This document shows positions 1 to 64,000 of a stretch of 64,000 bases of DNA, piece by piece. Below the pieces are notes generated by a model, which did no database searches, was not told where the DNA came from, and saw only the letters and a program-made list of their open reading frames with translations. The DNA is from Candidatus Gemmiger excrementavium (GTDB lineage Bacteria; Bacillota; Clostridia; Oscillospirales; Ruminococcaceae). The DNA lies in assembly GCA_019116485.1 (NCBI GenBank), contig DXBO01000134.1, forward strand, positions 1 to 64,000, written 5' to 3'. The stretch's first letter is position 1, and every line of letters begins with the position of its first letter. The position numbers and the translations under genes are program-made.

Positions 1-185
1 CGCACGGTAAGAGGGAAAAAAGACAAAAGTTTACAAAATAAAACAAAAAATTAATAATAAATCTTAAAAAGCCCTTTACAAAGAAAAAAGGTATGATATA
101 ATATAAATATGAACCGGGGAGCGCGGTTCAAAAGATAAGAAAAAATCCTAATCCAATCTGCACAACCAAACAATGGAGGCATACG

Positions 186-560
186 ATGGAACTGAAATAC
201 TATATTTGCGAACACTGCGGCAATATCATCACCAAGGTCCAGGATAAAGGCGTGCCCGTCTTCTGCTGCGGCCAGAAAATGACCGAACTGGTCCCCGGCA
301 CGGTGGAAGCCGCCCATGAAAAGCATATCCCCGTCTACACCGTGGAGAACGGCACCGTCCATGTGGCGGTGGGCAGCGTGGAGCATCCCATGGTGGATGC
401 CCACTATATCCAGTGGATCACGCTGCAGACCAAGCAGGGCAGCCAGATCAAGTATCTGCAGCCCGGCCAGGCCCCCAAGGCTGACTTTGCCCTGACTGAG
501 GGCGATGAGGTGGTGGCGGTGTTCGCCTACTGCAACCTCCACGGCCTGTGGAAAGCCTGA
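186..560 (+). CDS. Desulfoferrodoxin / superoxide reductase
   Basis: N-terminal CxxC...CC desulforedoxin-type iron site (CEHCG...FCCGQKM) and C-terminal SOR features (EAAHEKHIPVY...EHPMVDAHYIQWI...CNLHGLW). Confidence 0.93.
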   Translation: MELKYYICEHCGNIITKVQDKGVPVFCCGQKMTELVPGTVEAAHEKHIPVYTVENGTVHVAVGSVEHPMVDAHYIQWITLQTKQGSQIKYLQPGQAPKADFALTEGDEVVAVFAYCNLHGLWKA

Positions 561-598
561 TCCCTACCAAACGATACGCATAAAGGAGAGTTATACCC

Positions 599-757
599 AT
601 GGAAAAGTTTGCCTGCCCCTGTGGCTATGTTTATGATCCCGCTCTGGGCGATCCCGACAACGGCATCGCCCCCGGCACCCCCTGGGAGGATGTTCCCGCT
701 GATTGGGTCTGCCCCGTCTGCGGCCTGGGCAAGGATGCCTTTACCCCCGAGGGCTGA
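599..757 (+). CDS. Rubredoxin (52 aa)
   Basis: Read directly: [52 protein letters not shown]; two CPxCG-type knuckles; preceded by aaaggagag. Below the size cutoff of the ORF track. Confidence 0.93.
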
Positions 758-771
758 AAAAAGTTACCAAA

Positions 772-819
772 CCGCAGGGCGGATGCACCGTACAGGGCAT
801 CTGCCCTGCGGTTCTTTTT
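772..819 (+). terminator. Intrinsic terminator of the SOR-rubredoxin unit
   Basis: ccgcagggcggatg ... catctgccctgcgg stem (one G-T pair) followed by ttcttttt. Confidence 0.85.
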
Positions 820-939
820 GGGAAAATCCACAAAACGGCCCCCACAATTTTAGGCGAGCTGCCCATTGCGCAAACGTGTCAAGGACCTTTATACTTATAG
901 AAAAGAAAGTTTTTTTCAAAAAGGGGGGGCGGAAAAGGC

Positions 940-1785
940 GTGCTGATGGAGAATTTCTGGCAGATGCTGCGGGAAAAGCGCCCTGAACTCACCCGCTCAG
1001 GGCGGCTGGTGGCGGATTATCTGCTGCAAAATCCCCAGGGGGCCCAGAACCTGTCCATCTCCCAGCTGGCCCAGGTGTGTCAGGTGGCCGAGGCCACCAT
1101 CTTCCGGTTCTGCCGGGCGCTGGGGTTTGAGGGCTACCACGAGATGAAGATCGCCATTGCCCAGGCCAATGCCATGGTCAGCCCGCTGCCCACCCGGCTG
1201 GAACCCGGGGCGGACACAGCCACCCTTTACCGCTATGCGTCGGAGTCTGTGGTGGAGATGCTGTCCGCCATGCGGGGGGCGCTGGAACTGGCGGCGGTGG
1301 ACCAGGCCGCCGCGTTGTTGAAAAACGCCCGGCAGGTGTATTGCCTGGGGCAAGGCAGCGGGCAGATTCTGGCCAAAGATATCTGGTCCCGGTTCGCTTC
1401 GCTGTCCAACAAATTCCGCACAGCGGGGGACACCCACATGCAGGCGGTGGCTGCCAGCCTGATGGGGCCGGAAGACACGGTGCTGTTTGTCTCCTACTCC
1501 GGCCTGGTGCGGGACACACTGGAGACGCTGCGCCTGGCCCGGGGCAGCGGCGCCCGGGTGATTCTGCTGACTTACTGCCCGGATACCCCGGCCAATGCCC
1601 TGGCCGATGTGGTGCTGCGCTGCGGCGGGGGCGAGAACCCGCTGGATATGCTGGGCATGCCGGCCAAGATCGCTGTGCTGTTTGCCGCCAATGTGCTGGT
1701 GCTGCGCTATATGATGGACAACCCCGAACAGGTGGAACGGGCCCGGCACCGCACAGGCCGTGCCCTGGGGGAAAAATCCCTGTGA
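940..1785 (+). CDS. MurR/RpiR family transcriptional regulator (HTH + SIS domain)
   Basis: N-terminal HTH (LSISQLAQVCQVAEATIFRFCRALGFEGYHEMKIAIAQ) and SIS-type sugar-phosphate domain; GTG start after a G-rich RBS. Confidence 0.88.
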   Translation: MLMENFWQMLREKRPELTRSGRLVADYLLQNPQGAQNLSISQLAQVCQVAEATIFRFCRALGFEGYHEMKIAIAQANAMVSPLPTRLEPGADTATLYRYASESVVEMLSAMRGALELAAVDQAAALLKNARQVYCLGQGSGQILAKDIWSRFASLSNKFRTAGDTHMQAVAASLMGPEDTVLFVSYSGLVRDTLETLRLARGSGARVILLTYCPDTPANALADVVLRCGGGENPLDMLGMPAKIAVLFAANVLVLRYMMDNPEQVERARHRTGRALGEKSL

Positions 1786-1800
1786 AAGGATAGAAAGCGA

Positions 1801-1856
1801 TAAGAACCAGTCTGCCGCCAGCCGGAACCTTCCGGCTGGCGGCAGACTGGTTCTTA
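1801..1856. repeat. Perfect 27-bp inverted repeat with 2-nt loop between convergent genes
   Basis: taagaaccagtctgccgccagccggaa-cc-ttccggctggcggcagactggttctta; no T-run; right arm contains the stop codon of the minus-strand glycosyltransferase. Confidence 0.9.
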
Positions 1857-2603
1857 GTGGCGGCAGGTCCACCACAGAAAGCGCAGATTGGTGGAAAGAT
1901 ACCGCCCCAGCAGGCGGCGGGGGTCCTGCAGCAGGCGGTACAGCCATTCCAGGCTGCACCGCTGCATCCACTGGGGTGCCCGGCGGATGTTGCCGGCCTC
2001 GTAGTCAAAGGCGGCGCCCACGCCGATCATCAGTGCCTGCACGGCGCCCTGGTGGTCGGCCATCCAACGCTCCTGTTTGGGGGCGCCCAGTCCCACCCAT
2101 ACCAGGTCCGGTTTGGCGGCGTTGATCCGGGCCACCATGGCGGCGTCCTCCTCGGGGGTCAGGGCGCGGAACGGGGGCGAGACCATCCCCGCGATCACGG
2201 CACCGGGATAGGCGGTTTCGATCTTGCGGCGCAGCAGGTCCAGCGTTTCCGGGGTGGAACCGTAGAAAAAGTGGCGGCAGGGGGTCTTGGCGCTGTCCTG
2301 CAGCAGTTCCCGCATCAGGTCGGGCCCGGTGACCCGGGCGGCGTTGGAAAAGCCCTTGCGGCGGCTGTACTGGGACAGGGGCCCCCCGTCCGGCAGGGCC
2401 AGCACCGCCCCGTTCTGTACGGCCCGGTAGGCCGCGTCGCGGGAGGCGGTGACGGTGGTGTGCACGTTGGCCACGCAGATATAACGCCCGCGCCAGGTCT
2501 GTAAGTTCCGGGCGATCAGGGCCTTGGTCTTTTCCATATCGGTCACGGCGATGTGTACACCCATGATATCACAGGTGGGCAGCGGCTGGTGTTCCTTCTC
2601 CAT
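1854..2603 (-). CDS. WecG/TagA/CpsF family glycosyltransferase
   Basis: MEKEHQPLPTCDIMGVHIAVTDMEKTKAL...VANVHT...LPDGGPLSQYSRRKG...VTGPDLM...GLGAPKQERWM; start at MEKEHQ supported by an upstream GGAGGC. Confidence 0.9.
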   Translation of the reverse strand: MEKEHQPLPTCDIMGVHIAVTDMEKTKALIARNLQTWRGRYICVANVHTTVTASRDAAYRAVQNGAVLALPDGGPLSQYSRRKGFSNAARVTGPDLMRELLQDSAKTPCRHFFYGSTPETLDLLRRKIETAYPGAVIAGMVSPPFRALTPEEDAAMVARINAAKPDLVWVGLGAPKQERWMADHQGAVQALMIGVGAAFDYEAGNIRRAPQWMQRCSLEWLYRLLQDPRRLLGRYLSTNLRFLWWTCRH

Positions 2604-2679
2604 GGGGGCCTCCGTTGTGTTGACAAAATGCTGTGTCCTTATCATACCATCGCGCCGGTCATTTTTCAATGCGCAGGGC

Positions 2680-2713
2680 AAAAACCGCGCCCTTCCGGTG
2701 GGGGAGGGCGCGG
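2680..2713 (-). terminator. Intrinsic terminator downstream of kdpE-like gene
   Basis: ccgcgccct ... agggcgcgg stem; poly-A on + strand equals T-run on - strand. Confidence 0.8.
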
Positions 2714-2717
2714 CGGT

Positions 2718-3410
2718 TCATTCGATCTTCATCATGCGGTAACCCACACCGATGTGGGTCTGGATGTACTGGGGGGAACCGGGGGCGGATTCCAGTTTTT
2801 TGCGCAGGGTGGCCATGAACACCCGCAGGGAGGCCACGTCGTTTTCCCAGCTGGTGCCCCAGACCTTCTGGGTGATGTAGGTGTGGGTCAGCACCTTGCC
2901 GCAGTTGCGGGCCATCAGGCAGAGCAGCTTGTACTCAATGGGGGTCAGGTGCAGCTCCTTGTCCCCCAAAAAAGCGCAGCCTGCCGCAAAATCGATGCGC
3001 AGCTGTCCGTTGATGAACACCGGGCTGCCGCTGCTGGGCAGGGCGGCCAGCCGCCGCAGGGTCACCCGCAGCCGGGCCAGCAGTTCTTCCACCGAGAAGG
3101 GTTTGGTCAGGTAGTCGTCAGCGCCGGAGTCCAGGGCCTCGATCTTGTCGGCATCCTCGCTGCGGGCGCTGAGCACGATGATGGGCATGTCGGACCAGCT
3201 GCGCACCCGGCGGATGATCTCCACCCCGTCCAGGTCGGGCAGCCCCAGGTCCAGCAGCAGAATATCCGGGTTGGCGGTGGCGGCTTCCCGCAGGGCTTCC
3301 TCGCCGTTGCAGGCCAGGGTGAAGCGGTAGTCGTGGGCTTTCAGGGTGGTGGCGATCAGATTGCGGATGGGGGCGTCATCCTCCACCACCAGGATCAGCG
3401 GTTTATTCAT
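2718..3410 (-). CDS. kdpE: OmpR-family response regulator, KdpE-like
   Basis: Receiver domain (VVEDDAPIRN...LLDLGLPDLDG) and winged-helix C-terminus; next to KdpD-like kinase and K+ transport genes. Confidence 0.85.
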   Translation of the reverse strand: MNKPLILVVEDDAPIRNLIATTLKAHDYRFTLACNGEEALREAATANPDILLLDLGLPDLDGVEIIRRVRSWSDMPIIVLSARSEDADKIEALDSGADDYLTKPFSVEELLARLRVTLRRLAALPSSGSPVFINGQLRIDFAAGCAFLGDKELHLTPIEYKLLCLMARNCGKVLTHTYITQKVWGTSWENDVASLRVFMATLRKKLESAPGSPQYIQTHIGVGYRMMKIE

Positions 3411-4506
3411 GCAGCGTTACCTCCCCCAGGGGCACGGTAAAGGTGAACACACAGCCGTGGGGCGTGTTGTCGGTCAGTTCGATGTGTCCGCCGTGGGCCT
3501 CCACGATGGTGCGGCACAGGGCCAGCCCTACCCCCAGGCTGCGGCGGCTGTCCGCCACGGGGTGTTCGCCGGTGTAAAACATTTCAAAGATATGGGGCTT
3601 GCGGTCATCGGAAATACCGGGCCCTTCGTCCGCCACCGACAGGGCGACGAACTGCCCCCGGGGCAGGGCCGATAGCACGATGGCCGCGCCGGGGGGCGTG
3701 TATTTTACCGCATTGTCGATGAGATTGATGAGTACCTGTACGATCAGCCGGGCGTCCATGCGGGCCAGCAGCAGTTCATCGGGCAGTTCCACCCGGATGG
3801 GGTGGGTGTCGGCGGCGCGGCGGGTATGGCGCAGCGCTTCCTCGATCACCTCGCCTACCAATTCGGTGGAAAGGCGCAGGTTCATCCGCCCGTCCTCGAT
3901 GCGGGTGATGGACAGAAGATTTTCCACCAGGTTGATGAGCCAGATGGAATCGTCGTAAATGTCGGAAAAAATCTGCCGCCGGGCTTCGTCGTCCAGCCGC
4001 TGGTCGTTGGCCAGCAGGTTGGCCGCGTTGCCTGAAATGGAGGTCAGCGGGGTACGCAGATCGTGAGAGATGGCCCGCAGCAAATCGGCCCGCAGCTGCT
4101 CGTTTTTGGCCAGCAGGGCGGCGCGCTCCTTCTCCTGGATATTGTGCATGTTCTGGATGGAGAGGGTGACCGTGATGATGGATACGATCAGCATGACGGC
4201 CAGGGTGACCGGGGCGCCTTTATCGTAGGCGTGCAGGGTCAGCCGCGGGTCAGTGAAAAAGAAGTTGTACAGCAGCACGCTGGCCACCGAGCTGAGTACG
4301 CCGCAGAAATAACTGCGGGTGAACAGCGAAGTCAGCAGCGCCCCCAGCACATACACCGAAATGATGTTGGCCTTGGTAAAGGCAAACATCCAGAAAATAT
4401 TGCCGATACCGGTGCCCGCCGTCAGGATCAGCAGGGTCACGCCCAGGTCCTGCCAGCGGGGCACCAGCTGCCCGCGCAGTGCCCGGGGTGTTTCGTTGTG
4501 TGTCAT
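3403..4506 (-). CDS. Short KdpD-like sensor histidine kinase (DUF4118 transmembrane region + HisKA/HATPase; lacks N-terminal KdpD/USP domains)
   Basis: DUF4118-like membrane region (GIGNIFWMFAFTKANIISVYVLGALLTSLFTRSYFCGVLSSVASVLLYNFFFTDPRLT) then HDLRTPLTSISGNA, N and G boxes; only 367 aa. Confidence 0.88.
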   Translation of the reverse strand: MTHNETPRALRGQLVPRWQDLGVTLLILTAGTGIGNIFWMFAFTKANIISVYVLGALLTSLFTRSYFCGVLSSVASVLLYNFFFTDPRLTLHAYDKGAPVTLAVMLIVSIITVTLSIQNMHNIQEKERAALLAKNEQLRADLLRAISHDLRTPLTSISGNAANLLANDQRLDDEARRQIFSDIYDDSIWLINLVENLLSITRIEDGRMNLRLSTELVGEVIEEALRHTRRAADTHPIRVELPDELLLARMDARLIVQVLINLIDNAVKYTPPGAAIVLSALPRGQFVALSVADEGPGISDDRKPHIFEMFYTGEHPVADSRRSLGVGLALCRTIVEAHGGHIELTDNTPHGCVFTFTVPLGEVTLHE

Positions 4507-4564
4507 GCCGTCACCGCCTTTGTACCATCATAGCACAAAGCGGCTGCAAACACCAGGGGGCGGC

Positions 4565-4702
4565 TCAATCCTGGCGCCAGCGTTTGATCCGGGCGGCCCG
4601 TTCCCGGCGGGAACGCCGGAGAAACCGGTCAAACCGGGTGCAGGCCAGCCAGGCGAATGCACCCGCGCCCAGGACGCAAAGAATCAGCAGAAAATCTCTC
4701 AT
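4565..4702 (-). CDS. 45-aa putative single-span membrane protein with basic tail
   Basis: MRDFLLILCVLGAGAFAWLACTRFDRFLRRSRRERAARIKRWRQD; RBS-like ggaaggaagg upstream; lies between ktrA-like and kdpD-like genes on the same strand; absent from ORF track. Confidence 0.65.
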   Translation of the reverse strand: MRDFLLILCVLGAGAFAWLACTRFDRFLRRSRRERAARIKRWRQD

Positions 4703-4723
4703 GGGGGTGCGCCTTCCTTTCCA

Positions 4724-5371
4724 TCAGACATGGAAGCAGCGCTTCAGCGAAGGGTACTCGCCCAGGGCCAGCACGGTGCCCGAAGCGGGCAGCACCGTGT
4801 AGGAGGAAATGTTGGCGTCCATCACGCCGTCATGTTTGAGGGCCAGCAGGTTGATGTTATACTTTTTGCGGATGTCGATGTCGCCCACGCTTTTGCCCGC
4901 CCAGCTGTCCGGGATGGGCACCTCCACAATGGCGTTTTTGGCGTCCAGCTCAATATAGTCCAGCAGATGGTCGGAGCCGTAGCGGTAGGCCGCCCACTTG
5001 GCCAGCTGTTTTTCAGGGTAGAGGATTTCGTCGGCGCCGTTGCGCAGCAAAAACTTGGCCTGCACATCCCGTTCCGCCCGGGACACCACCAGCTGGGCGC
5101 CCAGTTCTTTCAGCAGGGAGGTGGTCTCCAGCGAACTCTGGAAATCCCCGCTGATGGCCACGATGCAGACATCAAAGTTGCGCACGCCCAGCGCCTTGAG
5201 AAATTCCGGGTTGGTGCTGTCCCCGATCTGGGCGTTGGTCACAATGTCCAGAATCTCGTTGACCCGTTCCTCGTTTTCATCCACGGCCATGATCTGATGG
5301 CCCTGTTCATTCAGGTGCATGGCAATGTGCCGCCCAAAACGGCCCAGCCCGATAAGAAGAAAAGATTTCAT
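4724..5371 (-). CDS. TrkA/KtrA family potassium uptake regulatory subunit (RCK_N/RCK_C)
   Basis: MKSFLLIGLGRFGRHIAMHLNEQGHQIMAVDENEERVNE Rossmann motif; TrkA-C region. Confidence 0.93.
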   Translation of the reverse strand: MKSFLLIGLGRFGRHIAMHLNEQGHQIMAVDENEERVNEILDIVTNAQIGDSTNPEFLKALGVRNFDVCIVAISGDFQSSLETTSLLKELGAQLVVSRAERDVQAKFLLRNGADEILYPEKQLAKWAAYRYGSDHLLDYIELDAKNAIVEVPIPDSWAGKSVGDIDIRKKYNINLLALKHDGVMDANISSYTVLPASGTVLALGEYPSLKRCFHV

Positions 5372-5389
5372 GGTATGGTTTCCTTTCCT

Positions 5390-6721
5390 TTACCCCACAG
5401 TGATGCGTTCCTGGGGCAGTTTGCTGTTGGCCTTGGAAAAACCGGACAGCGCCGCGTAGATCAGCGTCAGACCGCCCACCCGGCCAATGAACATCAGTGC
5501 GATGAGAATCCCCTGGGATACCAAGCCCAATCCGGGGGTCAGCCCCAGGGACAGGCCCACGGTGCCTATGGCGGAAGCGGTCTCGAACAGGCAGGCCGAA
5601 AGGGGCAGCCCCTCCATGGCGCTGATGAGGAATCCCCCGGTGAGAAAGAGGGTCAGGTACAAAAACAGGATGGTGGCGGCGTTGCACACCGTCTTGTTGT
5701 CGATGCGGCGCCCGAAAAACCGGGCTTCGGCCCGCCGGCAGAACACGGCAATGGCGTTGGCAAACAACACGGCGGCGGTAGTGGTTTTCATACCGCCGGC
5801 AGTGGACCCCGGCGAACCGCCGATGAGCATGAGCAGAATGGTCAGCCCCTGACCCACGCCGGACAGGGCGTTCAGGTCGGCGGTGTTGAACCCTGCCGTG
5901 CGGGGCGTCACCGACTGGAACAGGGCGGCCAGCACCCGCTCGCCGCCGTGCAGGTCCCCGAACTCTCCAAAATAGAACCACAGTGCCGGCACCGCGATGA
6001 GCAGCGCCGTGGTACTCAGGATCACCTTGCTCTGCATGCGGTAGCGGTGCAGCCGCAGCTTGTTGGCGCGAATGTCGTCCCAGGTCAGGAACCCGATGCC
6101 GCCGATGACGATCAGCGCCATGATAGTCAGGTTGATGACCGGGTCCGCCCGGTAGCCGGTCAGCGAAACATATTTCCCTTCCGGCGAGCCCAGCAGGTCA
6201 AATCCCGCGTTGCAGAAAGCGGATATCGAGTGAAACACCGCCATCCAGATGCCCCGCGGCCCGTAATCCCGGCAAAAGACCGGCAGCATGCACAAGGCGC
6301 CTGCCAATTCCAGCAGAAAGGACGCCCGCAGTACAAAGCCGGTCAGCCGCACGATACCCCCCACCTTGGGGGCGGCGATGGCTTCCTGCATGGTGCCCCG
6401 CTGCATCAGCGAAATCTTGCGCCCTGCCAGCAGGGAAATGCTGGCCGCCACCGTGATGACCCCCAATCCGCCGATCTGGATCAGCGTCAGGATCACGGCC
6501 TGGCCGAACCAGGACCAGTGGGTGGCGGTGTCCTGCACCACCAGGCCGGTAACGCATACCGCCGAAGTGGCGGTGAACAGTGCTTCATGGAAGGGTGTCA
6601 CGGAAAAATCCCGTGCCGCAAAGGGCAGCATCAGCAGCAGGCTGCCCCCCAGTATGACCGCTGCAAACAGCAGAATGATGGTCTGAAAGGTCGTCAGATG
6701 CGGGCGACGAAACCCCTGCAT
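5390..6721 (-). CDS. TrkH/KtrB family potassium transporter
   Basis: Multi-spanning; TSAVCVTGLVVQDT, GSPGSTAGGMKTTT, SAIGTVGLSLGLTP selectivity-filter motifs. Confidence 0.93.
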   Translation of the reverse strand: MQGFRRPHLTTFQTIILLFAAVILGGSLLLMLPFAARDFSVTPFHEALFTATSAVCVTGLVVQDTATHWSWFGQAVILTLIQIGGLGVITVAASISLLAGRKISLMQRGTMQEAIAAPKVGGIVRLTGFVLRASFLLELAGALCMLPVFCRDYGPRGIWMAVFHSISAFCNAGFDLLGSPEGKYVSLTGYRADPVINLTIMALIVIGGIGFLTWDDIRANKLRLHRYRMQSKVILSTTALLIAVPALWFYFGEFGDLHGGERVLAALFQSVTPRTAGFNTADLNALSGVGQGLTILLMLIGGSPGSTAGGMKTTTAAVLFANAIAVFCRRAEARFFGRRIDNKTVCNAATILFLYLTLFLTGGFLISAMEGLPLSACLFETASAIGTVGLSLGLTPGLGLVSQGILIALMFIGRVGGLTLIYAALSGFSKANSKLPQERITVG

Positions 6722-6855
6722 GGTCTGATCTCTCCTTACTATCAGGATGGGGTTGGTATACCCCCGGGAATGCCCGTTTATGTTACCCTTTATTATAACC
6801 CGCTATCCTTTAAAAGGGTGTAAATATCCACCCTGGCCGCATTAAGACTGTATTA

Positions 6856-6885
6856 AGAAAAAAACCGGGCGCCGCAGCGCCCGGT
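6856..6885 (-). terminator. Intrinsic terminator (distal of tandem pair)
   Basis: accgggcgc-cgca-gcgcccggt with poly-A on + strand. Confidence 0.75.
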
Positions 6886-6898
6886 CCCGGACGGAAAA

Positions 6899-6932
6899 CA
6901 AAAAACAGACACCGCCAATTGGGCGGTGTCTG
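6899..6932 (-). terminator. Intrinsic terminator (proximal of tandem pair)
   Basis: cagacaccgcc-aattg-ggcggtgtctg with AAAACAAAAAA on + strand. Confidence 0.8.
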
Positions 6933-6941
6933 GCCGGGGGG

Positions 6942-8324
6942 TCAGCGGTCCACAACAGGGACCGGGTCGTCACAGCGTTTATCCAGGTCGTTCAGGTATT
7001 GTTCGGTCTCCCGCACCACCACGCCGGACAGCAGCAGTACGGCGATCAGGTTGGGTATGGCCATCAGGGCGTTCAGGGTATCGGCCACCGTCCACACCAG
7101 GTTCAGCGCCACCACAGGGGAGATCAGCGCCACCGCCACATACACGATGCGGTAGAAGATCAGGCCTTTTTCACCGGTCAGATACTCCAGGCAGCGCTCG
7201 CCGTAGTAGGACCAGCCCAGCACGGTGGAAAAGGCGAAGGAGATGATGCCCACCACCAGGATCACCGGCCCGATCACCGGAATCTGGTCAAAGGCCAGGG
7301 TGGTCAGGATGCCGCCGTCGGTGATGGCGCCCATGTCGATATCGGGGTTTTTCATGATGCTGGACACCAGCACCAGGCCGGTCATCAGGCAGACCACCAC
7401 GGTGTCCCAGAAAGTGCCGCTGGCGGAAACCAGGGCCTGCCGCACCGGGTTGCGGGTCTGGGCCGCCGCCGCCACAATGGGCGCCGAACCCATGCCGGAC
7501 TCATTGGAAAACAGCCCCCGGGCAATGCCGTACCGCATGGCCAGCATAATGCCGCCGCCGGTCAGGCCGCCTGCCGCGGCCCCCGGCGTAAAAGCCAGCC
7601 GCAGGATGGTGGTCACGGCGGCCCACAGATAGTCATGGTTGTACACCAGAATGGCCAGGCAGCCCAGGATGTAAAAGCCTGCCATAAAGGGGACCAGCTT
7701 TTCGCACACGGTGGAGATGGCCTGGATGCCGCCAAAGATGACCAGCGCCGTCAGGGTGGCCACCACCAGGCCCACCACCCATTCCGGCACGCCCAGGTTG
7801 GCCTTGCACACAGTGGCGATGGCGTTGACCTGGGTGGCGCAGCCGATGCCGAAGGACGCCAGGGAGCCGAACAGGGCAAACAGGACCCCCAGCCATTTCA
7901 GGTGCAGGCCCCGTTCCAGGGCATACATGGCGCCGCCCTGCATGCGGCCATCCTTGGTTTTCACACGGTATTTCACGGCGATGAGGGACTCGGCATATTT
8001 GGTGGCGATGCCGAAGATGCCGGTAAACCAGCACCAGAACACCGCGCCGGGCCCGCCCAGGGCGATGGAGGTGCCCACGCCGATGATGTTGCCGGTGCCG
8101 ATGGTGGAAGCCAGCGCCGTGGTCAGGGTGGCGAACTGAGAAACCTCCCCCTCGGTGTCGGGGTCCGCCGTCACCGACAGGCGGATGGCGGTCAGCAGTT
8201 TGCGCTGGATGCCCTTGGTGCGGACGGTCAGGAACAGATGGGTGCCCAGCAGAAGCAGCATAGTGGGCCAGGCCCACACCCACTGGTTGGTGACGTTGAT
8301 GAAGTTGACGATGGCTTCCGGCAT
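6942..8324 (-). CDS. AGCS-family sodium:alanine/amino acid symporter
   Basis: ALASTIGTGNIIGVGTSIALGGPGAVFWCWFTGIFGIATKYAESLIAVKYR; GLFSNESGMGSAPI. Confidence 0.92.
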   Translation of the reverse strand: MPEAIVNFINVTNQWVWAWPTMLLLLGTHLFLTVRTKGIQRKLLTAIRLSVTADPDTEGEVSQFATLTTALASTIGTGNIIGVGTSIALGGPGAVFWCWFTGIFGIATKYAESLIAVKYRVKTKDGRMQGGAMYALERGLHLKWLGVLFALFGSLASFGIGCATQVNAIATVCKANLGVPEWVVGLVVATLTALVIFGGIQAISTVCEKLVPFMAGFYILGCLAILVYNHDYLWAAVTTILRLAFTPGAAAGGLTGGGIMLAMRYGIARGLFSNESGMGSAPIVAAAAQTRNPVRQALVSASGTFWDTVVVCLMTGLVLVSSIMKNPDIDMGAITDGGILTTLAFDQIPVIGPVILVVGIISFAFSTVLGWSYYGERCLEYLTGEKGLIFYRIVYVAVALISPVVALNLVWTVADTLNALMAIPNLIAVLLLSGVVVRETEQYLNDLDKRCDDPVPVVDR

Positions 8325-8399
8325 GATCGATTCTCCCCTTGTTCACAGGCCGCCCTGCACGCAAAAAAGCGGCCCGACTGGTATCTTTCTTAATACAGT

Positions 8400-8429
8400 A
8401 TGATACACCGCCCTTTCCTATCCCGTCAA
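8400..8429 (-). promoter_or_regulatory. Putative sigma-70-type promoter for the AGCS symporter
   Basis: On - strand: TTGACG-18 nt-TATCAT. Confidence 0.5.
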
Positions 8430-8515
8430 GTGCGGGGAGCTTTGCGCGGCGGGGCGGTTTGTGGTACAATGGCGGCAGAACCGGCCCGGTTTCTCCGGGC
8501 GGAAAGGGGACCGCC

Positions 8516-9379
8516 ATGTCTGTGAACTATATCCTGACCGGCCGGCCGCTGGGGGGCAAGTCCGCCCTGGCCGCCTGGCTGTGCAGCCGTCTGCCCCGGC
8601 CCGCGGCGGGGGTACGCACGGTCTGCATCGGCCGCTGCGAGGCCGGACCGCTGTTCGGTCTGCAGGATCTGACCACCGGCCGGGTGGAGCCTGTGAACCG
8701 GGCGGAGGGGCGGGGGATAGAATCGCTGCCCGCCGCCTTTGAAAGTTTCGGCTGCCGGGCGCTGCAGGCTGCCCGGGACAGCGCTGCCCCCACTGTACTG
8801 GTGGACGAGTTGGGCTGCGGGGAAGGGGCCTGCCCCGGCTACCTGGCGGCCCTGAACGCCCTGCTGGATGGTCCCGCCACTGTGGTGGCCGTTGCTGCCA
8901 AGGAGGACCGCCCCCACCTGAATGCCCTGCGGGCCCGCCAGGGTGACGTGCAGATCGATCTGGACGACACCACCCCGGAAGCGGTGCGCGCCGCCCTGGC
9001 CCCGGCGCTGCCCGCGCCGCTGCATCCGGGGGTCAGCGTGCGGCTGTACGGGGCGGAAAAATGTTTTGGACCCGGCCCCATGGAACTGCTGGAACGGGTG
9101 GGGCGCACCGGGTCGCTGCACAAAGCGGCGGCGGCCATGGGCATGGCCTATTCCAAAGCGTGGAAACTGCTGGGGGCGCTGGAACAGCAGTGGGGCTTTG
9201 CCATACTGCAGCGCAGCCCCGGCGGGGCCGGGGGCGGCGGTTCGCTGCTGACCCCCGCCGCCTGGGACCTGCTGGATCGCTACCGGGCCCTGCAATGGGA
9301 GACCGCCTGCGCTGCCGACCAGGCTTTTGCCCGACATTTTGCGGATTTTGTTCCTGCGCCCGGCACCAAAGATGAGTAA
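8516..9379 (+). CDS. P-loop NTPase (THEP1/NTPase_1-like) fused to ModE-type winged HTH domain
   Basis: Walker A GRPLGGKS, Walker B-like TVLVDELG; C-terminal ModE/LysR HTH: GRTGSLHKAAAAMGMAYSKAWKLLGALEQQWGFAILQRSPGGAGGGGSLLTPAAWDLLDRY. Confidence 0.75.
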   Translation: MSVNYILTGRPLGGKSALAAWLCSRLPRPAAGVRTVCIGRCEAGPLFGLQDLTTGRVEPVNRAEGRGIESLPAAFESFGCRALQAARDSAAPTVLVDELGCGEGACPGYLAALNALLDGPATVVAVAAKEDRPHLNALRARQGDVQIDLDDTTPEAVRAALAPALPAPLHPGVSVRLYGAEKCFGPGPMELLERVGRTGSLHKAAAAMGMAYSKAWKLLGALEQQWGFAILQRSPGGAGGGGSLLTPAAWDLLDRYRALQWETACAADQAFARHFADFVPAPGTKDE

Positions 9380-9464
9380 AATGTATAACATCATAAAAAT
9401 ATAACAGATTGTATTGATCTTGCCCGCGGGCTGCTCAGGCACTGTGGTCGATACGACGCAAAAA

Positions 9465-9489
9465 CGCCCCGCCGTCCGGCGGGTTTTTT
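9465..9489 (+). terminator. Intrinsic terminator
   Basis: cccgcc-gtcc-ggcggg + TTTTTT. Confidence 0.8.
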
Positions 9490-9528
9490 GTTGTTTTGCC
9501 GTATTTTTCGGCCGGGCGCCGCCAAATA

Positions 9529-9559
9529 TTGACAGAAAACGGTACTCTGCTGCTATAAT
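9529..9559 (+). promoter_or_regulatory. Putative promoter of purine permease gene
   Basis: TTGACA (9529-9534), 19-nt spacer, TATAAT (9554-9559). Confidence 0.55.
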
Positions 9560-9636
9560 AAAAAGAAGTTTTGTTTCGGGCGGGGCGTGGTGCGCCCCGC
9601 CCCCACCCTGTGAGGGGAGAAAGGCGGCAAAAGTTT

Positions 9637-11076
9637 ATGACAGAGATCAAGACCGGGGTCGGCAGCGGCGTGCCGGCCTACGAGTTCAAGGGCAAACTGG
9701 GCCTGGCCCAGGCCATCCCGCTGGGGCTTCAGCATGTGCTGGCCATGTTTGTGGGCAACCTGACGCCCATTCTTATCATTACCAGCGCCTGTGCGGCGGG
9801 CGGCGGGGCCGAGGAATTTGCCCGGATCCAGGTGGCCCTTTTGCAGAACGCCATGCTGGTGGCGGGTATCGTCACGCTGGTACAGCTGTTCTCGGTGGGG
9901 CCCATCGGCGGCCAGGTGCCCATCATCATGGGCACCAGCTCCGGCTTTATCGGCGTGTTCCAGAGCGTCAACCAGATCATGGGCGGCGGCATCCTCAGCT
10001 ACGGCGCCATCATGGGCGCGTCCATCGTGGGCGGCTTGTTTGAGACGGTGCTGGGCGCCTTCCTCAAACCGCTGCGGCGGTTTTTCCCGGCGGTGGTCAC
10101 CGGCACCGTGGTCATGTCCATCGGCCTGTCCCTCATCAGCGTGGGCGTGGGGTCTTTCGGCGGCGGCACCTCGGCGCCGGACTACGGTTCGCTGGAAAAT
10201 CTGCTCATCGCCCTGGTGGTCATGATCATCATCCTGGTGTTCAAGCATGGCACCAAAGGGCTGGCCAGTTCCTCCTGCATCCTCATCGGCATCGTCTGCG
10301 GCTATATCATCTGTGCGCTGCTGCCGTTGTTCCTCTCTCCCACCGGCGTTACCGCCGACGGGGTGGAATATACCAAGGCCTGGGTGCTCAACTGGAACAA
10401 GGTGGCGGAGGCCTCCTGGTTCGCGGTGCCCCAGCTGCTGCCTGTCAAGCCGGTGTTTGACCTGCGGGCCATCCTGCCGGTGGGGGTTATGTTCATCGTC
10501 ACCGCTGTGGAAACGGTGGGCGATATCTCCGGCGTGACCGAGGGCGGCATGGACCGGGAAGCCACCGACAAGGAACTGTCCGGCGGCATTATCTGTGACG
10601 GCCTGGGTTCCAGCTTCGCGGCACTGTTCGGCGTGCTGCCCAACACCAGCTTCAGCCAGAATGTGGGTCTGGTCACCATGACCAAGATCGTCAACCGCAC
10701 GGCCCTGGCCTGCGGTGCCATCTTCCTGGTATTGTGCGGCCTGCTGCCCAAACTGGCGGCGCTGGTCTCCATCATGCCCCAGAGCGTGCTGGGCGGCGCG
10801 GCGGTCATCATGTTCTCCTCCATCGTCATGAGCGGCATCCAGCTCATCACCAGCGAAAAACTCACCCCCCGCAACATGACCATCGTCTCGGTGGCGCTGG
10901 GCCTGGGCTACGGCATGGGCTCCAACACTGCGGTGCTGGCGGGCCTGCCCCAGCTGGTGCAGCTGATCTTCGGCGGTTCCGGCATTGTGCCGGCGGCGCT
11001 GGTAGCTATCCTGCTCAATGTGCTTATGCCCAAAGACGAACCGGAAACGATTGCACAAAACACCGAAAAAGCGTAA
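9637..11076 (+). CDS. NCS2 family uracil/xanthine permease
   Basis: LGLQHVLAMFVGNLTPILII; GTSSGFIGVF; ISGVTEGGMDREATDKELSGGIICDGLGSSFAALFGVLPNTSFSQNVGLVTMTKI; GGAAVIMFSSIVMSGIQLI. Confidence 0.93.
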   Translation: MTEIKTGVGSGVPAYEFKGKLGLAQAIPLGLQHVLAMFVGNLTPILIITSACAAGGGAEEFARIQVALLQNAMLVAGIVTLVQLFSVGPIGGQVPIIMGTSSGFIGVFQSVNQIMGGGILSYGAIMGASIVGGLFETVLGAFLKPLRRFFPAVVTGTVVMSIGLSLISVGVGSFGGGTSAPDYGSLENLLIALVVMIIILVFKHGTKGLASSSCILIGIVCGYIICALLPLFLSPTGVTADGVEYTKAWVLNWNKVAEASWFAVPQLLPVKPVFDLRAILPVGVMFIVTAVETVGDISGVTEGGMDREATDKELSGGIICDGLGSSFAALFGVLPNTSFSQNVGLVTMTKIVNRTALACGAIFLVLCGLLPKLAALVSIMPQSVLGGAAVIMFSSIVMSGIQLITSEKLTPRNMTIVSVALGLGYGMGSNTAVLAGLPQLVQLIFGGSGIVPAALVAILLNVLMPKDEPETIAQNTEKA

Positions 11077-11093
11077 AATTTTATGCTTTTTTC

Positions 11094-11120
11094 GCCCCGC
11101 CGCCCCGGCGGGGCTTTTTC
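11094..11120 (+). terminator. Intrinsic terminator downstream of permease
   Basis: gccccgccg-ccc-cggcggggc + ttttt. Confidence 0.8.
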
Positions 11121-11185
11121 TTTGCGTCGTTCCATGGTATACTGGGGGCAAATAAGCAACTTATTGGTGAACGGAGGTACCCACC

Positions 11186-11977
11186 TTGCTGACAATCAAG
11201 CGATATGTGCGGCCCCAGACTCTGGAGGAAGCCTACACCCTGTGCCAGAAACGGGCCAACGTGGTGCTGGGCGGAATGCTGTGGCTGAAAATGCAGGACC
11301 GCACGGTGGACACAGCCATTGATCTGTGCGATCTGGGGCTGGACACCATTGAGGAAACCCCCGAGGCGTTCCGCATCGGGGCCATGGTGCCCTTGCGCAC
11401 CCTGGAACAGCACCCCGGCCTGGCCGCCCTGACCCATGGCGCCATGGCCCGCAGTGTGGAACATATTGTGGGCGTGCAGTTCCGCAATCTGGCCACCGTG
11501 GGCGGCAGCCTCTATGGCCGTTTTGGTTTTTCCGACGTGCTGACCTTGCTGCTGGCCCTGGACGCTGTGGTGGAACTGCACCACGGCGGCGCGGTGCCCC
11601 TGGCGGACTATGCCGCGGCCCCCTATGAGCGGGACATCCTGACCCATGTGGTCATCCCCAAACAGCCGGGGGCGGTGGCTTATCAGAGCCAGCGCAACAT
11701 TTCCACCGATTTCCCGGTACTTACCTGCGCTGTGGCGCTGCGGGCGGACGGTGTGCGCTGTGCCGTCGGTGCCCGCCCCATGAAAGCCCGGTTGTATCAG
11801 GGGGACCCGGCTCTGCTGGCCGGGGGCATCACCCCGGAAAGCGCTGCTGCCTTTGCCGTAAGCATCGCTGCCGAAGCTGCTTTCGGCAGCAATTCCCGCG
11901 CCGGGGCGGACTACCGCCGCGCCATCTGCAAGGTGCTGGTGCGCCGCGCCCTGCTTGCCTGTAAGGAGGATGCCTGA
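11186..11977 (+). CDS. Molybdenum hydroxylase FAD-binding subunit (CoxM/XdhB-like)
   Basis: FAD_binding_5-like region (ATVGGSLYGRFGFSDVLTLLLALDAVVEL) and CO_deh_flav_C-like end; TTG start with GGAGGT; first of three-subunit operon. Confidence 0.87.
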   Translation: MLTIKRYVRPQTLEEAYTLCQKRANVVLGGMLWLKMQDRTVDTAIDLCDLGLDTIEETPEAFRIGAMVPLRTLEQHPGLAALTHGAMARSVEHIVGVQFRNLATVGGSLYGRFGFSDVLTLLLALDAVVELHHGGAVPLADYAAAPYERDILTHVVIPKQPGAVAYQSQRNISTDFPVLTCAVALRADGVRCAVGARPMKARLYQGDPALLAGGITPESAAAFAVSIAAEAAFGSNSRAGADYRRAICKVLVRRALLACKEDA

Positions 11978-12444
11978 TGGAGATTCAACTCAAACTCAAT
12001 GGCCGCCCGGTGCAGGCCAGCGTGGAGGCCGACACCCTGCTCATCGACTTTGTGCGGGCCCACGGCTGTGCCAGCGTCAAGCGCGGGTGCGAGACTGCCA
12101 ACTGCGGCCTGTGCACCGTGCTGCTGGATGGTAAACCGGTACTCTCCTGCTCAGTGCTGGCGGCCCGGGCCGCCGGGCACGAGGTGCAGACCCTGGAAGG
12201 GCTGCAGCAGGAAGCCCAGGAATTTGTGGCCTTTATCGCCGACCAGGGGGCCGAGCAGTGCGGTTTCTGCAACCCCGGCTATGTGATGAACACTATCGCC
12301 CTGCTGCGGGAGAATCCCGACCCCACCGACGACGAAATCCGCGCCTATCTGGCGGGCAACCTCTGCCGCTGCTCGGGGTACGAGGGGCAGCTGCGGGGAA
12401 TCCGGGCTTTTCTGAACGCCCGCAACGGGAAGGAGGGAAAGTGA
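11977..12444 (+). CDS. Molybdenum hydroxylase [2Fe-2S] subunit (CoxS/XdhC-like)
   Basis: Plant-type [2Fe-2S] (VKRGCETANCGLCTVLLDG...C) and helical [2Fe-2S] (QCGFCNPGYVMN...GNLCRCSGY). Confidence 0.96.
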   Translation: MEIQLKLNGRPVQASVEADTLLIDFVRAHGCASVKRGCETANCGLCTVLLDGKPVLSCSVLAARAAGHEVQTLEGLQQEAQEFVAFIADQGAEQCGFCNPGYVMNTIALLRENPDPTDDEIRAYLAGNLCRCSGYEGQLRGIRAFLNARNGKEGK

Positions 12445-12445
12445 C

Positions 12446-14740
12446 ATGGCCGAACTGAAAACCGTGGGCAAGCCCGCCCGCAAAAAGGACGCCATGAACC
12501 TGCTGCTGGGCAAGCCAGCCTTTGTGGAGGATGTCACCCCCCGGGACTGCCTGGTGGTAAAGATTCTGCGCAGTCCCCACGCCCATGCGCTGATCCGTTC
12601 CATCAACACCGATATTGCTATGAAGGTCCCCGGCATGGTGGCCATTTATACCTATAAAGATGTGCCCAACAAGCGGTTTACCACCGCCGGGCAGACCTAC
12701 CCGGAACCCTCCCCCCATGATCGGCTGATTCTCGATCAGCGGGTGCGCTTTGTGGGGGACGCCGTGGCGATCCTGGCCGGGGAGACCGAAAAGGCTGTGC
12801 GCAAGGCCATGAAGCTCATCAAGGTGGACTACGAGGTATTGCCTGCTGTGCTGGACCCTCACACCGCCAAGGACAACCCCGTCCTCGTCCACCCCGAGGA
12901 CAACTGGGAAGCCCTGTGCCCGGTGGGGGCCGACAATCAACGCAACCTCTGCGCCAGTGAGACCTGCGCCGACGGCGATGTGGAGACCGTGCTGGCCGAC
13001 TGCGACGTGGTCATCGACCATGTGTGGCATACCAAGCCCTGCCAGCAGGCCATGATGGAGACCTTCCGCACCTATACCGAGATCGACCCCTTCGGGCGGC
13101 TGCATGTCATCAGCTCCACCCAGATCGTCTTCCATGTGCGGCGCATCCTGGCCCTGGCGCTGGACATCCCCAAATCCAAAATCCATGTGGAAAAACCCCG
13201 CATCGGCGGTGGCTTCGGCGCCAAGCAGAGCGTCGTGGCGGAAATTTACCCCGCCTTTGTCACTTGGAAGACCGGCCGCCCCGCCCGCCTGGTCTACACC
13301 CGGCAGGAATGCCAGATCGCGGGCAGCCCCCGGCACGAGATGGAAGTCCATGTGCGGCTGGGCGCCGACAACAGCGGCAAAATCCGTGCGCTGGACGTGT
13401 TCACTCTGTCCAACACCGGCGCCTACAGCGAGCATGGCCCCACCACAGTGGGCCTGTCGGGGCACAAGTCCATCCCGCTGTATACCGGCGGGCTGGAGGC
13501 TTTCCGTTTCGGCTACGATGTGGTCTACACCAACGTGCAGGCTGCCGGTGCCTACCGCGGCTACGGCGCTACCCAGGGCATCTTTGCGGTGGAAAGCGCC
13601 GTCAATGAGCTGGCGGACCGGCTGGGCGTCGACCCGGTGAAACTGCGGGAACAGAACATGGTGCGGCAGGGCATGACTATGCCCGCCTACTACAACGAAC
13701 CCGCCAACGCCTGCGCCCTGGACCGCTGCATGGCCCGCTGCAAAGAAATTTTCGACTGGGACGCCAAATTCCCCGTGCGGGATATGGGCAACGGCAAAGT
13801 GCGCGCCGCCGGTGTGGCCATGGCCATGCAGGGGTCGGGCATCTCCGGCGTGGATGTGGGCTCCGCCACCGTCAAACTCAGCGACGACGGCTTCTACAAC
13901 CTGACCATCGGCGCCGCCGACATGGGCACCGGCTGCGATACCATTCTGGCCCAGATGGTGGCCGAGTGCATGGACTGCGACCTGGACAACGTGGCGGTGT
14001 TCGGCGCCGACTCCGACGCCTCGCCCTACGACTCCGGCTCCTACGCCTCTTCCACCACCTATGTCACCGGCAAAGCGGTGGAAAAGGCCTGCACCCAGCT
14101 CAAAGAGCAACTGTGCGCCCTGGCCGCTGACGCCCTGGGCTGTGAGCCGGGGGATGTGGAATTTGCAGGCAAGGCGGTACGCTGCCTGGATGGCAGGGGA
14201 GAGATCAGCCTGGCCGACCTGGCCGTCAAATCCCAGTGCGCCAACACCACGGCGGTGCAGGCTACCGCCAGCCATTCCTCGCCCATTTCGCCGCCGCCTT
14301 TCATGGTGGGCATGGCCGAAATTGAACTGGACAAGGAAACCGGCAGCGTCACCGTGCTGGATTACAAGGCCGTGGTGGACTGCGGTACACCGGTCAACCC
14401 CAACCTGGCCCGCATCCAGACAGAGGGCGGCATCGTCCAGGGCATCGGTATGGCACTGTTTGAGGATGTGACCTACGATGCAAAGGGCCGTATCATCGAG
14501 GATTCCCTCATGCAGTACAAAATTCCCACCCGGCTGGACATGGGGCACCTGCAGGTGGAGTTTGAGTCCAGCTATGAGCCCACGGGTCCCTTCGGCGCCA
14601 AGTCTATCGGAGAGATCGTCATCAACACCCCGTCCCCGGCCATCGCCCAGGCGGTGTTCCGGGCCACCGGGTTGTGGTTCCGGGAACTGCCCATCACGCC
14701 GGAGAAAATCCTCATGGGCCTGCAGGCTAAAGGGAAATGA
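12446..14740 (+). CDS. Molybdenum hydroxylase molybdopterin-binding subunit (xanthine dehydrogenase-type)
   Basis: RSPHAHALI; GGGFGAKQ; AGAYRGYGATQG (XDH-type, not the CODH AYRCSF motif); GPFGAKSIGE catalytic Glu motif. Confidence 0.93.
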   Translation: MAELKTVGKPARKKDAMNLLLGKPAFVEDVTPRDCLVVKILRSPHAHALIRSINTDIAMKVPGMVAIYTYKDVPNKRFTTAGQTYPEPSPHDRLILDQRVRFVGDAVAILAGETEKAVRKAMKLIKVDYEVLPAVLDPHTAKDNPVLVHPEDNWEALCPVGADNQRNLCASETCADGDVETVLADCDVVIDHVWHTKPCQQAMMETFRTYTEIDPFGRLHVISSTQIVFHVRRILALALDIPKSKIHVEKPRIGGGFGAKQSVVAEIYPAFVTWKTGRPARLVYTRQECQIAGSPRHEMEVHVRLGADNSGKIRALDVFTLSNTGAYSEHGPTTVGLSGHKSIPLYTGGLEAFRFGYDVVYTNVQAAGAYRGYGATQGIFAVESAVNELADRLGVDPVKLREQNMVRQGMTMPAYYNEPANACALDRCMARCKEIFDWDAKFPVRDMGNGKVRAAGVAMAMQGSGISGVDVGSATVKLSDDGFYNLTIGAADMGTGCDTILAQMVAECMDCDLDNVAVFGADSDASPYDSGSYASSTTYVTGKAVEKACTQLKEQLCALAADALGCEPGDVEFAGKAVRCLDGRGEISLADLAVKSQCANTTAVQATASHSSPISPPPFMVGMAEIELDKETGSVTVLDYKAVVDCGTPVNPNLARIQTEGGIVQGIGMALFEDVTYDAKGRIIEDSLMQYKIPTRLDMGHLQVEFESSYEPTGPFGAKSIGEIVINTPSPAIAQAVFRATGLWFRELPITPEKILMGLQAKGK

Positions 14741-15309
14741 CCCATATGATCTATCTGGCGGCGGGGGCGTCCCGCCGGTTCGGCGCCGACAAACTGCTGG
14801 CAGAATATAACGGGAAACCGCTGTTTTTGCACGGCCTGCAAACGCTGGCCGCCGCCTGCGCCGGGCGCACCGACGCCCGGCTGTGGGTGGTCACCAATAC
14901 CCCGGCCATCGCCGGAGCCGCCCGGACCCTGGGCGCCGGGGCGGTGCCCAGCCCCCACAGTGAACAGGGGCAGAGCTACAGCATCCGTGCCGGGCTGGAC
15001 GCGGCGGCACCGCTGGAAGCGGGGGATTTCCTGCTGTTTGCGGTGGCCGACCAGCCTCGTCTGCGCCCCCAAACGGTGGGCCGCTTTCTGGACCTGGCTG
15101 TGCCAGGCACCTGGGCCGCCACAGCGGTGTGCGGTGACCGGGTGGGCAACCCGGGGCTGTTCTGTGCGGCGCTGGCCCCGGAACTGCGGGCTCTGCAGGG
15201 GGACCGGGGTGGCCGGGCTGTGCTGAACCGCCGCCCGGACCGGCTGCTGCGGGTGCCCTGTGCTCCCGAGGAACTGCAGGACATCGACACCCCCGCCGAC
15301 CTGCCGTAA
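14737..15309 (+). CDS. MobA/MocA-like NTP transferase (molybdenum cofactor nucleotidyltransferase)
   Basis: LAAGASRRFGADKLLAEYNGKPL; VADQPRLRP; GNPGLFCAALAPELRALQGDRGGRAVL; overlaps preceding stop (ATGA). Confidence 0.87.
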   Translation: MTHMIYLAAGASRRFGADKLLAEYNGKPLFLHGLQTLAAACAGRTDARLWVVTNTPAIAGAARTLGAGAVPSPHSEQGQSYSIRAGLDAAAPLEAGDFLLFAVADQPRLRPQTVGRFLDLAVPGTWAATAVCGDRVGNPGLFCAALAPELRALQGDRGGRAVLNRRPDRLLRVPCAPEELQDIDTPADLP

Positions 15310-15320
15310 AGATAAACAAA

Positions 15321-15356
15321 ACCGCCCCGCATCGCAGTAAAACGATGCGGGGCGGT
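15321..15356. terminator. Bidirectional terminator between MocA-like and DegV genes
   Basis: accgccccgcatcg ... cgatgcggggcggt. Confidence 0.8.
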
Positions 15357-15380
15357 AATTTTACAGGGAAAAAAGAACTC

Positions 15381-16253
15381 TCAGCGCGGCCCGCCCACAA
15401 AGAACAGCGCCACGGTGCCGGGGCCGCTGTGGGCGCCGATGACCGGGCCGATGGTGCCGATGCATACCCGCTTGACGCCGTAAGCCTTGATCTTGTCGGC
15501 CACATACTGGCAGTCTTCCAGGCAATCGCCGTGGCTCACAAAGACCGTCAGGTCGCTGTAATTTTTGTCGGCACTCTGGGCAAAGTGCTTTACCAGGCTG
15601 TCCAGACTGGCCCGGCGGCCACGCACTTTCTCCATGGCCACCAGGTGGCCCTCGGTGTCCACGTGCAGCACCGGTTTGATGCCCAGCAGCGTGCCGGCTA
15701 CGGCGGCGGCACCGCTGAGGCGCCCGCCCCGTTTCAGGAACATCAGGTCGTTGACAGTGAACCAGGCGCAGAACCGCTGGGTGTTCTCGGTGGCAAAGGC
15801 GGCTACTTCGTCCAGGCTGGCGCCGCTTTTGCGCATCATGGCCAGGGTGTAGGCGAACAGACCTTCGCCCATGCTGGCCTGCAGGCTGTCGATGCTGACG
15901 ATGCGGCGGCCGGGAAATTTCTCCAGCAAATCTTCGGCGGCTACCTTGCTGGCCTGGTAAGTGCCGGACAACCCGCTGGAAAATGCCAGGTACAGGATGT
16001 CCTGCCCTTGCTCCAGATAGGGGGTGAACGCCTCCTCGTAGTCGGTGATGGCCACCTGGCTGGTGGTGGACATGCTGCCCGCCCGCAGCTTGTCGTAAAA
16101 TGCCCGGGGGCTCATCTCCCGGTTGTCGGGGTAGTTGCGGTAGCTCTGGCCGTCCACCGTAAAACGCATGGGCAGGATATGGATATCCATTTCTTCCACC
16201 AGCTCCGGCGTAAGGTCGCAGGTGGATTCACTGAACAGAACGTAGTTTTGCAT
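15381..16253 (-). CDS. DegV family fatty acid-binding protein
   Basis: SESTCDLTPELVEEMDIHILPMRFTVDGQSYRNY; STTSQVAITDYEEAFTPYL; FSSGLSGTYQASKVAAEDL. Confidence 0.93.
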   Translation of the reverse strand: MQNYVLFSESTCDLTPELVEEMDIHILPMRFTVDGQSYRNYPDNREMSPRAFYDKLRAGSMSTTSQVAITDYEEAFTPYLEQGQDILYLAFSSGLSGTYQASKVAAEDLLEKFPGRRIVSIDSLQASMGEGLFAYTLAMMRKSGASLDEVAAFATENTQRFCAWFTVNDLMFLKRGGRLSGAAAVAGTLLGIKPVLHVDTEGHLVAMEKVRGRRASLDSLVKHFAQSADKNYSDLTVFVSHGDCLEDCQYVADKIKAYGVKRVCIGTIGPVIGAHSGPGTVALFFVGGPR

Positions 16254-16372
16254 TGGGCATGGCTCCTTGTCTGCATACAGCGGGGCACCGCTGTGGAAAG
16301 TTTCACAACATTATCATTATCATACCGTGTTTTGCCCACAAAATCAATCGTTTATAGCAAGAAAATCGCCGT

Positions 16373-16401
16373 TTGCACCCTGCGCCGGAATGTGGTACTA
16401 T
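16373..16401 (+). promoter_or_regulatory. Putative sigma-70-type promoter
   Basis: TTGCAC-17 nt-TACTAT upstream of nnrE-like gene. Confidence 0.55.
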
Positions 16402-16439
16402 AAAACGAAAACAAGGACAAAGACAAGGGGGCATCCCGT

Positions 16440-17090
16440 ATGGAACAGCGCATCGTCACCGCCGCGCAGATGAAAGCCATCGAGCGCTCCGCCAACGAGG
16501 CGGGCCTTTTGTATATCCAGATGATGGAAAATGCCGGCCGTGCCGTCTACGCCGAACTTAAACGGCGGTTGATTGCGCCGGGGCGGCTGCTGGTAGTGGC
16601 CGGCAAGGGCAATAACGGAGGCGACGGCTTTGTCATCGCCCGGGTGGCTGCCAAGGACGGCTGGCAGGTACAAGTCCTGCTGGCGGAAGGCGAACCCCAA
16701 ACGCCCGATGCCATCACCAATCGTGCTCTGCTGGGGGACCTGCCTGTGACGGTGCTGCCCGCCGACGCAGCACCGGCCCCCGATGCTTTCGACGTGGTGG
16801 TGGACGCTTTGTACGGCACCGGTTTCCACGGTGAACTGCGTCCCGCCGGGCAAAAAGCCTGCGCGCTGATGAATGCCGCCCGGGCGGCGGGGGCGCTGCT
16901 GCTGGCGGTGGATCTGCCCAGCGGCCTCAACGCCGACACCGGTGAAGCGGCCCCCGGTGCCGTGCAGGCGGACTGCACGGTGGCGCTGGACAGCCTGAAA
17001 CCTGCCCATGCCGCACCGGGCACCGCCGCCTGCTGTGGCCAGGTGATAACGGCGGACATCGGCATTCCAGAATCCTGCCATGACAACTGA
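16440..17090 (+). CDS. nnrE: NAD(P)H-hydrate epimerase (YjeF N-terminal domain only)
   Basis: AGKGNNGGDGFVIARVAA; VDALYGTGFHGELR; LAVDLPSGLNADTGEAAPGAVQADCTVALDSLKPAH; no C-terminal dehydratase domain. Confidence 0.9.
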   Translation: MEQRIVTAAQMKAIERSANEAGLLYIQMMENAGRAVYAELKRRLIAPGRLLVVAGKGNNGGDGFVIARVAAKDGWQVQVLLAEGEPQTPDAITNRALLGDLPVTVLPADAAPAPDAFDVVVDALYGTGFHGELRPAGQKACALMNAARAAGALLLAVDLPSGLNADTGEAAPGAVQADCTVALDSLKPAHAAPGTAACCGQVITADIGIPESCHDN

Positions 17091-17135
17091 AAACCGGGCG
17101 GCTGACTGCTGCCCCAAAGGAGAGAAAACCTACCT

Positions 17136-18527
17136 ATGACCCTGTTCCAAGCCGTATATAACCTGCTATGGGGGGACCTGGTGCAAATTCCGCTGCCGGG
17201 GGGCAGTACCCTGAGCCTTTCGCTGCTGGTGCTGATCCTGGTCCCGGCGGGGGTGTACTTTACGGTGCGCACCCGGTTCCTGCCTTTCCGCCTGTTCCCG
17301 GAAATGCTGCGCGTCACGCTGGAAAACAACCGTCGCCCCGACGGTGAAGCCCTGTCCGGCCTGCAGGCGCTCATCGTCTCCACGGCCTGCCGGGTGGGTA
17401 TGGGCAACCTGGTGGGGGTGGTGGCGGCCATCTCGGCGGGCGGCGCCGGGGCGGTGTTCTGGATGTGGCTCATGGCGCTGCTGGGCTCTTCCACCGCTTT
17501 TATTGAATCCACCCTGGCCCAGCTGTACAAGCAGAAAGACCCGCTCTACGGCGGCTACCGGGGCGGCCCGGCCTACTACCTTCATGCGCTGTTCGTGCCC
17601 AAAGGCAGCCGCCGCAAACATTCGGTGGTGGCGGTTTTGTTTGCGCTGTCGGGGCTGATCTGCTGGTGCGGCATCAGTCAGGTCACCAGCAATTCCATCT
17701 CGGCGGCTTTTTACAATGCCTTTTCCATTCCGCCGCTGGTCTCCACCATTGTGCTGGTGGCGGTGGCGGCGGTCATTGTGCTGCGCAAGCGTGCCACCGT
17801 GCGGGTGCTGGATGTGATGGTGCCGGCCATGGCGGCCTGCTATTTCTTTATCACCCTGTTCATCATCGTCCGAAACGCCGGGCAGCTGCCGGAGGTGTTC
17901 AGCCGTATCTTTGCCGAGGCTTTCGGTCTGCGGCAGGCGGTGGCGGGCGGCATCGGTGCGGTCATCATGAACGGCGCCAAGCGGGGGCTTTTTTCCAACG
18001 AGGCCGGTTCCGGCTCGGCGCCTTGTGCCGCTGCGGCGGCCCAGGTCAGCCACCCGGCCAAGGTGGGGTTGCTGCAGGCGCTGGGCGTGTTTATCGACAC
18101 GCTGGTCATCTGCAGCTGTTCGGCTATGATTATGCTGCTGACCCCGGCGGAACTCACCGACGGGCTGCAGGGCATGGACCTGCTGCAAACGGCCATGGGG
18201 TATCATCTGGGGAACTTCGGTGTGGTGCTCATCGCGGTGATTCTGTGGATGTTCAGCCTGTCCACCTTTCTGGGCATCCTGTTTTATGCCCGTTCTAACG
18301 TGGCCTATCTTTTTGGGGACCACCCGGGGGCCCAGCTGGCCTACAAGCTGCTGGCCCTGGTCATGCTGTTCATCGGCGGTCTGGCCGCCTACCAGTTTGT
18401 GTGGGACCTGGGCGACGTGGGCGTGGGCCTGATGACGGTGTTCAACATGATCGCCCTGTTCCCGCTGGCCCCCAAGGCGCTGGCTGCCCTGCGGGACTAC
18501 GAACAACAATATCTGCATAAGTCCTGA
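17136..18527 (+). CDS. AGCS-family sodium:alanine/amino acid symporter (second copy)
   Basis: STACRVGMGNLVGVVAAISAGGAGAVFWMWLMALLGSSTAFIESTLAQLYK; NGAKRGLFSNEAGSGSAPCAAAAA. Confidence 0.92.
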   Translation: MTLFQAVYNLLWGDLVQIPLPGGSTLSLSLLVLILVPAGVYFTVRTRFLPFRLFPEMLRVTLENNRRPDGEALSGLQALIVSTACRVGMGNLVGVVAAISAGGAGAVFWMWLMALLGSSTAFIESTLAQLYKQKDPLYGGYRGGPAYYLHALFVPKGSRRKHSVVAVLFALSGLICWCGISQVTSNSISAAFYNAFSIPPLVSTIVLVAVAAVIVLRKRATVRVLDVMVPAMAACYFFITLFIIVRNAGQLPEVFSRIFAEAFGLRQAVAGGIGAVIMNGAKRGLFSNEAGSGSAPCAAAAAQVSHPAKVGLLQALGVFIDTLVICSCSAMIMLLTPAELTDGLQGMDLLQTAMGYHLGNFGVVLIAVILWMFSLSTFLGILFYARSNVAYLFGDHPGAQLAYKLLALVMLFIGGLAAYQFVWDLGDVGVGLMTVFNMIALFPLAPKALAALRDYEQQYLHKS

Positions 18528-18538
18528 CTGTGTCGTCG

Positions 18539-18580
18539 CGCCCCGGGCGGGGGATATTTCCCCCGCCCGGGGCGGTTTTG
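18539..18580 (+). terminator. Intrinsic terminator
   Basis: cgccccgggcggggg-atattt-cccccgcccggggcg followed by T-rich tract. Confidence 0.8.
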
Positions 18581-18643
18581 TTTGGCGGCTGCATGGCGGC
18601 AGCAGGAACTTTTCCGGGGCGGAGTACCCCCTGTATAAAAAAT

Positions 18644-19420
18644 ATGATATACGAAGCCCCCTATGCGACGCTGACCATCGCGGACCCAGGTGCTACCGGG
18701 CTGCCCGCGGGCGATCACGAGTTCCGGTTCTCCTTTGATGCGGAAGGTAAGGTAGAGAAATTTTACCTGCAGGGCGGCGACCTGGAGGATGACGTGGCGC
18801 AGGACATGGGGCTGGAACCCGGCGCCTGGATGGTGCTGGGCACCCTGGATGTGAGCAATGAGTCCCGGGACAATGTGCAGCTGATTTCTGCCACCCGCGT
18901 GGTGGGGCGCAAACAGGACGCCCTGGGCTGGACGGTGGGGGTGGTACGGGCCTTTGCCATAACCGAGCGCCGCACCTACGACGGGGAGAGCAATCTGGTG
19001 GAATACGCCATGACCTCCTGCGAGGAACTGCCGGGAGAATGGCCGACAGCGCTGGACCGGTACGAATGGTACACACAGCTCCCGACGGGCAACTGCCTGA
19101 GCGAGGAAGAGCTGCAATCGGTGTGCGACAAGTTGAACGATTTCTTCGCCCGGCTGCGGGACGGTACCTACACCGGGCAATGGGTGGATGACCCGGTACA
19201 GGCGGCGCTGTCGGTCTGGGATGCGGCCCGCCCGGTGCCGGTGGCGGTGACGCCGGAAGTGCTGCGCAGCGATGAGCAGGTGGAGTACAACCCGCATTGT
19301 ACCCGCATCTGGGTGCCCCTGCCCGACGGCTGCTGGGCGGTGTGCACGCTTGCGCAGGACGGCTCCTTGGACCTGATTTTGAATTTCAGTTTTGCCCTGG
19401 CGGCGCCGACCAATCGTTGA
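18644..19420 (+). CDS. Hypothetical protein, no family recognised
   Basis: Open frame between terminators; start at MIYEAPYATLTIADPG proposed because the upstream part of the frame lies in the preceding terminator; no clear RBS. Confidence 0.6.
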   Translation: MIYEAPYATLTIADPGATGLPAGDHEFRFSFDAEGKVEKFYLQGGDLEDDVAQDMGLEPGAWMVLGTLDVSNESRDNVQLISATRVVGRKQDALGWTVGVVRAFAITERRTYDGESNLVEYAMTSCEELPGEWPTALDRYEWYTQLPTGNCLSEEELQSVCDKLNDFFARLRDGTYTGQWVDDPVQAALSVWDAARPVPVAVTPEVLRSDEQVEYNPHCTRIWVPLPDGCWAVCTLAQDGSLDLILNFSFALAAPTNR

Positions 19421-19443
19421 AAACCCGGTACATGCCCAATACG

Positions 19444-19477
19444 ACCGTGCGGTGTCTCGCTGCACGGTTGTTTTTTT
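19444..19477 (+). terminator. Intrinsic terminator
   Basis: accgtgc ... gcacggt + ttttttt. Confidence 0.7.
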
Positions 19478-19526
19478 GCACAGAACATGATACACTAAAG
19501 CATACCCTGACCCAAAGGAGACTACT

Positions 19527-20792
19527 ATGCAAAACACTTTTGCCCTGCGGGGCAACCTTGTATACACCCCCGCCTGCGGGGAACTGGCGCTGCACCCCCA
19601 CAGCTATCTGGTCTGTGAGAACGGCGCCCTCGCGGGCATTTTTGACACCCTGCCCGCGCGTTATGCGGGCATCCCGGTGGAGGATCACGGCGACAAACTG
19701 ATCCTGCCCGGCCTCGTCGATCTGCACGCCCACGCCGGGCAGTTTGCCTACCGGGGCCTGGGCATGGACCTGGAACTGCTGGACTGGCTGGAACAAAACG
19801 CCTTCCCCGAGGAAAGCAAATTTGCCGACCCGCACTATGCCGAGGCCGCCTACCGCCTGTTTGCCGATGCCCTGACCCGCAGCGCCACCACCCGCTTTTG
19901 CCTGTTTGCCACGCTGCACCGCCCGGCCACCCTGCGCCTGATGGCGCTGCTGGAAGCCGCCGGGCTGCGCGGTTTTGTGGGCAAGGTCAACATGGACCGC
20001 AACAGCCCCGACACCCTGCGGGAGACCACGGCGGAATCCCTGGCAGAGACCTGCCGCTGGCTGGAGGAAAGCGCAGACTTTGCCCATGTGCGCCCCATGC
20101 TGACGCCCCGGTTCATCCCCAGCTGTACCGACGAGATGATGGCCGGGCTGGGCCGCCTGCAGCGGGAGTTCGGCGCGCCTATGCAGTCCCACCTGTCGGA
20201 AAATCTCTCCGAGATCGCCTGGGTGGCCGAGCTCTGCCCCGGCACCCGGTTCTACGGCGAAGCCTACGCCCGGCACGGGCTGTTCGGCGGGGCCTGCCCC
20301 ACCGTCATGGCCCACTGCGTCTGGAGCGGGGAAGAGGAGCGCGCCCTGATGAAAGAAAACGGCGTTTTCATCGCCCACTGCCCCCAGTCCAACATGAACG
20401 TGTCCTCCGGCATTGCGCCGGTGCGGCAGTTCCTGCGGGAAGGCCAGCACGTGGGCCTGGGCAGCGATGTGGCGGGCGGCGCCCACCTGTCCATCTTCCG
20501 CGCCATGACTGACGCCATCCAGGCCTCCAAACTGCGGTGGCGGCTGGTGGACCAGGACCTGCCCGCCCTGACCATGCCGGAAGCCCTGTATATGGCCACC
20601 AAGGGCGGCGGGGCGTTCTTCGGCAAGGTGGGCAGCTTTGAGCCCGGCTATGAGCTGGATGCCGTCGTGCTGGACGACGCCGCCCTGCCCACCACCCGTC
20701 CCTGCACGCTGGCCGAGCGGGTGGAACGGGTGGTCTACCTGTCCGACGGGCAGCCCTGCGCCAAGTATGTGGCAGGCCGCCGCCTGTTCTGA
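19527..20792 (+). CDS. guaD: Amidohydrolase, probable guanine deaminase
   Basis: LPGLVDLHAHAGQFAYRGLGMDLELLDWLEQNAFPEE; SHLSEN; HCPQSNMNVSSGIAPVRQFLREGQHVGLGSDVAGG. Confidence 0.85.
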   Translation: MQNTFALRGNLVYTPACGELALHPHSYLVCENGALAGIFDTLPARYAGIPVEDHGDKLILPGLVDLHAHAGQFAYRGLGMDLELLDWLEQNAFPEESKFADPHYAEAAYRLFADALTRSATTRFCLFATLHRPATLRLMALLEAAGLRGFVGKVNMDRNSPDTLRETTAESLAETCRWLEESADFAHVRPMLTPRFIPSCTDEMMAGLGRLQREFGAPMQSHLSENLSEIAWVAELCPGTRFYGEAYARHGLFGGACPTVMAHCVWSGEEERALMKENGVFIAHCPQSNMNVSSGIAPVRQFLREGQHVGLGSDVAGGAHLSIFRAMTDAIQASKLRWRLVDQDLPALTMPEALYMATKGGGAFFGKVGSFEPGYELDAVVLDDAALPTTRPCTLAERVERVVYLSDGQPCAKYVAGRRLF

Positions 20793-20812
20793 TACGCCGT
20801 ACAAAGAGCAAG

Positions 20813-20850
20813 CCGCCCGGAAAGGCTGTCGGCCTTTCCGGGCGGTGATT
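20813..20850. terminator. Terminator between convergent genes
   Basis: ccgcccggaaagg ... cctttccgggcgg. Confidence 0.7.
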
Positions 20851-20860
20851 GTTTCCGTGC

Positions 20861-21394
20861 TTATTCCGCGGCCCATTCCAGCGTCTGCCGGGGGGCGCAG
20901 CCCCATTCCTTGAAGTCGGAAAACAGGCATTCCATGCGGCGGGGCCATACCCGGATCAGATGCATGGGGCTTTGCAGCTTTTCCAGAAATGCCCTGGAGA
21001 GTTTCTTGTACTCGGCGTGGGCCAGATACGCGGGTGAGAACGGCTCCACCAGTTCGGCCCGGCCGGTCACCTGCACGCCGTGCAGGCTGGCAAATCCGGT
21101 GTAGGGGTCAAAGACGGCCAGGCAGACGTTGGGGTTCTGCGCCAGGGCCCGGAATTTCTGCCCGCCCTCGGAAAACATCCAGAAACATCCGTCGTGCCAG
21201 CTGTACTCAATGGGTGTGCAGCGCACAAAATCTCCGGCCCCGGTGGCCAGGGCGCAGGTGTTGTGGGCCTGCAGGTACTGTTCCACCAGCGGGCGCAGCC
21301 GGGCCGCGTCCAGCCGGGCGCTGCGGGCGTCCTTTTCCTGCCAGTAACGGGCGGCGGCATCCAGGGTCTCGCCGGTATAGTAGGGGGATGCCAT
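20861..21394 (-). CDS. Pyridoxamine 5'-phosphate oxidase family protein
   Basis: ALATGAGDFVRCTPIEYSWHDGCFWMFSEGGQKFRALAQNPNVCLAVFDPYTGFASLHGVQVTGRAEL; flavin split-barrel pattern. Confidence 0.85.
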   Translation of the reverse strand: MASPYYTGETLDAAARYWQEKDARSARLDAARLRPLVEQYLQAHNTCALATGAGDFVRCTPIEYSWHDGCFWMFSEGGQKFRALAQNPNVCLAVFDPYTGFASLHGVQVTGRAELVEPFSPAYLAHAEYKKLSRAFLEKLQSPMHLIRVWPRRMECLFSDFKEWGCAPRQTLEWAAE

Positions 21395-21525
21395 AGACAG
21401 TCACCTCTTTCCCTTTTTCTTTATTGTACGCCCGGGCCGGGGGCAGGTCAAGGCCGGGCATTGCCTTTTAAAGGTGTGCTGCATTATAATAAAGGCAAAG
21501 ATTTTACCTGAAGGAAGGGAACCGC

Positions 21526-22305
21526 ATGGAACTGAAAAGAGTCTGGATGTCCCGCGACGCCGCCCGCAAAAGCCACTTTGCGCTGCACGCGGTGGGCGGC
21601 GTTGTGGGGATCGTGGCGCTGGTCATGGCGCTGACGGTGGGCGGCGTCTTTCTGGCCGCACGCATGGGTCTGCCGCAGCAGCTCTCGTTGCTGGCGCTGG
21701 TGGCGGCCGTCACGGTGCTGGGCGTGGCGCTGGGCCTGGGGCTGGGGCGGCGCACCGCGGGGGAGGCCACGGTGTTTTTTCTCACTACCGACGACCGGTT
21801 GTTTGTGCTGGATGTACGGACGATCGCCCGCTTCGGGCAGGGCGAAATGGGCTACCTGACCGGCGCCGGCAACACCCAGAAACTGCTGCGGGCCCTGGCG
21901 GAACATCCCCGGCTGCCGGGCCTGGCCGATGAAGTGTACCGGGTAACGGCGATGCAGGAGTATCCCGCGGATTGGTCGGTGCAGTTTCTGGCCCGCCGCC
22001 CGGGCCGGGCACCCGTACCGCGCACCTGCCTGGTGGCGAAGGCGTGCCCCGACGGGGACCTGCTGCTGCGGGAACTGGAGCGCCGCCTGACGGTGGACAA
22101 TCCGCTGGAACCGGCGCCGCTGAGCTGCCCCCGGTCTGTGCTGTTCAGCGGGGCGGCGCTGGCCGGGGCTGTGGCACTGTGCGTGCTCAGCCACCCGGCG
22201 GTGGGCAGGTTGCCGCAGGTGGCCTATTTCCCCTGCCTGGGGGCGGCCTTGCTGGCGGCCTGGCTGTTCGGGTACTTTTGGCTCCGGCACCGGCGGGGAG
22301 AATGA
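21526..22305 (+). CDS. Hypothetical membrane protein with two TM pairs
   Basis: Hydrophobic pairs near both termini; good RBS (gaaggga); no family recognised. Confidence 0.7.
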   Translation: MELKRVWMSRDAARKSHFALHAVGGVVGIVALVMALTVGGVFLAARMGLPQQLSLLALVAAVTVLGVALGLGLGRRTAGEATVFFLTTDDRLFVLDVRTIARFGQGEMGYLTGAGNTQKLLRALAEHPRLPGLADEVYRVTAMQEYPADWSVQFLARRPGRAPVPRTCLVAKACPDGDLLLRELERRLTVDNPLEPAPLSCPRSVLFSGAALAGAVALCVLSHPAVGRLPQVAYFPCLGAALLAAWLFGYFWLRHRRGE

Positions 22306-22410
22306 CCGCTGCCCGTAAAACAGGCAGAAATGGCGGGTTTGGTTGGTGGCATGCCGCCCCCCGCGTGCGGTATACTGGAACCCGGACACCGAAAGCAGGA
22401 GGGAATTGCC

Positions 22411-22860
22411 ATGAGTTTAGGAAACAGCCTGTACCACGCCCGCAAAAAGAGCGGTCTGTCCCAGGAAAATGTAGCCGAAAAATTGGGGGTCAGCCGTCAG
22501 ACCATCTCCAAATGGGAGACCGACGAGACGCTGCCGGACATCCGCCAGTCCAAAAGGCTGGCCGTACTCTACCACATGACCCTGGATGAACTGATCGAAT
22601 ACGATTTTGATGAACAGCAGGCCCGGCAGATGATCGACGGCGTAAGTGAAGAAGCCCAGGCAAAGGTGGACTGGAACAAGGTATGGAGCCAGAAATACCC
22701 GGTGCTGGCCGCCTATCCGGCTACGGTGCGCACCGGCGACTATGCCCCCACACTGCGGGAACTGCTGGCCCGGCTGCGGCGGGAGTACGGCTACAATGAT
22801 ACGGACGCCTTGCTGGTGCTGAAAGATATGTTGGCAAAAGTATGGAAAGGGGAGCTGTAA
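22411..22860 (+). CDS. XRE-family transcriptional regulator
   Basis: LYHARKKSGLSQENVAEKLGVSRQTISKWETDETLPDIRQSKRLAVLYHMTLDEL. Confidence 0.92.
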   Translation: MSLGNSLYHARKKSGLSQENVAEKLGVSRQTISKWETDETLPDIRQSKRLAVLYHMTLDELIEYDFDEQQARQMIDGVSEEAQAKVDWNKVWSQKYPVLAAYPATVRTGDYAPTLRELLARLRREYGYNDTDALLVLKDMLAKVWKGEL

Positions 22861-23095
22861 AACGCAGACTTATACCCGGGAGCAGCTGACCGAGGCCCTG
22901 CGGCAGATCGACTCCACCCTGCACAAACTGCGGGAAACTGTCAAAACGTTGCAGGGCAAGGAAAACCCTGCCCGATACAAATCCCAGCTGACGTTGGCCA
23001 ACCGGCGCATTGAGGCCTTTTCTCTGGCGGGGGAACTGATCCGGCGGGAACTGGCCGGGTATGATGCGGCGCAGACACCCTCTGCAAACCAGTGA
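22859..23095 (+). other. 78-codon coding-like frame overlapping the XRE stop, without ATG/GTG/TTG at the expected start
   Basis: KTQTYTREQLTEALRQIDSTLHKLRETVKTLQGKENPARYKSQLTLANRRIEAFSLAGELIRRELAGYDAAQTPSANQ; SD-like ggaaaggggag just upstream. Confidence 0.55.
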
Positions 23096-23120
23096 CAGAA
23101 AGCCCGGCTGGCAAAAAGGT

Positions 23121-23151
23121 TCCGGGACCGGCGCTGCCGGTCCCGGATTTT
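23121..23151. terminator. Intrinsic terminator
   Basis: tccgggaccgg-cgctg-ccggtcccgga + tttt. Confidence 0.8.
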
Positions 23152-23161
23152 GCATGCTGTT

Positions 23162-23659
23162 TTACGGGCGGGGATTGCCTTGCAGCCAGGCGTCCGCCTC
23201 GGCCCGGCTGTGGAACACCACGATCTGCTTTTTACCCTGCCAGGGCGCCAGCAGCCGGTACAGTTCCGGCAGCTGCTCTCTGGGAAAATCCTCGATCCAC
23301 TGGCGGAATTCCGGGTCAAACTCCCGTTCTGTCCAGGGCAGGTCCTCCCGCACGGTGCCGATGCGGGCCGCCGCCCCGGCCAGACAGACCGGCAGGGGAT
23401 AGTCCAGCAAAAACACGGTATCGCAGTATTCCAGGCGGGGCGGCAGGGTGCGCTGGTAGTTGCCGTCCAGAATCCAGCGCGGCTGTTTCAGAAGTTCCGC
23501 CAGCCGGGCGTCAAATTCCAGGCGGGAAATGTGGCTGCCATCTGCCTGGTGCCAGATTCGGTCCAGATAATACAGGGGCAGCCCGGTACGGTCCCGCAGG
23601 GCGCGGGCAAAGGTGCTTTTGCCCGCGCCGGGGCAGCCGACCACGATCACACGTTCCAT
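23162..23659 (-). CDS. P-loop kinase / AAA family (FlaR-type topology modulation protein-like)
   Basis: MERVIVVGCPGAGKSTFARALRDRTGLPLYYLDRIWHQADGSHISRLEFDARLAELL...WILDGNY. Confidence 0.88.
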   Translation of the reverse strand: MERVIVVGCPGAGKSTFARALRDRTGLPLYYLDRIWHQADGSHISRLEFDARLAELLKQPRWILDGNYQRTLPPRLEYCDTVFLLDYPLPVCLAGAAARIGTVREDLPWTEREFDPEFRQWIEDFPREQLPELYRLLAPWQGKKQIVVFHSRAEADAWLQGNPRP

Positions 23660-23855
23660 ACAAACCTCTTTTCGGCGGCCCGGAGGTCCGGGCCAGAAGG
23701 GAAATGCACTGTACAGGGCGGTTGTGTGCCCATTATAGCAAAGGCGGGGCGGCGGCATCAAGTAGGAGTGCCGTCTGCTGGCCCCAGCGAAATGAAAATT
23801 TTTTTCAGATTCCGGCGCATGCCTCCTGCCGCCGCCGCATAGGCTGGCTCAGGGG

Positions 23856-24557
23856 GTGTTTGTTATGTGGGAGTTTCTCGGCCTTTTTCTGCAGGCGGCT
23901 GCCGGGCAGATTCTGTATCTGGCGCTGCATCTGGAAAACGGTTCCTTTCCCCGTCCGCTGCCGCCCGCCAAAGAGCAGGCGGCTTTTGCAGCGCTGCGGG
24001 CGGGCGGTCCGGGGGCGGCGGACGCACGGGATCAGCTGATCCGCCACAACCTGCGCCTGGTGGCCCATGTGGCCAAGAAATACTATGCGGCTTCCGCCGC
24101 CCAGGACGATCTGATTTCCATCGGCACTATCGGTCTTATCAAGGCAGTGGACACCTACGATCCCGTCCGCGCCAGCAAGTTTGCCAGCTATGCCAGCCGC
24201 TGCATTGAAAACGAACTGCGTATGGAACTGCGCCGCACCCGGCGGGAAGGTCCCCATGCCTCGCTGCAGGAACCACTGGAAGGCAGCAACGGCCAATTGA
24301 CCCTGGCCGATACCCTGCCTGATGACTCCGCCATGGAAGAGGACTGCGAGCGCCGGGCCGATGCCGCCCGCCTGCGCCGCCTGGTGGAAGAACTGCCGGG
24401 GCGGGAACGCCGGCTGCTGACGCTGCGCTACGGCCTGGAAGGCTGCCCGCCCCAGACCCAGCAACAAGCCGCTGAGCGGCTGGGCATCAGCCGCAGTTAT
24501 GTATCCCGCCTGGAGAAACGGGCGCTGGGGCGGCTGGCGGAACGGTGGAAAGGATAA
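23856..24557 (+). CDS. RNA polymerase sporulation-type sigma factor (SigK-like)
   Basis: LYLALHLENGSFPRPLPPAKEQ...RDQLIRHNLRLVAHVAKKYYAASAAQDDLISIGTIGLIKAVDTYDP...ASYASRCIENELRMELR; region 4 HTH QQQAAERLGISRSYVSRLEKRAL. Confidence 0.9.
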   Translation: MFVMWEFLGLFLQAAAGQILYLALHLENGSFPRPLPPAKEQAAFAALRAGGPGAADARDQLIRHNLRLVAHVAKKYYAASAAQDDLISIGTIGLIKAVDTYDPVRASKFASYASRCIENELRMELRRTRREGPHASLQEPLEGSNGQLTLADTLPDDSAMEEDCERRADAARLRRLVEELPGRERRLLTLRYGLEGCPPQTQQQAAERLGISRSYVSRLEKRALGRLAERWKG

Positions 24558-24671
24558 GGCGGAAAAAACAGAAACAGCCAGGGAAATATCGACAAAAAGC
24601 AAGGGAAAAAGCGGCGGAAAATTGCGGTTTCGCTGAATGAAAATTTTTTTCAAAAAAGTGGTGTTTGGCTC

Positions 24672-24700
24672 TTGATTTCCTACTATTTTTATAGTAAAAT
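24672..24700 (+). promoter_or_regulatory. Putative promoter of M60-dockerin gene
   Basis: TTGATT-17 nt-TAAAAT. Confidence 0.55.
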
Positions 24701-24823
24701 GCCCGCTGCACCAGGCAAGAAAAAAGTACCGGTTCCCCGCGGGTGCCGGGCGCAAAGCTCTGCGGCAGCGCGTCCAAGCGGGGCGGATATCGTCCACATC
24801 GACAAAAGAAAGGAAGACACGAC

Positions 24824-27800
24824 GTGAAAAAAGCCATCGCCACCTTGCTGAGCTTCTGCATGATGTTCAGCATCCTGGCACAAGGCCCTGTCGCCTATGC
24901 TCAGGAAGCCTTCTCCGCGCATGCGGAACAGGCATATGCGGCAGCCTCCCCCGAAACGGGCGCCATGACGGAGGAAGAAGAAATACCCGATACGCTCTCT
25001 CAGGAGAGCGAGGTGCAGGCGGCAGCCGCCACGGTGGAGACCGCCGCCCCCGTTCTGCTGGATGTCGATACACCGGCCAATATCTCGGCTGTGGAAGTAA
25101 TCCTGCAGGACCCCGAAGAACTGTTTACAGTACAGCTGCTCAGCGCCAGCGGAGAGCGGCTGAACTTTGAAAAGGCCGCGTCCAAAGACGGCCTGATTAC
25201 CCTGCGCGCTGCCAACCTGCCCAACGGCGACTACACCCTGACCGTTACCGGCGAGCGCTTTGCCACCTATACCCAGCACCTGACCCTGCAGGACCGGGTG
25301 TACGCCCTGCAGCTGTACAAGGGGTTCCTGGCCGGGTATACCTATGAGACGGGCAGCGTGCACCCCGGCGTGCTGCGCCTGGGCGATGTGACCGGTGACG
25401 GCATCATCGACCAGCGCGACGCCCAGGCGGTGATCGACGCTTTCGGCACTGCGGCGCCGCAGGCCCGGTATGACCTGAACGGCGACGGCGCGGTGGACCT
25501 GACCGACCTGCAGATCATCGCGGCCAACATCAATGAACCCCGCGAACTGACGGCTGCGGTGTCTACCAGCATCCCGGCGGCGGCTGCTGCTCCCGCCACG
25601 GCGGAGGGCACTACCGCCGAGTTCAAAGATGAGGCTGTAAAGCTCAAAACCGAAACAGCCATCAGCGAGGACAACCCTGCGGTCATCAACTTTGATTTTG
25701 CCGCCCAGGGCGGTGAAAGCGGTGTCGCCATGGAGGCCATCTCCCTTCAGACTCCCACGCAGAGCGAAAACGCGGTGACCGCTGCCACCATCACGGTGGA
25801 ATATGTGGAAGACGGGCAGACCAAGACCAAGGAATTTGCCGTGGAAACGGCGAAAGCCCGTGCCGCCGGTGTGGCGGTAATCCAGCCGGACGGCTCGGTT
25901 GTCATTGACTTCGGCAAGCAGATCGCCGTCAAAAAGGTCAGCATCAAGGTCACCGCTACCGCCGACAACACCAACCTGGCCGAGATCACCAAGGTGGAAT
26001 TCCTCAACGATATGGAAAGCCGTATCCCGGCTCCCACCATGGACATTCCCGGAAATCTCCTGGCGGAACCGGCCAACCGTTCCTTTACGCTGACCTGGGA
26101 CGCCGCGGTGAACGTTACGGGCTATGAAGTGCTTATCACCCTGGGGGATAAGCAGCAGGCCATGCGCACCACCGTCAATCAGCTCACCGTCACCCGTTTT
26201 GACGGTGAAAAACTGGAAAACGGCACGGAATACACGGTAAAGGTCCAGTCTGTCAACGGCGAGTGGAGCAGCGGCTACGGCGAGGCCGTCAAGGTGGTGC
26301 CCAAGGTGGATGAACTGCCCCCGGCACCCGATGGTCTGCGCCTGACCGGGCGGTTCCAGCGCATCGAAGCCTCCTGGGACAAGATGAAGGACACCGATAC
26401 CTACAACCTTTATTACCGCAAAGCCAATGATACCGGGGCGGAGTTTACCAAGATCGAGGGCATTGCCGCCAACGGCTACACCATCCAGGGGCTGCAGAAC
26501 AACGTGACCTACGAAGTGTACGTCACCGGCGTCAACGACCTGGGCGAAGGTCCGGCATCTCTGACTGCCAAGGCGGCCACCACTGGCATCACGCCTGTCA
26601 AAATGCCGCTGTACAAGCTCATCAACACCCTGGGTGATCCCGGCCAGCCCACGGCCCACATCACCAGCATCATCCATGAAACGGGATACATGAAGGACAG
26701 CCCGCTGGATTCCGGCAACAGCGCCTGGGGTGCGGCGGACAACGACTTTGGTTCCTGGTACGGCCTGAACGACTGGGACGACGGCGCCGCCTACCCTGAC
26801 AACGGCGGCATCCGCGTGACCTTTGACCAGGCCTACCATATCGGCAGCATCTCGCTGACCCAGGCCGAGGAGCGCGGTTACTACGGCAAGGTCCGTGTGT
26901 ATGCCCGCAACGACGGCGGGGAATACCTGGTGCCCGGCGTCAGCATAGTCAAGCATGCCGACGAGAACGGCCATGGCTATTACACCATCAAGATCCCCGG
27001 CGGTGTGACCACCGATTATCTGCGGGTGTGTGTGGGCTACCTGTACTGGAACAGCCCGGTCTCCATTGCGGAGATGCGCTTCTACCGCTATGACAGCCTG
27101 GAGGACGATATTCTGGCGCTGTATGCCGACGATTTGCATCTCGCACTGCGGGAAGGTGTGAACGAGCAGACCATTGCGGACCTGCAGACCCGCCTGGATA
27201 CCCCCGACGAGGCCAGCGGCCAGCTGCACCCTGACCGGGTGAACCTGCAGCGGGAACTGGACAACGCCCGCGGCCTGCTGGATGCAAACCTGCAGACTGC
27301 CGTACAGATCCACACCGGCATCACCGCCCAGAAGGACGGTCACCTGGGCTTTACCGGCCTGAACGCCTGGCAGCCCCTGGGTGTGACCGCCTATGCCAAC
27401 GAGGAACTGGTCCTCTATGTGGGCGGCAACTCCGGCGCTACCGGCGCCAATGCTTCGCTGCAGCTCATCTTCTCTCAGTACAATGCCGAGTACGGGCAGG
27501 TGGTCTCCAAAGCGTATCCCCTCCAGATCGGCCGCAATGAGGTCCTGGTCCCCGACCTGGTCAGCTTTGACGCCGAACACGGCGGTGCCCTGTATGTGCA
27601 GTACACCGGCAACAACGCCGCCGATCAGTATTCCGTCCGCGTCAGCGGCGGTACGGCCATCCCGGTGCTGGACCTGTACGGTATCGACGATGCCGGCGAG
27701 CGCCTGGCCCGTGTGACCGCCTATGTGCAGCAGCTGGAGGCCCGCGCCGCGGAGCTGGAAACCCTGCACAACGAACTGCACAGCAGTTCCGGCCTGAGCG

Positions 27801-29995
27801 CGGTGGACCACGCCTACAACCCCGAGGAGTGCATCTTCAACACCACGGATATCCTGTTGGACCAGATGATGCTTTCGGTGCCCGCCACCCAGGTGCTGGC
27901 CGGTCTGGACAGCGGTTCCACCGCCGATAAAGCGGCCAGACTGCTCAATTCCATGGACGCCATGGACCAGATGATGGTGCTGTTCTACCAGCACAAGGGC
28001 CTGACCAACCTGGAAGGTGCGGGTGACCGCAACCGTCTGCCTGCCCAGCACCTGAACATCCGCTACATGCGCATGTTCGCCGGGGCTTTCATGTACGCTG
28101 CGGGCAACCACATCGGCATCGGCTGGGATTCTGTACTCGGCCTGGCCCAGGGCAACCCTGTGGTGCTGAACGAAGCGGGCAACTATCTCAGCGGTGAATA
28201 TTTCGGCTGGGGCATTGCCCACGAGATCGGCCACAACATCAACCAGGGCAGCTATGCCGTGGCGGAAGTCACCAACAACTACTTCTCCCAGATTTCCCAG
28301 GCCAGAGAGGGCGTACGTTTTGGCTATGACGCCATCTACCGCAAGGTTACCAGCGGTGCCCTGGGCGCGGCGGACGATGTGTTCACCCAGCTGGGCATGT
28401 ACTGGCAGCTGCACCTGGCCTATGACCGCGGTTACGAATACCAGATTTATGACAGCTATGGTCAGCTGTTCGAAAGCCGCTTCTTTGCCCGTGTGGACAC
28501 CTACGCCCGCACGCCTTCCGCGGCGCCTGCGCCGGGCGGCCTGCAGCTGAGCCTGGGCGGCGACGCCAACCAGAACCTGATGCGCCTGGCCAGTGCCGCG
28601 GCCCAGCGGGACCTGACGGAATTCTTTGGCCGCTGGGGTCTGGTGCCCGACACCACCACGGCTGCCTATATGGCGCAGTTTGAGCCGGAGACCCGGGCTA
28701 TCTACTATACCAACGACGCCGCCCGCGATTATGCCTTTACCCACGGCGACGCCGCCAGCTTTGCCGGTCAGGCCGTGCTCACCGGCGGCACCACCGCTGT
28801 GGTGGACGGCAAGACCCCCAACCAGGTCAACCTGACGCTGGCGGCTGACGCCGACAGCGAGCTGGTCCTGGGGTACGAGATCAGCCGCATCACCTGGCAG
28901 AACGGCAAAGCCACCACCCAGGTCGTGGGCTTTACCACCAACAATACCTATACCGATACCATCACCACCGTCAACAACCGTACCGTGGCCTACCAGGTCA
29001 CGGCGGTGGACAAGTTCCTGAACCGCTCCCAGAGCATGACCCTGCCGGCGGTCAAGATCAGCCATGACGGCAGTTACGAAAAATCCCTGTGGACTGTGAC
29101 CACCAACATGGTGTCGGATCAGGATACCACCCACGAGGCCGTTGAAAAGGACCCCTGCGCTCCGCAGCCGGTCTCGGCCATCAGCCGCATCATCGACAAC
29201 AACAAGAATACCACCTACACCGGCAGGGCGACTTCCGGCAAGGCCACCATTACGGTGGACTTCCACAAAACGCTGGCCGCCACCGGTTTCAAGTACACTG
29301 TGACCGAAGGCACGCCCATCCAGAGATATGAGGTGCAGATCAGCACCGACGGCACCTGGAAGACGCTGGCCACCGGTACCTTTACCGGGGACGAGGTCAA
29401 CACCGTCTACTTCCGCAACGAGAACAACGACCCCTGGGTCTGCACCTATGATGCGGACCAGCTGCGCCTCATCGTCACGGCGCCCACCGGCACCGATATT
29501 TCCATCAGCGAACTGGATGTGCTGGGCCCCACCGGCGACAATGTGGAACTGCTGGCGGACGGTATCGGCACCCTGCAAGATGCTTATACCTTTGATGCCG
29601 ACGCCGGAGAGGCGGGGGTGATCCCCGCGGGCTCCCTGCTCTTCACGGGCAGCTACAAGGGCAACCCGGCCTACAACGTGGTGCTGCTCTACGACCAGAA
29701 CGGCAGTATCGTGGGCGGCGTGGATGCCGAGGGCAACCTGGTGGCCCACCAGATCATTCTGGCCGAAGTGCCTGAACAGGGGGAACTGGGTGAAGTCAGC
29801 GAGGGCAGCTGGGTCTACTGGATCGAACCCGATGCCCTGGAAGGGATGAAACTGCCTGAGACGGTGTGTGCCGAGATTTACCGTGTGGACAATGCCACCA
29901 CCAACGAGGGCCAGCGCCTGACCGGCGATACCCTGCCGGTGACGCTGCCCGGTGAACTGCCCAACATCACCCTGACCGGCGATTCCGCCCATTGA
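24824..29995 (+). CDS. Secreted M60-like (enhancin-type) metallopeptidase with signal peptide, internal type-I dockerin, FN3 and F5/8C-like modules (1723 aa)
   Basis: MKKAIATLLSFCMMFSILAQGPVAYAQ signal; dockerin duplicate loops GDVTGDGIIDQRD...YDLNGDGAVDLTD; two FN3-like repeats; GWGIAHEIGHNINQGSYAVAE (HExxH...E gluzincin, M60 context); GTG start with GAAAGGAAG. Confidence 0.88.
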   Translation: MKKAIATLLSFCMMFSILAQGPVAYAQEAFSAHAEQAYAAASPETGAMTEEEEIPDTLSQESEVQAAAATVETAAPVLLDVDTPANISAVEVILQDPEELFTVQLLSASGERLNFEKAASKDGLITLRAANLPNGDYTLTVTGERFATYTQHLTLQDRVYALQLYKGFLAGYTYETGSVHPGVLRLGDVTGDGIIDQRDAQAVIDAFGTAAPQARYDLNGDGAVDLTDLQIIAANINEPRELTAAVSTSIPAAAAAPATAEGTTAEFKDEAVKLKTETAISEDNPAVINFDFAAQGGESGVAMEAISLQTPTQSENAVTAATITVEYVEDGQTKTKEFAVETAKARAAGVAVIQPDGSVVIDFGKQIAVKKVSIKVTATADNTNLAEITKVEFLNDMESRIPAPTMDIPGNLLAEPANRSFTLTWDAAVNVTGYEVLITLGDKQQAMRTTVNQLTVTRFDGEKLENGTEYTVKVQSVNGEWSSGYGEAVKVVPKVDELPPAPDGLRLTGRFQRIEASWDKMKDTDTYNLYYRKANDTGAEFTKIEGIAANGYTIQGLQNNVTYEVYVTGVNDLGEGPASLTAKAATTGITPVKMPLYKLINTLGDPGQPTAHITSIIHETGYMKDSPLDSGNSAWGAADNDFGSWYGLNDWDDGAAYPDNGGIRVTFDQAYHIGSISLTQAEERGYYGKVRVYARNDGGEYLVPGVSIVKHADENGHGYYTIKIPGGVTTDYLRVCVGYLYWNSPVSIAEMRFYRYDSLEDDILALYADDLHLALREGVNEQTIADLQTRLDTPDEASGQLHPDRVNLQRELDNARGLLDANLQTAVQIHTGITAQKDGHLGFTGLNAWQPLGVTAYANEELVLYVGGNSGATGANASLQLIFSQYNAEYGQVVSKAYPLQIGRNEVLVPDLVSFDAEHGGALYVQYTGNNAADQYSVRVSGGTAIPVLDLYGIDDAGERLARVTAYVQQLEARAAELETLHNELHSSSGLSAVDHAYNPEECIFNTTDILLDQMMLSVPATQVLAGLDSGSTADKAARLLNSMDAMDQMMVLFYQHKGLTNLEGAGDRNRLPAQHLNIRYMRMFAGAFMYAAGNHIGIGWDSVLGLAQGNPVVLNEAGNYLSGEYFGWGIAHEIGHNINQGSYAVAEVTNNYFSQISQAREGVRFGYDAIYRKVTSGALGAADDVFTQLGMYWQLHLAYDRGYEYQIYDSYGQLFESRFFARVDTYARTPSAAPAPGGLQLSLGGDANQNLMRLASAAAQRDLTEFFGRWGLVPDTTTAAYMAQFEPETRAIYYTNDAARDYAFTHGDAASFAGQAVLTGGTTAVVDGKTPNQVNLTLAADADSELVLGYEISRITWQNGKATTQVVGFTTNNTYTDTITTVNNRTVAYQVTAVDKFLNRSQSMTLPAVKISHDGSYEKSLWTVTTNMVSDQDTTHEAVEKDPCAPQPVSAISRIIDNNKNTTYTGRATSGKATITVDFHKTLAATGFKYTVTEGTPIQRYEVQISTDGTWKTLATGTFTGDEVNTVYFRNENNDPWVCTYDADQLRLIVTAPTGTDISISELDVLGPTGDNVELLADGIGTLQDAYTFDADAGEAGVIPAGSLLFTGSYKGNPAYNVVLLYDQNGSIVGGVDAEGNLVAHQIILAEVPEQGELGEVSEGSWVYWIEPDALEGMKLPETVCAEIYRVDNATTNEGQRLTGDTLPVTLPGELPNITLTGDSAH

Positions 29996-30013
29996 CAGAC
30001 AAGGAGACCTACC

Positions 30014-30931
30014 ATGAAAAAACAACTGGCCACCCTGCTGCTGGCCGCTGCCCTGACGCTGTGGGCTCTGCCCGCGTCGGCCCAGGCCGCCCGGGAGGGC
30101 GTACAGCTGGAGACCAGCGGCGGCAGTACGGTTGTCACGCTGACACTGCCCCAGGAAACGGTGCAACAGGGCGTTACCTCGCTGCAGCTGAGCTTTGACG
30201 TACAGGGCGGCGATGTGAAGTTCGACTTTGCGGATACCCTGCCCGCAACGGTAAAAGAATACCGCTGCAACGACAATACGCTGACGCTTTATCTTTCCGG
30301 CCGTGACACACTGCTGGACAGCGGCACCGAAAGTGTACGCCTGGGTGAGATCAGCGTTGCCAAAGCCACCCAGAACGAGGTCACCGTCACCTTTGACCCG
30401 GACTCCCTGCAGCTGCTCAACGCGGCCAACGGTACGGTGGTGGCCGATGCCCTGCCCGAGACCCTGGCGGTGATGCCCGCAAACGGGGCACCGGACAACG
30501 ACCAGGACGGGGACCAGAGTGGAAATCAGGGCAGTACCGGCGGCAGCCAGAACGGCGGCACGGGTACGGCCCCGACAGAGACCCGGAAACCGGAATCCCC
30601 GGTGGAGCCCACCGCAACGCCGGTGCCGGATGCAGCCGCCACCCTGATCAGCCCGGTGGGCGGTACAACCCATACCCCTGCCGCTACCCGCAAACCTGCC
30701 GCGGCCTCCCAGGCCGACGGTGAGGTCCCGGTCCCCGGCACCATCCCTGCCCCCAGCGCTCAGCCGGAAACCACAACCGCGCCGCAGGCAACGCCGGAAA
30801 CGGCGCCTGCCACAGCGGAAAGCGCTGCCCAACAGAATGGCGAGGGCGGGCTGCCTATCCTGCCCATTGCGGCAGGGGTGGTGGTCCTGGCAATCATCGC
30901 CGTGGTGGTGATCCGCCGCCTCTTCTTCTGA
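30014..30931 (+). CDS. Secreted membrane-anchored protein: signal peptide, cohesin/CBM-like beta domain (tentative), Thr/Pro/Ala linker, C-terminal TM
   Basis: MKKQLATLLLAAALTLWALPASAQA signal; beta-rich VTSLQLSFDVQGGDVKFDFAD... region; PTETRKPESPVEPTATPVP linker; LPILPIAAGVVVLAIIAVVVIRRLFF TM; 18 bp after the M60 gene. Confidence 0.75.
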   Translation: MKKQLATLLLAAALTLWALPASAQAAREGVQLETSGGSTVVTLTLPQETVQQGVTSLQLSFDVQGGDVKFDFADTLPATVKEYRCNDNTLTLYLSGRDTLLDSGTESVRLGEISVAKATQNEVTVTFDPDSLQLLNAANGTVVADALPETLAVMPANGAPDNDQDGDQSGNQGSTGGSQNGGTGTAPTETRKPESPVEPTATPVPDAAATLISPVGGTTHTPAATRKPAAASQADGEVPVPGTIPAPSAQPETTTAPQATPETAPATAESAAQQNGEGGLPILPIAAGVVVLAIIAVVVIRRLFF

Positions 30932-30985
30932 TCCCCAACCCCAAAAGCGGGCGGTAAAAGGCCGCCCGGCAAGCAAAATGTAAAG

Positions 30986-31024
30986 CAGGCGCCTGCATCT
31001 TACGATGCAGGCGCCTGTCTTTTT
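30986..31024 (+). terminator. Strong intrinsic terminator of M60/anchor operon
   Basis: caggcgcctgcatc-ttac-gatgcaggcgcctg + tcttttt. Confidence 0.88.
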
Positions 31025-31031
31025 GTGTGGT

Positions 31032-31877
31032 TCAGCCCGGGGTGTCCAGCCCGTAGTCCCGCAGGCAGCGGCGAATCCCCTCCGCCGTGGTGTCAAACAC
31101 TACGCCGCCCCGGCGGGCTTTGGCGCAGTCCATGGCCAGGCTGCGCTGCCGGTCTCCCGGTTCCAGGGCGGGGCTGATATGCAATGCCGTGCAGAAAGCC
31201 CGGGCCGTTTCGTACATGGTCAGCGTGTTTTCACTGCCGAAGTTATATACGCCCCCCGGCAGCTCCAGGGCGGGCAGCAGGTTTTCCACCGCCTGGCGCA
31301 CATAGGTCACGCCCCGGTATTCCCGGCGGGAAAACACGGCGGTTTTGCCCTGCAGCGCGGCTTGCAGCAGGTTCAGCGGCAGGTTCCCCCGGACAGGCAG
31401 CCCGTACCCCGGTAAATCGTACAGCCAGGTGGCCCGCAGATGCACGCTGTCCGGGCAAAGGGCCAGCGCCCGCTCCTCGGCCTCCCGCTTGTGGCGGCCA
31501 TAGACGTTGGCGGGGTGCAGGGGCGTGTCCTCCCCAAAGGGGCCGTCCCCCGGCAGGCCGGCATAGACCTGGTCGGAACTGAAGCTGACCAGCTTGGCGC
31601 CGGTGTGCCGGGCGGCGTCCGCCAGCCACACCGGAAGTTCCACGTTGGCCCGGTAGGATTCCTGGGGGTGGGCTTCGCTGTAGCCGGTGTCTGAAATGGC
31701 TGCCGTGTGCAGGATGACCTCGGGCCGGGCCCGGGCCAACAGTTCTTCTATCTCCTGTGGGCCGGCGGTGCGCAGCAGGCCGGGGGCCACAGGCAGCAGG
31801 GTCAGCCGGTCTGCCAGCTGCTGCAATACGCGGGCGCCTACAAAACCGCCCGCCCCGGTAAGCAGTACTCGTTTCAT
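31032..31877 (-). CDS. NAD(P)-dependent sugar nucleotide epimerase/reductase (RmlD/SDR extended family)
   Basis: MKRVLLTGAGGFVGARVLQQLA; HTAAISDTGYSEAHP; VSFSSDQVYAG; NVYGRHKREAE (YxxxK). Confidence 0.87.
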   Translation of the reverse strand: MKRVLLTGAGGFVGARVLQQLADRLTLLPVAPGLLRTAGPQEIEELLARARPEVILHTAAISDTGYSEAHPQESYRANVELPVWLADAARHTGAKLVSFSSDQVYAGLPGDGPFGEDTPLHPANVYGRHKREAEERALALCPDSVHLRATWLYDLPGYGLPVRGNLPLNLLQAALQGKTAVFSRREYRGVTYVRQAVENLLPALELPGGVYNFGSENTLTMYETARAFCTALHISPALEPGDRQRSLAMDCAKARRGGVVFDTTAEGIRRCLRDYGLDTPG

Positions 31878-32365
31878 ATCCAGTCTCCTGTTTCGGCATG
31901 CAGCCCCGGCACAAGGCCGCTGAGGGGGCTGTTTGCATTGTGAATGCGCTTGGCAAAGGCAAAGTTTTCCATGCATGCGCAGTGGAAAGGCAAAGAGGAT
32001 AAAGATAGTGTATCGCATACAGGCAGGAATTGCAATTGCCGTCTGCAAAGGCGGTGCGGCATACGCCGGTACAGAGGGGCTGCCTTGCGGGAAAACGCCG
32101 TGGCCCCGCCGCCCGATGCGGGTCGAAAAAGAGCGAAAAGTCCATGCGGGAATTGCAAAAGATACGGCAAAAAATGTATGGAAAGTATAAATAAACAATG
32201 GGATGGAATCGCTTGACTCGAAAATATTTCTATTCTATGCAGAAATAAAATACGCGATATAACGCGCAAATGATGGACTATTACAAACTTGTGAAACAAA
32301 TATGAACAAATGTTAAAAATTATCTGTTTACTAGGAAAAGTATCGCAGTTTTGTCCTGAAATGCA

Positions 32366-32396
32366 TTGACATTTCGACCAAAAGCAGATACTATCT
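32366..32396 (+). promoter_or_regulatory. Promoter of BlaI-like gene with overlapping dyad
   Basis: TTGACA-17 nt-TACTAT; 11-bp dyad agata-c-tatct (32386-32396) over the -10. Confidence 0.6.
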
Positions 32397-32429
32397 AAGT
32401 ACTATGATGGTAAGGGAGAGTAGAGTGCC

Positions 32430-32798
32430 GTGCATCTGACGAAAAGCGAACAGCAGATCATGGAAATTTTCTGGCAGGCCGACCACCCGATGGCACAGAC
32501 CGAGGTGGTTTCTACCTGCGTGGACCGCAAATGGAAAGAACGCTCGATTTTTTCCATGCTCAACAGCCTGATGGAAAAAGGCGTCCTGCAGGAGGTCGGT
32601 TTTGTGCGCAGCGGTAAGACCTACGCGCGCACCTTTGAGCCGGCCATGTCCCAGGCAGAGTACCTGGCCGCGGTGGTGGCGGAACAGCTGCCCGACTGCC
32701 AGCTGCCCGCGCTGCTCACGGCGCTGCTGCACCGGGTGGAACTGACCCCGGCGCTGCAGAAAGAGCTGCGCAGTGCCCTGCGGGAAACCGCACAGTGA
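32430..32798 (+). CDS. BlaI/MecI/CopY family transcriptional repressor
   Basis: LTKSEQQIMEIFWQADHPMAQTEVVSTCVDRKWKERSIFSMLNSLMEKGVLQEVGFVRSGKTYARTFEP. Confidence 0.9.
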   Translation: MHLTKSEQQIMEIFWQADHPMAQTEVVSTCVDRKWKERSIFSMLNSLMEKGVLQEVGFVRSGKTYARTFEPAMSQAEYLAAVVAEQLPDCQLPALLTALLHRVELTPALQKELRSALRETAQ

Positions 32799-32810
32799 TA
32801 CCGCACACGA

Positions 32811-32851
32811 AAATGACCGGCCCCGCCGTTGCAGGCGGGGCCGGTCATTTT
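32811..32851. terminator. Bidirectional terminator
   Basis: 17-bp stem aaatgaccggccccgcc-gttgca-ggcggggccggtcattt + tttt. Confidence 0.85.
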
Positions 32852-32874
32852 TTGCGCTTTGTACAGGAGAAGGC

Positions 32875-34041
32875 TCAGCCGATCATGCCGCTGTCGGCAA
32901 TGGCCTGCACAGCACTGCGGATTTGTTCCACCGGCATAGTCAGGGCAAAGCGGACATAGCCCTCGCCGCTGGGGCCGAAGCTGGACCCCGGGGTGCAGAT
33001 GACATTGGCTTTTTCAATGAGCTGCAGGCAGAAGTCCATGCTGCTGGCGTACCCTTCGGGGATGGGGGCCCACACGAACATACTGCCGTGGCTGTCGGGC
33101 ACGTTCCAGCCGATGCTGCGCAGACCGCCGCACAGGGCGTCCCGGCGGCGCTGATACTCGGCGCACTGGCGTTTTACGCCGTCCAGCGGGCCGGTCATGG
33201 CGGCGATGGCCGCTTTCTGGATGGGCAAAAACATGCCGAAGTCGATCTGGGTGCGCAGCTTTTTGCAGGCAGCCACCACATCGGGGCGGCCTACCAGAAA
33301 ACTCACGCGGGCACCGGTGACGTTGAAACTCTTGCTCAGGCTGAAAAACTCCACGGCACAGTCGGCGGCGCCGGGGGTGTTGAACACGCTGCCGCCGTGG
33401 GCACCGTCAAAGATGATATCGCTGTAGGCGTTGTCATGGACCAGCAGGATGTCGTAAGTACGGCAGAAATCCACGATCTCGGCGTAGAGTTCCGGCGTGC
33501 CGATGCTGCCCACCGGGTTGGCGGGCAGGCTGACCAGCATAAGTTTCGCGGCCCGGGCTATCTCTTCGGGGATGGATTTCACGTCGGGCAAAAAGTTGTT
33601 TTCTTTGGTCAGGCGGTAGTACCAGGGTTTGGCCCCGCCCAGCGAGGTGCCGGTCATGAACACCGGGTAGCAGGGGTCGGGCAGCAGCACCAGGTCACCG
33701 TCATTGCACAGCGCCAGGCCCAGGTGGCCGATGCCGTCCTGGCTGCCGGAAAAGCTCATCACCTGGTCGGGGGTGAGGCCCGCCACGCCGAACCGGCGCT
33801 GGTAGTAGTCGCAGACTGCCTGCAGCAGCTCCGGCAGGTCCCGCAGACTGTATTTCCAGTTCTCATCCTGCTGCGCCGCGTCCAGCAGCGCCTGTTTGAT
33901 GTGGGGCGCCGGCGGAAAATCCGGCGTGCCCACGCTTAAATTGTACAAATGGCGGCCTTCAGCCTCCAGGGCGACCTTCTTGTCGTTGAGTGCGGCAAAG
34001 ATCTCGGGGCCAAACAGCTCCAGCCGATGGGAAAATTCCAT
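32875..34041 (-). CDS. Class I/II pyridoxal-phosphate aminotransferase (LL-DAP aminotransferase-like)
   Basis: LSVGTPDFPPAPHIKQAL; LPANPVGSIG; DNAYSDIIFDG; SLSKSFNVTGARVSFLVG. Confidence 0.88.
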   Translation of the reverse strand: MEFSHRLELFGPEIFAALNDKKVALEAEGRHLYNLSVGTPDFPPAPHIKQALLDAAQQDENWKYSLRDLPELLQAVCDYYQRRFGVAGLTPDQVMSFSGSQDGIGHLGLALCNDGDLVLLPDPCYPVFMTGTSLGGAKPWYYRLTKENNFLPDVKSIPEEIARAAKLMLVSLPANPVGSIGTPELYAEIVDFCRTYDILLVHDNAYSDIIFDGAHGGSVFNTPGAADCAVEFFSLSKSFNVTGARVSFLVGRPDVVAACKKLRTQIDFGMFLPIQKAAIAAMTGPLDGVKRQCAEYQRRRDALCGGLRSIGWNVPDSHGSMFVWAPIPEGYASSMDFCLQLIEKANVICTPGSSFGPSGEGYVRFALTMPVEQIRSAVQAIADSGMIG

Positions 34042-34162
34042 GCCAAAACCTCATTTCCTTTGATGGAGTACCGCTTTATTATACGCTTGCCGTGCCCGCC
34101 TTGCAAGCCCTGTCCCATCGTGCTATGATAAGGGGAAAAGAAGGAAAGGACGGCAAACAACC

Positions 34163-34660
34163 ATGGACAAGCGCAACCGGGCCGCACTGGCCTACCTGCT
34201 GGCAGGGATTTCGGCGGCGGGGCGGGCCCTGCTGGCCATGCCGGAATCGACCCAGCTGCAGGAACTTTCCCTTACGGCGCTGGCGGTGGTGGGGTATCTG
34301 CTGCTGTGCCGCCGCACGGTGTGGCCCCTGGTGTGCGGCGGGGGGCAGCTGGTACTGGAGCTGGTGCTGTGCGGCAGCCAGAACGGCGGTGTGTGGGTAT
34401 GGCTGAACCCCGCCCTGCGGGCGGTGGACCTGTGGCTGTTGCTGGGGGCTTCGGTGCTGATGCTGGGGGTGGCCGGGCAGCCCCGGCGGGCCATGCCTGT
34501 GGCGGCGTCGGTGCCGCTGGCGGTGTATACGGTGACCCACTTTCTGCCGGGGGCGGCGCTGGCGGCGTCGGTCTCTTTTGTGGTGTTCAGTGTGGCACTT
34601 TTGTGGTATGCCGTGCTGATGCTGCGGGCGTATAATGCAGCCCGGATCACAAAGCAATAA
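34163..34660 (+). CDS. Hypothetical membrane protein (165 aa)
   Basis: Several hydrophobic segments; followed by terminator. Confidence 0.6.
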   Translation: MDKRNRAALAYLLAGISAAGRALLAMPESTQLQELSLTALAVVGYLLLCRRTVWPLVCGGGQLVLELVLCGSQNGGVWVWLNPALRAVDLWLLLGASVLMLGVAGQPRRAMPVAASVPLAVYTVTHFLPGAALAASVSFVVFSVALLWYAVLMLRAYNAARITKQ

Positions 34661-34677
34661 GGGTACAATTTCCGGGA

Positions 34678-34706
34678 ACGGGCGGTTGTGCAGCCGCCCG
34701 TTTTGT
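34678..34706 (+). terminator. Intrinsic terminator
   Basis: acgggcgg ... ccgcccgt + tttg. Confidence 0.7.
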
Positions 34707-34759
34707 GTTATACTGTCAATAACTGTTACATTGTGATTGCAGGAAAGAAGGATGTGCGC

Positions 34760-35890
34760 ATGATTCCTTTCAACGTGCCCCCCTGCGTGGGCGATGAGAT
34801 GAAATATATCCAGGAGGCGGTGGCCTCCCATAAAATCTGCGGCGACGGTGCTTTTACCAAAAAGTGCAACGCCTGGCTGGAAGACCGCTTCGGCGCCCAG
34901 AAAGTGCTGCTGACCACCAGCGGCACCACCGCCCTGGACATGGCCATGCTGCTGTGTGACCTGCAGCCCGGGGACGAGGTGATCCTGCCCAGCTTTACCT
35001 TCTCCAGCACGGCCACGTCGGCGGTGCTGGCAGGGGCCAAACTGGTGTTTGTGGACATCCGCCCCGACACCATGAACATTGATGAGACCAAGATCGAGGC
35101 CGCCATCACCGACAGGACCAAAGTCATCATGGTCGTGCACTACGCGGGCGTGGCCTGTGAAATGGACACCATCCTGGACATTGCCCGCCGCCACAACCTG
35201 ATGGTGGTGGAGGACGCCGCCCAGGGCGTTATGAGCAGCTACAAGGGCAAGGCGCTGGGCACGTTGGGCGATTTCGGCTGTTATTCCTTCCATGAGACTA
35301 AAAACTACTCCATGGGCGAGGGCGGCGCGCTGGTCATCAACAACCCTGCCTACAACGAGCGGGCCGAGATCCTGCGGGAAAAAGGCACCAACCGGGCCAA
35401 GTTCTTCCGCGGCCAGGTGGACAAGTACACCTGGGTGGATTTCGGCGACAGCTACCTGCCCAGCGAACTTAACGCCGCTTATCTGTGGGCCCAGCTGCTT
35501 CACGCAGACGACATCAACCATGACCGTATGGCCAGCTGGGATGCCTACCGGGCCGCATTCCAGCCCCTGGCCGATGCCGGCAAAGTGGAACTGCCCACGA
35601 TCCCGGCAGACTGTGTGCACAATGCCCACATGTTCTACCTCAAGTGCAAGGACCTGGAGGAGCGCACCGCGCTGATCCAGTATCTCAAGGAGCAGGGGGT
35701 TATGGCGGTGTTCCACTACATCCCGCTGCACTCCGCCCCGGCGGGCCTGAAATTCGGCCGCTTTGACGGCGAGGACCGCTATACCACCCGGGAGAGCGAG
35801 CGCCTGGTCCGTCTGCCGCTGTACTACGGCCTGACCCCGGCAGACCGCAATAAGGTGATCGAGCATGTCCTTGGGTTCTATAACCGGTAA
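34760..35890 (+). CDS. DegT/DnrJ/EryC1/StrS sugar aminotransferase, WecE (RffA)-like
   Basis: MIPFNVPPCVGDEMKYIQEAVASHKICGDGAFTKKCNAWLEDRFGAQKVLLTTSGTTALDMAMLL; EDAAQGVMSSYKGKALGTLGDFGCYSFHETKNYSMGEGGAL. Confidence 0.92.
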   Translation: MIPFNVPPCVGDEMKYIQEAVASHKICGDGAFTKKCNAWLEDRFGAQKVLLTTSGTTALDMAMLLCDLQPGDEVILPSFTFSSTATSAVLAGAKLVFVDIRPDTMNIDETKIEAAITDRTKVIMVVHYAGVACEMDTILDIARRHNLMVVEDAAQGVMSSYKGKALGTLGDFGCYSFHETKNYSMGEGGALVINNPAYNERAEILREKGTNRAKFFRGQVDKYTWVDFGDSYLPSELNAAYLWAQLLHADDINHDRMASWDAYRAAFQPLADAGKVELPTIPADCVHNAHMFYLKCKDLEERTALIQYLKEQGVMAVFHYIPLHSAPAGLKFGRFDGEDRYTTRESERLVRLPLYYGLTPADRNKVIEHVLGFYNR

Positions 35891-37382
35891 TCCCCGCCGG
35901 CGGGCCGCTTTGACCGCACTGGCGGTGCTGGTTGGGGCGCTGATTTTTCTGCTGGGGTACGAATGGATCGTCTACCAGGTGCCCCCGTGGCAGATCTATC
36001 TGCCCGCCAGTTCCTGGAGCGACGAGGTGCTGTACAGCAAGCAGCTGGCGGCGGTGGTGCAGTATGGTGCGCCCCAGGGGTATTTCGGTTTCAATGAGTC
36101 CCATGCCGAGATCGGCACCTTTGCAGCCTGGGGCCCCATGGTGTTTCTGTTGTATGCCATTCCCGGCTTTGTGCTGCGGGGGGACAATGCCTTTTTGTGG
36201 TGCAACCTGTTTTTTGTGCTGGCAGGGTGGCTGGTCTTTGTGCGGGCCGCCCGGCTCAGTGTGCCGCGGCAGCTGCTGTTTGCCGCGGCGCTGGCCTGCC
36301 TGAACGCGCCGGTGCGGTATATCTTTTCTGCCATGCAGGAACCGCTGCACTACGGGCTGGTGCTGGCGGTCCTCGGCACCGGGCTCTTGGTGCGCCGCAC
36401 GGGGCGCAAAGGGGCCTGGGCGGCGCTGTGCGCCCTGTGTGCTGCCGCCACGCTGGTGCGGCCCTATAACATCGCCCTGTGGCTCTATCCGCTGGCATTG
36501 GCCTGGCCCCGGCGCGGCGCACTGCTGCGCTGCCTGGCGGGGGCAGGGGCATCGCTGGCGGGCACCCTGGTGCTTATGAGCAAGTTCTATGCGCCCTATT
36601 TCTTTACCAATGTGGACCTGACGCCGGTCTCGATGCTGGCCCGGCTGCAGGTACTGTCTGCCTGCAAGTATACCGCCCGCAAGCTGCTCACCGCCCTGGA
36701 GCAGGTAGGGCAGGAGGCGGTGGCGGCGCTGCAGGGGGACGGCGGGGGCTACTACCTGGTGTTTCTGCTGCTGCTGACCGTCACGGCGGTTTCCTTCGCA
36801 TGGGCTTTGTACCGTAAGGCTCCCTGCTTCTGGAAAGGCTGTGCCCTGGGCACCTCGCTGGTGGTCTTTGCGGCGCTGATGCTGATGTACCGCACCACCG
36901 AGGCTTCCCGCCATACGCTGGTGCTGGACCTGCTGCTGCTGGCCACCCTGCTGCTGGAGAGCCCCCGCCCTGCCGCCGGTACGACGGCTGGCCTGGCGGT
37001 GCTGACCGCGGCGGGTATAGTGGCCCTGACCGCCAACGGCGGTTTCGGCGTGCCGGGTTACCGCCCGGCCATTGCCGGGGAGGTGGAGGCCCTGCAGGCG
37101 GCGCTGACCCGGAGCCAGGCCCAGGTGCAGGGGGACGATCCTTGGGACCGCACCATTGCCTATTCTTTCCTGGATGATGCCCATGCCGGTATGCTGTATG
37201 CCGCGCCCACCGGTATGGGGGTGCAGTTTGACGAGAACAGCTACCTGGCCGATACATCGCATTCCATCTATTCCCGCTATATCATGACGGGGCCGGGCAG
37301 TGCGGTGGAGCAGCGGCTGCTGGCCGAAGGCTGGGAGCTGCTGTACCAGGGGGAATATTGTACCGTATATGAGCGCCCCTGA
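35865..37382 (+). CDS. Multi-spanning membrane protein, putative GT-C-type glycosyltransferase (paralog A)
   Basis: About 10 hydrophobic segments; WSDEVLYSKQLAAVVQYGAPQGYFGFNESHAEIGTFAAWGP; overlaps wecE-like gene; homologous to 37931-39472. Confidence 0.8.
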   Translation: MSLGSITGNPRRRAALTALAVLVGALIFLLGYEWIVYQVPPWQIYLPASSWSDEVLYSKQLAAVVQYGAPQGYFGFNESHAEIGTFAAWGPMVFLLYAIPGFVLRGDNAFLWCNLFFVLAGWLVFVRAARLSVPRQLLFAAALACLNAPVRYIFSAMQEPLHYGLVLAVLGTGLLVRRTGRKGAWAALCALCAAATLVRPYNIALWLYPLALAWPRRGALLRCLAGAGASLAGTLVLMSKFYAPYFFTNVDLTPVSMLARLQVLSACKYTARKLLTALEQVGQEAVAALQGDGGGYYLVFLLLLTVTAVSFAWALYRKAPCFWKGCALGTSLVVFAALMLMYRTTEASRHTLVLDLLLLATLLLESPRPAAGTTAGLAVLTAAGIVALTANGGFGVPGYRPAIAGEVEALQAALTRSQAQVQGDDPWDRTIAYSFLDDAHAGMLYAAPTGMGVQFDENSYLADTSHSIYSRYIMTGPGSAVEQRLLAEGWELLYQGEYCTVYERP

Positions 37383-37400
37383 GGGGAGAGAGAGGGAGAG

Positions 37401-37934
37401 ATGACTATGCAGGAACTGCCCCGGATCACCGGTGACCGCGTGGCGCTGCGCCCCATCACCGACGCGGATACCGACCATATCGTCGCATGGCGCAACACAC
37501 CTTCGGTGATGCAGAATTTTATTTTCCGCCAGACCTTCACGCCGGAGATGCACCGGAACTGGCTGACCACCAAGGTGGCCACCGGCCAGGTGGTGCAGTA
37601 TATCATAGAGGATAAGGCCGATGGCCGCCCGGTGGGGTCGGTCTATTACCGGGACATTGACCCGGCCAACCACAGTGCCGAGTACGGTATCTTCATCGGG
37701 GAAGAGAACGCCCGGGGCAAGGGCTTCGGCACCGAGACGGCACGCCTGTTCACCGAGTTTGGTTTCACCGTACTGGGGCTGCACCGCATCAGCCTGCGCC
37801 TGCTGGCCGAGAATCTGCCCGCCCGCCGCAGCTACGAAAAGGCAGGTTTTGCGGAAGAAGGGCTCTTCCGGGATATGGTGCTGCTGGATGGCCGCTATCG
37901 CGACGTGGTTTTTATGGCCAAACTGGCGCCGTGA
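37401..37934 (+). CDS. GNAT-family N-acetyltransferase (RimJ/RimL-like)
   Basis: RITGDRVALRPITDADTDHIVAWRNTPSV; SAEYGIFIGEENARGKGFGTETARLFTEFGFTVLGLHRISLRLLAENLPARRSYEKAGFAEEG. Confidence 0.9.
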   Translation: MTMQELPRITGDRVALRPITDADTDHIVAWRNTPSVMQNFIFRQTFTPEMHRNWLTTKVATGQVVQYIIEDKADGRPVGSVYYRDIDPANHSAEYGIFIGEENARGKGFGTETARLFTEFGFTVLGLHRISLRLLAENLPARRSYEKAGFAEEGLFRDMVLLDGRYRDVVFMAKLAP

Positions 37935-39472
37935 TCCAGCCGAAAGGGGAGGAAACGTTGGAAAAAGTAAAGAAACTGCTGCAAAAGACCCCCAACGCGC
38001 TGCTCTGCGTCTTGGGGGCGGCCCTGTTTCTGCTGGTATTTTACAAGCTGGCCTATCGCACCCCGCTGGGGGAAATCTGGCTGGTTCCCAGCATGGATAA
38101 CGATGAGGTCATTTACAACCGGCAGGTGGTCAGCATTCTTACCCATGGCGGACCCCAGGGGTATTTCGGTTACGAGGAGACCCATGCCAATATCGGCCGC
38201 TATGGCACCTGGGGACCGCTGCTTATCTGGGTGTACGCATTGCCCGGCTTTTTGTTCGGCAGCAGCGTGAACACCGTGCTGTGGTGCAATGTGTTGTTTG
38301 CCATTGCAGGGCTGGCGGTTTTTGTCTTTGCTGCTCGTCTGCCCCTGTGGCAAGCGGCTGTGTTTGCCCTGGCCTACGTCTGTGTGTGGGCGCCCATTGA
38401 CTTTATTTTTTCCGGCTCATCAGAGTCGCTGCACTATGCCCTGGCGCTGATTATTGTGGGGTCGTCGGCGGCACTGGCCCGGCGCAACGCCCCGGGCTGG
38501 CTGGCGGTGGCGGCTGTGGCCTGTGCCCTGGAAACGATCTTTCGTCCCTATGCGCTGCTGTTCTGGGCTTTCCCGCTGGCGGCGGTATGGGCCCGGCGGC
38601 GGTATCGCTGGCTGTGCGCTGGCGGCGCGGCGGCCAGCTTTGCCTTTGCCTTGTTCTCGATGACGCAGTTGTCGGCGCCTTACTTCAGCGGCGGCGGCAT
38701 GGACTTTACGGGGTTCCGCTTGCTTGCCGGCGGGCAGTTGGCGGAAGCCGTACACTATGAACTGCAGCGTGCGGCGGAATTGCTGCGTGTCCTGTGGGTA
38801 GGGGACCTGGGGCCCACGCTGCAGGGAAATCCGCAGTATGTAGGGGTCAGCTGCGTGATCTTTCTCGTACTGGTCCTGGTTACGGTGGGCTGCCTTGTCT
38901 GGGACCTGACGCACAAAAGGCCCCGGCGGTGGAAGACCATTGCCCTTGGCTGTACCGTCGTGATCGCCATGGTGCTGCTGTTCATGTACAACATCGCTCC
39001 CCGCCACCTGACGTTGCTCTGCATGCTGCTGCTGGGGTCTCTGGCGGTGGAAAACGCCCCCCAGTCGGCGGTATGGCTGCCGGTGCTGGCGGTTCTGCTG
39101 CTGCCCATGAATGTGGAGCGCAGCAGTATGCCCTGCTATAATGCAGAGATCGCCGAGCAGATCACTGCGGTGGAAACTGCCCTGACCGAGAGTGTGACTG
39201 CCCGGGACAGCGACGATCCCTGGGATTCCACCCTGGCCTACGCCTATGCCGACGATGTGTTCCACGGCTACCTCTATGCGGTGCCCGCCGGGATGGGCAT
39301 TGAGTTTGACAACAACACCTATCTTGCCGACCCGGCCAACCCCATCTATTCCCGCTACGCCATGGTCAACCACGGCACCGACGCCGAAGCGCGGCTTTTG
39401 GCCGACGGCTGGCAGGAACTGGTCTCCACCAAGGACCTGGTGGTGTATGAACGGCCCGAGGCCGGGCAATAA
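37931..39472 (+). CDS. Multi-spanning membrane protein, putative GT-C-type glycosyltransferase (paralog B)
   Basis: MDNDEVIYNRQVVSILTHGGPQGYFGYEETHANIGRYGTWGP; matches paralog A at both ends. TTG at 37958 after aaaggggagg may be the real start. Confidence 0.8.
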   Translation: MIQPKGEETLEKVKKLLQKTPNALLCVLGAALFLLVFYKLAYRTPLGEIWLVPSMDNDEVIYNRQVVSILTHGGPQGYFGYEETHANIGRYGTWGPLLIWVYALPGFLFGSSVNTVLWCNVLFAIAGLAVFVFAARLPLWQAAVFALAYVCVWAPIDFIFSGSSESLHYALALIIVGSSAALARRNAPGWLAVAAVACALETIFRPYALLFWAFPLAAVWARRRYRWLCAGGAAASFAFALFSMTQLSAPYFSGGGMDFTGFRLLAGGQLAEAVHYELQRAAELLRVLWVGDLGPTLQGNPQYVGVSCVIFLVLVLVTVGCLVWDLTHKRPRRWKTIALGCTVVIAMVLLFMYNIAPRHLTLLCMLLLGSLAVENAPQSAVWLPVLAVLLLPMNVERSSMPCYNAEIAEQITAVETALTESVTARDSDDPWDSTLAYAYADDVFHGYLYAVPAGMGIEFDNNTYLADPANPIYSRYAMVNHGTDAEARLLADGWQELVSTKDLVVYERPEAGQ

Positions 39473-39487
39473 GAGGGGAGATACAAC

Positions 39488-40429
39488 ATGCAGAAAATTT
39501 CCTATGTGATCCCATGCTACCGCTCCGCACATACGCTGGAAGCCGTGGTGGCCGAGATCACCGCCACCATGGCCGGGCTGGCCCGGTATGACTATGAGGT
39601 CGTGCTGGTCAACGACTGCTCGCCGGATGATACCATCGGCACCATCCGCCGGCTGGTGGCTGCCGACCCCCATGTGCAGGGGGTGGACCTGGCCAAGAAC
39701 TTCGGCCAGCATGCGGCGCTGATGGCAGGGTTCCACCAGTGCAGCGGCGACATCATTGTCTGCCTGGACGACGACGGCCAGACCCCTGCCGATGAGGTGG
39801 GCAAACTGCTGGACAAGATCGAGGCGGGGTACGACGTGGTATATGCCCGGTACGACACCAAAAGGCAGGCGGGATGGCGCAACCTGGGCAGCTGGGTCAA
39901 CAGCAAAATGACCGAGATCATGCTGGGCAAAGCCCCCGACCTGGTGGTGAACAGCTATTTCGCGGCCCGGCGCTTCGTGGTGGAAGAGATGATCCGCTAT
40001 GAGCACTGCTACCCCTATGTGATCGGTCTGGTGCTGCGTACCACCAAAAACATCTGCAACGTGCCGGTGCACCACCGCCAGCGGGAGGAGGGCCGCTCCG
40101 GCTACACGCTGCGCAAGCTGCTGGGGTTGTGGATGAATGGCTTTACCTCTTTCTCGGTCAAGCCGCTGCGCATCGCCACCTATTTCGGCACGCTGTCCGC
40201 TCTGGCGGGTTTCCTCTACCTGATCTTTATCGTCATCAACCATTTTACCCGTCATACGGCTCCCCTTGGCTGGGCCTCCACCACGGCACTGCTGCTGTTG
40301 CTGGGCGGGGTGATCCTGATTGTGCTGGGGCTCATTGGCGAGTATGTGGGCCGCATCTATATGTGCGCCAACGCCGCGCCTCAATATGTGGCCCGGGAAT
40401 ATCTGCACCATGAGGAGGAAAAACGGTGA
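39488..40429 (+). CDS. GT2 polyprenyl-phosphate glycosyltransferase (ArnC/GtrB/DPM1-like)
   Basis: YVIPCYRSAHTLEAVVAEI; VNDCSPDDT; AKNFGQHAALMAGF; CLDDDGQTPADEV; two C-terminal TMs. Confidence 0.92.
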   Translation: MQKISYVIPCYRSAHTLEAVVAEITATMAGLARYDYEVVLVNDCSPDDTIGTIRRLVAADPHVQGVDLAKNFGQHAALMAGFHQCSGDIIVCLDDDGQTPADEVGKLLDKIEAGYDVVYARYDTKRQAGWRNLGSWVNSKMTEIMLGKAPDLVVNSYFAARRFVVEEMIRYEHCYPYVIGLVLRTTKNICNVPVHHRQREEGRSGYTLRKLLGLWMNGFTSFSVKPLRIATYFGTLSALAGFLYLIFIVINHFTRHTAPLGWASTTALLLLLGGVILIVLGLIGEYVGRIYMCANAAPQYVAREYLHHEEEKR

Positions 40430-40785
40430 AACAGGCGAAATGGTTCCTGATACTGCACATCTTTTTGGGAATCTATGCGCTCAGCAGTGTGTGCAGCAAA
40501 CTGGCAGCCCGGCAGCCTTTTCTCAGCCTGCCGTTTCTGCTGCTGTACGGCGGTATGCTGCTGGCGCTGGTGGTCTATGCTTTTGGCTGGCAGCAGGTCA
40601 TCAAGCACCTGCCGCTGACCACCGCTTACGCCAACAAGGCCGTTACCGTGGTGTGGGGGATTCTGTTGGGGCTGCTGCTCTTTGACGAGACGGTCACCCC
40701 CCGGCAGATTGTGGGCGCGGTCATCATCATCGTCGGCATTGTGCTGTTCGTGCGGGCCGACCACGAAGAGGAGGACCGCTCATGA
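40426..40785 (+). CDS. EamA/SMR-type small membrane transporter (ArnE-like)
   Basis: 119 aa, four TM; LPLTTAYANKAVTVVWGILLGLLLFDETVTPRQIVGAVIIIVGIVLFV; ATGA overlaps with neighbours. Confidence 0.85.
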   Translation: MKQAKWFLILHIFLGIYALSSVCSKLAARQPFLSLPFLLLYGGMLLALVVYAFGWQQVIKHLPLTTAYANKAVTVVWGILLGLLLFDETVTPRQIVGAVIIIVGIVLFVRADHEEEDRS

Positions 40786-41129
40786 CACAGGCACAGCTTC
40801 CCTATGTGCTGCTCTATCTGTGCAGTACCTTTCTGGCCTCGGTGTCCCAGGTGCTTCTGAAGAAGGCTGCCCTGCGGGAACACAAATCTTTGTTGGCCGA
40901 ATACACCGACTGGCGGGTCATCCTGGGCTACGGTCTGTTTGTGGGGTGTTCTCTGCTGACTATGCTGGCCTACAAAGGGGTGCCGCTGAACATCGGCCCC
41001 GTGCTGGAAGCCACCGGCTATCTGTATGTGACGGTGTTCGGTGTTACCATCTTCCACGAAAAGATGAACCCCAAAAAAATCGGCGCCCTGGCCCTGATCC
41101 TGCTGGGCATCCTGGTCTACGCCCTGTAA
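40782..41129 (+). CDS. EamA/SMR-type small membrane transporter (ArnF-like)
   Basis: 115 aa, four TM; VPLNIGPVLEATGYLYVTVFGVTIFHEKMNPKKIGALALILLGILVYAL. Confidence 0.85.
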   Translation: MTQAQLPYVLLYLCSTFLASVSQVLLKKAALREHKSLLAEYTDWRVILGYGLFVGCSLLTMLAYKGVPLNIGPVLEATGYLYVTVFGVTIFHEKMNPKKIGALALILLGILVYAL

Positions 41130-41138
41130 AAATGCAAA

Positions 41139-41175
41139 AATCATGCCCCCGACAACTTTTGTCGGGGGCATGATT
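41139..41175. terminator. Bidirectional terminator
   Basis: 17-bp stem aatcatgcccccgacaa-ctt-ttgtcgggggcatgatt. Confidence 0.85.
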
Positions 41176-41188
41176 GATTTGCGGGGGA

Positions 41189-41878
41189 TTACCACCATTC
41201 GGGCAGGCGCTGGCGGCGGTTCAGGGATTGCTGGGAGCGCAGCGGCGCGGTCTCCTGCTCCACCACGGTGGCCAGGGCATCCAGGGCCAGGGCCAGCAGG
41301 ATGCCGAACACCACGTCGATGGCACTGTGCTGCTTGAGCAGCATGGTGGAAGCGATGATGGCCAGACACAGTGCCGAGGCGACAGGGCGCATCCACCGGC
41401 GGCGGGGGGCGTCAAAGCAACGGCAGCGGTAGTAGGCCAGCATCAGCGTTACCGAGTTGAAAACATGGATGGAGGGGCATACGTTGGTGGAGGTGTCGCT
41501 GCGGTAGAGCTGGCGCACTGCGATGGCAAAGATATCGTTGCCAGGCACCACCCGGGGGCGCAGCATGACGCCGTTGGGCACTACCAGGCAGAACAGCAGG
41601 GCCAGCGTCATGCCGGTGAACAGCGGCAGGCACAGACGCCAGAAATCCCGCCGGGGCGCCCGCCACAACAGATAAAACAGTGTGAAAGGAATCCACGGGA
41701 ACCACAGCGCATAGGGCACAATGGCATATTTGCAGAATGGGATCAAATCATCCAGCCGGCAGTGCAGCCACAGATCCGGCGGGATATGGCTGTTCTCCAG
41801 CAGAAAGAAGAAACTCAGGTAAAAGACCAGGTACAATCCCATGAAATACACGGGATGGCGCATACACCAGCTACGCAT
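41189..41878 (-). CDS. Membrane-associated phosphatase, PAP2-like
   Basis: CPSIHVFNSVTLMLAYYRC; KQHSAIDVVFGILLALALDAL. Confidence 0.82.
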   Translation of the reverse strand: MRSWCMRHPVYFMGLYLVFYLSFFFLLENSHIPPDLWLHCRLDDLIPFCKYAIVPYALWFPWIPFTLFYLLWRAPRRDFWRLCLPLFTGMTLALLFCLVVPNGVMLRPRVVPGNDIFAIAVRQLYRSDTSTNVCPSIHVFNSVTLMLAYYRCRCFDAPRRRWMRPVASALCLAIIASTMLLKQHSAIDVVFGILLALALDALATVVEQETAPLRSQQSLNRRQRLPEWW

Positions 41879-42118
41879 GGAAAACTCCTTTGCAACGATG
41901 CGGAAATGTACTTTGGCGATGCCCCATTATACGCCTGGAGGCATGCCGGACGCAAGCGGAAAACACGACAAGAAACGCCGGGAAAGTGCGCGGGATTTTG
42001 TACGCAATGGCGGTCAATTGTCGGTTTTACGTCGTTCTATTCAATATAACGAGCGGCAGGCGCGAAATTTTGCAATCTTTGTAAAATTTTTTTCGGGGCG
42101 GCTGCAAAGCGGCATGGC

Positions 42119-42146
42119 AAAAGGCCCTGCACAAGCAGGGCCTTTG
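42119..42146 (-). terminator. Terminator for the YfhO-like gene
   Basis: aaaggccctgc-acaa-gcagggccttt. Confidence 0.75.
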
Positions 42147-42161
42147 GATATGCGGAAATAT

Positions 42162-44510
42162 TCAGGCGGCGCGGCGGTGCAGGTGCAGCGCCCAGGCGGC
42201 GCTGCTCAGCAGGCAGAGGGCTGAGAGTACCTCAAACACCCGCCAGAGCGCCGGGGACTGCCAGGCTACGGCGATGGTGCCGCTGTACCCGGCGGGGATG
42301 GTCAGTACCACCCGCATGTTCTCGCCGCTGGTCATAGTCACCGGGGCGCCGGTGGCGGTATCGGAGGCTGTATAATGCCCGTAGTTGAAGATGGGCAGCG
42401 AGATGTCGGTCTCGCCGCCGGCGTTCTCTACGCTGACCAGCGCCACACCGTTTTGTTTTTCATAGCCGGTCAGGGTCAGGTCCTCGCTGCCGGGTTTGGG
42501 CTGCGCCCAGATGGTCTCGTAAATGCTGGTGCCGTCGATCATGTATTCTCCCACGCCTACGTTCCGGGTGTCGTTCTGGCTGATGGTGTTCCAGGACGCC
42601 TGGGAACAGGGCAGCAGCTGCATCTGGAAGACGATCACGCCCACCGCCGTGCAGACGGCCAGGGCCAGGACGGCCAGCCGGGACGTAGAGGGACGCCAGT
42701 TTTGCAGCAGCTGAAGGGCTGCCAGGGCAGCGGTGCAGAACAGCAGACAGGCAAAGGCTAAGAAACGCCAGGGATACTGGAAGGTGGCTGCAAATTTGGC
42801 CAAGGTATGCCCCAACCAGTTTTCTGCAAAATCCCAAGGAAAAACCTGCAGCGAAAGTACGACCGCCAACAGTCCCAGACCGGTGGCGCTGCGCAGCACC
42901 GCCAGGGGACGCCGGTCAGTCCAGCACTCCCGCCGCGCTATGCAGAACAGCGCCAGGGCCAGCCCCAGCAGCAGGGCCGGTCCTGGCGTTAGGCTCATGT
43001 CAGTGGTAGTGCCGGTGAATGTGCCTCCGAAACCAGGCCCCAAGGGATTGAGCAACTGCATCAGGTAGAGGCCTTCCCTCTGGGGTTTGCCCACCAGTTC
43101 ATTGTTTACCTGTAAGTTCAGTGACACGGCGGTAGACAGGAAAGGCAACAGAAACCAAGCACTCAACCCCAAGGACAGGGCGGCGGCTTTAGCCCAAGCC
43201 AGCAGGCGAGCGGGACGCAACGTGCGGCGCAGCCGCAGTAGGCAGAACACCAACAGAAATACCGCCGTTAATTCTGTGGAGATTAGGTGGCTCTGCACCA
43301 AGGCTGCCATGCCGAAGGCCAGCGGCGCCCAGTGGACAAAGCGGGGTTTTTCCTCCGTATACAAGTTGTAGACGCCCAGCAGCACCAGCGGCAGAAAGCT
43401 GATGGCGGTGTATTCGCCCACGGCAGCCCGGAAGTAGACGCAGACCAGCCGGTAGGCGGAAAGGGTGTACAGCGCCGCGCCCAGCAGCCCCAGGCGGCGG
43501 CTGGCGGTGATTTTGGCAAAACAGGCGTAACTGCACAGGCAGGCGGCCAGCGTTACCGCAAATACGTAGGCCTGGTAGCAGGTGCGCAGGGGCAGCCAAA
43601 GATTGTACAGCAGGGCGGGCAATGTCAGAAATAGCTCGCAATAGCACAGAGGATTGGCGTACCCGTACCCGTTCAGTGTGGAGGTGGCCATGCGCACCGG
43701 GAATTGCCCATAGGAAAGTTCCGCCGCCATAGCGGTGATACGCTGCAGGTGATAGCACAAGTCGTGGCCGTAGTACAGCAGGTTGGAAAACAGCGGCAGA
43801 CAGGCCGCCGCCGTGATACCCAGCAGTGCCAGCGGCAGCCGCAATGCCCGGCGGCGGGCGGCGCCGGCGGCATCCACCCGGGCAAAGAGCAGCCAGTACA
43901 CAAAATCCACTGCCGCAAAGAACAGGGCAAAACACAGCAGCCGGGTCAGCCGGTAGACAGGCTGCTCTGTCAATTGGATGGAATACAGATAGAGCTGGCC
44001 TTCCTTGTAGGCCAGGGTGGCGGTCAGGTCGCTGATCCGCGCACCGAAGCCCACCCACAGCCGGGTGGAAACGGTGCGGTGGCCATCGTCCAGCGTCAGC
44101 TCGTCGGCGTTGACGGCGGAAGGGTTCCCTGCCGAGGAAAAACGCAGGGAACCGGCGCTCTGCAATACACTGAAAGTGGGAACGTCCGGCGTCTGGCAGG
44201 AAAAATAGTTTACCGTCACCTCATAAGCGCCGGAAGGCAGTGCCGCCCCGGCGGTAGAAAAGGTGATCTCCTTGTCGGTCTGGAAAGAACCGTCGTTCCA
44301 AATCTGCAGGGAGCCGCCGTCCTCACTCAGGGCAGCGATGTCGGCAAATTCGTTGGCAAAATCCTGGGGGGCCAAGGCCAATGTGGCAGGAGCGCCGAAC
44401 AGACCGGCCACCAGTGCGGCCAGCAGGACCACCTGCAGAGCCAGCACCAGGGCAAACCCCTTGTTGCGGCGCAAATAGGCGATACATTGTTGCATGATTT
44501 CTGTCCTCAT
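42162..44510 (-). CDS. YfhO-like / PTPS-related polytopic membrane protein (782 aa)
   Basis: YYGHDLCYHLQRITAMAAELSYGQFPVRMATSTLNGYGYANPLCYCELFLTLPALLY; many TM segments; C-terminal extracellular beta-rich region. Confidence 0.75.
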   Translation of the reverse strand: MRTEIMQQCIAYLRRNKGFALVLALQVVLLAALVAGLFGAPATLALAPQDFANEFADIAALSEDGGSLQIWNDGSFQTDKEITFSTAGAALPSGAYEVTVNYFSCQTPDVPTFSVLQSAGSLRFSSAGNPSAVNADELTLDDGHRTVSTRLWVGFGARISDLTATLAYKEGQLYLYSIQLTEQPVYRLTRLLCFALFFAAVDFVYWLLFARVDAAGAARRRALRLPLALLGITAAACLPLFSNLLYYGHDLCYHLQRITAMAAELSYGQFPVRMATSTLNGYGYANPLCYCELFLTLPALLYNLWLPLRTCYQAYVFAVTLAACLCSYACFAKITASRRLGLLGAALYTLSAYRLVCVYFRAAVGEYTAISFLPLVLLGVYNLYTEEKPRFVHWAPLAFGMAALVQSHLISTELTAVFLLVFCLLRLRRTLRPARLLAWAKAAALSLGLSAWFLLPFLSTAVSLNLQVNNELVGKPQREGLYLMQLLNPLGPGFGGTFTGTTTDMSLTPGPALLLGLALALFCIARRECWTDRRPLAVLRSATGLGLLAVVLSLQVFPWDFAENWLGHTLAKFAATFQYPWRFLAFACLLFCTAALAALQLLQNWRPSTSRLAVLALAVCTAVGVIVFQMQLLPCSQASWNTISQNDTRNVGVGEYMIDGTSIYETIWAQPKPGSEDLTLTGYEKQNGVALVSVENAGGETDISLPIFNYGHYTASDTATGAPVTMTSGENMRVVLTIPAGYSGTIAVAWQSPALWRVFEVLSALCLLSSAAWALHLHRRAA

Positions 44511-44521
44511 CCTCCTGTGGT

Positions 44522-46285
44522 TCAGCCGTCCCAGATCATGACCTTGGCATTGAGGATGGAGGAATCCTCCACCATAGCGATGTAGTCGCCTTTCTCGTTG
44601 CGCTCGGTCCTGTCACAGTCCAGCAGGCAGATGGCCCGGGCCTCCTCACTGCCGTCCTCCAGCCGCACGGTGTATTTGATCACGGCGTTGTCCGGCACCA
44701 GGGCGCCCTGTACATACACCTGCAGGGTATCCAGCAGTTCAGCGCTGCTGTCCTGGGCACGGCCGCACCAGGCCAGATCATAGCCGCCGTAGTTCCGGTA
44801 GGTCTGGTAGCCGTATACGCTGCCGTTCAGGTCGGCAGGCACCTCCCCTGCGCCCATCACCTGGGCATGGAGTTCCCGGGCCGCAAACCGGCTGAAAAAG
44901 TTGCTTTCCGCGTCGGGGTTGCTGCCCCACACGTTTTCGTTGCACAGGATCAGGTCATCGGCGGTCACGGCATCCGCCAGACCGGCCTGGATGGTGTCGG
45001 CAAAAAAGTAGTAATTGTCCAGATTCTGGGCGTGGTGGGCCCGCAGACAGGCCCGGGTATAGGCGCCGTTGGCACACAGTGCCACAGCCAGCGCCCCGGC
45101 CAGCCCCAGTCGCAGCAGTACCGAAGGAGCCGCAGGCAGGCGGGCCAGGGCGGCGCACAGCAGTGCCGCCAGGGCGGCCACCAGCAGGGCCAGGCCGACG
45201 GAACTGGCCGCCGCAGGGATATAACCCCATTTCCAGGTGATGGCCTCCGGCTGCTGGTAACGCTCCGAGCAGGCCAGCAGCAGGGCGGGGCCCGCCCACA
45301 GCAAAAGGCCCAGCCCGGCCAGGCCGCCCAGGGCCCGGGACGAGGGTTTGACCAGGGGCACTGCGAAGCAGAGCAGCAGCCCGGCGGCCAGACCCAGGGC
45401 CAGGGGCCAGATCTTGTCGCCGCCGGTGATGACGCCGGGGTCTTCGCCCAGCATCAGCGGATTCAGGAAAGGAAGCGAGGCCGCCATCTGCTGTACCCAG
45501 ACCCGGCCGATCTCAGCAAAATTCAGCGACAGGGCGTTGCCTGTGGAACCGCTGCCCCCGGAGGAAGCCAGATGGAACACCAGTGCCACCGCTGTGCCGC
45601 CCAGCACCGGGGCGCAGCCCCGCAGACCACGCACTACGCTGCGCCGCAGCACCGCCCATACCACCAGGGCCAAAACCCCGTACATGTAGCCGATCTCATA
45701 GGTCCCGCAGGAGAGGAAAGCCAGCAGGGCGGCACCCACGGCCCAGCGCTTGTGGCCGGTATCCTGGCCGCGCAGCAGGCACAGCCAGGCGGCCATGGCC
45801 CAGAACAGGGCTTTCTGGGGTACAGCGTAGTAGCTGTACATGCCCTCGTTGAAAATGGGGGCCAGGCCCAGGGCCAGGGCAAAAGCCCCCAGCCCCAAGG
45901 CGCCGCTTCGGCTGAGCCGTGTGGTCAGCAGACTTACCAGAAAAGCCGCTGCCGCCGTGACGCCGATAATGTACAGCCGGTAACTGCTCAGGCTGCCGAA
46001 AAACAGCAGCGACACCGCCGACGGATAGTGAAACGGGAAGAAACGCACCTGTTCCAGGGTGAAGTAACTCAGCCGCCAGCGCAGGTCCTGCAGCAGATAC
46101 TGCCAGAAGGGCATGCGCTGCAGATCATACAGCCAGCCGTTGATGGTCAGGCGGTCATCGCCCTCCAGCGGCACACTGATGGTCACCCGCAGGTACATCA
46201 CGCCGGCAGCCAGTACCAGCAGGTATCCGGCTGCCAGCAGCAGCCAGCGGTAGCGGCGGCAAAAGGTGGAGATTTGTTTCATCAA
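44522..46285 (-). CDS. Polytopic membrane protein, GtrII/GtrC-type glucosyltransferase-like (587 aa)
   Basis: VPLEGDDRLTINGWLYDLQRMPFWQYLLQDLRWRLSYFTLEQVRFFPFHYPSAV then multiple TM segments. Confidence 0.6.
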   Translation of the reverse strand: MMKQISTFCRRYRWLLLAAGYLLVLAAGVMYLRVTISVPLEGDDRLTINGWLYDLQRMPFWQYLLQDLRWRLSYFTLEQVRFFPFHYPSAVSLLFFGSLSSYRLYIIGVTAAAAFLVSLLTTRLSRSGALGLGAFALALGLAPIFNEGMYSYYAVPQKALFWAMAAWLCLLRGQDTGHKRWAVGAALLAFLSCGTYEIGYMYGVLALVVWAVLRRSVVRGLRGCAPVLGGTAVALVFHLASSGGSGSTGNALSLNFAEIGRVWVQQMAASLPFLNPLMLGEDPGVITGGDKIWPLALGLAAGLLLCFAVPLVKPSSRALGGLAGLGLLLWAGPALLLACSERYQQPEAITWKWGYIPAAASSVGLALLVAALAALLCAALARLPAAPSVLLRLGLAGALAVALCANGAYTRACLRAHHAQNLDNYYFFADTIQAGLADAVTADDLILCNENVWGSNPDAESNFFSRFAARELHAQVMGAGEVPADLNGSVYGYQTYRNYGGYDLAWCGRAQDSSAELLDTLQVYVQGALVPDNAVIKYTVRLEDGSEEARAICLLDCDRTERNEKGDYIAMVEDSSILNAKVMIWDG

Positions 46286-46565
46286 AAGGGGCCTCCTCGC
46301 CAGTAAAAAATGCCGGAATTACCTTATTATAGCACGGCGGGGCACCGGGCGCAATGTGCGAGGGCACCGCCTTTTGTGCAACCGGGTGGGGTGGGGCGGC
46401 TGCCGGCGCACATTTTTGGCACAATCGCCCGTTTTGGCCGGCAGCGCCGGTGCCGCTTGCGTTTTGGGGCAAAGTATGGTATCATACATTACAATATGCG
46501 TTTACTGTATTCTGCGGCGGACGCAGTACAATTTCATACAGAAAGTAGAGTTGGTAGTTTCTCCC

Positions 46566-47897
46566 ATGGACGATGGCAGTATAATGATGATCGCCGCGCT
46601 GGTGGTGCTGGTGTGCCTGTCGGCATTCTTCTCCTCTGCTGAGACGGCGTATTCCTCGCTCAACCTCATCCGTCTGCGCAGCCGCGCCGATGCGGGTGAC
46701 CGCCAGGCCGCCAAGGTGCTGGCCCTGGCCCAGCAGTACGACAGTCTGCTGAGCACCATCCTCATCGGCAACAACATCGTGAACATCGGCGCTTCTTCTA
46801 TCGGCACCGTGCTGTTCACCAAAGTGCTGGGCGGTGCCTACGGCCCCACGGTGTCCACGGTGGTGCTTACCCTGGTGGTTCTCACCTTCGGCGAGATCAC
46901 CCCCAAAAGCATGGCCAAAGAAATGCCGGAGTCGCTGGCCCTCAGTTTCGCCCCGGCCCTCAGCGCGCTGGTCACCATCTTCACCCCGCTGAACTGGATC
47001 TTCGGCCAGTGGAAAAAGTTCCTGGCCAAACGTTTTTATACCGGTGACCGGGACACCATCACCGAAGGTGAACTGGTCACTATGGTCAGCGAGGCCGAGA
47101 AGGACGGCGAACTCACCGACCGGGAGAGCGAACTGATCCGCAGCGCCATCGAATTTGACGATGTGGAGGCCCAGGATGTGCTGACCCCCCGTGTGGACGT
47201 GATGGCGGTGGCGGACGACACCCCCATGGAGCAGGTGGTAGACCTGTTTGCCGAGAGCGGCTACTCCCGCCTGCCCGTTTACCACGAGACCATCGACAAC
47301 ATCATCGGCGTGGTGCATGAGAAAGACTGCTTTGCCGCCATGCGCAAAGAGGATGTCAAGGACATCAAACTGGAAAGTCTCATCGGCCCCACGCTGTACA
47401 CCACCAGCGCTACCCAAATCTCCAGCCTGCTGCGCACCCTGCGGGAAAACAAGCACCACATGGCCGTGGTGGTGGATGAATACGGCGGCACCGCCGGCAT
47501 CATCACGCTGGAGGATATCCTGGAAGAACTGGTGGGCGAAATCTGGGACGAACACGACGACGTGATCGAGGAAATCCACCAGCAGAGCGACGGAAGCTGG
47601 CTGGTGGCCGGTGTGGCCGGCATCGACGATGTGGCCGAGGAACTGCAGATCAAGGACAAGGAACAGTTCGACGCCAACGCCATCAGCGGTCTGGTGCAGG
47701 AAAAACTGGGGTGTCTGCCCAAAGTGGGGGACCACTTTGTGTGGGGCGACTGCGAGGGCACCGTTACCCGGGTGAGCCACCGCCGTGTACAGGAGGTGCG
47801 CCTGGTGCGCCGTGTGCCGGAGCCGGCCCATAAGGGCAGCCACCGGGATAAGGAACACCGGGACCGGGACAAAGACCGGGAACGCAAAGCGCAATAA
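46566..47897 (+). CDS. Hemolysin-family CNNM/CorC protein (DUF21 + CBS + CorC_HlyC domain)
   Basis: [73 protein letters not shown]. Confidence 0.94.
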
Positions 47898-47906
47898 CAC
47901 ATCTAG

Positions 47907-47932
47907 CCGGGCGGCCCTTCAGGGCCGCCCGG
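47907..47932 (+). terminator. Hairpin immediately downstream of CNNM gene
   Basis: ccgggcggccct-tc-agggccgcccgg; only a short T tract. Confidence 0.6.
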
Positions 47933-47978
47933 TTCAGCGTACCGAGAAACTCGACACGCTGCAAAAGGGGGAACAGCC

Positions 47979-48002
47979 CCGCACGGCAATTGCCGTGCGG
48001 GC
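47979..48002. repeat. Perfect 24-bp palindrome
   Basis: cccgcacggcaattgccgtgcggg. Confidence 0.9.
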
Positions 48003-48134
48003 CTATTCAACCAGTTGTGCTGCCTGCATTGGTCTGCGCCCTTTGGGTGGGGCTTGCCCTCTGGGGCTGCTGCTCTTGCTCCGCCGCGCTGCATCTGCCG
48101 CAGGCAGTGCGCAGCTCTGGATATCCCTTCGAAA

Positions 48135-48197
48135 AAATTTGACGGCAAATCGCGTGTTCAACGCCGTGCGTCTCTCACACAATTTGCCGTCAAATTT
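48135..48197. repeat. 16-bp perfect inverted repeat with 31-nt spacer
   Basis: aaatttgacggcaaat (48135-48150) ... atttgccgtcaaattt (48182-48197). Confidence 0.9.
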
Positions 48198-48269
48198 CCC
48201 TAGCGGTGTCTGCGCCGGTCAGCGCATGTCCGCCGGCACAGACGTTTTTATACTTTTTCGACAATCTCA

Positions 48270-48299
48270 GCCCCGGGCGGATGCCCGGGGCAATTTTTA
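48270..48299 (+). terminator. Intrinsic terminator on + strand at the end of the unexplained intergenic region
   Basis: gccccgggc-ggat-gcccggggc + aattttt. Confidence 0.75.
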
Positions 48300-48306
48300 T
48301 GGGTGT

Positions 48307-49665
48307 TCAATGGTGCTGGGGTGCGCCGCCGCCGGGGGTGGGCAGGGGGCAGTGAGCCAGATACCAGGCAAACAGCACCGAACTGATGCCCCAGGTCAGC
48401 GGGTAAGCCCAGAAGATCACGCCGATGTCGGGGATAAAATGCACCGTGACGGTGATGTAGGTAATACGCAGTGCGCACCAGATAGCCAGCATGATGACCA
48501 TGGGAACCGTGGGGCGGCCCAGCCCCCGCAGGATGCCCGCACAGCAATGGCTGAACGCCAGCAGGCAGTAGAACAGTGCCACCGTGCGGGCCTGCCGCAC
48601 ACCGAAAGCGATGACTTCAGCCTCGGGGTTGAATGCGGCAATGAGCCAGGGAGCCAGAACGAACATGGCCACCCCTACCACTTCGGCCAGCAGGGCGGAA
48701 GCTCCGATGCCGAACCGCATACCCCGGCGCACCCGGTCCAGCTGTCCGGCACCGATGTTCTGGCTCACAAAGGTGGCCAGTGCCATGGAAAAGCAGGTCA
48801 CCGGAAGAAATGCAAATCCCTCCACCTTGCTGTAAGCGCCGCAGCCCGCCATGGCCTGGGCCCCGAAAGCGTTGATGTTGGCCTGTACGATGACGTTGGC
48901 CACCGAGATCACCGAGTTCTGCACGCCGGAGGGAACCCCCTGGGCCACCACCGCCCGCAGGGTGGCGGGGTGGAACCGCACCTGCCGCCAGCGCACACCG
49001 TAGGCTTCCCGGGTCAGGCTCAGCCGGCGGAAAGCCAGCACTGCGCTGACCGTCTGGGACAAAATGGTGGCCAGTGCTGCGCCGCCCACCCCCATGTGCA
49101 GCCCGGCAATAAACCACAGGTCCAGGATCACATTGAGTACCGACGCCGTGATCAGATACAGCATGGGGCTGCGGCTGTCGCCTACCGACTGCAAAATGCT
49201 GGCCCCCACGTTGTACATGACCACCGACAGCGAACCCAGAAAATATACCCGGAAATAGATGATGGAATTGGGCAGCACCTCGGCAGGGGTGCCCATCCAC
49301 TGCAGGATCAGCGGCGTCAGCACCACGCCCAGCACGGTCAGCGCCGCACCGGCTGCCAGGCCCAGGGCCACCGTGGTGTGCACCGCCCGGCGCAGGGCGC
49401 TTTCATCGTTGGCGCCGTAATGGCGGGCCACCAGCACCCCGGCGCCCAGGCTGACGCCGTTTACGAACCCGGTCAAAAGAAAGATCAGGCTGCCCGATGA
49501 GCCCACCGCGGCCAGGGCCTCGCCGCCCAGGAAGTTGCCCACGATCAGTGAATCCACCGCGTTGTACAGCTGCTGGAACAGGTTGCTGAAAAAAATAGGC
49601 ACCGCGAACACCAGCATGCCGCGGGCCACGCTGCCGCTGGTCAGGGAATAGGTTTTTTCCAACAA
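48307..49665 (-). CDS. MATE family efflux transporter
   Basis: AVPIFFSNLFQQLYNAVDSLIVGNFLGGEALAAVGSSGSLIFLLTGFVNGVSLGAGVLVARHYGA. Confidence 0.94.
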   Translation of the reverse strand: MLEKTYSLTSGSVARGMLVFAVPIFFSNLFQQLYNAVDSLIVGNFLGGEALAAVGSSGSLIFLLTGFVNGVSLGAGVLVARHYGANDESALRRAVHTTVALGLAAGAALTVLGVVLTPLILQWMGTPAEVLPNSIIYFRVYFLGSLSVVMYNVGASILQSVGDSRSPMLYLITASVLNVILDLWFIAGLHMGVGGAALATILSQTVSAVLAFRRLSLTREAYGVRWRQVRFHPATLRAVVAQGVPSGVQNSVISVANVIVQANINAFGAQAMAGCGAYSKVEGFAFLPVTCFSMALATFVSQNIGAGQLDRVRRGMRFGIGASALLAEVVGVAMFVLAPWLIAAFNPEAEVIAFGVRQARTVALFYCLLAFSHCCAGILRGLGRPTVPMVIMLAIWCALRITYITVTVHFIPDIGVIFWAYPLTWGISSVLFAWYLAHCPLPTPGGGAPQHH

Positions 49666-49817
49666 GATACGTCACACCGCCTTCACAGAACTGGCCGCGT
49701 CGTGTCGAATCACGCCGCAGCCCTTACTTCTATCCTACGCCCCGGGGCGGGCGCTGTCAAGCGGTTGCCAAGGCAGGGGCGCCGTGTTACAATCTAAGGG
49801 AAAAGAGGCGATGCACC

Positions 49818-50288
49818 GTGCTGGATTTTGCCCACCTGAACCGCTACCGTGAAAACAACCGCCTGGAGGCCAAGCGCGCCCAGGGCGGGCTGCCCCACAG
49901 CCTGTGGGAAACCTACTCTGCTTTTGCCAACACCCGGGGCGGGCTGATCTTGCTGGGGGTGGCCGAAGCACCGGACCACCGCTTTTACAGCGTGCCCCTG
50001 CCCGACCCCGAGGCTTTGGTACAGGAATTCTGGCGCCTGGTGGCAGACCCGGCGGTGACCAACGTCAACCTGCTGCGCCCCTCGGACGTGAACATCCGGG
50101 AAAGCGAGGGCAATCCCATCGTGGTCATCCATGTGCCCCGGGCCGCTTTGCGCAACAAGCCGGTCTACATCGGCACCGACCCTTTCACCGGAACCTACCG
50201 CCGCAGCGGGGAAGGGGACTACCGCTGTACCCCCCAGGAGGTGCAGACCATGCTGCGGGCCCGGGACGCCGCCCGCCGACACCTTTAA
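49818..50288 (+). CDS. Stand-alone AlbA_2 (Schlafen-type) domain protein, 156 aa
   Basis: ENNRLEAKRAQGGLPHSLWETYSAFANTRGGLILLGVAEA...VTNVNLLRPSDVNI...IVVIHVPRA...KPVYIGTDPFTGTYRRSGEGDYRC; no downstream HATPase region. Confidence 0.8.
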   Translation: MLDFAHLNRYRENNRLEAKRAQGGLPHSLWETYSAFANTRGGLILLGVAEAPDHRFYSVPLPDPEALVQEFWRLVADPAVTNVNLLRPSDVNIRESEGNPIVVIHVPRAALRNKPVYIGTDPFTGTYRRSGEGDYRCTPQEVQTMLRARDAARRHL

Positions 50289-50310
50289 GAGAAAAACGGG
50301 AGGAACCGCC

Positions 50311-51126
50311 ATGCGTATCATCACCCTGATCGAAAATACCCCCGGTGCGCCGGGCTGTGCCCATGAACACGGCCTGAGCCTGTATATCGAGACGGCCTGC
50401 CACACCCTGCTGCTGGACACCGGGGCAACCGGTGCCTTTGCCGATAACGCCGCCGCCCTGGGGCTGGACCTTGGCCGGGTGGACACCGTGGTACTCAGCC
50501 ATGGCCATTACGACCACAGCGGCGGCCTGTTGCGGCTGGCCCGGCTGGCCCCGGCGGCCCAAATCTATATGCAGCGGGGCGCGGGCCGGGATTTTTATCA
50601 CGATGACCGCTACATCGGCATCGACAAGGCCATTCTGGACCTGCCCAACCTGCACCTGCTGGACGGTGACTGCCGCCTGGATGAAGAACTCGCGGTGTTT
50701 GCCGGCGTCACGGGGCGGCGGTTCTGGCCCCGCAGCAATCTGGCTTTGCGGGTGGCAGGGCCGGACGGCAAGCGGGTGCAGGATGATTTCTCCCACGAAC
50801 AGTGCCTGGTGGTGGAGCAGGAGGGCAAGCACATTCTGCTGTCCGGCTGCGCCCACAACGGCATCCTCAACATTCTGGACCGCTACCGCGCCCTCTACGG
50901 CGCCGACCCCGACGTGGCCGTCAGCGGCTTCCACATGAAACAGGCGGACCCCTACACCGACGAGGAATGGCAGATCATTGAGGACACCGCCCGGGAACTG
51001 CAAACGTACCACACCCTGTTTTACACCGGCCACTGCACCGGCAAACCCGCCCAGGAACGGCTGCTGGCCCTGATGGGCGACCAGCTGCGCCCGCTGCACA
51101 GCGGTCAGGAACTGTGTTTGCCGTGA
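50311..51126 (+). CDS. MBL-fold metallohydrolase (dihydropterin-ribofuranosylaminobenzene-phosphate synthase-like)
   Basis: LLLDTGATGAFADNAAALGLDLGRVDTVVLSHGHYDHSGGL; LLSGCAHNGILNIL; GFHMKQ; YTGHCTG. Confidence 0.88.
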   Translation: MRIITLIENTPGAPGCAHEHGLSLYIETACHTLLLDTGATGAFADNAAALGLDLGRVDTVVLSHGHYDHSGGLLRLARLAPAAQIYMQRGAGRDFYHDDRYIGIDKAILDLPNLHLLDGDCRLDEELAVFAGVTGRRFWPRSNLALRVAGPDGKRVQDDFSHEQCLVVEQEGKHILLSGCAHNGILNILDRYRALYGADPDVAVSGFHMKQADPYTDEEWQIIEDTARELQTYHTLFYTGHCTGKPAQERLLALMGDQLRPLHSGQELCLP

Positions 51127-51245
51127 ACGCGGCGGATCGGCGCTGGTTACAAAACCGGCGCCGCTTTTTTGTGCAAAATTTTATGCGGGAAAGTCTGCGC
51201 CGGGCGTTGATTTTCCCCGGGAATGTGGTATGATAGAAAAGTAAT

Positions 51246-51259
51246 ATAACACTTGTTAT
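51246..51259. promoter_or_regulatory. Putative TetR operator
   Basis: Perfect dyad ATAACA-CT-TGTTAT, 21 bp upstream of the tetR-type GTG start and just after a TTGATT-16-TATGAT promoter. Confidence 0.55.
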
Positions 51260-51280
51260 TTATGAAGGAAGGGGGCCCCC

Positions 51281-51871
51281 GTGCCGCGAACCAAACGTAT
51301 TGAAAAAGAAGATATCCTGCGCGCCGCGGTCCAGGTGGTGCGCACCCAGGGCGAAGGGGCGCTGTCGGTGCGGGGCATTGCCAAGGAACTGGGCTGCTCT
51401 ACCCAGCCCCTGTACTCGGAGTTCGGCAGCATGGAGGAACTGCGCGCCGCGCTGCTGGACTATCTGCGCCGCCACTACCTGCATGTGCAGTGCCGCAACT
51501 ATAAGGAGTTCGCCCGCCATTTTCTGGGCTTTGCCCGGCGGGAACCGGAGTTGTTCCGGTTTTTGTACCTGCGCCGCCGGGCGGACGGCGGCGCTCCGCC
51601 GGATGACCCCAACTACGATGAGACGGTACGCCTGCTGGTACGCAACCTGGAAATGTCTCCCGAGACCGCCCGGGCCATGCACCGCCAGATGCAGTATCGC
51701 TGCTACGGGCTGGGCGTCATGCTGGCCACCGGCTACTGCGCCCTGACGGCGGAGGAGATCGAACAGGAACTGACCGAGTTTTACTGCATCATTCTGCGTC
51801 ACTACAAGGGCATTACCGACGACGCCCAGCTGCAGACCTGGCTGGAGCGTTCCCGTAACCTGATCCTGTGA
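51281..51871 (+). CDS. TetR/AcrR family transcriptional regulator
   Basis: KEDILRAAVQVVRTQGEGALSVRGIAKELGCSTQPLYSEFGSMEELRAALLDYL. Confidence 0.9.
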   Translation: MPRTKRIEKEDILRAAVQVVRTQGEGALSVRGIAKELGCSTQPLYSEFGSMEELRAALLDYLRRHYLHVQCRNYKEFARHFLGFARREPELFRFLYLRRRADGGAPPDDPNYDETVRLLVRNLEMSPETARAMHRQMQYRCYGLGVMLATGYCALTAEEIEQELTEFYCIILRHYKGITDDAQLQTWLERSRNLIL

Positions 51872-51890
51872 CCCAGTAAGGAGGTTTTTT

Positions 51891-53441
51891 ATGGAAAAAC
51901 AAAACGCAAAACGCTATGACGTAGTGGTCATCGGCGCCGGCAACGGCGGCCTGACCGCGGCCATCCGGGTGCTGCAGGGGGGATACTCCTGCCTGCTGCT
52001 GGAAAAACACAACCTGCCCGGCGGTTTTGCCACTAGCTTCAAGCGGGGCCGCTTTGAGTTCGAGGCCAGCCTGCACGAGCTCAACGACTTTGGCTCCCCC
52101 GACGCCCCCGGCGATATCCGCACCCTGTTCCGGGACCTGGGGGTGGAGGACAAGATCGACTGGGTGCGCATCCCCGAAGCCTACCACATGATCACCACCG
52201 ACAAAAAATACGACTGCATCATGCCCTTCGGTGTGCAGGCCTTCATCGACAAGATGGAGGAGTATGTGCCCGGGTCCCGCCCCTCCATGACCGCTTTCTT
52301 TGAACTGTGCGAGGAAGTGCGCGCCGCTCAGGCCTATTCCAACTCGGTAAACGGCAACACCGATTCCGGGTATATGAAATCCCACTTCCCCAATTTCGTC
52401 AAGGCGGGCAGCTATTCCGTCAACCAGGTGCTGGAAGCCCTCAAGATGCCCCAGGCGGCCCGGGATATCCTCAACGCCTACTGGTGCTACCTGGGCGTGG
52501 ATTGTGACCGTATGAGTTTTTTGCATTACGGGTCCATGGTCATCCGCTACATCACCCGGGATGCCTGGATGCCCAAGATGCGCTCTCACGAAATCAGTCT
52601 TGCCATGGATACCCGCATCCGGGAACTGGGCGGGGATATCTGGTATCACTCTGAGGCGCAGGCCATCCTGACCGACGAACAAAACGCCATCAGCGGTGTG
52701 CGCTTGACGGACGGCACTGTGATCGAAACCCGCCACGTCATCGCCAACTGTTCGCCCCATCTGGTGTTCGGCAAACTGCTGGACAAAAAATCCGTTACCG
52801 AAGCCCAGGTCCGGGCCACCAACGCCCGCACCTTTGCAGGCCGCGGCTTCACCCTGTTCCTGGGGCTCAACAAATCCGCCCAGGAGCTGGGCATCAAGAG
52901 CCATAACTACTTTATCTACGATACCGCCGACTCGGTCAAACAGTATGACATGATGCGCAAGGTGGCCACCAACCATGTGCAGGCTACCGTCTGCCTGAAC
53001 AACGCCTACCCCGAATGTTCCCCGGAAGGCACCTGCATGATGTACTTTACCACCATGTTCATGTCGGACGACTGGGGCAACGTAACCGAGACCGATTACT
53101 TCAAGGCCAAGGACCGCATTGCCGAGGATATGATCAACGTCTTTGAACGGGAGACCGGCTGCAAGATCCGCGATGCCATTGAGGAGATCGCCGTGGCGTC
53201 CCCCACCACCTATGCCCGGTACTGCGGCCATCCCCAGGGTGTCATCTACGGCTACGAAGCCGCCGACTGGGACGCCCTGATGCCCCGCCTGATGATGATG
53301 AAAGAGGACGCCGCCCTGCACCCGGGCCTGCGCTTTGCGGGCGGGTACGCCATGCGTTCCAGCGGCTATTCCAGCGCCTATGTGTCGGGGGATATCTCGG
53401 GCCGCCAGACCGTGGGCGATCTCAAGAAGGAGGCGCAGTGA
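51891..53441 (+). CDS. FAD-dependent oxidoreductase, phytoene desaturase / carotenoid isomerase-like
   Basis: YDVVVIGAGNGGLTAAIRVLQGGYSCLLLEKHNLPGGFATSFKRGRFEFEASLHEL; C-terminal PGLRFAGGYAMRSSGYSSAYVSGDISGRQ. Confidence 0.88.
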   Translation: MEKQNAKRYDVVVIGAGNGGLTAAIRVLQGGYSCLLLEKHNLPGGFATSFKRGRFEFEASLHELNDFGSPDAPGDIRTLFRDLGVEDKIDWVRIPEAYHMITTDKKYDCIMPFGVQAFIDKMEEYVPGSRPSMTAFFELCEEVRAAQAYSNSVNGNTDSGYMKSHFPNFVKAGSYSVNQVLEALKMPQAARDILNAYWCYLGVDCDRMSFLHYGSMVIRYITRDAWMPKMRSHEISLAMDTRIRELGGDIWYHSEAQAILTDEQNAISGVRLTDGTVIETRHVIANCSPHLVFGKLLDKKSVTEAQVRATNARTFAGRGFTLFLGLNKSAQELGIKSHNYFIYDTADSVKQYDMMRKVATNHVQATVCLNNAYPECSPEGTCMMYFTTMFMSDDWGNVTETDYFKAKDRIAEDMINVFERETGCKIRDAIEEIAVASPTTYARYCGHPQGVIYGYEAADWDALMPRLMMMKEDAALHPGLRFAGGYAMRSSGYSSAYVSGDISGRQTVGDLKKEAQ

Positions 53442-53442
53442 T

Positions 53443-54606
53443 ATGAAATTTCAGAAACAGATTTTTGGGTTTATGGACATGCTTCGCTTCAAGCAGCTGG
53501 TGCCCAACCGCCGCAAGGCTCTGGCCGCCGGGTCCGACGCCCCGCTGCCCACCCGTTACCGTGTCAACGACCAGGCCAAGGCGCTGCACCCCGGCCGTAT
53601 GCAGGTGGAAGTCACCGCCCTGCGCCCCCTCACAGACCACATGACCGAGCTTACCTTCCGCCGCACCGACGCCGATGCCTTCCCCTTCTTCCGGGCCGGG
53701 CAGTATGTGTCGCTGCAGGGCACCGTGGAGGGCAGCGTGGTCAGCCGTCCCTACTCCATCTCCTCCAGCCCCCGGGAAGCGCTGGAAAACAAGCTAACCC
53801 TGGGCGTGGAAAACGCCGGTTTCTTCTCGGGCTATCTCAACCGGGAGGTCAAGGTGGGGGACCGCTTCCTTATGACCGAACCGGCGGGTGAGTTCCACTA
53901 TGAGACCCTGCGGGACAAACCCCGCATCGTAGGCATCGCGGGCGGCAGCGGCATCACGCCCTTTCTCTCCATGGCCAAAAGCCGCAAGGAAGGGGACGAA
54001 TCCTATGAGATGCTCCTGTTCTACGGCGCCCGGGACGAAGCCCACCTGGCCTACAAGGCGGAACTGGATGCCCTGGCCGCCGAAGGGGCGGTCAAGGTGG
54101 TCTATGTACTCAGTGACCAGAAAAAAGAAGGCTACGAACACGGCTTTGTTACCGCCGAATTGATGGCCCGCTACGCTGATCTGCGGGATGTGACCTTCTT
54201 CCTGTGCGGCCCGGCGGCCATGTATGCCTTTATCCAGAAAGAACTGGCGCCCCTGGGTCTGCCCGTCAAGGCCGTGCGCAAGGACGCCACCTGCTGCGGC
54301 AGCCGTGCGGTGGAAAATCCCCGCACCTTTACCCTTACCGTCCACATCCGGGACAAGGTCTGGACCATCCCCGCACGGGAGGATGAGACCCTGCTCACCG
54401 CCATGGAGCGGGCCGGCATTCCCGCCCCCAACAAATGCCGGGCCGGCGGCTGCGGCTACTGTCACAGCAAGTGGCTGGGCGGCGACTTTACCGTGGCGGA
54501 AGGCCGGGATGGCCGCCGTCTGGCGGACCGCAAGTTCGGCTTTATCCACCCCTGCGTGACCTACCCCCAGAGCGATATGGAGGTCGACGTACCCCCGGCT
54601 GAATAA
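53443..54606 (+). CDS. Ferredoxin-NAD(P)H reductase-type flavoprotein with C-terminal [2Fe-2S] ferredoxin
   Basis: FRAGQYVSLQG...SRPYSISSSP; GGSGITPFLSMA; FLCGPAAMYAF; CRAGGCGYCHSKW...C. Confidence 0.92.
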   Translation: MKFQKQIFGFMDMLRFKQLVPNRRKALAAGSDAPLPTRYRVNDQAKALHPGRMQVEVTALRPLTDHMTELTFRRTDADAFPFFRAGQYVSLQGTVEGSVVSRPYSISSSPREALENKLTLGVENAGFFSGYLNREVKVGDRFLMTEPAGEFHYETLRDKPRIVGIAGGSGITPFLSMAKSRKEGDESYEMLLFYGARDEAHLAYKAELDALAAEGAVKVVYVLSDQKKEGYEHGFVTAELMARYADLRDVTFFLCGPAAMYAFIQKELAPLGLPVKAVRKDATCCGSRAVENPRTFTLTVHIRDKVWTIPAREDETLLTAMERAGIPAPNKCRAGGCGYCHSKWLGGDFTVAEGRDGRRLADRKFGFIHPCVTYPQSDMEVDVPPAE

Positions 54607-54623
54607 GACTTTCCTTCTCCCCG

Positions 54624-54656
54624 CCCGCCGGGCTTTTGTGCCCGGCGGGTCGTTTT
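54624..54656 (+). terminator. Intrinsic terminator
   Basis: cccgccgggc-ttttgt-gcccggcggg + tcgtttt. Confidence 0.8.
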
Positions 54657-54718
54657 GTGTAAAATGAGAATTGACACCAAGCCGTGGGTTTTCTATAATA
54701 CCGTAGGAAAATGAGGAA

Positions 54719-55852
54719 ATGGGGAATGGGAAGATGAAGAGCGGATGGGGTCAGCGCTGCGTGGCCTTTTTCAAAAAAGAAACGGTGCTGTGTATTGCGG
54801 CAGTGCTGGCGGTGGTGTCCATGGGCATCAATCCGCCCAGCGCAGCCTACGCCGGGTACATCGACTGGAACACCCTGGCCCTGCTCTTTGGCCTGATGGC
54901 GGTGATGAAAGGTTTCCAGAAAGCCGGGGTGTTTGTCTGGCTGGGCAACTGCCTGCTGCGCCGCACCGACACCACCCGCAAAATGCTGTTTGTGCTGGTA
55001 TTTTTGCCTTTTGTGTGCAGCATGGTCATCACCAACGACGTGTCGCTCATCACCTTTGTGCCCTTTGCCCTCATCGTGCTGCACATGGCCGGGCAGGACT
55101 GGCTGGTGGTGCCCCTGGTGGTATTGCAGACGGTGGCGGCCAACCTGGGCAGTATGCTCACCCCCATGGGCAATCCCCAGAATTTATATCTCTACACAAA
55201 ATCCGGCCTGTCCTTCGGGGAGTTCGTGCTGCTGGTGCTGCCCTATGCGGCGGTGTCCGCCCTGTGCCTGGCGCTGCTGATCCTGCGGTGCGACTCGGTG
55301 CCCGTGCAGGCCGCCCCGGTCCAGAGCAAGCTGGCCGGGCCCGCTACCCTGGGGGTGTATGCCGCCGGGTTCGCCCTCTGCCTGCTGGCCATCTTTGATG
55401 TGCTGCCGCCGCTGGCGGTGGCGGCTGTGGTGGCGGTGGTGCTGCTGTTCTATGACCGGCAGGTGTTGGCCTCGGTGGACTATGCCCTGTTGGGCACCTT
55501 CATCGCGTTTTTCGTGTTCATCGGCAACCTGGGCGGCGTGGGCTGGTTCCGGGACTTCCTGGCCGCCGTGCTGGACGGCCACGTGGTCATCGTCTCGGTG
55601 CTGGCCAGCCAGGTCATCAGCAATGTGCCCGCGGCGCTGCTGCTCTCCGGCTTTACCGACCAGTGGCGGGACCTGATCGTGGGCTGCAACCTGGGCGGCC
55701 TGGGCACCCTCATTGCTTCCATGGCCAGCCTGATCTCCTACAAGATGGTGGCCCAGAACAGCCCCGAGCGGCGCAACACCTACCTCGTCTGGTTCACCGC
55801 CTGCAACGTGGGCATGCTGGTGCTGCTGCTGGCGCTCAACTGGATCTTATGA
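54719..55852 (+). CDS. SLC13/ArsB/NhaD-type (ion transporter superfamily) permease
   Basis: IDWNTLALLFGLMAVMKGFQKAGVF; VITNDVSLITFVPFA; NLGSMLTPMGNPQNLYLY; QVISNVPAALLLSGF. Start uncertain (54719 or 54734). Confidence 0.88.
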   Translation: MGNGKMKSGWGQRCVAFFKKETVLCIAAVLAVVSMGINPPSAAYAGYIDWNTLALLFGLMAVMKGFQKAGVFVWLGNCLLRRTDTTRKMLFVLVFLPFVCSMVITNDVSLITFVPFALIVLHMAGQDWLVVPLVVLQTVAANLGSMLTPMGNPQNLYLYTKSGLSFGEFVLLVLPYAAVSALCLALLILRCDSVPVQAAPVQSKLAGPATLGVYAAGFALCLLAIFDVLPPLAVAAVVAVVLLFYDRQVLASVDYALLGTFIAFFVFIGNLGGVGWFRDFLAAVLDGHVVIVSVLASQVISNVPAALLLSGFTDQWRDLIVGCNLGGLGTLIASMASLISYKMVAQNSPERRNTYLVWFTACNVGMLVLLLALNWIL

Positions 55853-55858
55853 CCAAGT

Positions 55859-55894
55859 TTTTTCCCGGACCTGCTGGGCCCGGGAAATTTTTTT
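55859..55894 (+). terminator. Intrinsic terminator
   Basis: tttcccgg ... ccgggaaa + ttttttt. Confidence 0.8.
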
Positions 55895-55981
55895 GCCAAA
55901 TGCTGTAACATCCCGCCGCCCTTTGCCACTGATAGATTGTAAGGCGCCTGAAATCCCACCCGAAAGGAGGCGAGCCGCCCC

Positions 55982-56485
55982 GTGAAACTGCCGGAACTGG
56001 AAACGTTGTACACCCTGTACCGCGCCGACCTGTACCGCTATTTGTGCCACCTGACCCACGATGCCGCCGAGGCCGAGGACCTGCTCAGCGAAACTTTTCT
56101 GCGGGCACTGCGGCGGCTGCCCACCTTCCGGGGGGACTGCGCGGTAAAAACCTGGCTGTTCGGCATTGCCCGCAACATCTGGCTGGAAAGCCTGCGCAAA
56201 CGGCGGGACACCGTCAGCCTGGACGACCCCGAAGCCATGCTGGAACGGTGCCTGGGGCGGGACACCCTGGCCGACACCACCGACGCCCGACGGGCCCTGG
56301 CCCGGGTGCGGGAACTGCTGGGGGAGATGAACCCCAAGGCCCGGCAGGTGGTGGAACTGCGGGCCCAGGGGTATTCCTACGCCGAGATTGCCCCGCGGCT
56401 GCAAATTACCGAAAACTCCGCCCGGGTGCTGGAACACCGCGCCCGGGCTGTACTGCAACAAACTTTGCAAAAGGAGGGGTACTGA
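55982..56485 (+). CDS. ECF-subfamily RNA polymerase sigma factor
   Basis: LYRADLYRYLCHLTHDAAEAEDLLSETFLRALRRLPTFRGDCAVKTWLFGIARNIWLESLRKRR; region 4 SYAEIAPRLQITENSARVLEHRARAVLQ. Confidence 0.93.
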   Translation: MKLPELETLYTLYRADLYRYLCHLTHDAAEAEDLLSETFLRALRRLPTFRGDCAVKTWLFGIARNIWLESLRKRRDTVSLDDPEAMLERCLGRDTLADTTDARRALARVRELLGEMNPKARQVVELRAQGYSYAEIAPRLQITENSARVLEHRARAVLQQTLQKEGY

Positions 56486-56486
56486 C

Positions 56487-57068
56487 ATGCCTGAACTGAA
56501 ACACACCCCCACACCCCCTGTGACACTGCCCTGTGCCATCTGCCGGGACCTGCTGCCCCTGGTGCAGGACGGCGTGGCCAGCCCCGAGAGCGAGGCCGCC
56601 GTCCGCGCCCACCTGCAGACCTGCGAAGCCTGCCGGGCCCTCTGGCCCGAAGCCGGGGAAAACAGCACCCCCGCCCCGCTGCCCGACGACGAAAAGGTGG
56701 TGCGCCAGCTGCGCCAGCGCATCAACGGCTGGCTGGTGGTCTTTGTGGGGGCCGGGCTGGCCCTGGGGCTGGCCTGCAGCCGCAGCAACGTGGCCAGCGG
56801 GCTGCTCTTTGTACTGTTGTTCCCGCTGGTCAGCGGGGTCACCTACTGGTGGGGCGGCCGCTCCTGGCGGCTGGTGCCGCCCCTGGCCGCGGTACTGTGG
56901 GCAGGGTTCAACCTGGTGGGTACCCGGGGGTACTTTGTGCCGGAACCCGCCGGGACTGTGGCCTGGATCGCCTGGGCTGTGGTGGGGGCCGTGGTGGCGG
57001 CGGTACTCTGCCTGGTAGGCACCTTGGCCGCCGCTTTGCTCAAATATGCCTTTGGAGGAGAAAAATAA
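56487..57068 (+). CDS. Putative anti-sigma factor (zinc-finger zf-HC2-like + TM segments)
   Basis: CAICRDLLPLVQDGVASPESEAAVRAHLQTCEACRALW; multiple TM; immediately follows sigma gene. Confidence 0.82.
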   Translation: MPELKHTPTPPVTLPCAICRDLLPLVQDGVASPESEAAVRAHLQTCEACRALWPEAGENSTPAPLPDDEKVVRQLRQRINGWLVVFVGAGLALGLACSRSNVASGLLFVLLFPLVSGVTYWWGGRSWRLVPPLAAVLWAGFNLVGTRGYFVPEPAGTVAWIAWAVVGAVVAAVLCLVGTLAAALLKYAFGGEK

Positions 57069-57069
57069 T

Positions 57070-57840
57070 ATGAAGACCAAGACCAAAAAGCGCCTGGCCG
57101 GTGCGGCGGGCATCCTGATCATTCTGGGGCTGCTGCTGGCAGTGGATGCCATCACCGGGGACCCTTTCAGCCGGGCCTGGGCCCAGTGGCGGGCGCTCCA
57201 CCGGGCTGAGACTCTATACCCGGACCAGGAATTTACTGTGGCATCCAGCTACAGCGGGCAGTTTTTTAACTATGGGGTCACGGTGCAGTCCACCACCAGC
57301 ACCGATACCCGCTTTGATGTGACCACCGATTTCTGGCTCTTTACCCAGGACCGGGCCGGGGAACAGGTGGAAAACCGCTGGAACACTTGTTACCGTATGG
57401 GGCAGGAAGGTGCGGAGCAGATTGCCCATATCCTGGCCACAGACGCCCCGGAACTGGACCTGAATGGAATCTATGGCGCCGACCTGTGCACGGTGGAACT
57501 GGACCTGGCCTGGGAGCCGGACGGGGAAGGTTCGGGGCGTTCCCACCCCGAGAAAACCCCCGAACTCTTCCCGCTGGACGGCAGCTTTGATGCATCCCTG
57601 CTGCAAAAGGTGCCCAGCCGCCTGTGCGTGCAGGTGAACTGGACCGGAACGCCTGTCCAGGAGGACCTGGACACCGTGCTGCACACCCTCAAGCGGGTAC
57701 TGGAGGCCAACGGCCTGCCGGTGACCTACTATGATGTGATGCTGGTGCCCATGTATTCCCTGGAGGAATACAACAACCATGAAGCCATCCAGAACGGGCT
57801 GCTGGAATCCGGCCCGGTGCCCGCCGAAAATATCGCATAA
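57070..57840 (+). CDS. Hypothetical membrane-anchored protein (256 aa), third gene of ECF operon
   Basis: N-terminal TM (RLAGAAGILIILGLLLAVDAITG); coupled to the anti-sigma gene; no family recognised. Confidence 0.7.
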   Translation: MKTKTKKRLAGAAGILIILGLLLAVDAITGDPFSRAWAQWRALHRAETLYPDQEFTVASSYSGQFFNYGVTVQSTTSTDTRFDVTTDFWLFTQDRAGEQVENRWNTCYRMGQEGAEQIAHILATDAPELDLNGIYGADLCTVELDLAWEPDGEGSGRSHPEKTPELFPLDGSFDASLLQKVPSRLCVQVNWTGTPVQEDLDTVLHTLKRVLEANGLPVTYYDVMLVPMYSLEEYNNHEAIQNGLLESGPVPAENIA

Positions 57841-57878
57841 ACACAGAGCGCCCCGGCAGAAACCGGGGCGCTCTGTGT
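57841..57878. terminator. Bidirectional hairpin terminator
   Basis: 16-bp stem acacagagcgccccgg-cagaaa-ccggggcgctctgtgt. Confidence 0.75.
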
Positions 57879-57882
57879 TATG

Positions 57883-58926
57883 TTATAAAGAGTGCGCCGC
57901 ACAGGGTAGCGGGGCGGGGGCGGCCTGCCGCCGGGGCAGCGCGGCGTAGTGGCCCAGCAGCGCTTGGCCAATCACCGGCAGCGCCCGTTCTTCGGCCACC
58001 GTCCGCCCGGCGGCGGTCACATCGGGCAGCCGGTGCTGCAAAATGCCGGCCAGTTTGGTCTGCAGCCCGGCGTTGTCGGCGGCCTTGTACACGTTCACGC
58101 CGTCGGTCAGCCAGCCCTTATATACCGGGATATCCCGCACCAGTACCGGCACGCCGCAGGCCAGGGCTTCCAGCACCACAATACCCTCGGTCTCCTCGTG
58201 GCTGCAGAACAAAAAGGCGTCGGCCCCGCAGTAGGCGTCGCGCAGCGCGGCCTGGGTCACAAACCCCGCAAAACACAGGTTAGGCGGCGCGGTCTGCATG
58301 GCTTTGCGCACGGCGCGGGGCACCAGGGCCGGATCGGTGTGGCCGAACCAGAAAAACCACACCCCGGGCATGCGGCGGGCCAGGGCGATGAAATCCAGGA
58401 TGCCCTTGCGCTCAAAGAAATGCCCGGCGCTGACCACGGCTTTTTGCCCGTCCGCCAGACCGTATTTTTCCCGGAACGCCGCGCCGCGCACCGGGTCGGG
58501 GGCAAAAAAGGCTGTATCCACCCCGTTGGAGAGCACCCGCACCGGCGGGCGCAGGCCGTACCCCTGCAGGATGTTTGCCGCGTAGGGGGTGGGGGTCAGA
58601 ATCAGGTCCGCCTGGTTGTAACAGTGGCACAGCCACCGCTTGAACAACGGCGCCAGCAGGTTGGACCCGGCAAAGGACTGGCGGAAATCTTCTTCGGTGG
58701 AGTGGCCGTACCAGAGTACCGGGATGCCCCGGCGGCGGGCCTTTCTGGCCGCCCGGACCGAGCAGGGCAGCACCGTGTTGATATGAATGGCGTCGGCAGG
58801 GGGCTGCCATTGGGTCACCACTTCCACCCCGGCGCTTTGCAGGGCGGCCCGCTGGTGGTTGGCCGCCTGGCCCACGCCGCTTTTGCCCACCAGCGCCAGG
58901 GAACCGGTGTAGATATGTACGCGCAT
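57883..58926 (-). CDS. GT4 glycosyltransferase, alpha-diglucosyldiacylglycerol synthase-like
   Basis: MRVHIYTGSLALVGKSGVGQAANHQRAAL; AGHFFERKGILDFIALAR; CSHEETEGIVVLEALACGVPVLVRDIPVY. Confidence 0.82.
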   Translation of the reverse strand: MRVHIYTGSLALVGKSGVGQAANHQRAALQSAGVEVVTQWQPPADAIHINTVLPCSVRAARKARRRGIPVLWYGHSTEEDFRQSFAGSNLLAPLFKRWLCHCYNQADLILTPTPYAANILQGYGLRPPVRVLSNGVDTAFFAPDPVRGAAFREKYGLADGQKAVVSAGHFFERKGILDFIALARRMPGVWFFWFGHTDPALVPRAVRKAMQTAPPNLCFAGFVTQAALRDAYCGADAFLFCSHEETEGIVVLEALACGVPVLVRDIPVYKGWLTDGVNVYKAADNAGLQTKLAGILQHRLPDVTAAGRTVAEERALPVIGQALLGHYAALPRRQAAPAPLPCAAHSL

Positions 58927-58930
58927 TTTG

Positions 58931-59515
58931 TCACCTCCACAATCCCAGCAGATTCTGGGCGATCACGGTCAGCCCCAGGCTGTACAGGGCGATGGCCGCG
59001 GGTTTGCACAACAGGATGATGGCCGTATACACCCGCCAGGACATGGTGGTGGTCCCGGCCAGAAAACACAGGTAGTCATCCGGCGCTACGGGGATAAAGA
59101 TCAGAAAGGCGAACCACCGGGTAAAACGGTTGCCGCTGCCCATAAAGTGGTCGTATTTTTCCATAAGACGGGGCGGGAACATGGCCTCCAGCAGCGGGCG
59201 GCCACAGGCCCGGGCAATGGCAAAGGCGGCCAGCGACCCGATGCAGATGCCTATGTAGTTGTACCAGAATCCCGCCCAGGCACCAAACAAAATCACCCCG
59301 GCCAGGCAGCCCAGCCCGCCGGGCAGAATGGGGATGACCACCTGCACGGCCTGGAACGCCATGAACACCACCGGCCCCGCCCAGCCGAATTGGCCGATGT
59401 AGCCGGTCAGCGCCTCCCGGGAATCGAACAGCCCTGCCTGCCAGAAGACAAAGGCCAACGCGCAGCACAGCGCCAGCCCCAGCAGGGACGCAGCGCGGTT
59501 GAGATTTTTCACCAT
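58931..59515 (-). CDS. VTT (DedA/TVP38/TMEM64) family membrane protein
   Basis: FQAVQVVIPILPGGLGCLAGVILFGAWAGFWYNYIGICIGSLAAFAIARACGRPLLEAMF. Confidence 0.9.
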   Translation of the reverse strand: MVKNLNRAASLLGLALCCALAFVFWQAGLFDSREALTGYIGQFGWAGPVVFMAFQAVQVVIPILPGGLGCLAGVILFGAWAGFWYNYIGICIGSLAAFAIARACGRPLLEAMFPPRLMEKYDHFMGSGNRFTRWFAFLIFIPVAPDDYLCFLAGTTTMSWRVYTAIILLCKPAAIALYSLGLTVIAQNLLGLWR

Positions 59516-60681
59516 AGGATCACCTTCCTTGTCCAGGGCAGCAGGGAATGGGTACGGGGGGCCTGCAGGGCGGTACGGTACAAGGCTTCCACCGACTGGC
59601 CGAATACCGCCCGGGTATAGGGGGCGGCGGCCCGGCGGGCGGCTTGCCGCAGGGGCAAAGCCGCCGCGCCGGTGGGCAGTGCGCGGGCCAGCGCCGCCAG
59701 TTCGGCAGGGGCATGGTAGACCCAGCCCCCCTCGCCGGGACGGATCAGCGCCTCCACGCAGGGGTCGGCGCGGCAAAGCAGCGGCAGTCCGGCGGCCAGG
59801 GCTTCTATGTAGGTCAGGCCCTGGGCCTCGCTGGTGGAAGCACTCACAAAGGCGTCGGCCAGGGCGTAGTAGCGCGGCACCTCGGCGGGGTCTACCATGC
59901 CCGCAAAAACCACCCGGTCCTGCAGGCCCAGGGCGGCGGCTCTGGCTTCCAGGGCCGGGCGCTCGGGGCCGTCCCCCACGATCAACAGGGCTGCGCCGGG
60001 CACAGCGGGCAGAACATCTATGAGTTCGGCAATGTTTTTCTCTTTGGCCAGGCGGCCCAGATAGAGCAGCACTGGCCCCTGCTCCGGCAGGCCCAGGGCG
60101 GTACGCAGCACCGGGTCGGGGGCGGCGTTGAACCGTGCCAGGTCCAGCCCGGTGGGGATCACCCGCACCGGGCACTGCACGCCGTACCCCCGCAGCAGCC
60201 GCTGAATCTTGGGGGTGGGGGCAATCACCGCATCGGCACGGGCACAGACGCCCCGGGTAAACAGGGCGGCCAGCCGGCGGCCCATGCGGCGGCTGGGGGA
60301 AAAGTAGTGGGTGTAATCCTCGTACACTGTGTGATAGGTGTGCACCAGCGGTGCGCCGCAGGCCCGGGCGATGCGCCGGGCCGGGGCGAAGGTGCTGAAC
60401 TCACACTGAGAGTGCACCACATCGGGCCGCCAGTCCACAAGGTCTTGCAGGGCGCGGTCCAGAGCGGGGGCCCGCAGCCGGGCGCCGGGGTAGATCAGCC
60501 CGGCGTCCAGCGAACCCAGAAAGGTCACGCCCTCTTCCACCCGGGTACGGGGGCCACCGGCGAGGGTCAGCACCCGGACCTCGTGGCCGCGGGCGGTCAG
60601 TTCGGCACGCAGGTTCACCGTGGAAGTCACCACCCCGTTTACGGTGGGGGTCCAGGTATCGGTGGTAAGCAGAATTTTCAT
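59509..60681 (-). CDS. GT4 glycosyltransferase, 1,2-diacylglycerol 3-glucosyltransferase-like
   Basis: MKILLTTDTWTPTVNGVVTSTVNLRAELTARGHEVRVLTL; YLGRLAKEKNIAELIDVLP; FVSASTSEAQGLTYIEALAAGLPLLCR. Confidence 0.88.
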   Translation of the reverse strand: MKILLTTDTWTPTVNGVVTSTVNLRAELTARGHEVRVLTLAGGPRTRVEEGVTFLGSLDAGLIYPGARLRAPALDRALQDLVDWRPDVVHSQCEFSTFAPARRIARACGAPLVHTYHTVYEDYTHYFSPSRRMGRRLAALFTRGVCARADAVIAPTPKIQRLLRGYGVQCPVRVIPTGLDLARFNAAPDPVLRTALGLPEQGPVLLYLGRLAKEKNIAELIDVLPAVPGAALLIVGDGPERPALEARAAALGLQDRVVFAGMVDPAEVPRYYALADAFVSASTSEAQGLTYIEALAAGLPLLCRADPCVEALIRPGEGGWVYHAPAELAALARALPTGAAALPLRQAARRAAAPYTRAVFGQSVEALYRTALQAPRTHSLLPWTRKVILW

Positions 60682-60782
60682 AAGCGGGCTCCTTGTGGGA
60701 CTGGTAAAAATTTCTTTTGCCCATATTAACGAGCCTCTGCGCCTTGTTTTTGCACACCGGGAAAAAAGTTTACAACTTGTAC

Positions 60783-60812
60783 AAAAAAAGCGGGCCGCTG
60801 AAGCGGTCCGCT
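60783..60812 (-). terminator. Terminator of gtrA-like gene
   Basis: agcgggccgc ... gcggtccgct with poly-A on + strand. Confidence 0.75.
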
Positions 60813-60829
60813 TGCAAAATTTTATGCCG

Positions 60830-61240
60830 TCAATAGACAAAGGCTTTCTGGGCCAGATAGTTGAGGAAAAACAGCGCCACATCCACCGGGATTTTGGCGG
60901 CCAGTTCCGGGGTGCCGACAGGCAGCATGGTCACCAGTGCGGCCACCAGCAGGGCGCTGGCCAGCGTTTTCAGTACCGTGACCACGGTGTACAATCCCGC
61001 AGACCGCCCGTGGGCCGTGTGGCTGTGGAACACAAGGAAATAGTTCATCAGGTAATTGCACAGGGAGGACAGCACCCGGGCCAGAATGGTGGCGGCCACA
61101 ATGGCGACGGTTTCGGGCAGACGGGGGCGCAGGACGGCGCACAGCAGGGAAAAAGCGCCCAGGTCCACCGCGCTGGAACCCAGGGAGGAAGCAGAAAACC
61201 GGCCAAACCGGGCGATGGCGGCCACTTTGGGGTTGCTCAC
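60830..61240 (-). CDS. GtrA family membrane protein
   Basis: 136 aa, four TM; RFGRFSASSLGSSAVDLGAFSLLCAVL...NYLMNYFLVFHS. Confidence 0.88.
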   Translation of the reverse strand: MSNPKVAAIARFGRFSASSLGSSAVDLGAFSLLCAVLRPRLPETVAIVAATILARVLSSLCNYLMNYFLVFHSHTAHGRSAGLYTVVTVLKTLASALLVAALVTMLPVGTPELAAKIPVDVALFFLNYLAQKAFVY

Positions 61241-61356
61241 AGTACAGACATCCTTTCAGAAAAAGAGGCCGCCCGGCAGCGGGCGGCAGAATAAAAAGTG
61301 TGTATGTAAGCAAGTATAAAACTTTTTGAGTCAAAAGTCAACCGGCTGCCCGGCGT

Positions 61357-62013
61357 TTACCGCGCCAGCCGGTACACCAGGCAGGGCCGCCCGCCGGTGC
61401 CGTAGTCCATATCGCCGGTTACCTGCCCCTGCTGGGCCAGATGGCTCAGGTAACGCCGTACCGTCACCACCGAAAGCCCTGCGGCAGCGGCCAGTTCCTC
61501 GCAGGTGTGGGGGTGGTCGGGGTCGGCCCGCAGGCAAGCCAGCACCCGCTCCAGTGTCTGGGGCTGCATGCCTTTGGGCAGGGCGGCGGGGGCGGCATGA
61601 AGCAGGCTGTCCAGCGTCTGCTGGTCCAGGCTGCCGCGCATGGCGCTGCGGCGGCGGCAAAAGGCGTCCAGTGCGGTGCAGAACCGCTCATAGGCAAAGG
61701 GCTTGACCAGGTAATCCACCACGCCCAGCCGGGTCAGCGCCTCCACGGTGGCGGCGTCGTTGGCGGCGGTAATCATAATCACATCAGCCGCCACCCCGGC
61801 CCCCCGGATGGCTCGCAGCAGTTCCAGGCCGTTCATCTCGGGCATGTAAAAATCCAGGATCACCAGGTCGGCGGGGTTGCGGCGCAGCCACTCCAGCGCC
61901 CGGCGGGGGCGGGCGAAGGTCTGGGTCACCGTAAAACGGCCATCCCGCTCGGCATAGCGGCGGTTCAGCTCAGTGATGATAGGGTCGTCTTCCACGATCA
62001 CAACTTGGTACAT
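61357..62013 (-). CDS. CitB/DcuR-type response regulator
   Basis: VVIVEDDPIITELNRRYAERDGRFTVTQTF; LVILDFYMPEMNGLELLRAIR; DYLVKPFAYERF; C-terminal HTH. Confidence 0.9.
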   Translation of the reverse strand: MYQVVIVEDDPIITELNRRYAERDGRFTVTQTFARPRRALEWLRRNPADLVILDFYMPEMNGLELLRAIRGAGVAADVIMITAANDAATVEALTRLGVVDYLVKPFAYERFCTALDAFCRRRSAMRGSLDQQTLDSLLHAAPAALPKGMQPQTLERVLACLRADPDHPHTCEELAAAAGLSVVTVRRYLSHLAQQGQVTGDMDYGTGGRPCLVYRLAR

Positions 62014-62016
62014 CGT

Positions 62017-63645
62017 TCATCCTCCTGCAGGGCCGTCCTGGGCCGGCCGGAACGTTACAATAAAGGAACTGCCCACCCCTTTGGTGGATTCCACCCGGAT
62101 CTCGCCGCCGTAGGTGTCTACAGCACGCTTGACCAGGAACAGCCCGGTGCCGTGGCCGGTGCCCTTGGTGGTGGCTCCCCGGTGGAACAGGCGGGCCCGC
62201 ATGGCCTCCTCCATACCGGGGCCGTTGTCGTCCACGCTCAGGATCAGCCCGTGGTCGCTTTCGCACAGCGACACCGTGACTTCGTGCAAGATGTCGGCGG
62301 GGGCGTCGGCCAGGGCGTCGAAAGCGTTCTCGATCAGATTGCCCAGGATGGTGATGATGCTGTCGGCGGGCAGAAAATCGTTGTCCGCCCGCAGGCGGCT
62401 TTCCGGCGTCAGGGTCAGCCGCACCCCCAGTTCGGCGGCGCGGCAGCTTTTGCCGATGAGCAGCGCCGCCACCGAGGGTTCGGCGATCTGTTGGGAGATA
62501 CGCCGCACCGATACCGCCCGGGTCTGGGTCAGCTGCAGCACATATTCCTCGGCCTGTTTGGCCTCACCCAGCTGCAAAAGCCCCAGGATCACATGGAGTT
62601 TGTTCATGAATTCATGGGTATAGGCCCGCATGGCCTCCACGATGTGCTGCACGCCGGTCAGTTCCCGGGCCAGGTTGGCCACCTCGGTGCGGTTGCGGAA
62701 GATGGCCACCGCCCCCACGATCTGGCCGTCCCGGCGGATGGGCATCCGGTCAGTCAGAATGCGCACATGCTTGAAGGATTCCAGGCTGAAATTGTATTCC
62801 GGCTGGCCGGAGACCATGACCCGGGGAATGGTGGACTGGGGATAGACCGCCGCCAGCGGCTGACCCACGGCGCTGCCCTTGTCCAGCGAGAGCAGTTCCG
62901 CCGCCGCCCGGTTCAGGTAGAGTACCCGGCTGTCCCGGTCAATGGCCAGAAGCCCTTCGTCCAGGGCGTCCAGCAGTTCCATCCGGCGCAGAAACAGGTC
63001 CCGGAACGCATCCGGCTCGTAGCCCAGCAGGTCGTCCTTGATGCGGCGGGCCAGCTGCAGGCTCAGCAGGGTGCCTACCCCCAGGGCTGCCAGCCCGATG
63101 CTGAGAAAGACGATCAGGGTGCGCTGAATGGTCTGCCGGATGGAGCGCAGATACACACCGGCCATCACATAGCCGTTCACGGTGCCGTCGGTGCCGCGCA
63201 CCGCAGTGTAGGCGCAGTAGTCCGCCCCGGCGGGGGCCTGGGCGTCGTCCAGCAGGGGGGTCTGCGTCTCCTGCAGCCGGGCCAGCAAAGTGTCGTCCAG
63301 GGGGGTCAGCGTGCCGGCGTCGCTCTCCCCGGTGGTGGCGTCGTAATAGGCCTTGGGGATGCCGTCCTGGTCGTACACGGCCACCAGGTCGATGGCCGCC
63401 AGGCTGTGGGCGGTGCGTTCCACATAGTCGGCGGCGGCCTGGGCGTGGGCGGGGCCCGCCAGGGCCAGGGCATCGGCAGAGGCCTGCACCGCTGCGGTCA
63501 GGGTGCGGTCCCGTGCTTCCCGTTCCTGGTCCAGGCTGATCCAAAGCCCGGCACCGGTGGCCAGTACCATGGCCACCAGAATGCCCAGCACCGATACCCG
63601 CAGGATGCGCTGGTAAATGGTATGCCCGGCGGTGCTTTTGTCCAT
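62017..63645 (-). CDS. CitA/DcuS-type sensor histidine kinase (extracytoplasmic PAS-like sensor, PAS, HATPase)
   Basis: N-terminal TM, cache-like region, second TM, PAS, AYTHEFMNKLHVILGLLQLG, DNGPGM, GTGHGTGLFLVK. Confidence 0.92.
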   Translation of the reverse strand: MDKSTAGHTIYQRILRVSVLGILVAMVLATGAGLWISLDQEREARDRTLTAAVQASADALALAGPAHAQAAADYVERTAHSLAAIDLVAVYDQDGIPKAYYDATTGESDAGTLTPLDDTLLARLQETQTPLLDDAQAPAGADYCAYTAVRGTDGTVNGYVMAGVYLRSIRQTIQRTLIVFLSIGLAALGVGTLLSLQLARRIKDDLLGYEPDAFRDLFLRRMELLDALDEGLLAIDRDSRVLYLNRAAAELLSLDKGSAVGQPLAAVYPQSTIPRVMVSGQPEYNFSLESFKHVRILTDRMPIRRDGQIVGAVAIFRNRTEVANLARELTGVQHIVEAMRAYTHEFMNKLHVILGLLQLGEAKQAEEYVLQLTQTRAVSVRRISQQIAEPSVAALLIGKSCRAAELGVRLTLTPESRLRADNDFLPADSIITILGNLIENAFDALADAPADILHEVTVSLCESDHGLILSVDDNGPGMEEAMRARLFHRGATTKGTGHGTGLFLVKRAVDTYGGEIRVESTKGVGSSFIVTFRPAQDGPAGG

Positions 63646-63848
63646 GCTGTAGTCAACCCCTTTCCGGCTGCCGGTTTGGGGTTATGATACCACTTTTCGG
63701 CTTGTATCGTCAATGTTGCACAAAGGGGACCGGTCAGCCGGGCAAAAAAAGCGGTGGGTTTGCACGGTTTTGTTTTTTTTAGTTTCATAAGGCTGTCATA
63801 CCGGGCCCGGCAGGCGTAAGATGTGGGGGAAACAGAGGTGAGAGACAT

Positions 63849-64000
63849 TTGCAAGGATTAAAACAGATTCTGCTGGAAGCCCTGAGCAACGAGACCGCCT
63901 TCACCCTGCCGGTGCTGGACGGCATCCCGGTGGCGTCGTCGGTACTGGTGAGCTGGGTGCTCATGCTGGTGCTGATGGCCGCCACCCTGTGGATGACCCG
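63849..64000 (+). CDS. atpB: Partial CDS, putative F0F1 ATP synthase subunit a (5' end only)
   Basis: TTG start after GAGGTGAGA; LQGLKQILLEALSNETAFTLPVLDGIPVASSVLVSWVLMLVLMAATLWMT resembles the subunit a N-terminus; runs off the window. Confidence 0.5.
   Translation, partial: MQGLKQILLEALSNETAFTLPVLDGIPVASSVLVSWVLMLVLMAATLWMT

Follow-up and report, generated by a model that had tools for sequence, protein, structure and literature searches.

A dockerin-bearing M60 metallopeptidase and an adjacent cohesin-like membrane protein as a predicted one-enzyme surface display unit in Gemmiger

The genome of Candidatus Gemmiger excrementavium encodes a large secreted M60 metallopeptidase which carries a dockerin and has no evident anchor of its own, and this raises the question of how such a protein may be held on the cell surface. 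The survey of the M60-like/PF13402 family, to which the peptidase belongs (Nakjang 2012, PMC3267712), recorded a dockerin in 2 of 415 proteins, gave no known anchor for members from Clostridium and Bacillus ('?-anchor') and did not mention cohesins. The locus lies in a window of 64,000 nucleotides, which is the whole stretch of DNA analysed in the present study, and consists of two adjacent genes, designated here gene 1 and gene 2, with the following features:

24824..29995, + strand: gene 1, 1723 aa, modular M60 metallopeptidase, secreted, carrying an X-module and a dockerin (ORF, Pfam, PDB homologues)
24824..24901, + strand: gene 1 signal peptide, approximate (sequence; hydrophobic windows only at residues 1 and 5)
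25094..25363, + strand: X-module-like β domain, residues ~91–180 of gene 1 (AlphaFold 2 pLDDT 89; Foldseek similarity to type II X-dockerins)
25379..25534, + strand: dockerin, residues 186–237 of gene 1, calcium loops at 25385–25420 and 25472–25507 (Pfam PF00404, loops conserved)
26048..26608, + strand: two FN3 domains of gene 1, approximate (Pfam, PDB homologues)
28100..28639, + strand: Peptidase M60 domain, residues 1093–1272 of gene 1 (Pfam PF13402; PDB homologues, Zmp glycopeptidase group)
28220..28267, + strand: zinc-site motif HEIGHNINQGSYAVAE, residues 1133–1148 of gene 1 (sequence; kept in relatives)
29183..29416, + strand: F5/8 type C domain, residues 1454–1531 of gene 1 (Pfam)
30014..30931, + strand: gene 2, membrane-anchored protein with a single cohesin-like domain, 305 aa (ORF, AlphaFold 2, Foldseek, hydropathy)
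30014..30082, + strand: gene 2 signal peptide (sequence; hydrophobic window at residue 5)
30083..30481, + strand: cohesin-like domain, residues 24–156 of gene 2, 133 aa (AlphaFold 2 pLDDT 92.3, pTM 0.86; Foldseek)
30482..30856, + strand: Ala/Thr/Pro/Gly-rich linker of gene 2 (composition)
30857..30916, + strand: C-terminal transmembrane (TM) helix of gene 2, followed by RRLFF (KD 3.18)
30986..31023, no strand assigned: 13-bp perfect hairpin and T-run 3' of gene 2, terminator-like, closing the two-gene unit (read from the sequence)

Gene 1 starts with a GTG codon at 24824 and its stop is at 29995. Pfam searches clearly indicate the modular composition of its product, with matches above the gathering cut-offs to Dockerin_1 (PF00404, E 6e-8, 33.1 versus 22.9 bits) and Peptidase_M60 (PF13402, E 4.5e-12, 46.5 versus 25.8 bits) and above the curated cut-offs to two fn3 domains (E 2e-15) and F5/8C (E 7e-10). 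The M60 zinc motif HEXGH...E is present as HEIGH, with the glutamate after 10 residues. The closest solved relatives of the M60 domain are F5/8C-M60 proteins and Zmp glycopeptidases (group PDB 7jfs/5kdn/6xsz), and homology to the Zmp O-glycopeptidases of Clostridium perfringens predicts that the domain most likely cuts O-glycosylated (mucin-type) proteins. A hydropathy scan of the full protein found no hydrophobic stretch beyond the signal peptide, hence there is no C-terminal TM helix, and a search for a sorting motif in gene 1 found none. Thus, the architecture that the first-pass annotation had read from the letters alone, namely a signal peptide, duplicated dockerin calcium loops, FN3 and F5/8C-like modules, a zinc motif and the lack of a C-terminal anchor, was borne out by the Pfam and hydropathy analyses; the X-module-like domain preceding the dockerin (residues ~91–180) was absent from that annotation. 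A 2135-aa open frame runs antisense to both genes (24689–31096, − strand), and long antisense-type frames likewise overlap the gene pair in loci L050, L053, L055 and L061 of relatives; these frames are probably a codon-usage artefact of GC-rich genes.

The N-terminal part of gene 1 contains the duplicated calcium loop–helix arrangement with D/N/S ligands, the exception being T at position 3 of loop 1; the loops are DVTGDGIIDQRD at residue 188 and DLNGDGAVDLTD at residue 217, and the AlphaFold 2 model of the dockerin shows two helices. Among 71 relatives, at least three of the four calcium positions 1, 3, 5 and 12 are occupied by D, N or S in 69 sequences for loop 1 and in 67 for loop 2; five relatives (L089, L109, L111, L121 and L123) have one degenerate calcium loop and keep the partner gene. 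AlphaFold 2 modelling of residues ~90–247 (the X-module plus dockerin, X-Doc; pLDDT 89.3) predicted a β domain followed by two loop–helix units, and a Foldseek search with this model returned type II X-module-dockerins, or constructs containing them, as all of its matches 1–10 in the PDB. Gene 1 therefore has the layout of a type II X-module-dockerin, with a β X-module directly before the dockerin and the same joint fold. Type II X-module-dockerins are the modules that attach clostridial scaffoldins to cohesins on the cell surface.

Gene 2 begins with an ATG 18 bp past the stop of gene 1, an AAGGAG ribosome-binding site lying between them, and, judging by the hairpin with the T-run located 3' of gene 2, both genes appear to belong to a single transcription unit. 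The predicted protein comprises a signal peptide, a β domain, a linker (residues 157–278; A/T/P/G fractions 0.17/0.16/0.15/0.12) and one C-terminal TM helix with the maximum KD value of 3.18 at residue 282 and the short tail RRLFF. The spacing of 18 bp, the signal peptide, the Thr/Pro/Ala linker and the TM helix had all been noticed before and hold on inspection of sequence, composition and KD values; the β-rich region that had been put at about 110 aa does exist, but is about 130 aa long. On its own, gene 2 gave no usable match in searches of Pfam, NCBIfam and the PDB (the last with phmmer and with a profile), so the fold was needed; gene 2 has no Pfam match above the cut-off and does not reach the gathering cut-off of Cohesin (PF00963). 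Within the gene 2 family, the Pfam family with the most matches is nevertheless Cohesin (4 of 69 sequences at E < 1, best 5e-5). The AlphaFold 2 model, based on an alignment of 69 sequences, was used for a comparison with cohesin folds that had been set in advance, and 15 of the 20 PDB matches with E < 0.001 in Foldseek were cohesins, including a non-cellulosomal cohesin of Archaeoglobus and cohesins of C. perfringens; the TM-scores of about 0.5–0.68 are moderate for a fold common to carbohydrate-binding modules (CBMs) and Ig-like adhesins. In the Foldseek ranking, cohesins of type I and non-cellulosomal cohesins come closer to the domain than those of type II do. Because of the moderate TM-scores and the score below the Pfam cut-off, it is called here cohesin-like and not a member of the Pfam family. 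Binding of a dockerin by this domain is a prediction. With its signal peptide, cohesin-like fold and C-terminal TM helix, gene 2 has the make-up of a surface-anchoring scaffoldin.

The first-pass annotation had named conserved synteny of the pair as a point to be checked. A gene 1-type M60 protein is encoded in 10 of the 35 genomes of the genus, and gene 2 is found in the same 10; the genes are adjacent and on one strand in all 10 of these pairs and in four further pairs from sister genera. When the GTDB species genomes were searched with the C-terminal portion of gene 1, 312 coding stretches were found, the best 80 of which were examined. All 79 testable loci among these best 80 (the remaining one ends at a contig edge and was excluded) have a gene 2 homologue directly downstream and in the same orientation. 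Among 75 loci extending to the N-terminus, 74 have X-Doc; in the other, L077, gene 1 is broken. Matches confined to the linker (L020 and L022) were disregarded as low-complexity. Linkage of the pair thus holds in all testable loci and in several families, and the dockerin is conserved along with it. Ruminococcaceae, Lachnospiraceae, Amedibacillus dolichus and Eggerthella sinensis are among the sources of these loci, so both genes have probably been passed on together from one lineage to another. E. sinensis and A. dolichus (L112 and L123) do not belong to the main clostridial families, and the presence of the pair in them points to horizontal transfer.

A comparison of the partner proteins revealed that the means of attachment varies. 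Most partners end in a C-terminal TM helix with a basic tail, but sortase signals are present in L182 (NPSTG), L183 (NPGTG) and L185 (LPKTG), SLH domains in L187, L188, L193 and L194, choline-binding repeats in L131 and CWB2 repeats in L186; in a minority (L116, L122, L128, L130, L134, L143 and L189–L192) no recognisable anchor was found. The exchange of anchor types around a constant cohesin-like domain indicates that surface anchoring is the constant job of the partner. In L056, L059 and L121, a FIVAR-like helical spacer stands between the cohesin-like domain and the anchor (confirmed by Pfam in L121, recognised by eye in L056 and L059).

The co-occurrence of the partner with X-Doc was assessed in a control sample of 388 genomes drawn evenly from the class, where all M60 proteins matching either PF13402 or a profile of gene 1 were collected. 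Homology of distant partners is supported by the A2 HMM, or by hhalign to A5 (96%) and of A5 to A4 (98%); for L182 and L183 it is weak (hhalign 19%), and they were assigned chiefly because of their position and layout. A partner accompanies M60 proteins with X-Doc in 14 of 14 judged cases, gene 1 of this genome included (13 separate downstream genes and one fusion, L184), whereas a cohesin-like partner was found nearby in 0 of 16 M60 proteins without X-Doc; this difference is strong, yet it does not amount to 30 independent events, since the X-Doc-positive proteins are one subfamily. Two of the proteins without X-Doc (L229 and L232) end in a TM helix of their own. The fusion (L184:3334–9651, + strand) is a single chain of 2106 aa that contains X-Doc, the M60 domain and also the cohesin-like domain, with no evident surface anchor. 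The module whose evolutionary distances best track those of the cohesin-like domain is X-Doc (partial r 0.376, p 0.001, catalytic-region distances controlled; FN3a is second with 0.310, other modules are lower, and X-Doc leads in 389 of 500 subsamples), although X-Doc sits at the end of gene 1 far from gene 2; this covariation is suggestive only. Residue-level covariation between the two genes (Neff 48) showed no enrichment of the dockerin and was set aside as uninformative.

It appears highly probable that genes 1 and 2 constitute a dedicated cohesin–dockerin display unit of one enzyme and one anchor, in which a calcium-dependent contact would join the two proteins and O-glycosylated proteins would be the substrate. 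Domain content, predicted folds, the invariable linkage, the co-occurrence of X-Doc with the partner and the swapping of anchors are the observations on which this reading is built. After export, the gene 2 product would stay in the membrane by means of its C-terminal TM helix, its linker carrying the single cohesin-like domain outward through the wall; the gene 1 product, secreted with no anchor of its own, would be captured at its N-terminal X-module-dockerin by this domain in the manner of type II anchoring, so that the FN3, F5/8C and M60 modules would point away from the cell and the M60 domain would most likely act there on mucin-type proteins. The earlier suggestion of a membrane-anchored cohesin-like protein as the holder of a dockerin-bearing protease is thereby strengthened, as a prediction, by the match of X-Doc to type II anchoring dockerins, by the swapped anchors of the partners and by the M60 proteins which lack both X-Doc and a partner. 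Neither of two contrary outcomes named in the first-pass annotation, a β domain that resembles no cohesin or CBM fold and unlinked genes in related genomes, was observed.

The cohesin fold resembles CBM folds, and weaker Foldseek matches of the gene 2 domain include adhesins such as CNA and Als3, so the domain could instead be a carbohydrate- or mucin-binding module, making gene 2 a small adhesin encoded beside the protease and not holding it. Cohesins, however, make up most of the strong matches, and an independent adhesin would not need X-Doc, while the partner accompanies only the M60 proteins that bear it; we regard the adhesin interpretation as improbable. Still less probable is that the domain binds the dockerin mainly to cross-link or staple proteases, comparable to the enzyme–enzyme pairing of C. 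perfringens. The anchorless fused chain and the partners with no recognisable anchor would agree with such stapling, but most partners have a TM helix and others have sortase, SLH, choline-binding or CWB2 anchors.

It is also conceivable that the gene 1 dockerin docks onto another scaffoldin that escaped recognition and that gene 2 serves a different partner, since cohesins are divergent and can escape Pfam, and the assembly is about 94% complete. The assembly (2.53 Mb, 177 contigs, ~94% complete) was, however, found to contain no dockerin other than that of gene 1 and no Pfam cohesin, and the two genes stay together across families, which renders this possibility very remote, the least probable of those considered.

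Two loci in other Gemmiger genomes resemble the pair in layout. In L067 (2495–5256, − strand), a transglutaminase-like protein whose C-terminus bears a dockerin-like repeat comes directly after a protein with a signal peptide, cohesin, linker and TM helix; in L063 (4375–7343, − strand), a 677-aa protein with cohesin and dockerin precedes one of 294 aa that has cohesin, List_Bact_rpt and a TM helix. By domain content, both are further Gemmiger dockerin–cohesin pairs with a TM-anchored cohesin. When the profile of the gene 2 family was compared with the Pfam-recognised cohesins in these two loci, the probability was only 8%, so descent of gene 2 from them is not shown by sequence. On balance, we favour, with less assurance than the reading of the single locus, the existence in gut bacteria of a widespread and undescribed class of one-enzyme, one-anchor cohesin–X-dockerin units whose cohesins form a family not captured by Pfam; in this class, single enzymes (M60 proteases and, in another Gemmiger genome, a transglutaminase-like protein) would each have a dedicated socket, with the anchor type varying by lineage. 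Since Pfam misses the cohesin family of gene 2, genome surveys of cohesins undercount such systems. Literature searches, with subscription papers and preprints outside their reach and priority accordingly not proven, found no published description of an M60 display pair, nor of Gemmiger and a dockerin together.

A display unit of this kind points to a way in which a large subfamily of mucin-type M60 proteases of gut Firmicutes may be held on the cell surface, and extends cohesin–dockerin assembly from multi-enzyme complexes to a unit displaying a single enzyme. The unit occurs in common gut lineages, including Eisenbergiella tayi, A. dolichus and E. sinensis, and whether a mucinase is cell-bound or diffusing should bear on who profits from the degradation of mucin. 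For the subfamily of gene 1, an anchor supplied by a partner would be an answer to the '?-anchor' of the M60-like/PF13402 family (PMC3267712).

The nearest known parallel is the type II anchoring of the Clostridium thermocellum cellulosome (2b59, 5m0y, 4u3s), where, as in the gene pair, an X-module followed by a dockerin meets a cohesin on a cell-anchored protein; there a multi-enzyme scaffoldin is attached, whereas the gene pair would attach a single protease, and the gene 2 domain, unlike the C. thermocellum type II cohesin, is nearer to type I and non-cellulosomal cohesins in Foldseek comparisons. The combination characteristic of a cellulosome or mucinolysome, a multi-cohesin scaffoldin plus several dockerin enzymes, was not found in the assembly, with its one dockerin and no Pfam cohesin. 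The mucinolysome of Limousia, also a gut bacterium, includes dockerin-bearing peptidases and GHs and the LPxTG-anchored cohesin scaffoldin cSca5 (PMC12997984); it is a multi-enzyme system with five scaffoldins and tandem cohesins, whereas gene 2 has one cohesin-like domain, and the main text of that paper does not mention M60, Gemmiger or Lachnospiraceae. The cohesin–dockerin (X82) enzymes of C. perfringens, as summarised in PMC12997984, have single cohesins and dockerins outside cellulosomes, similar to the gene pair; according to the same summary, the cohesin there resides on a GH enzyme and gives enzyme–enzyme pairs, whereas in the gene pair the cohesin-like domain resides on a dedicated membrane anchor.
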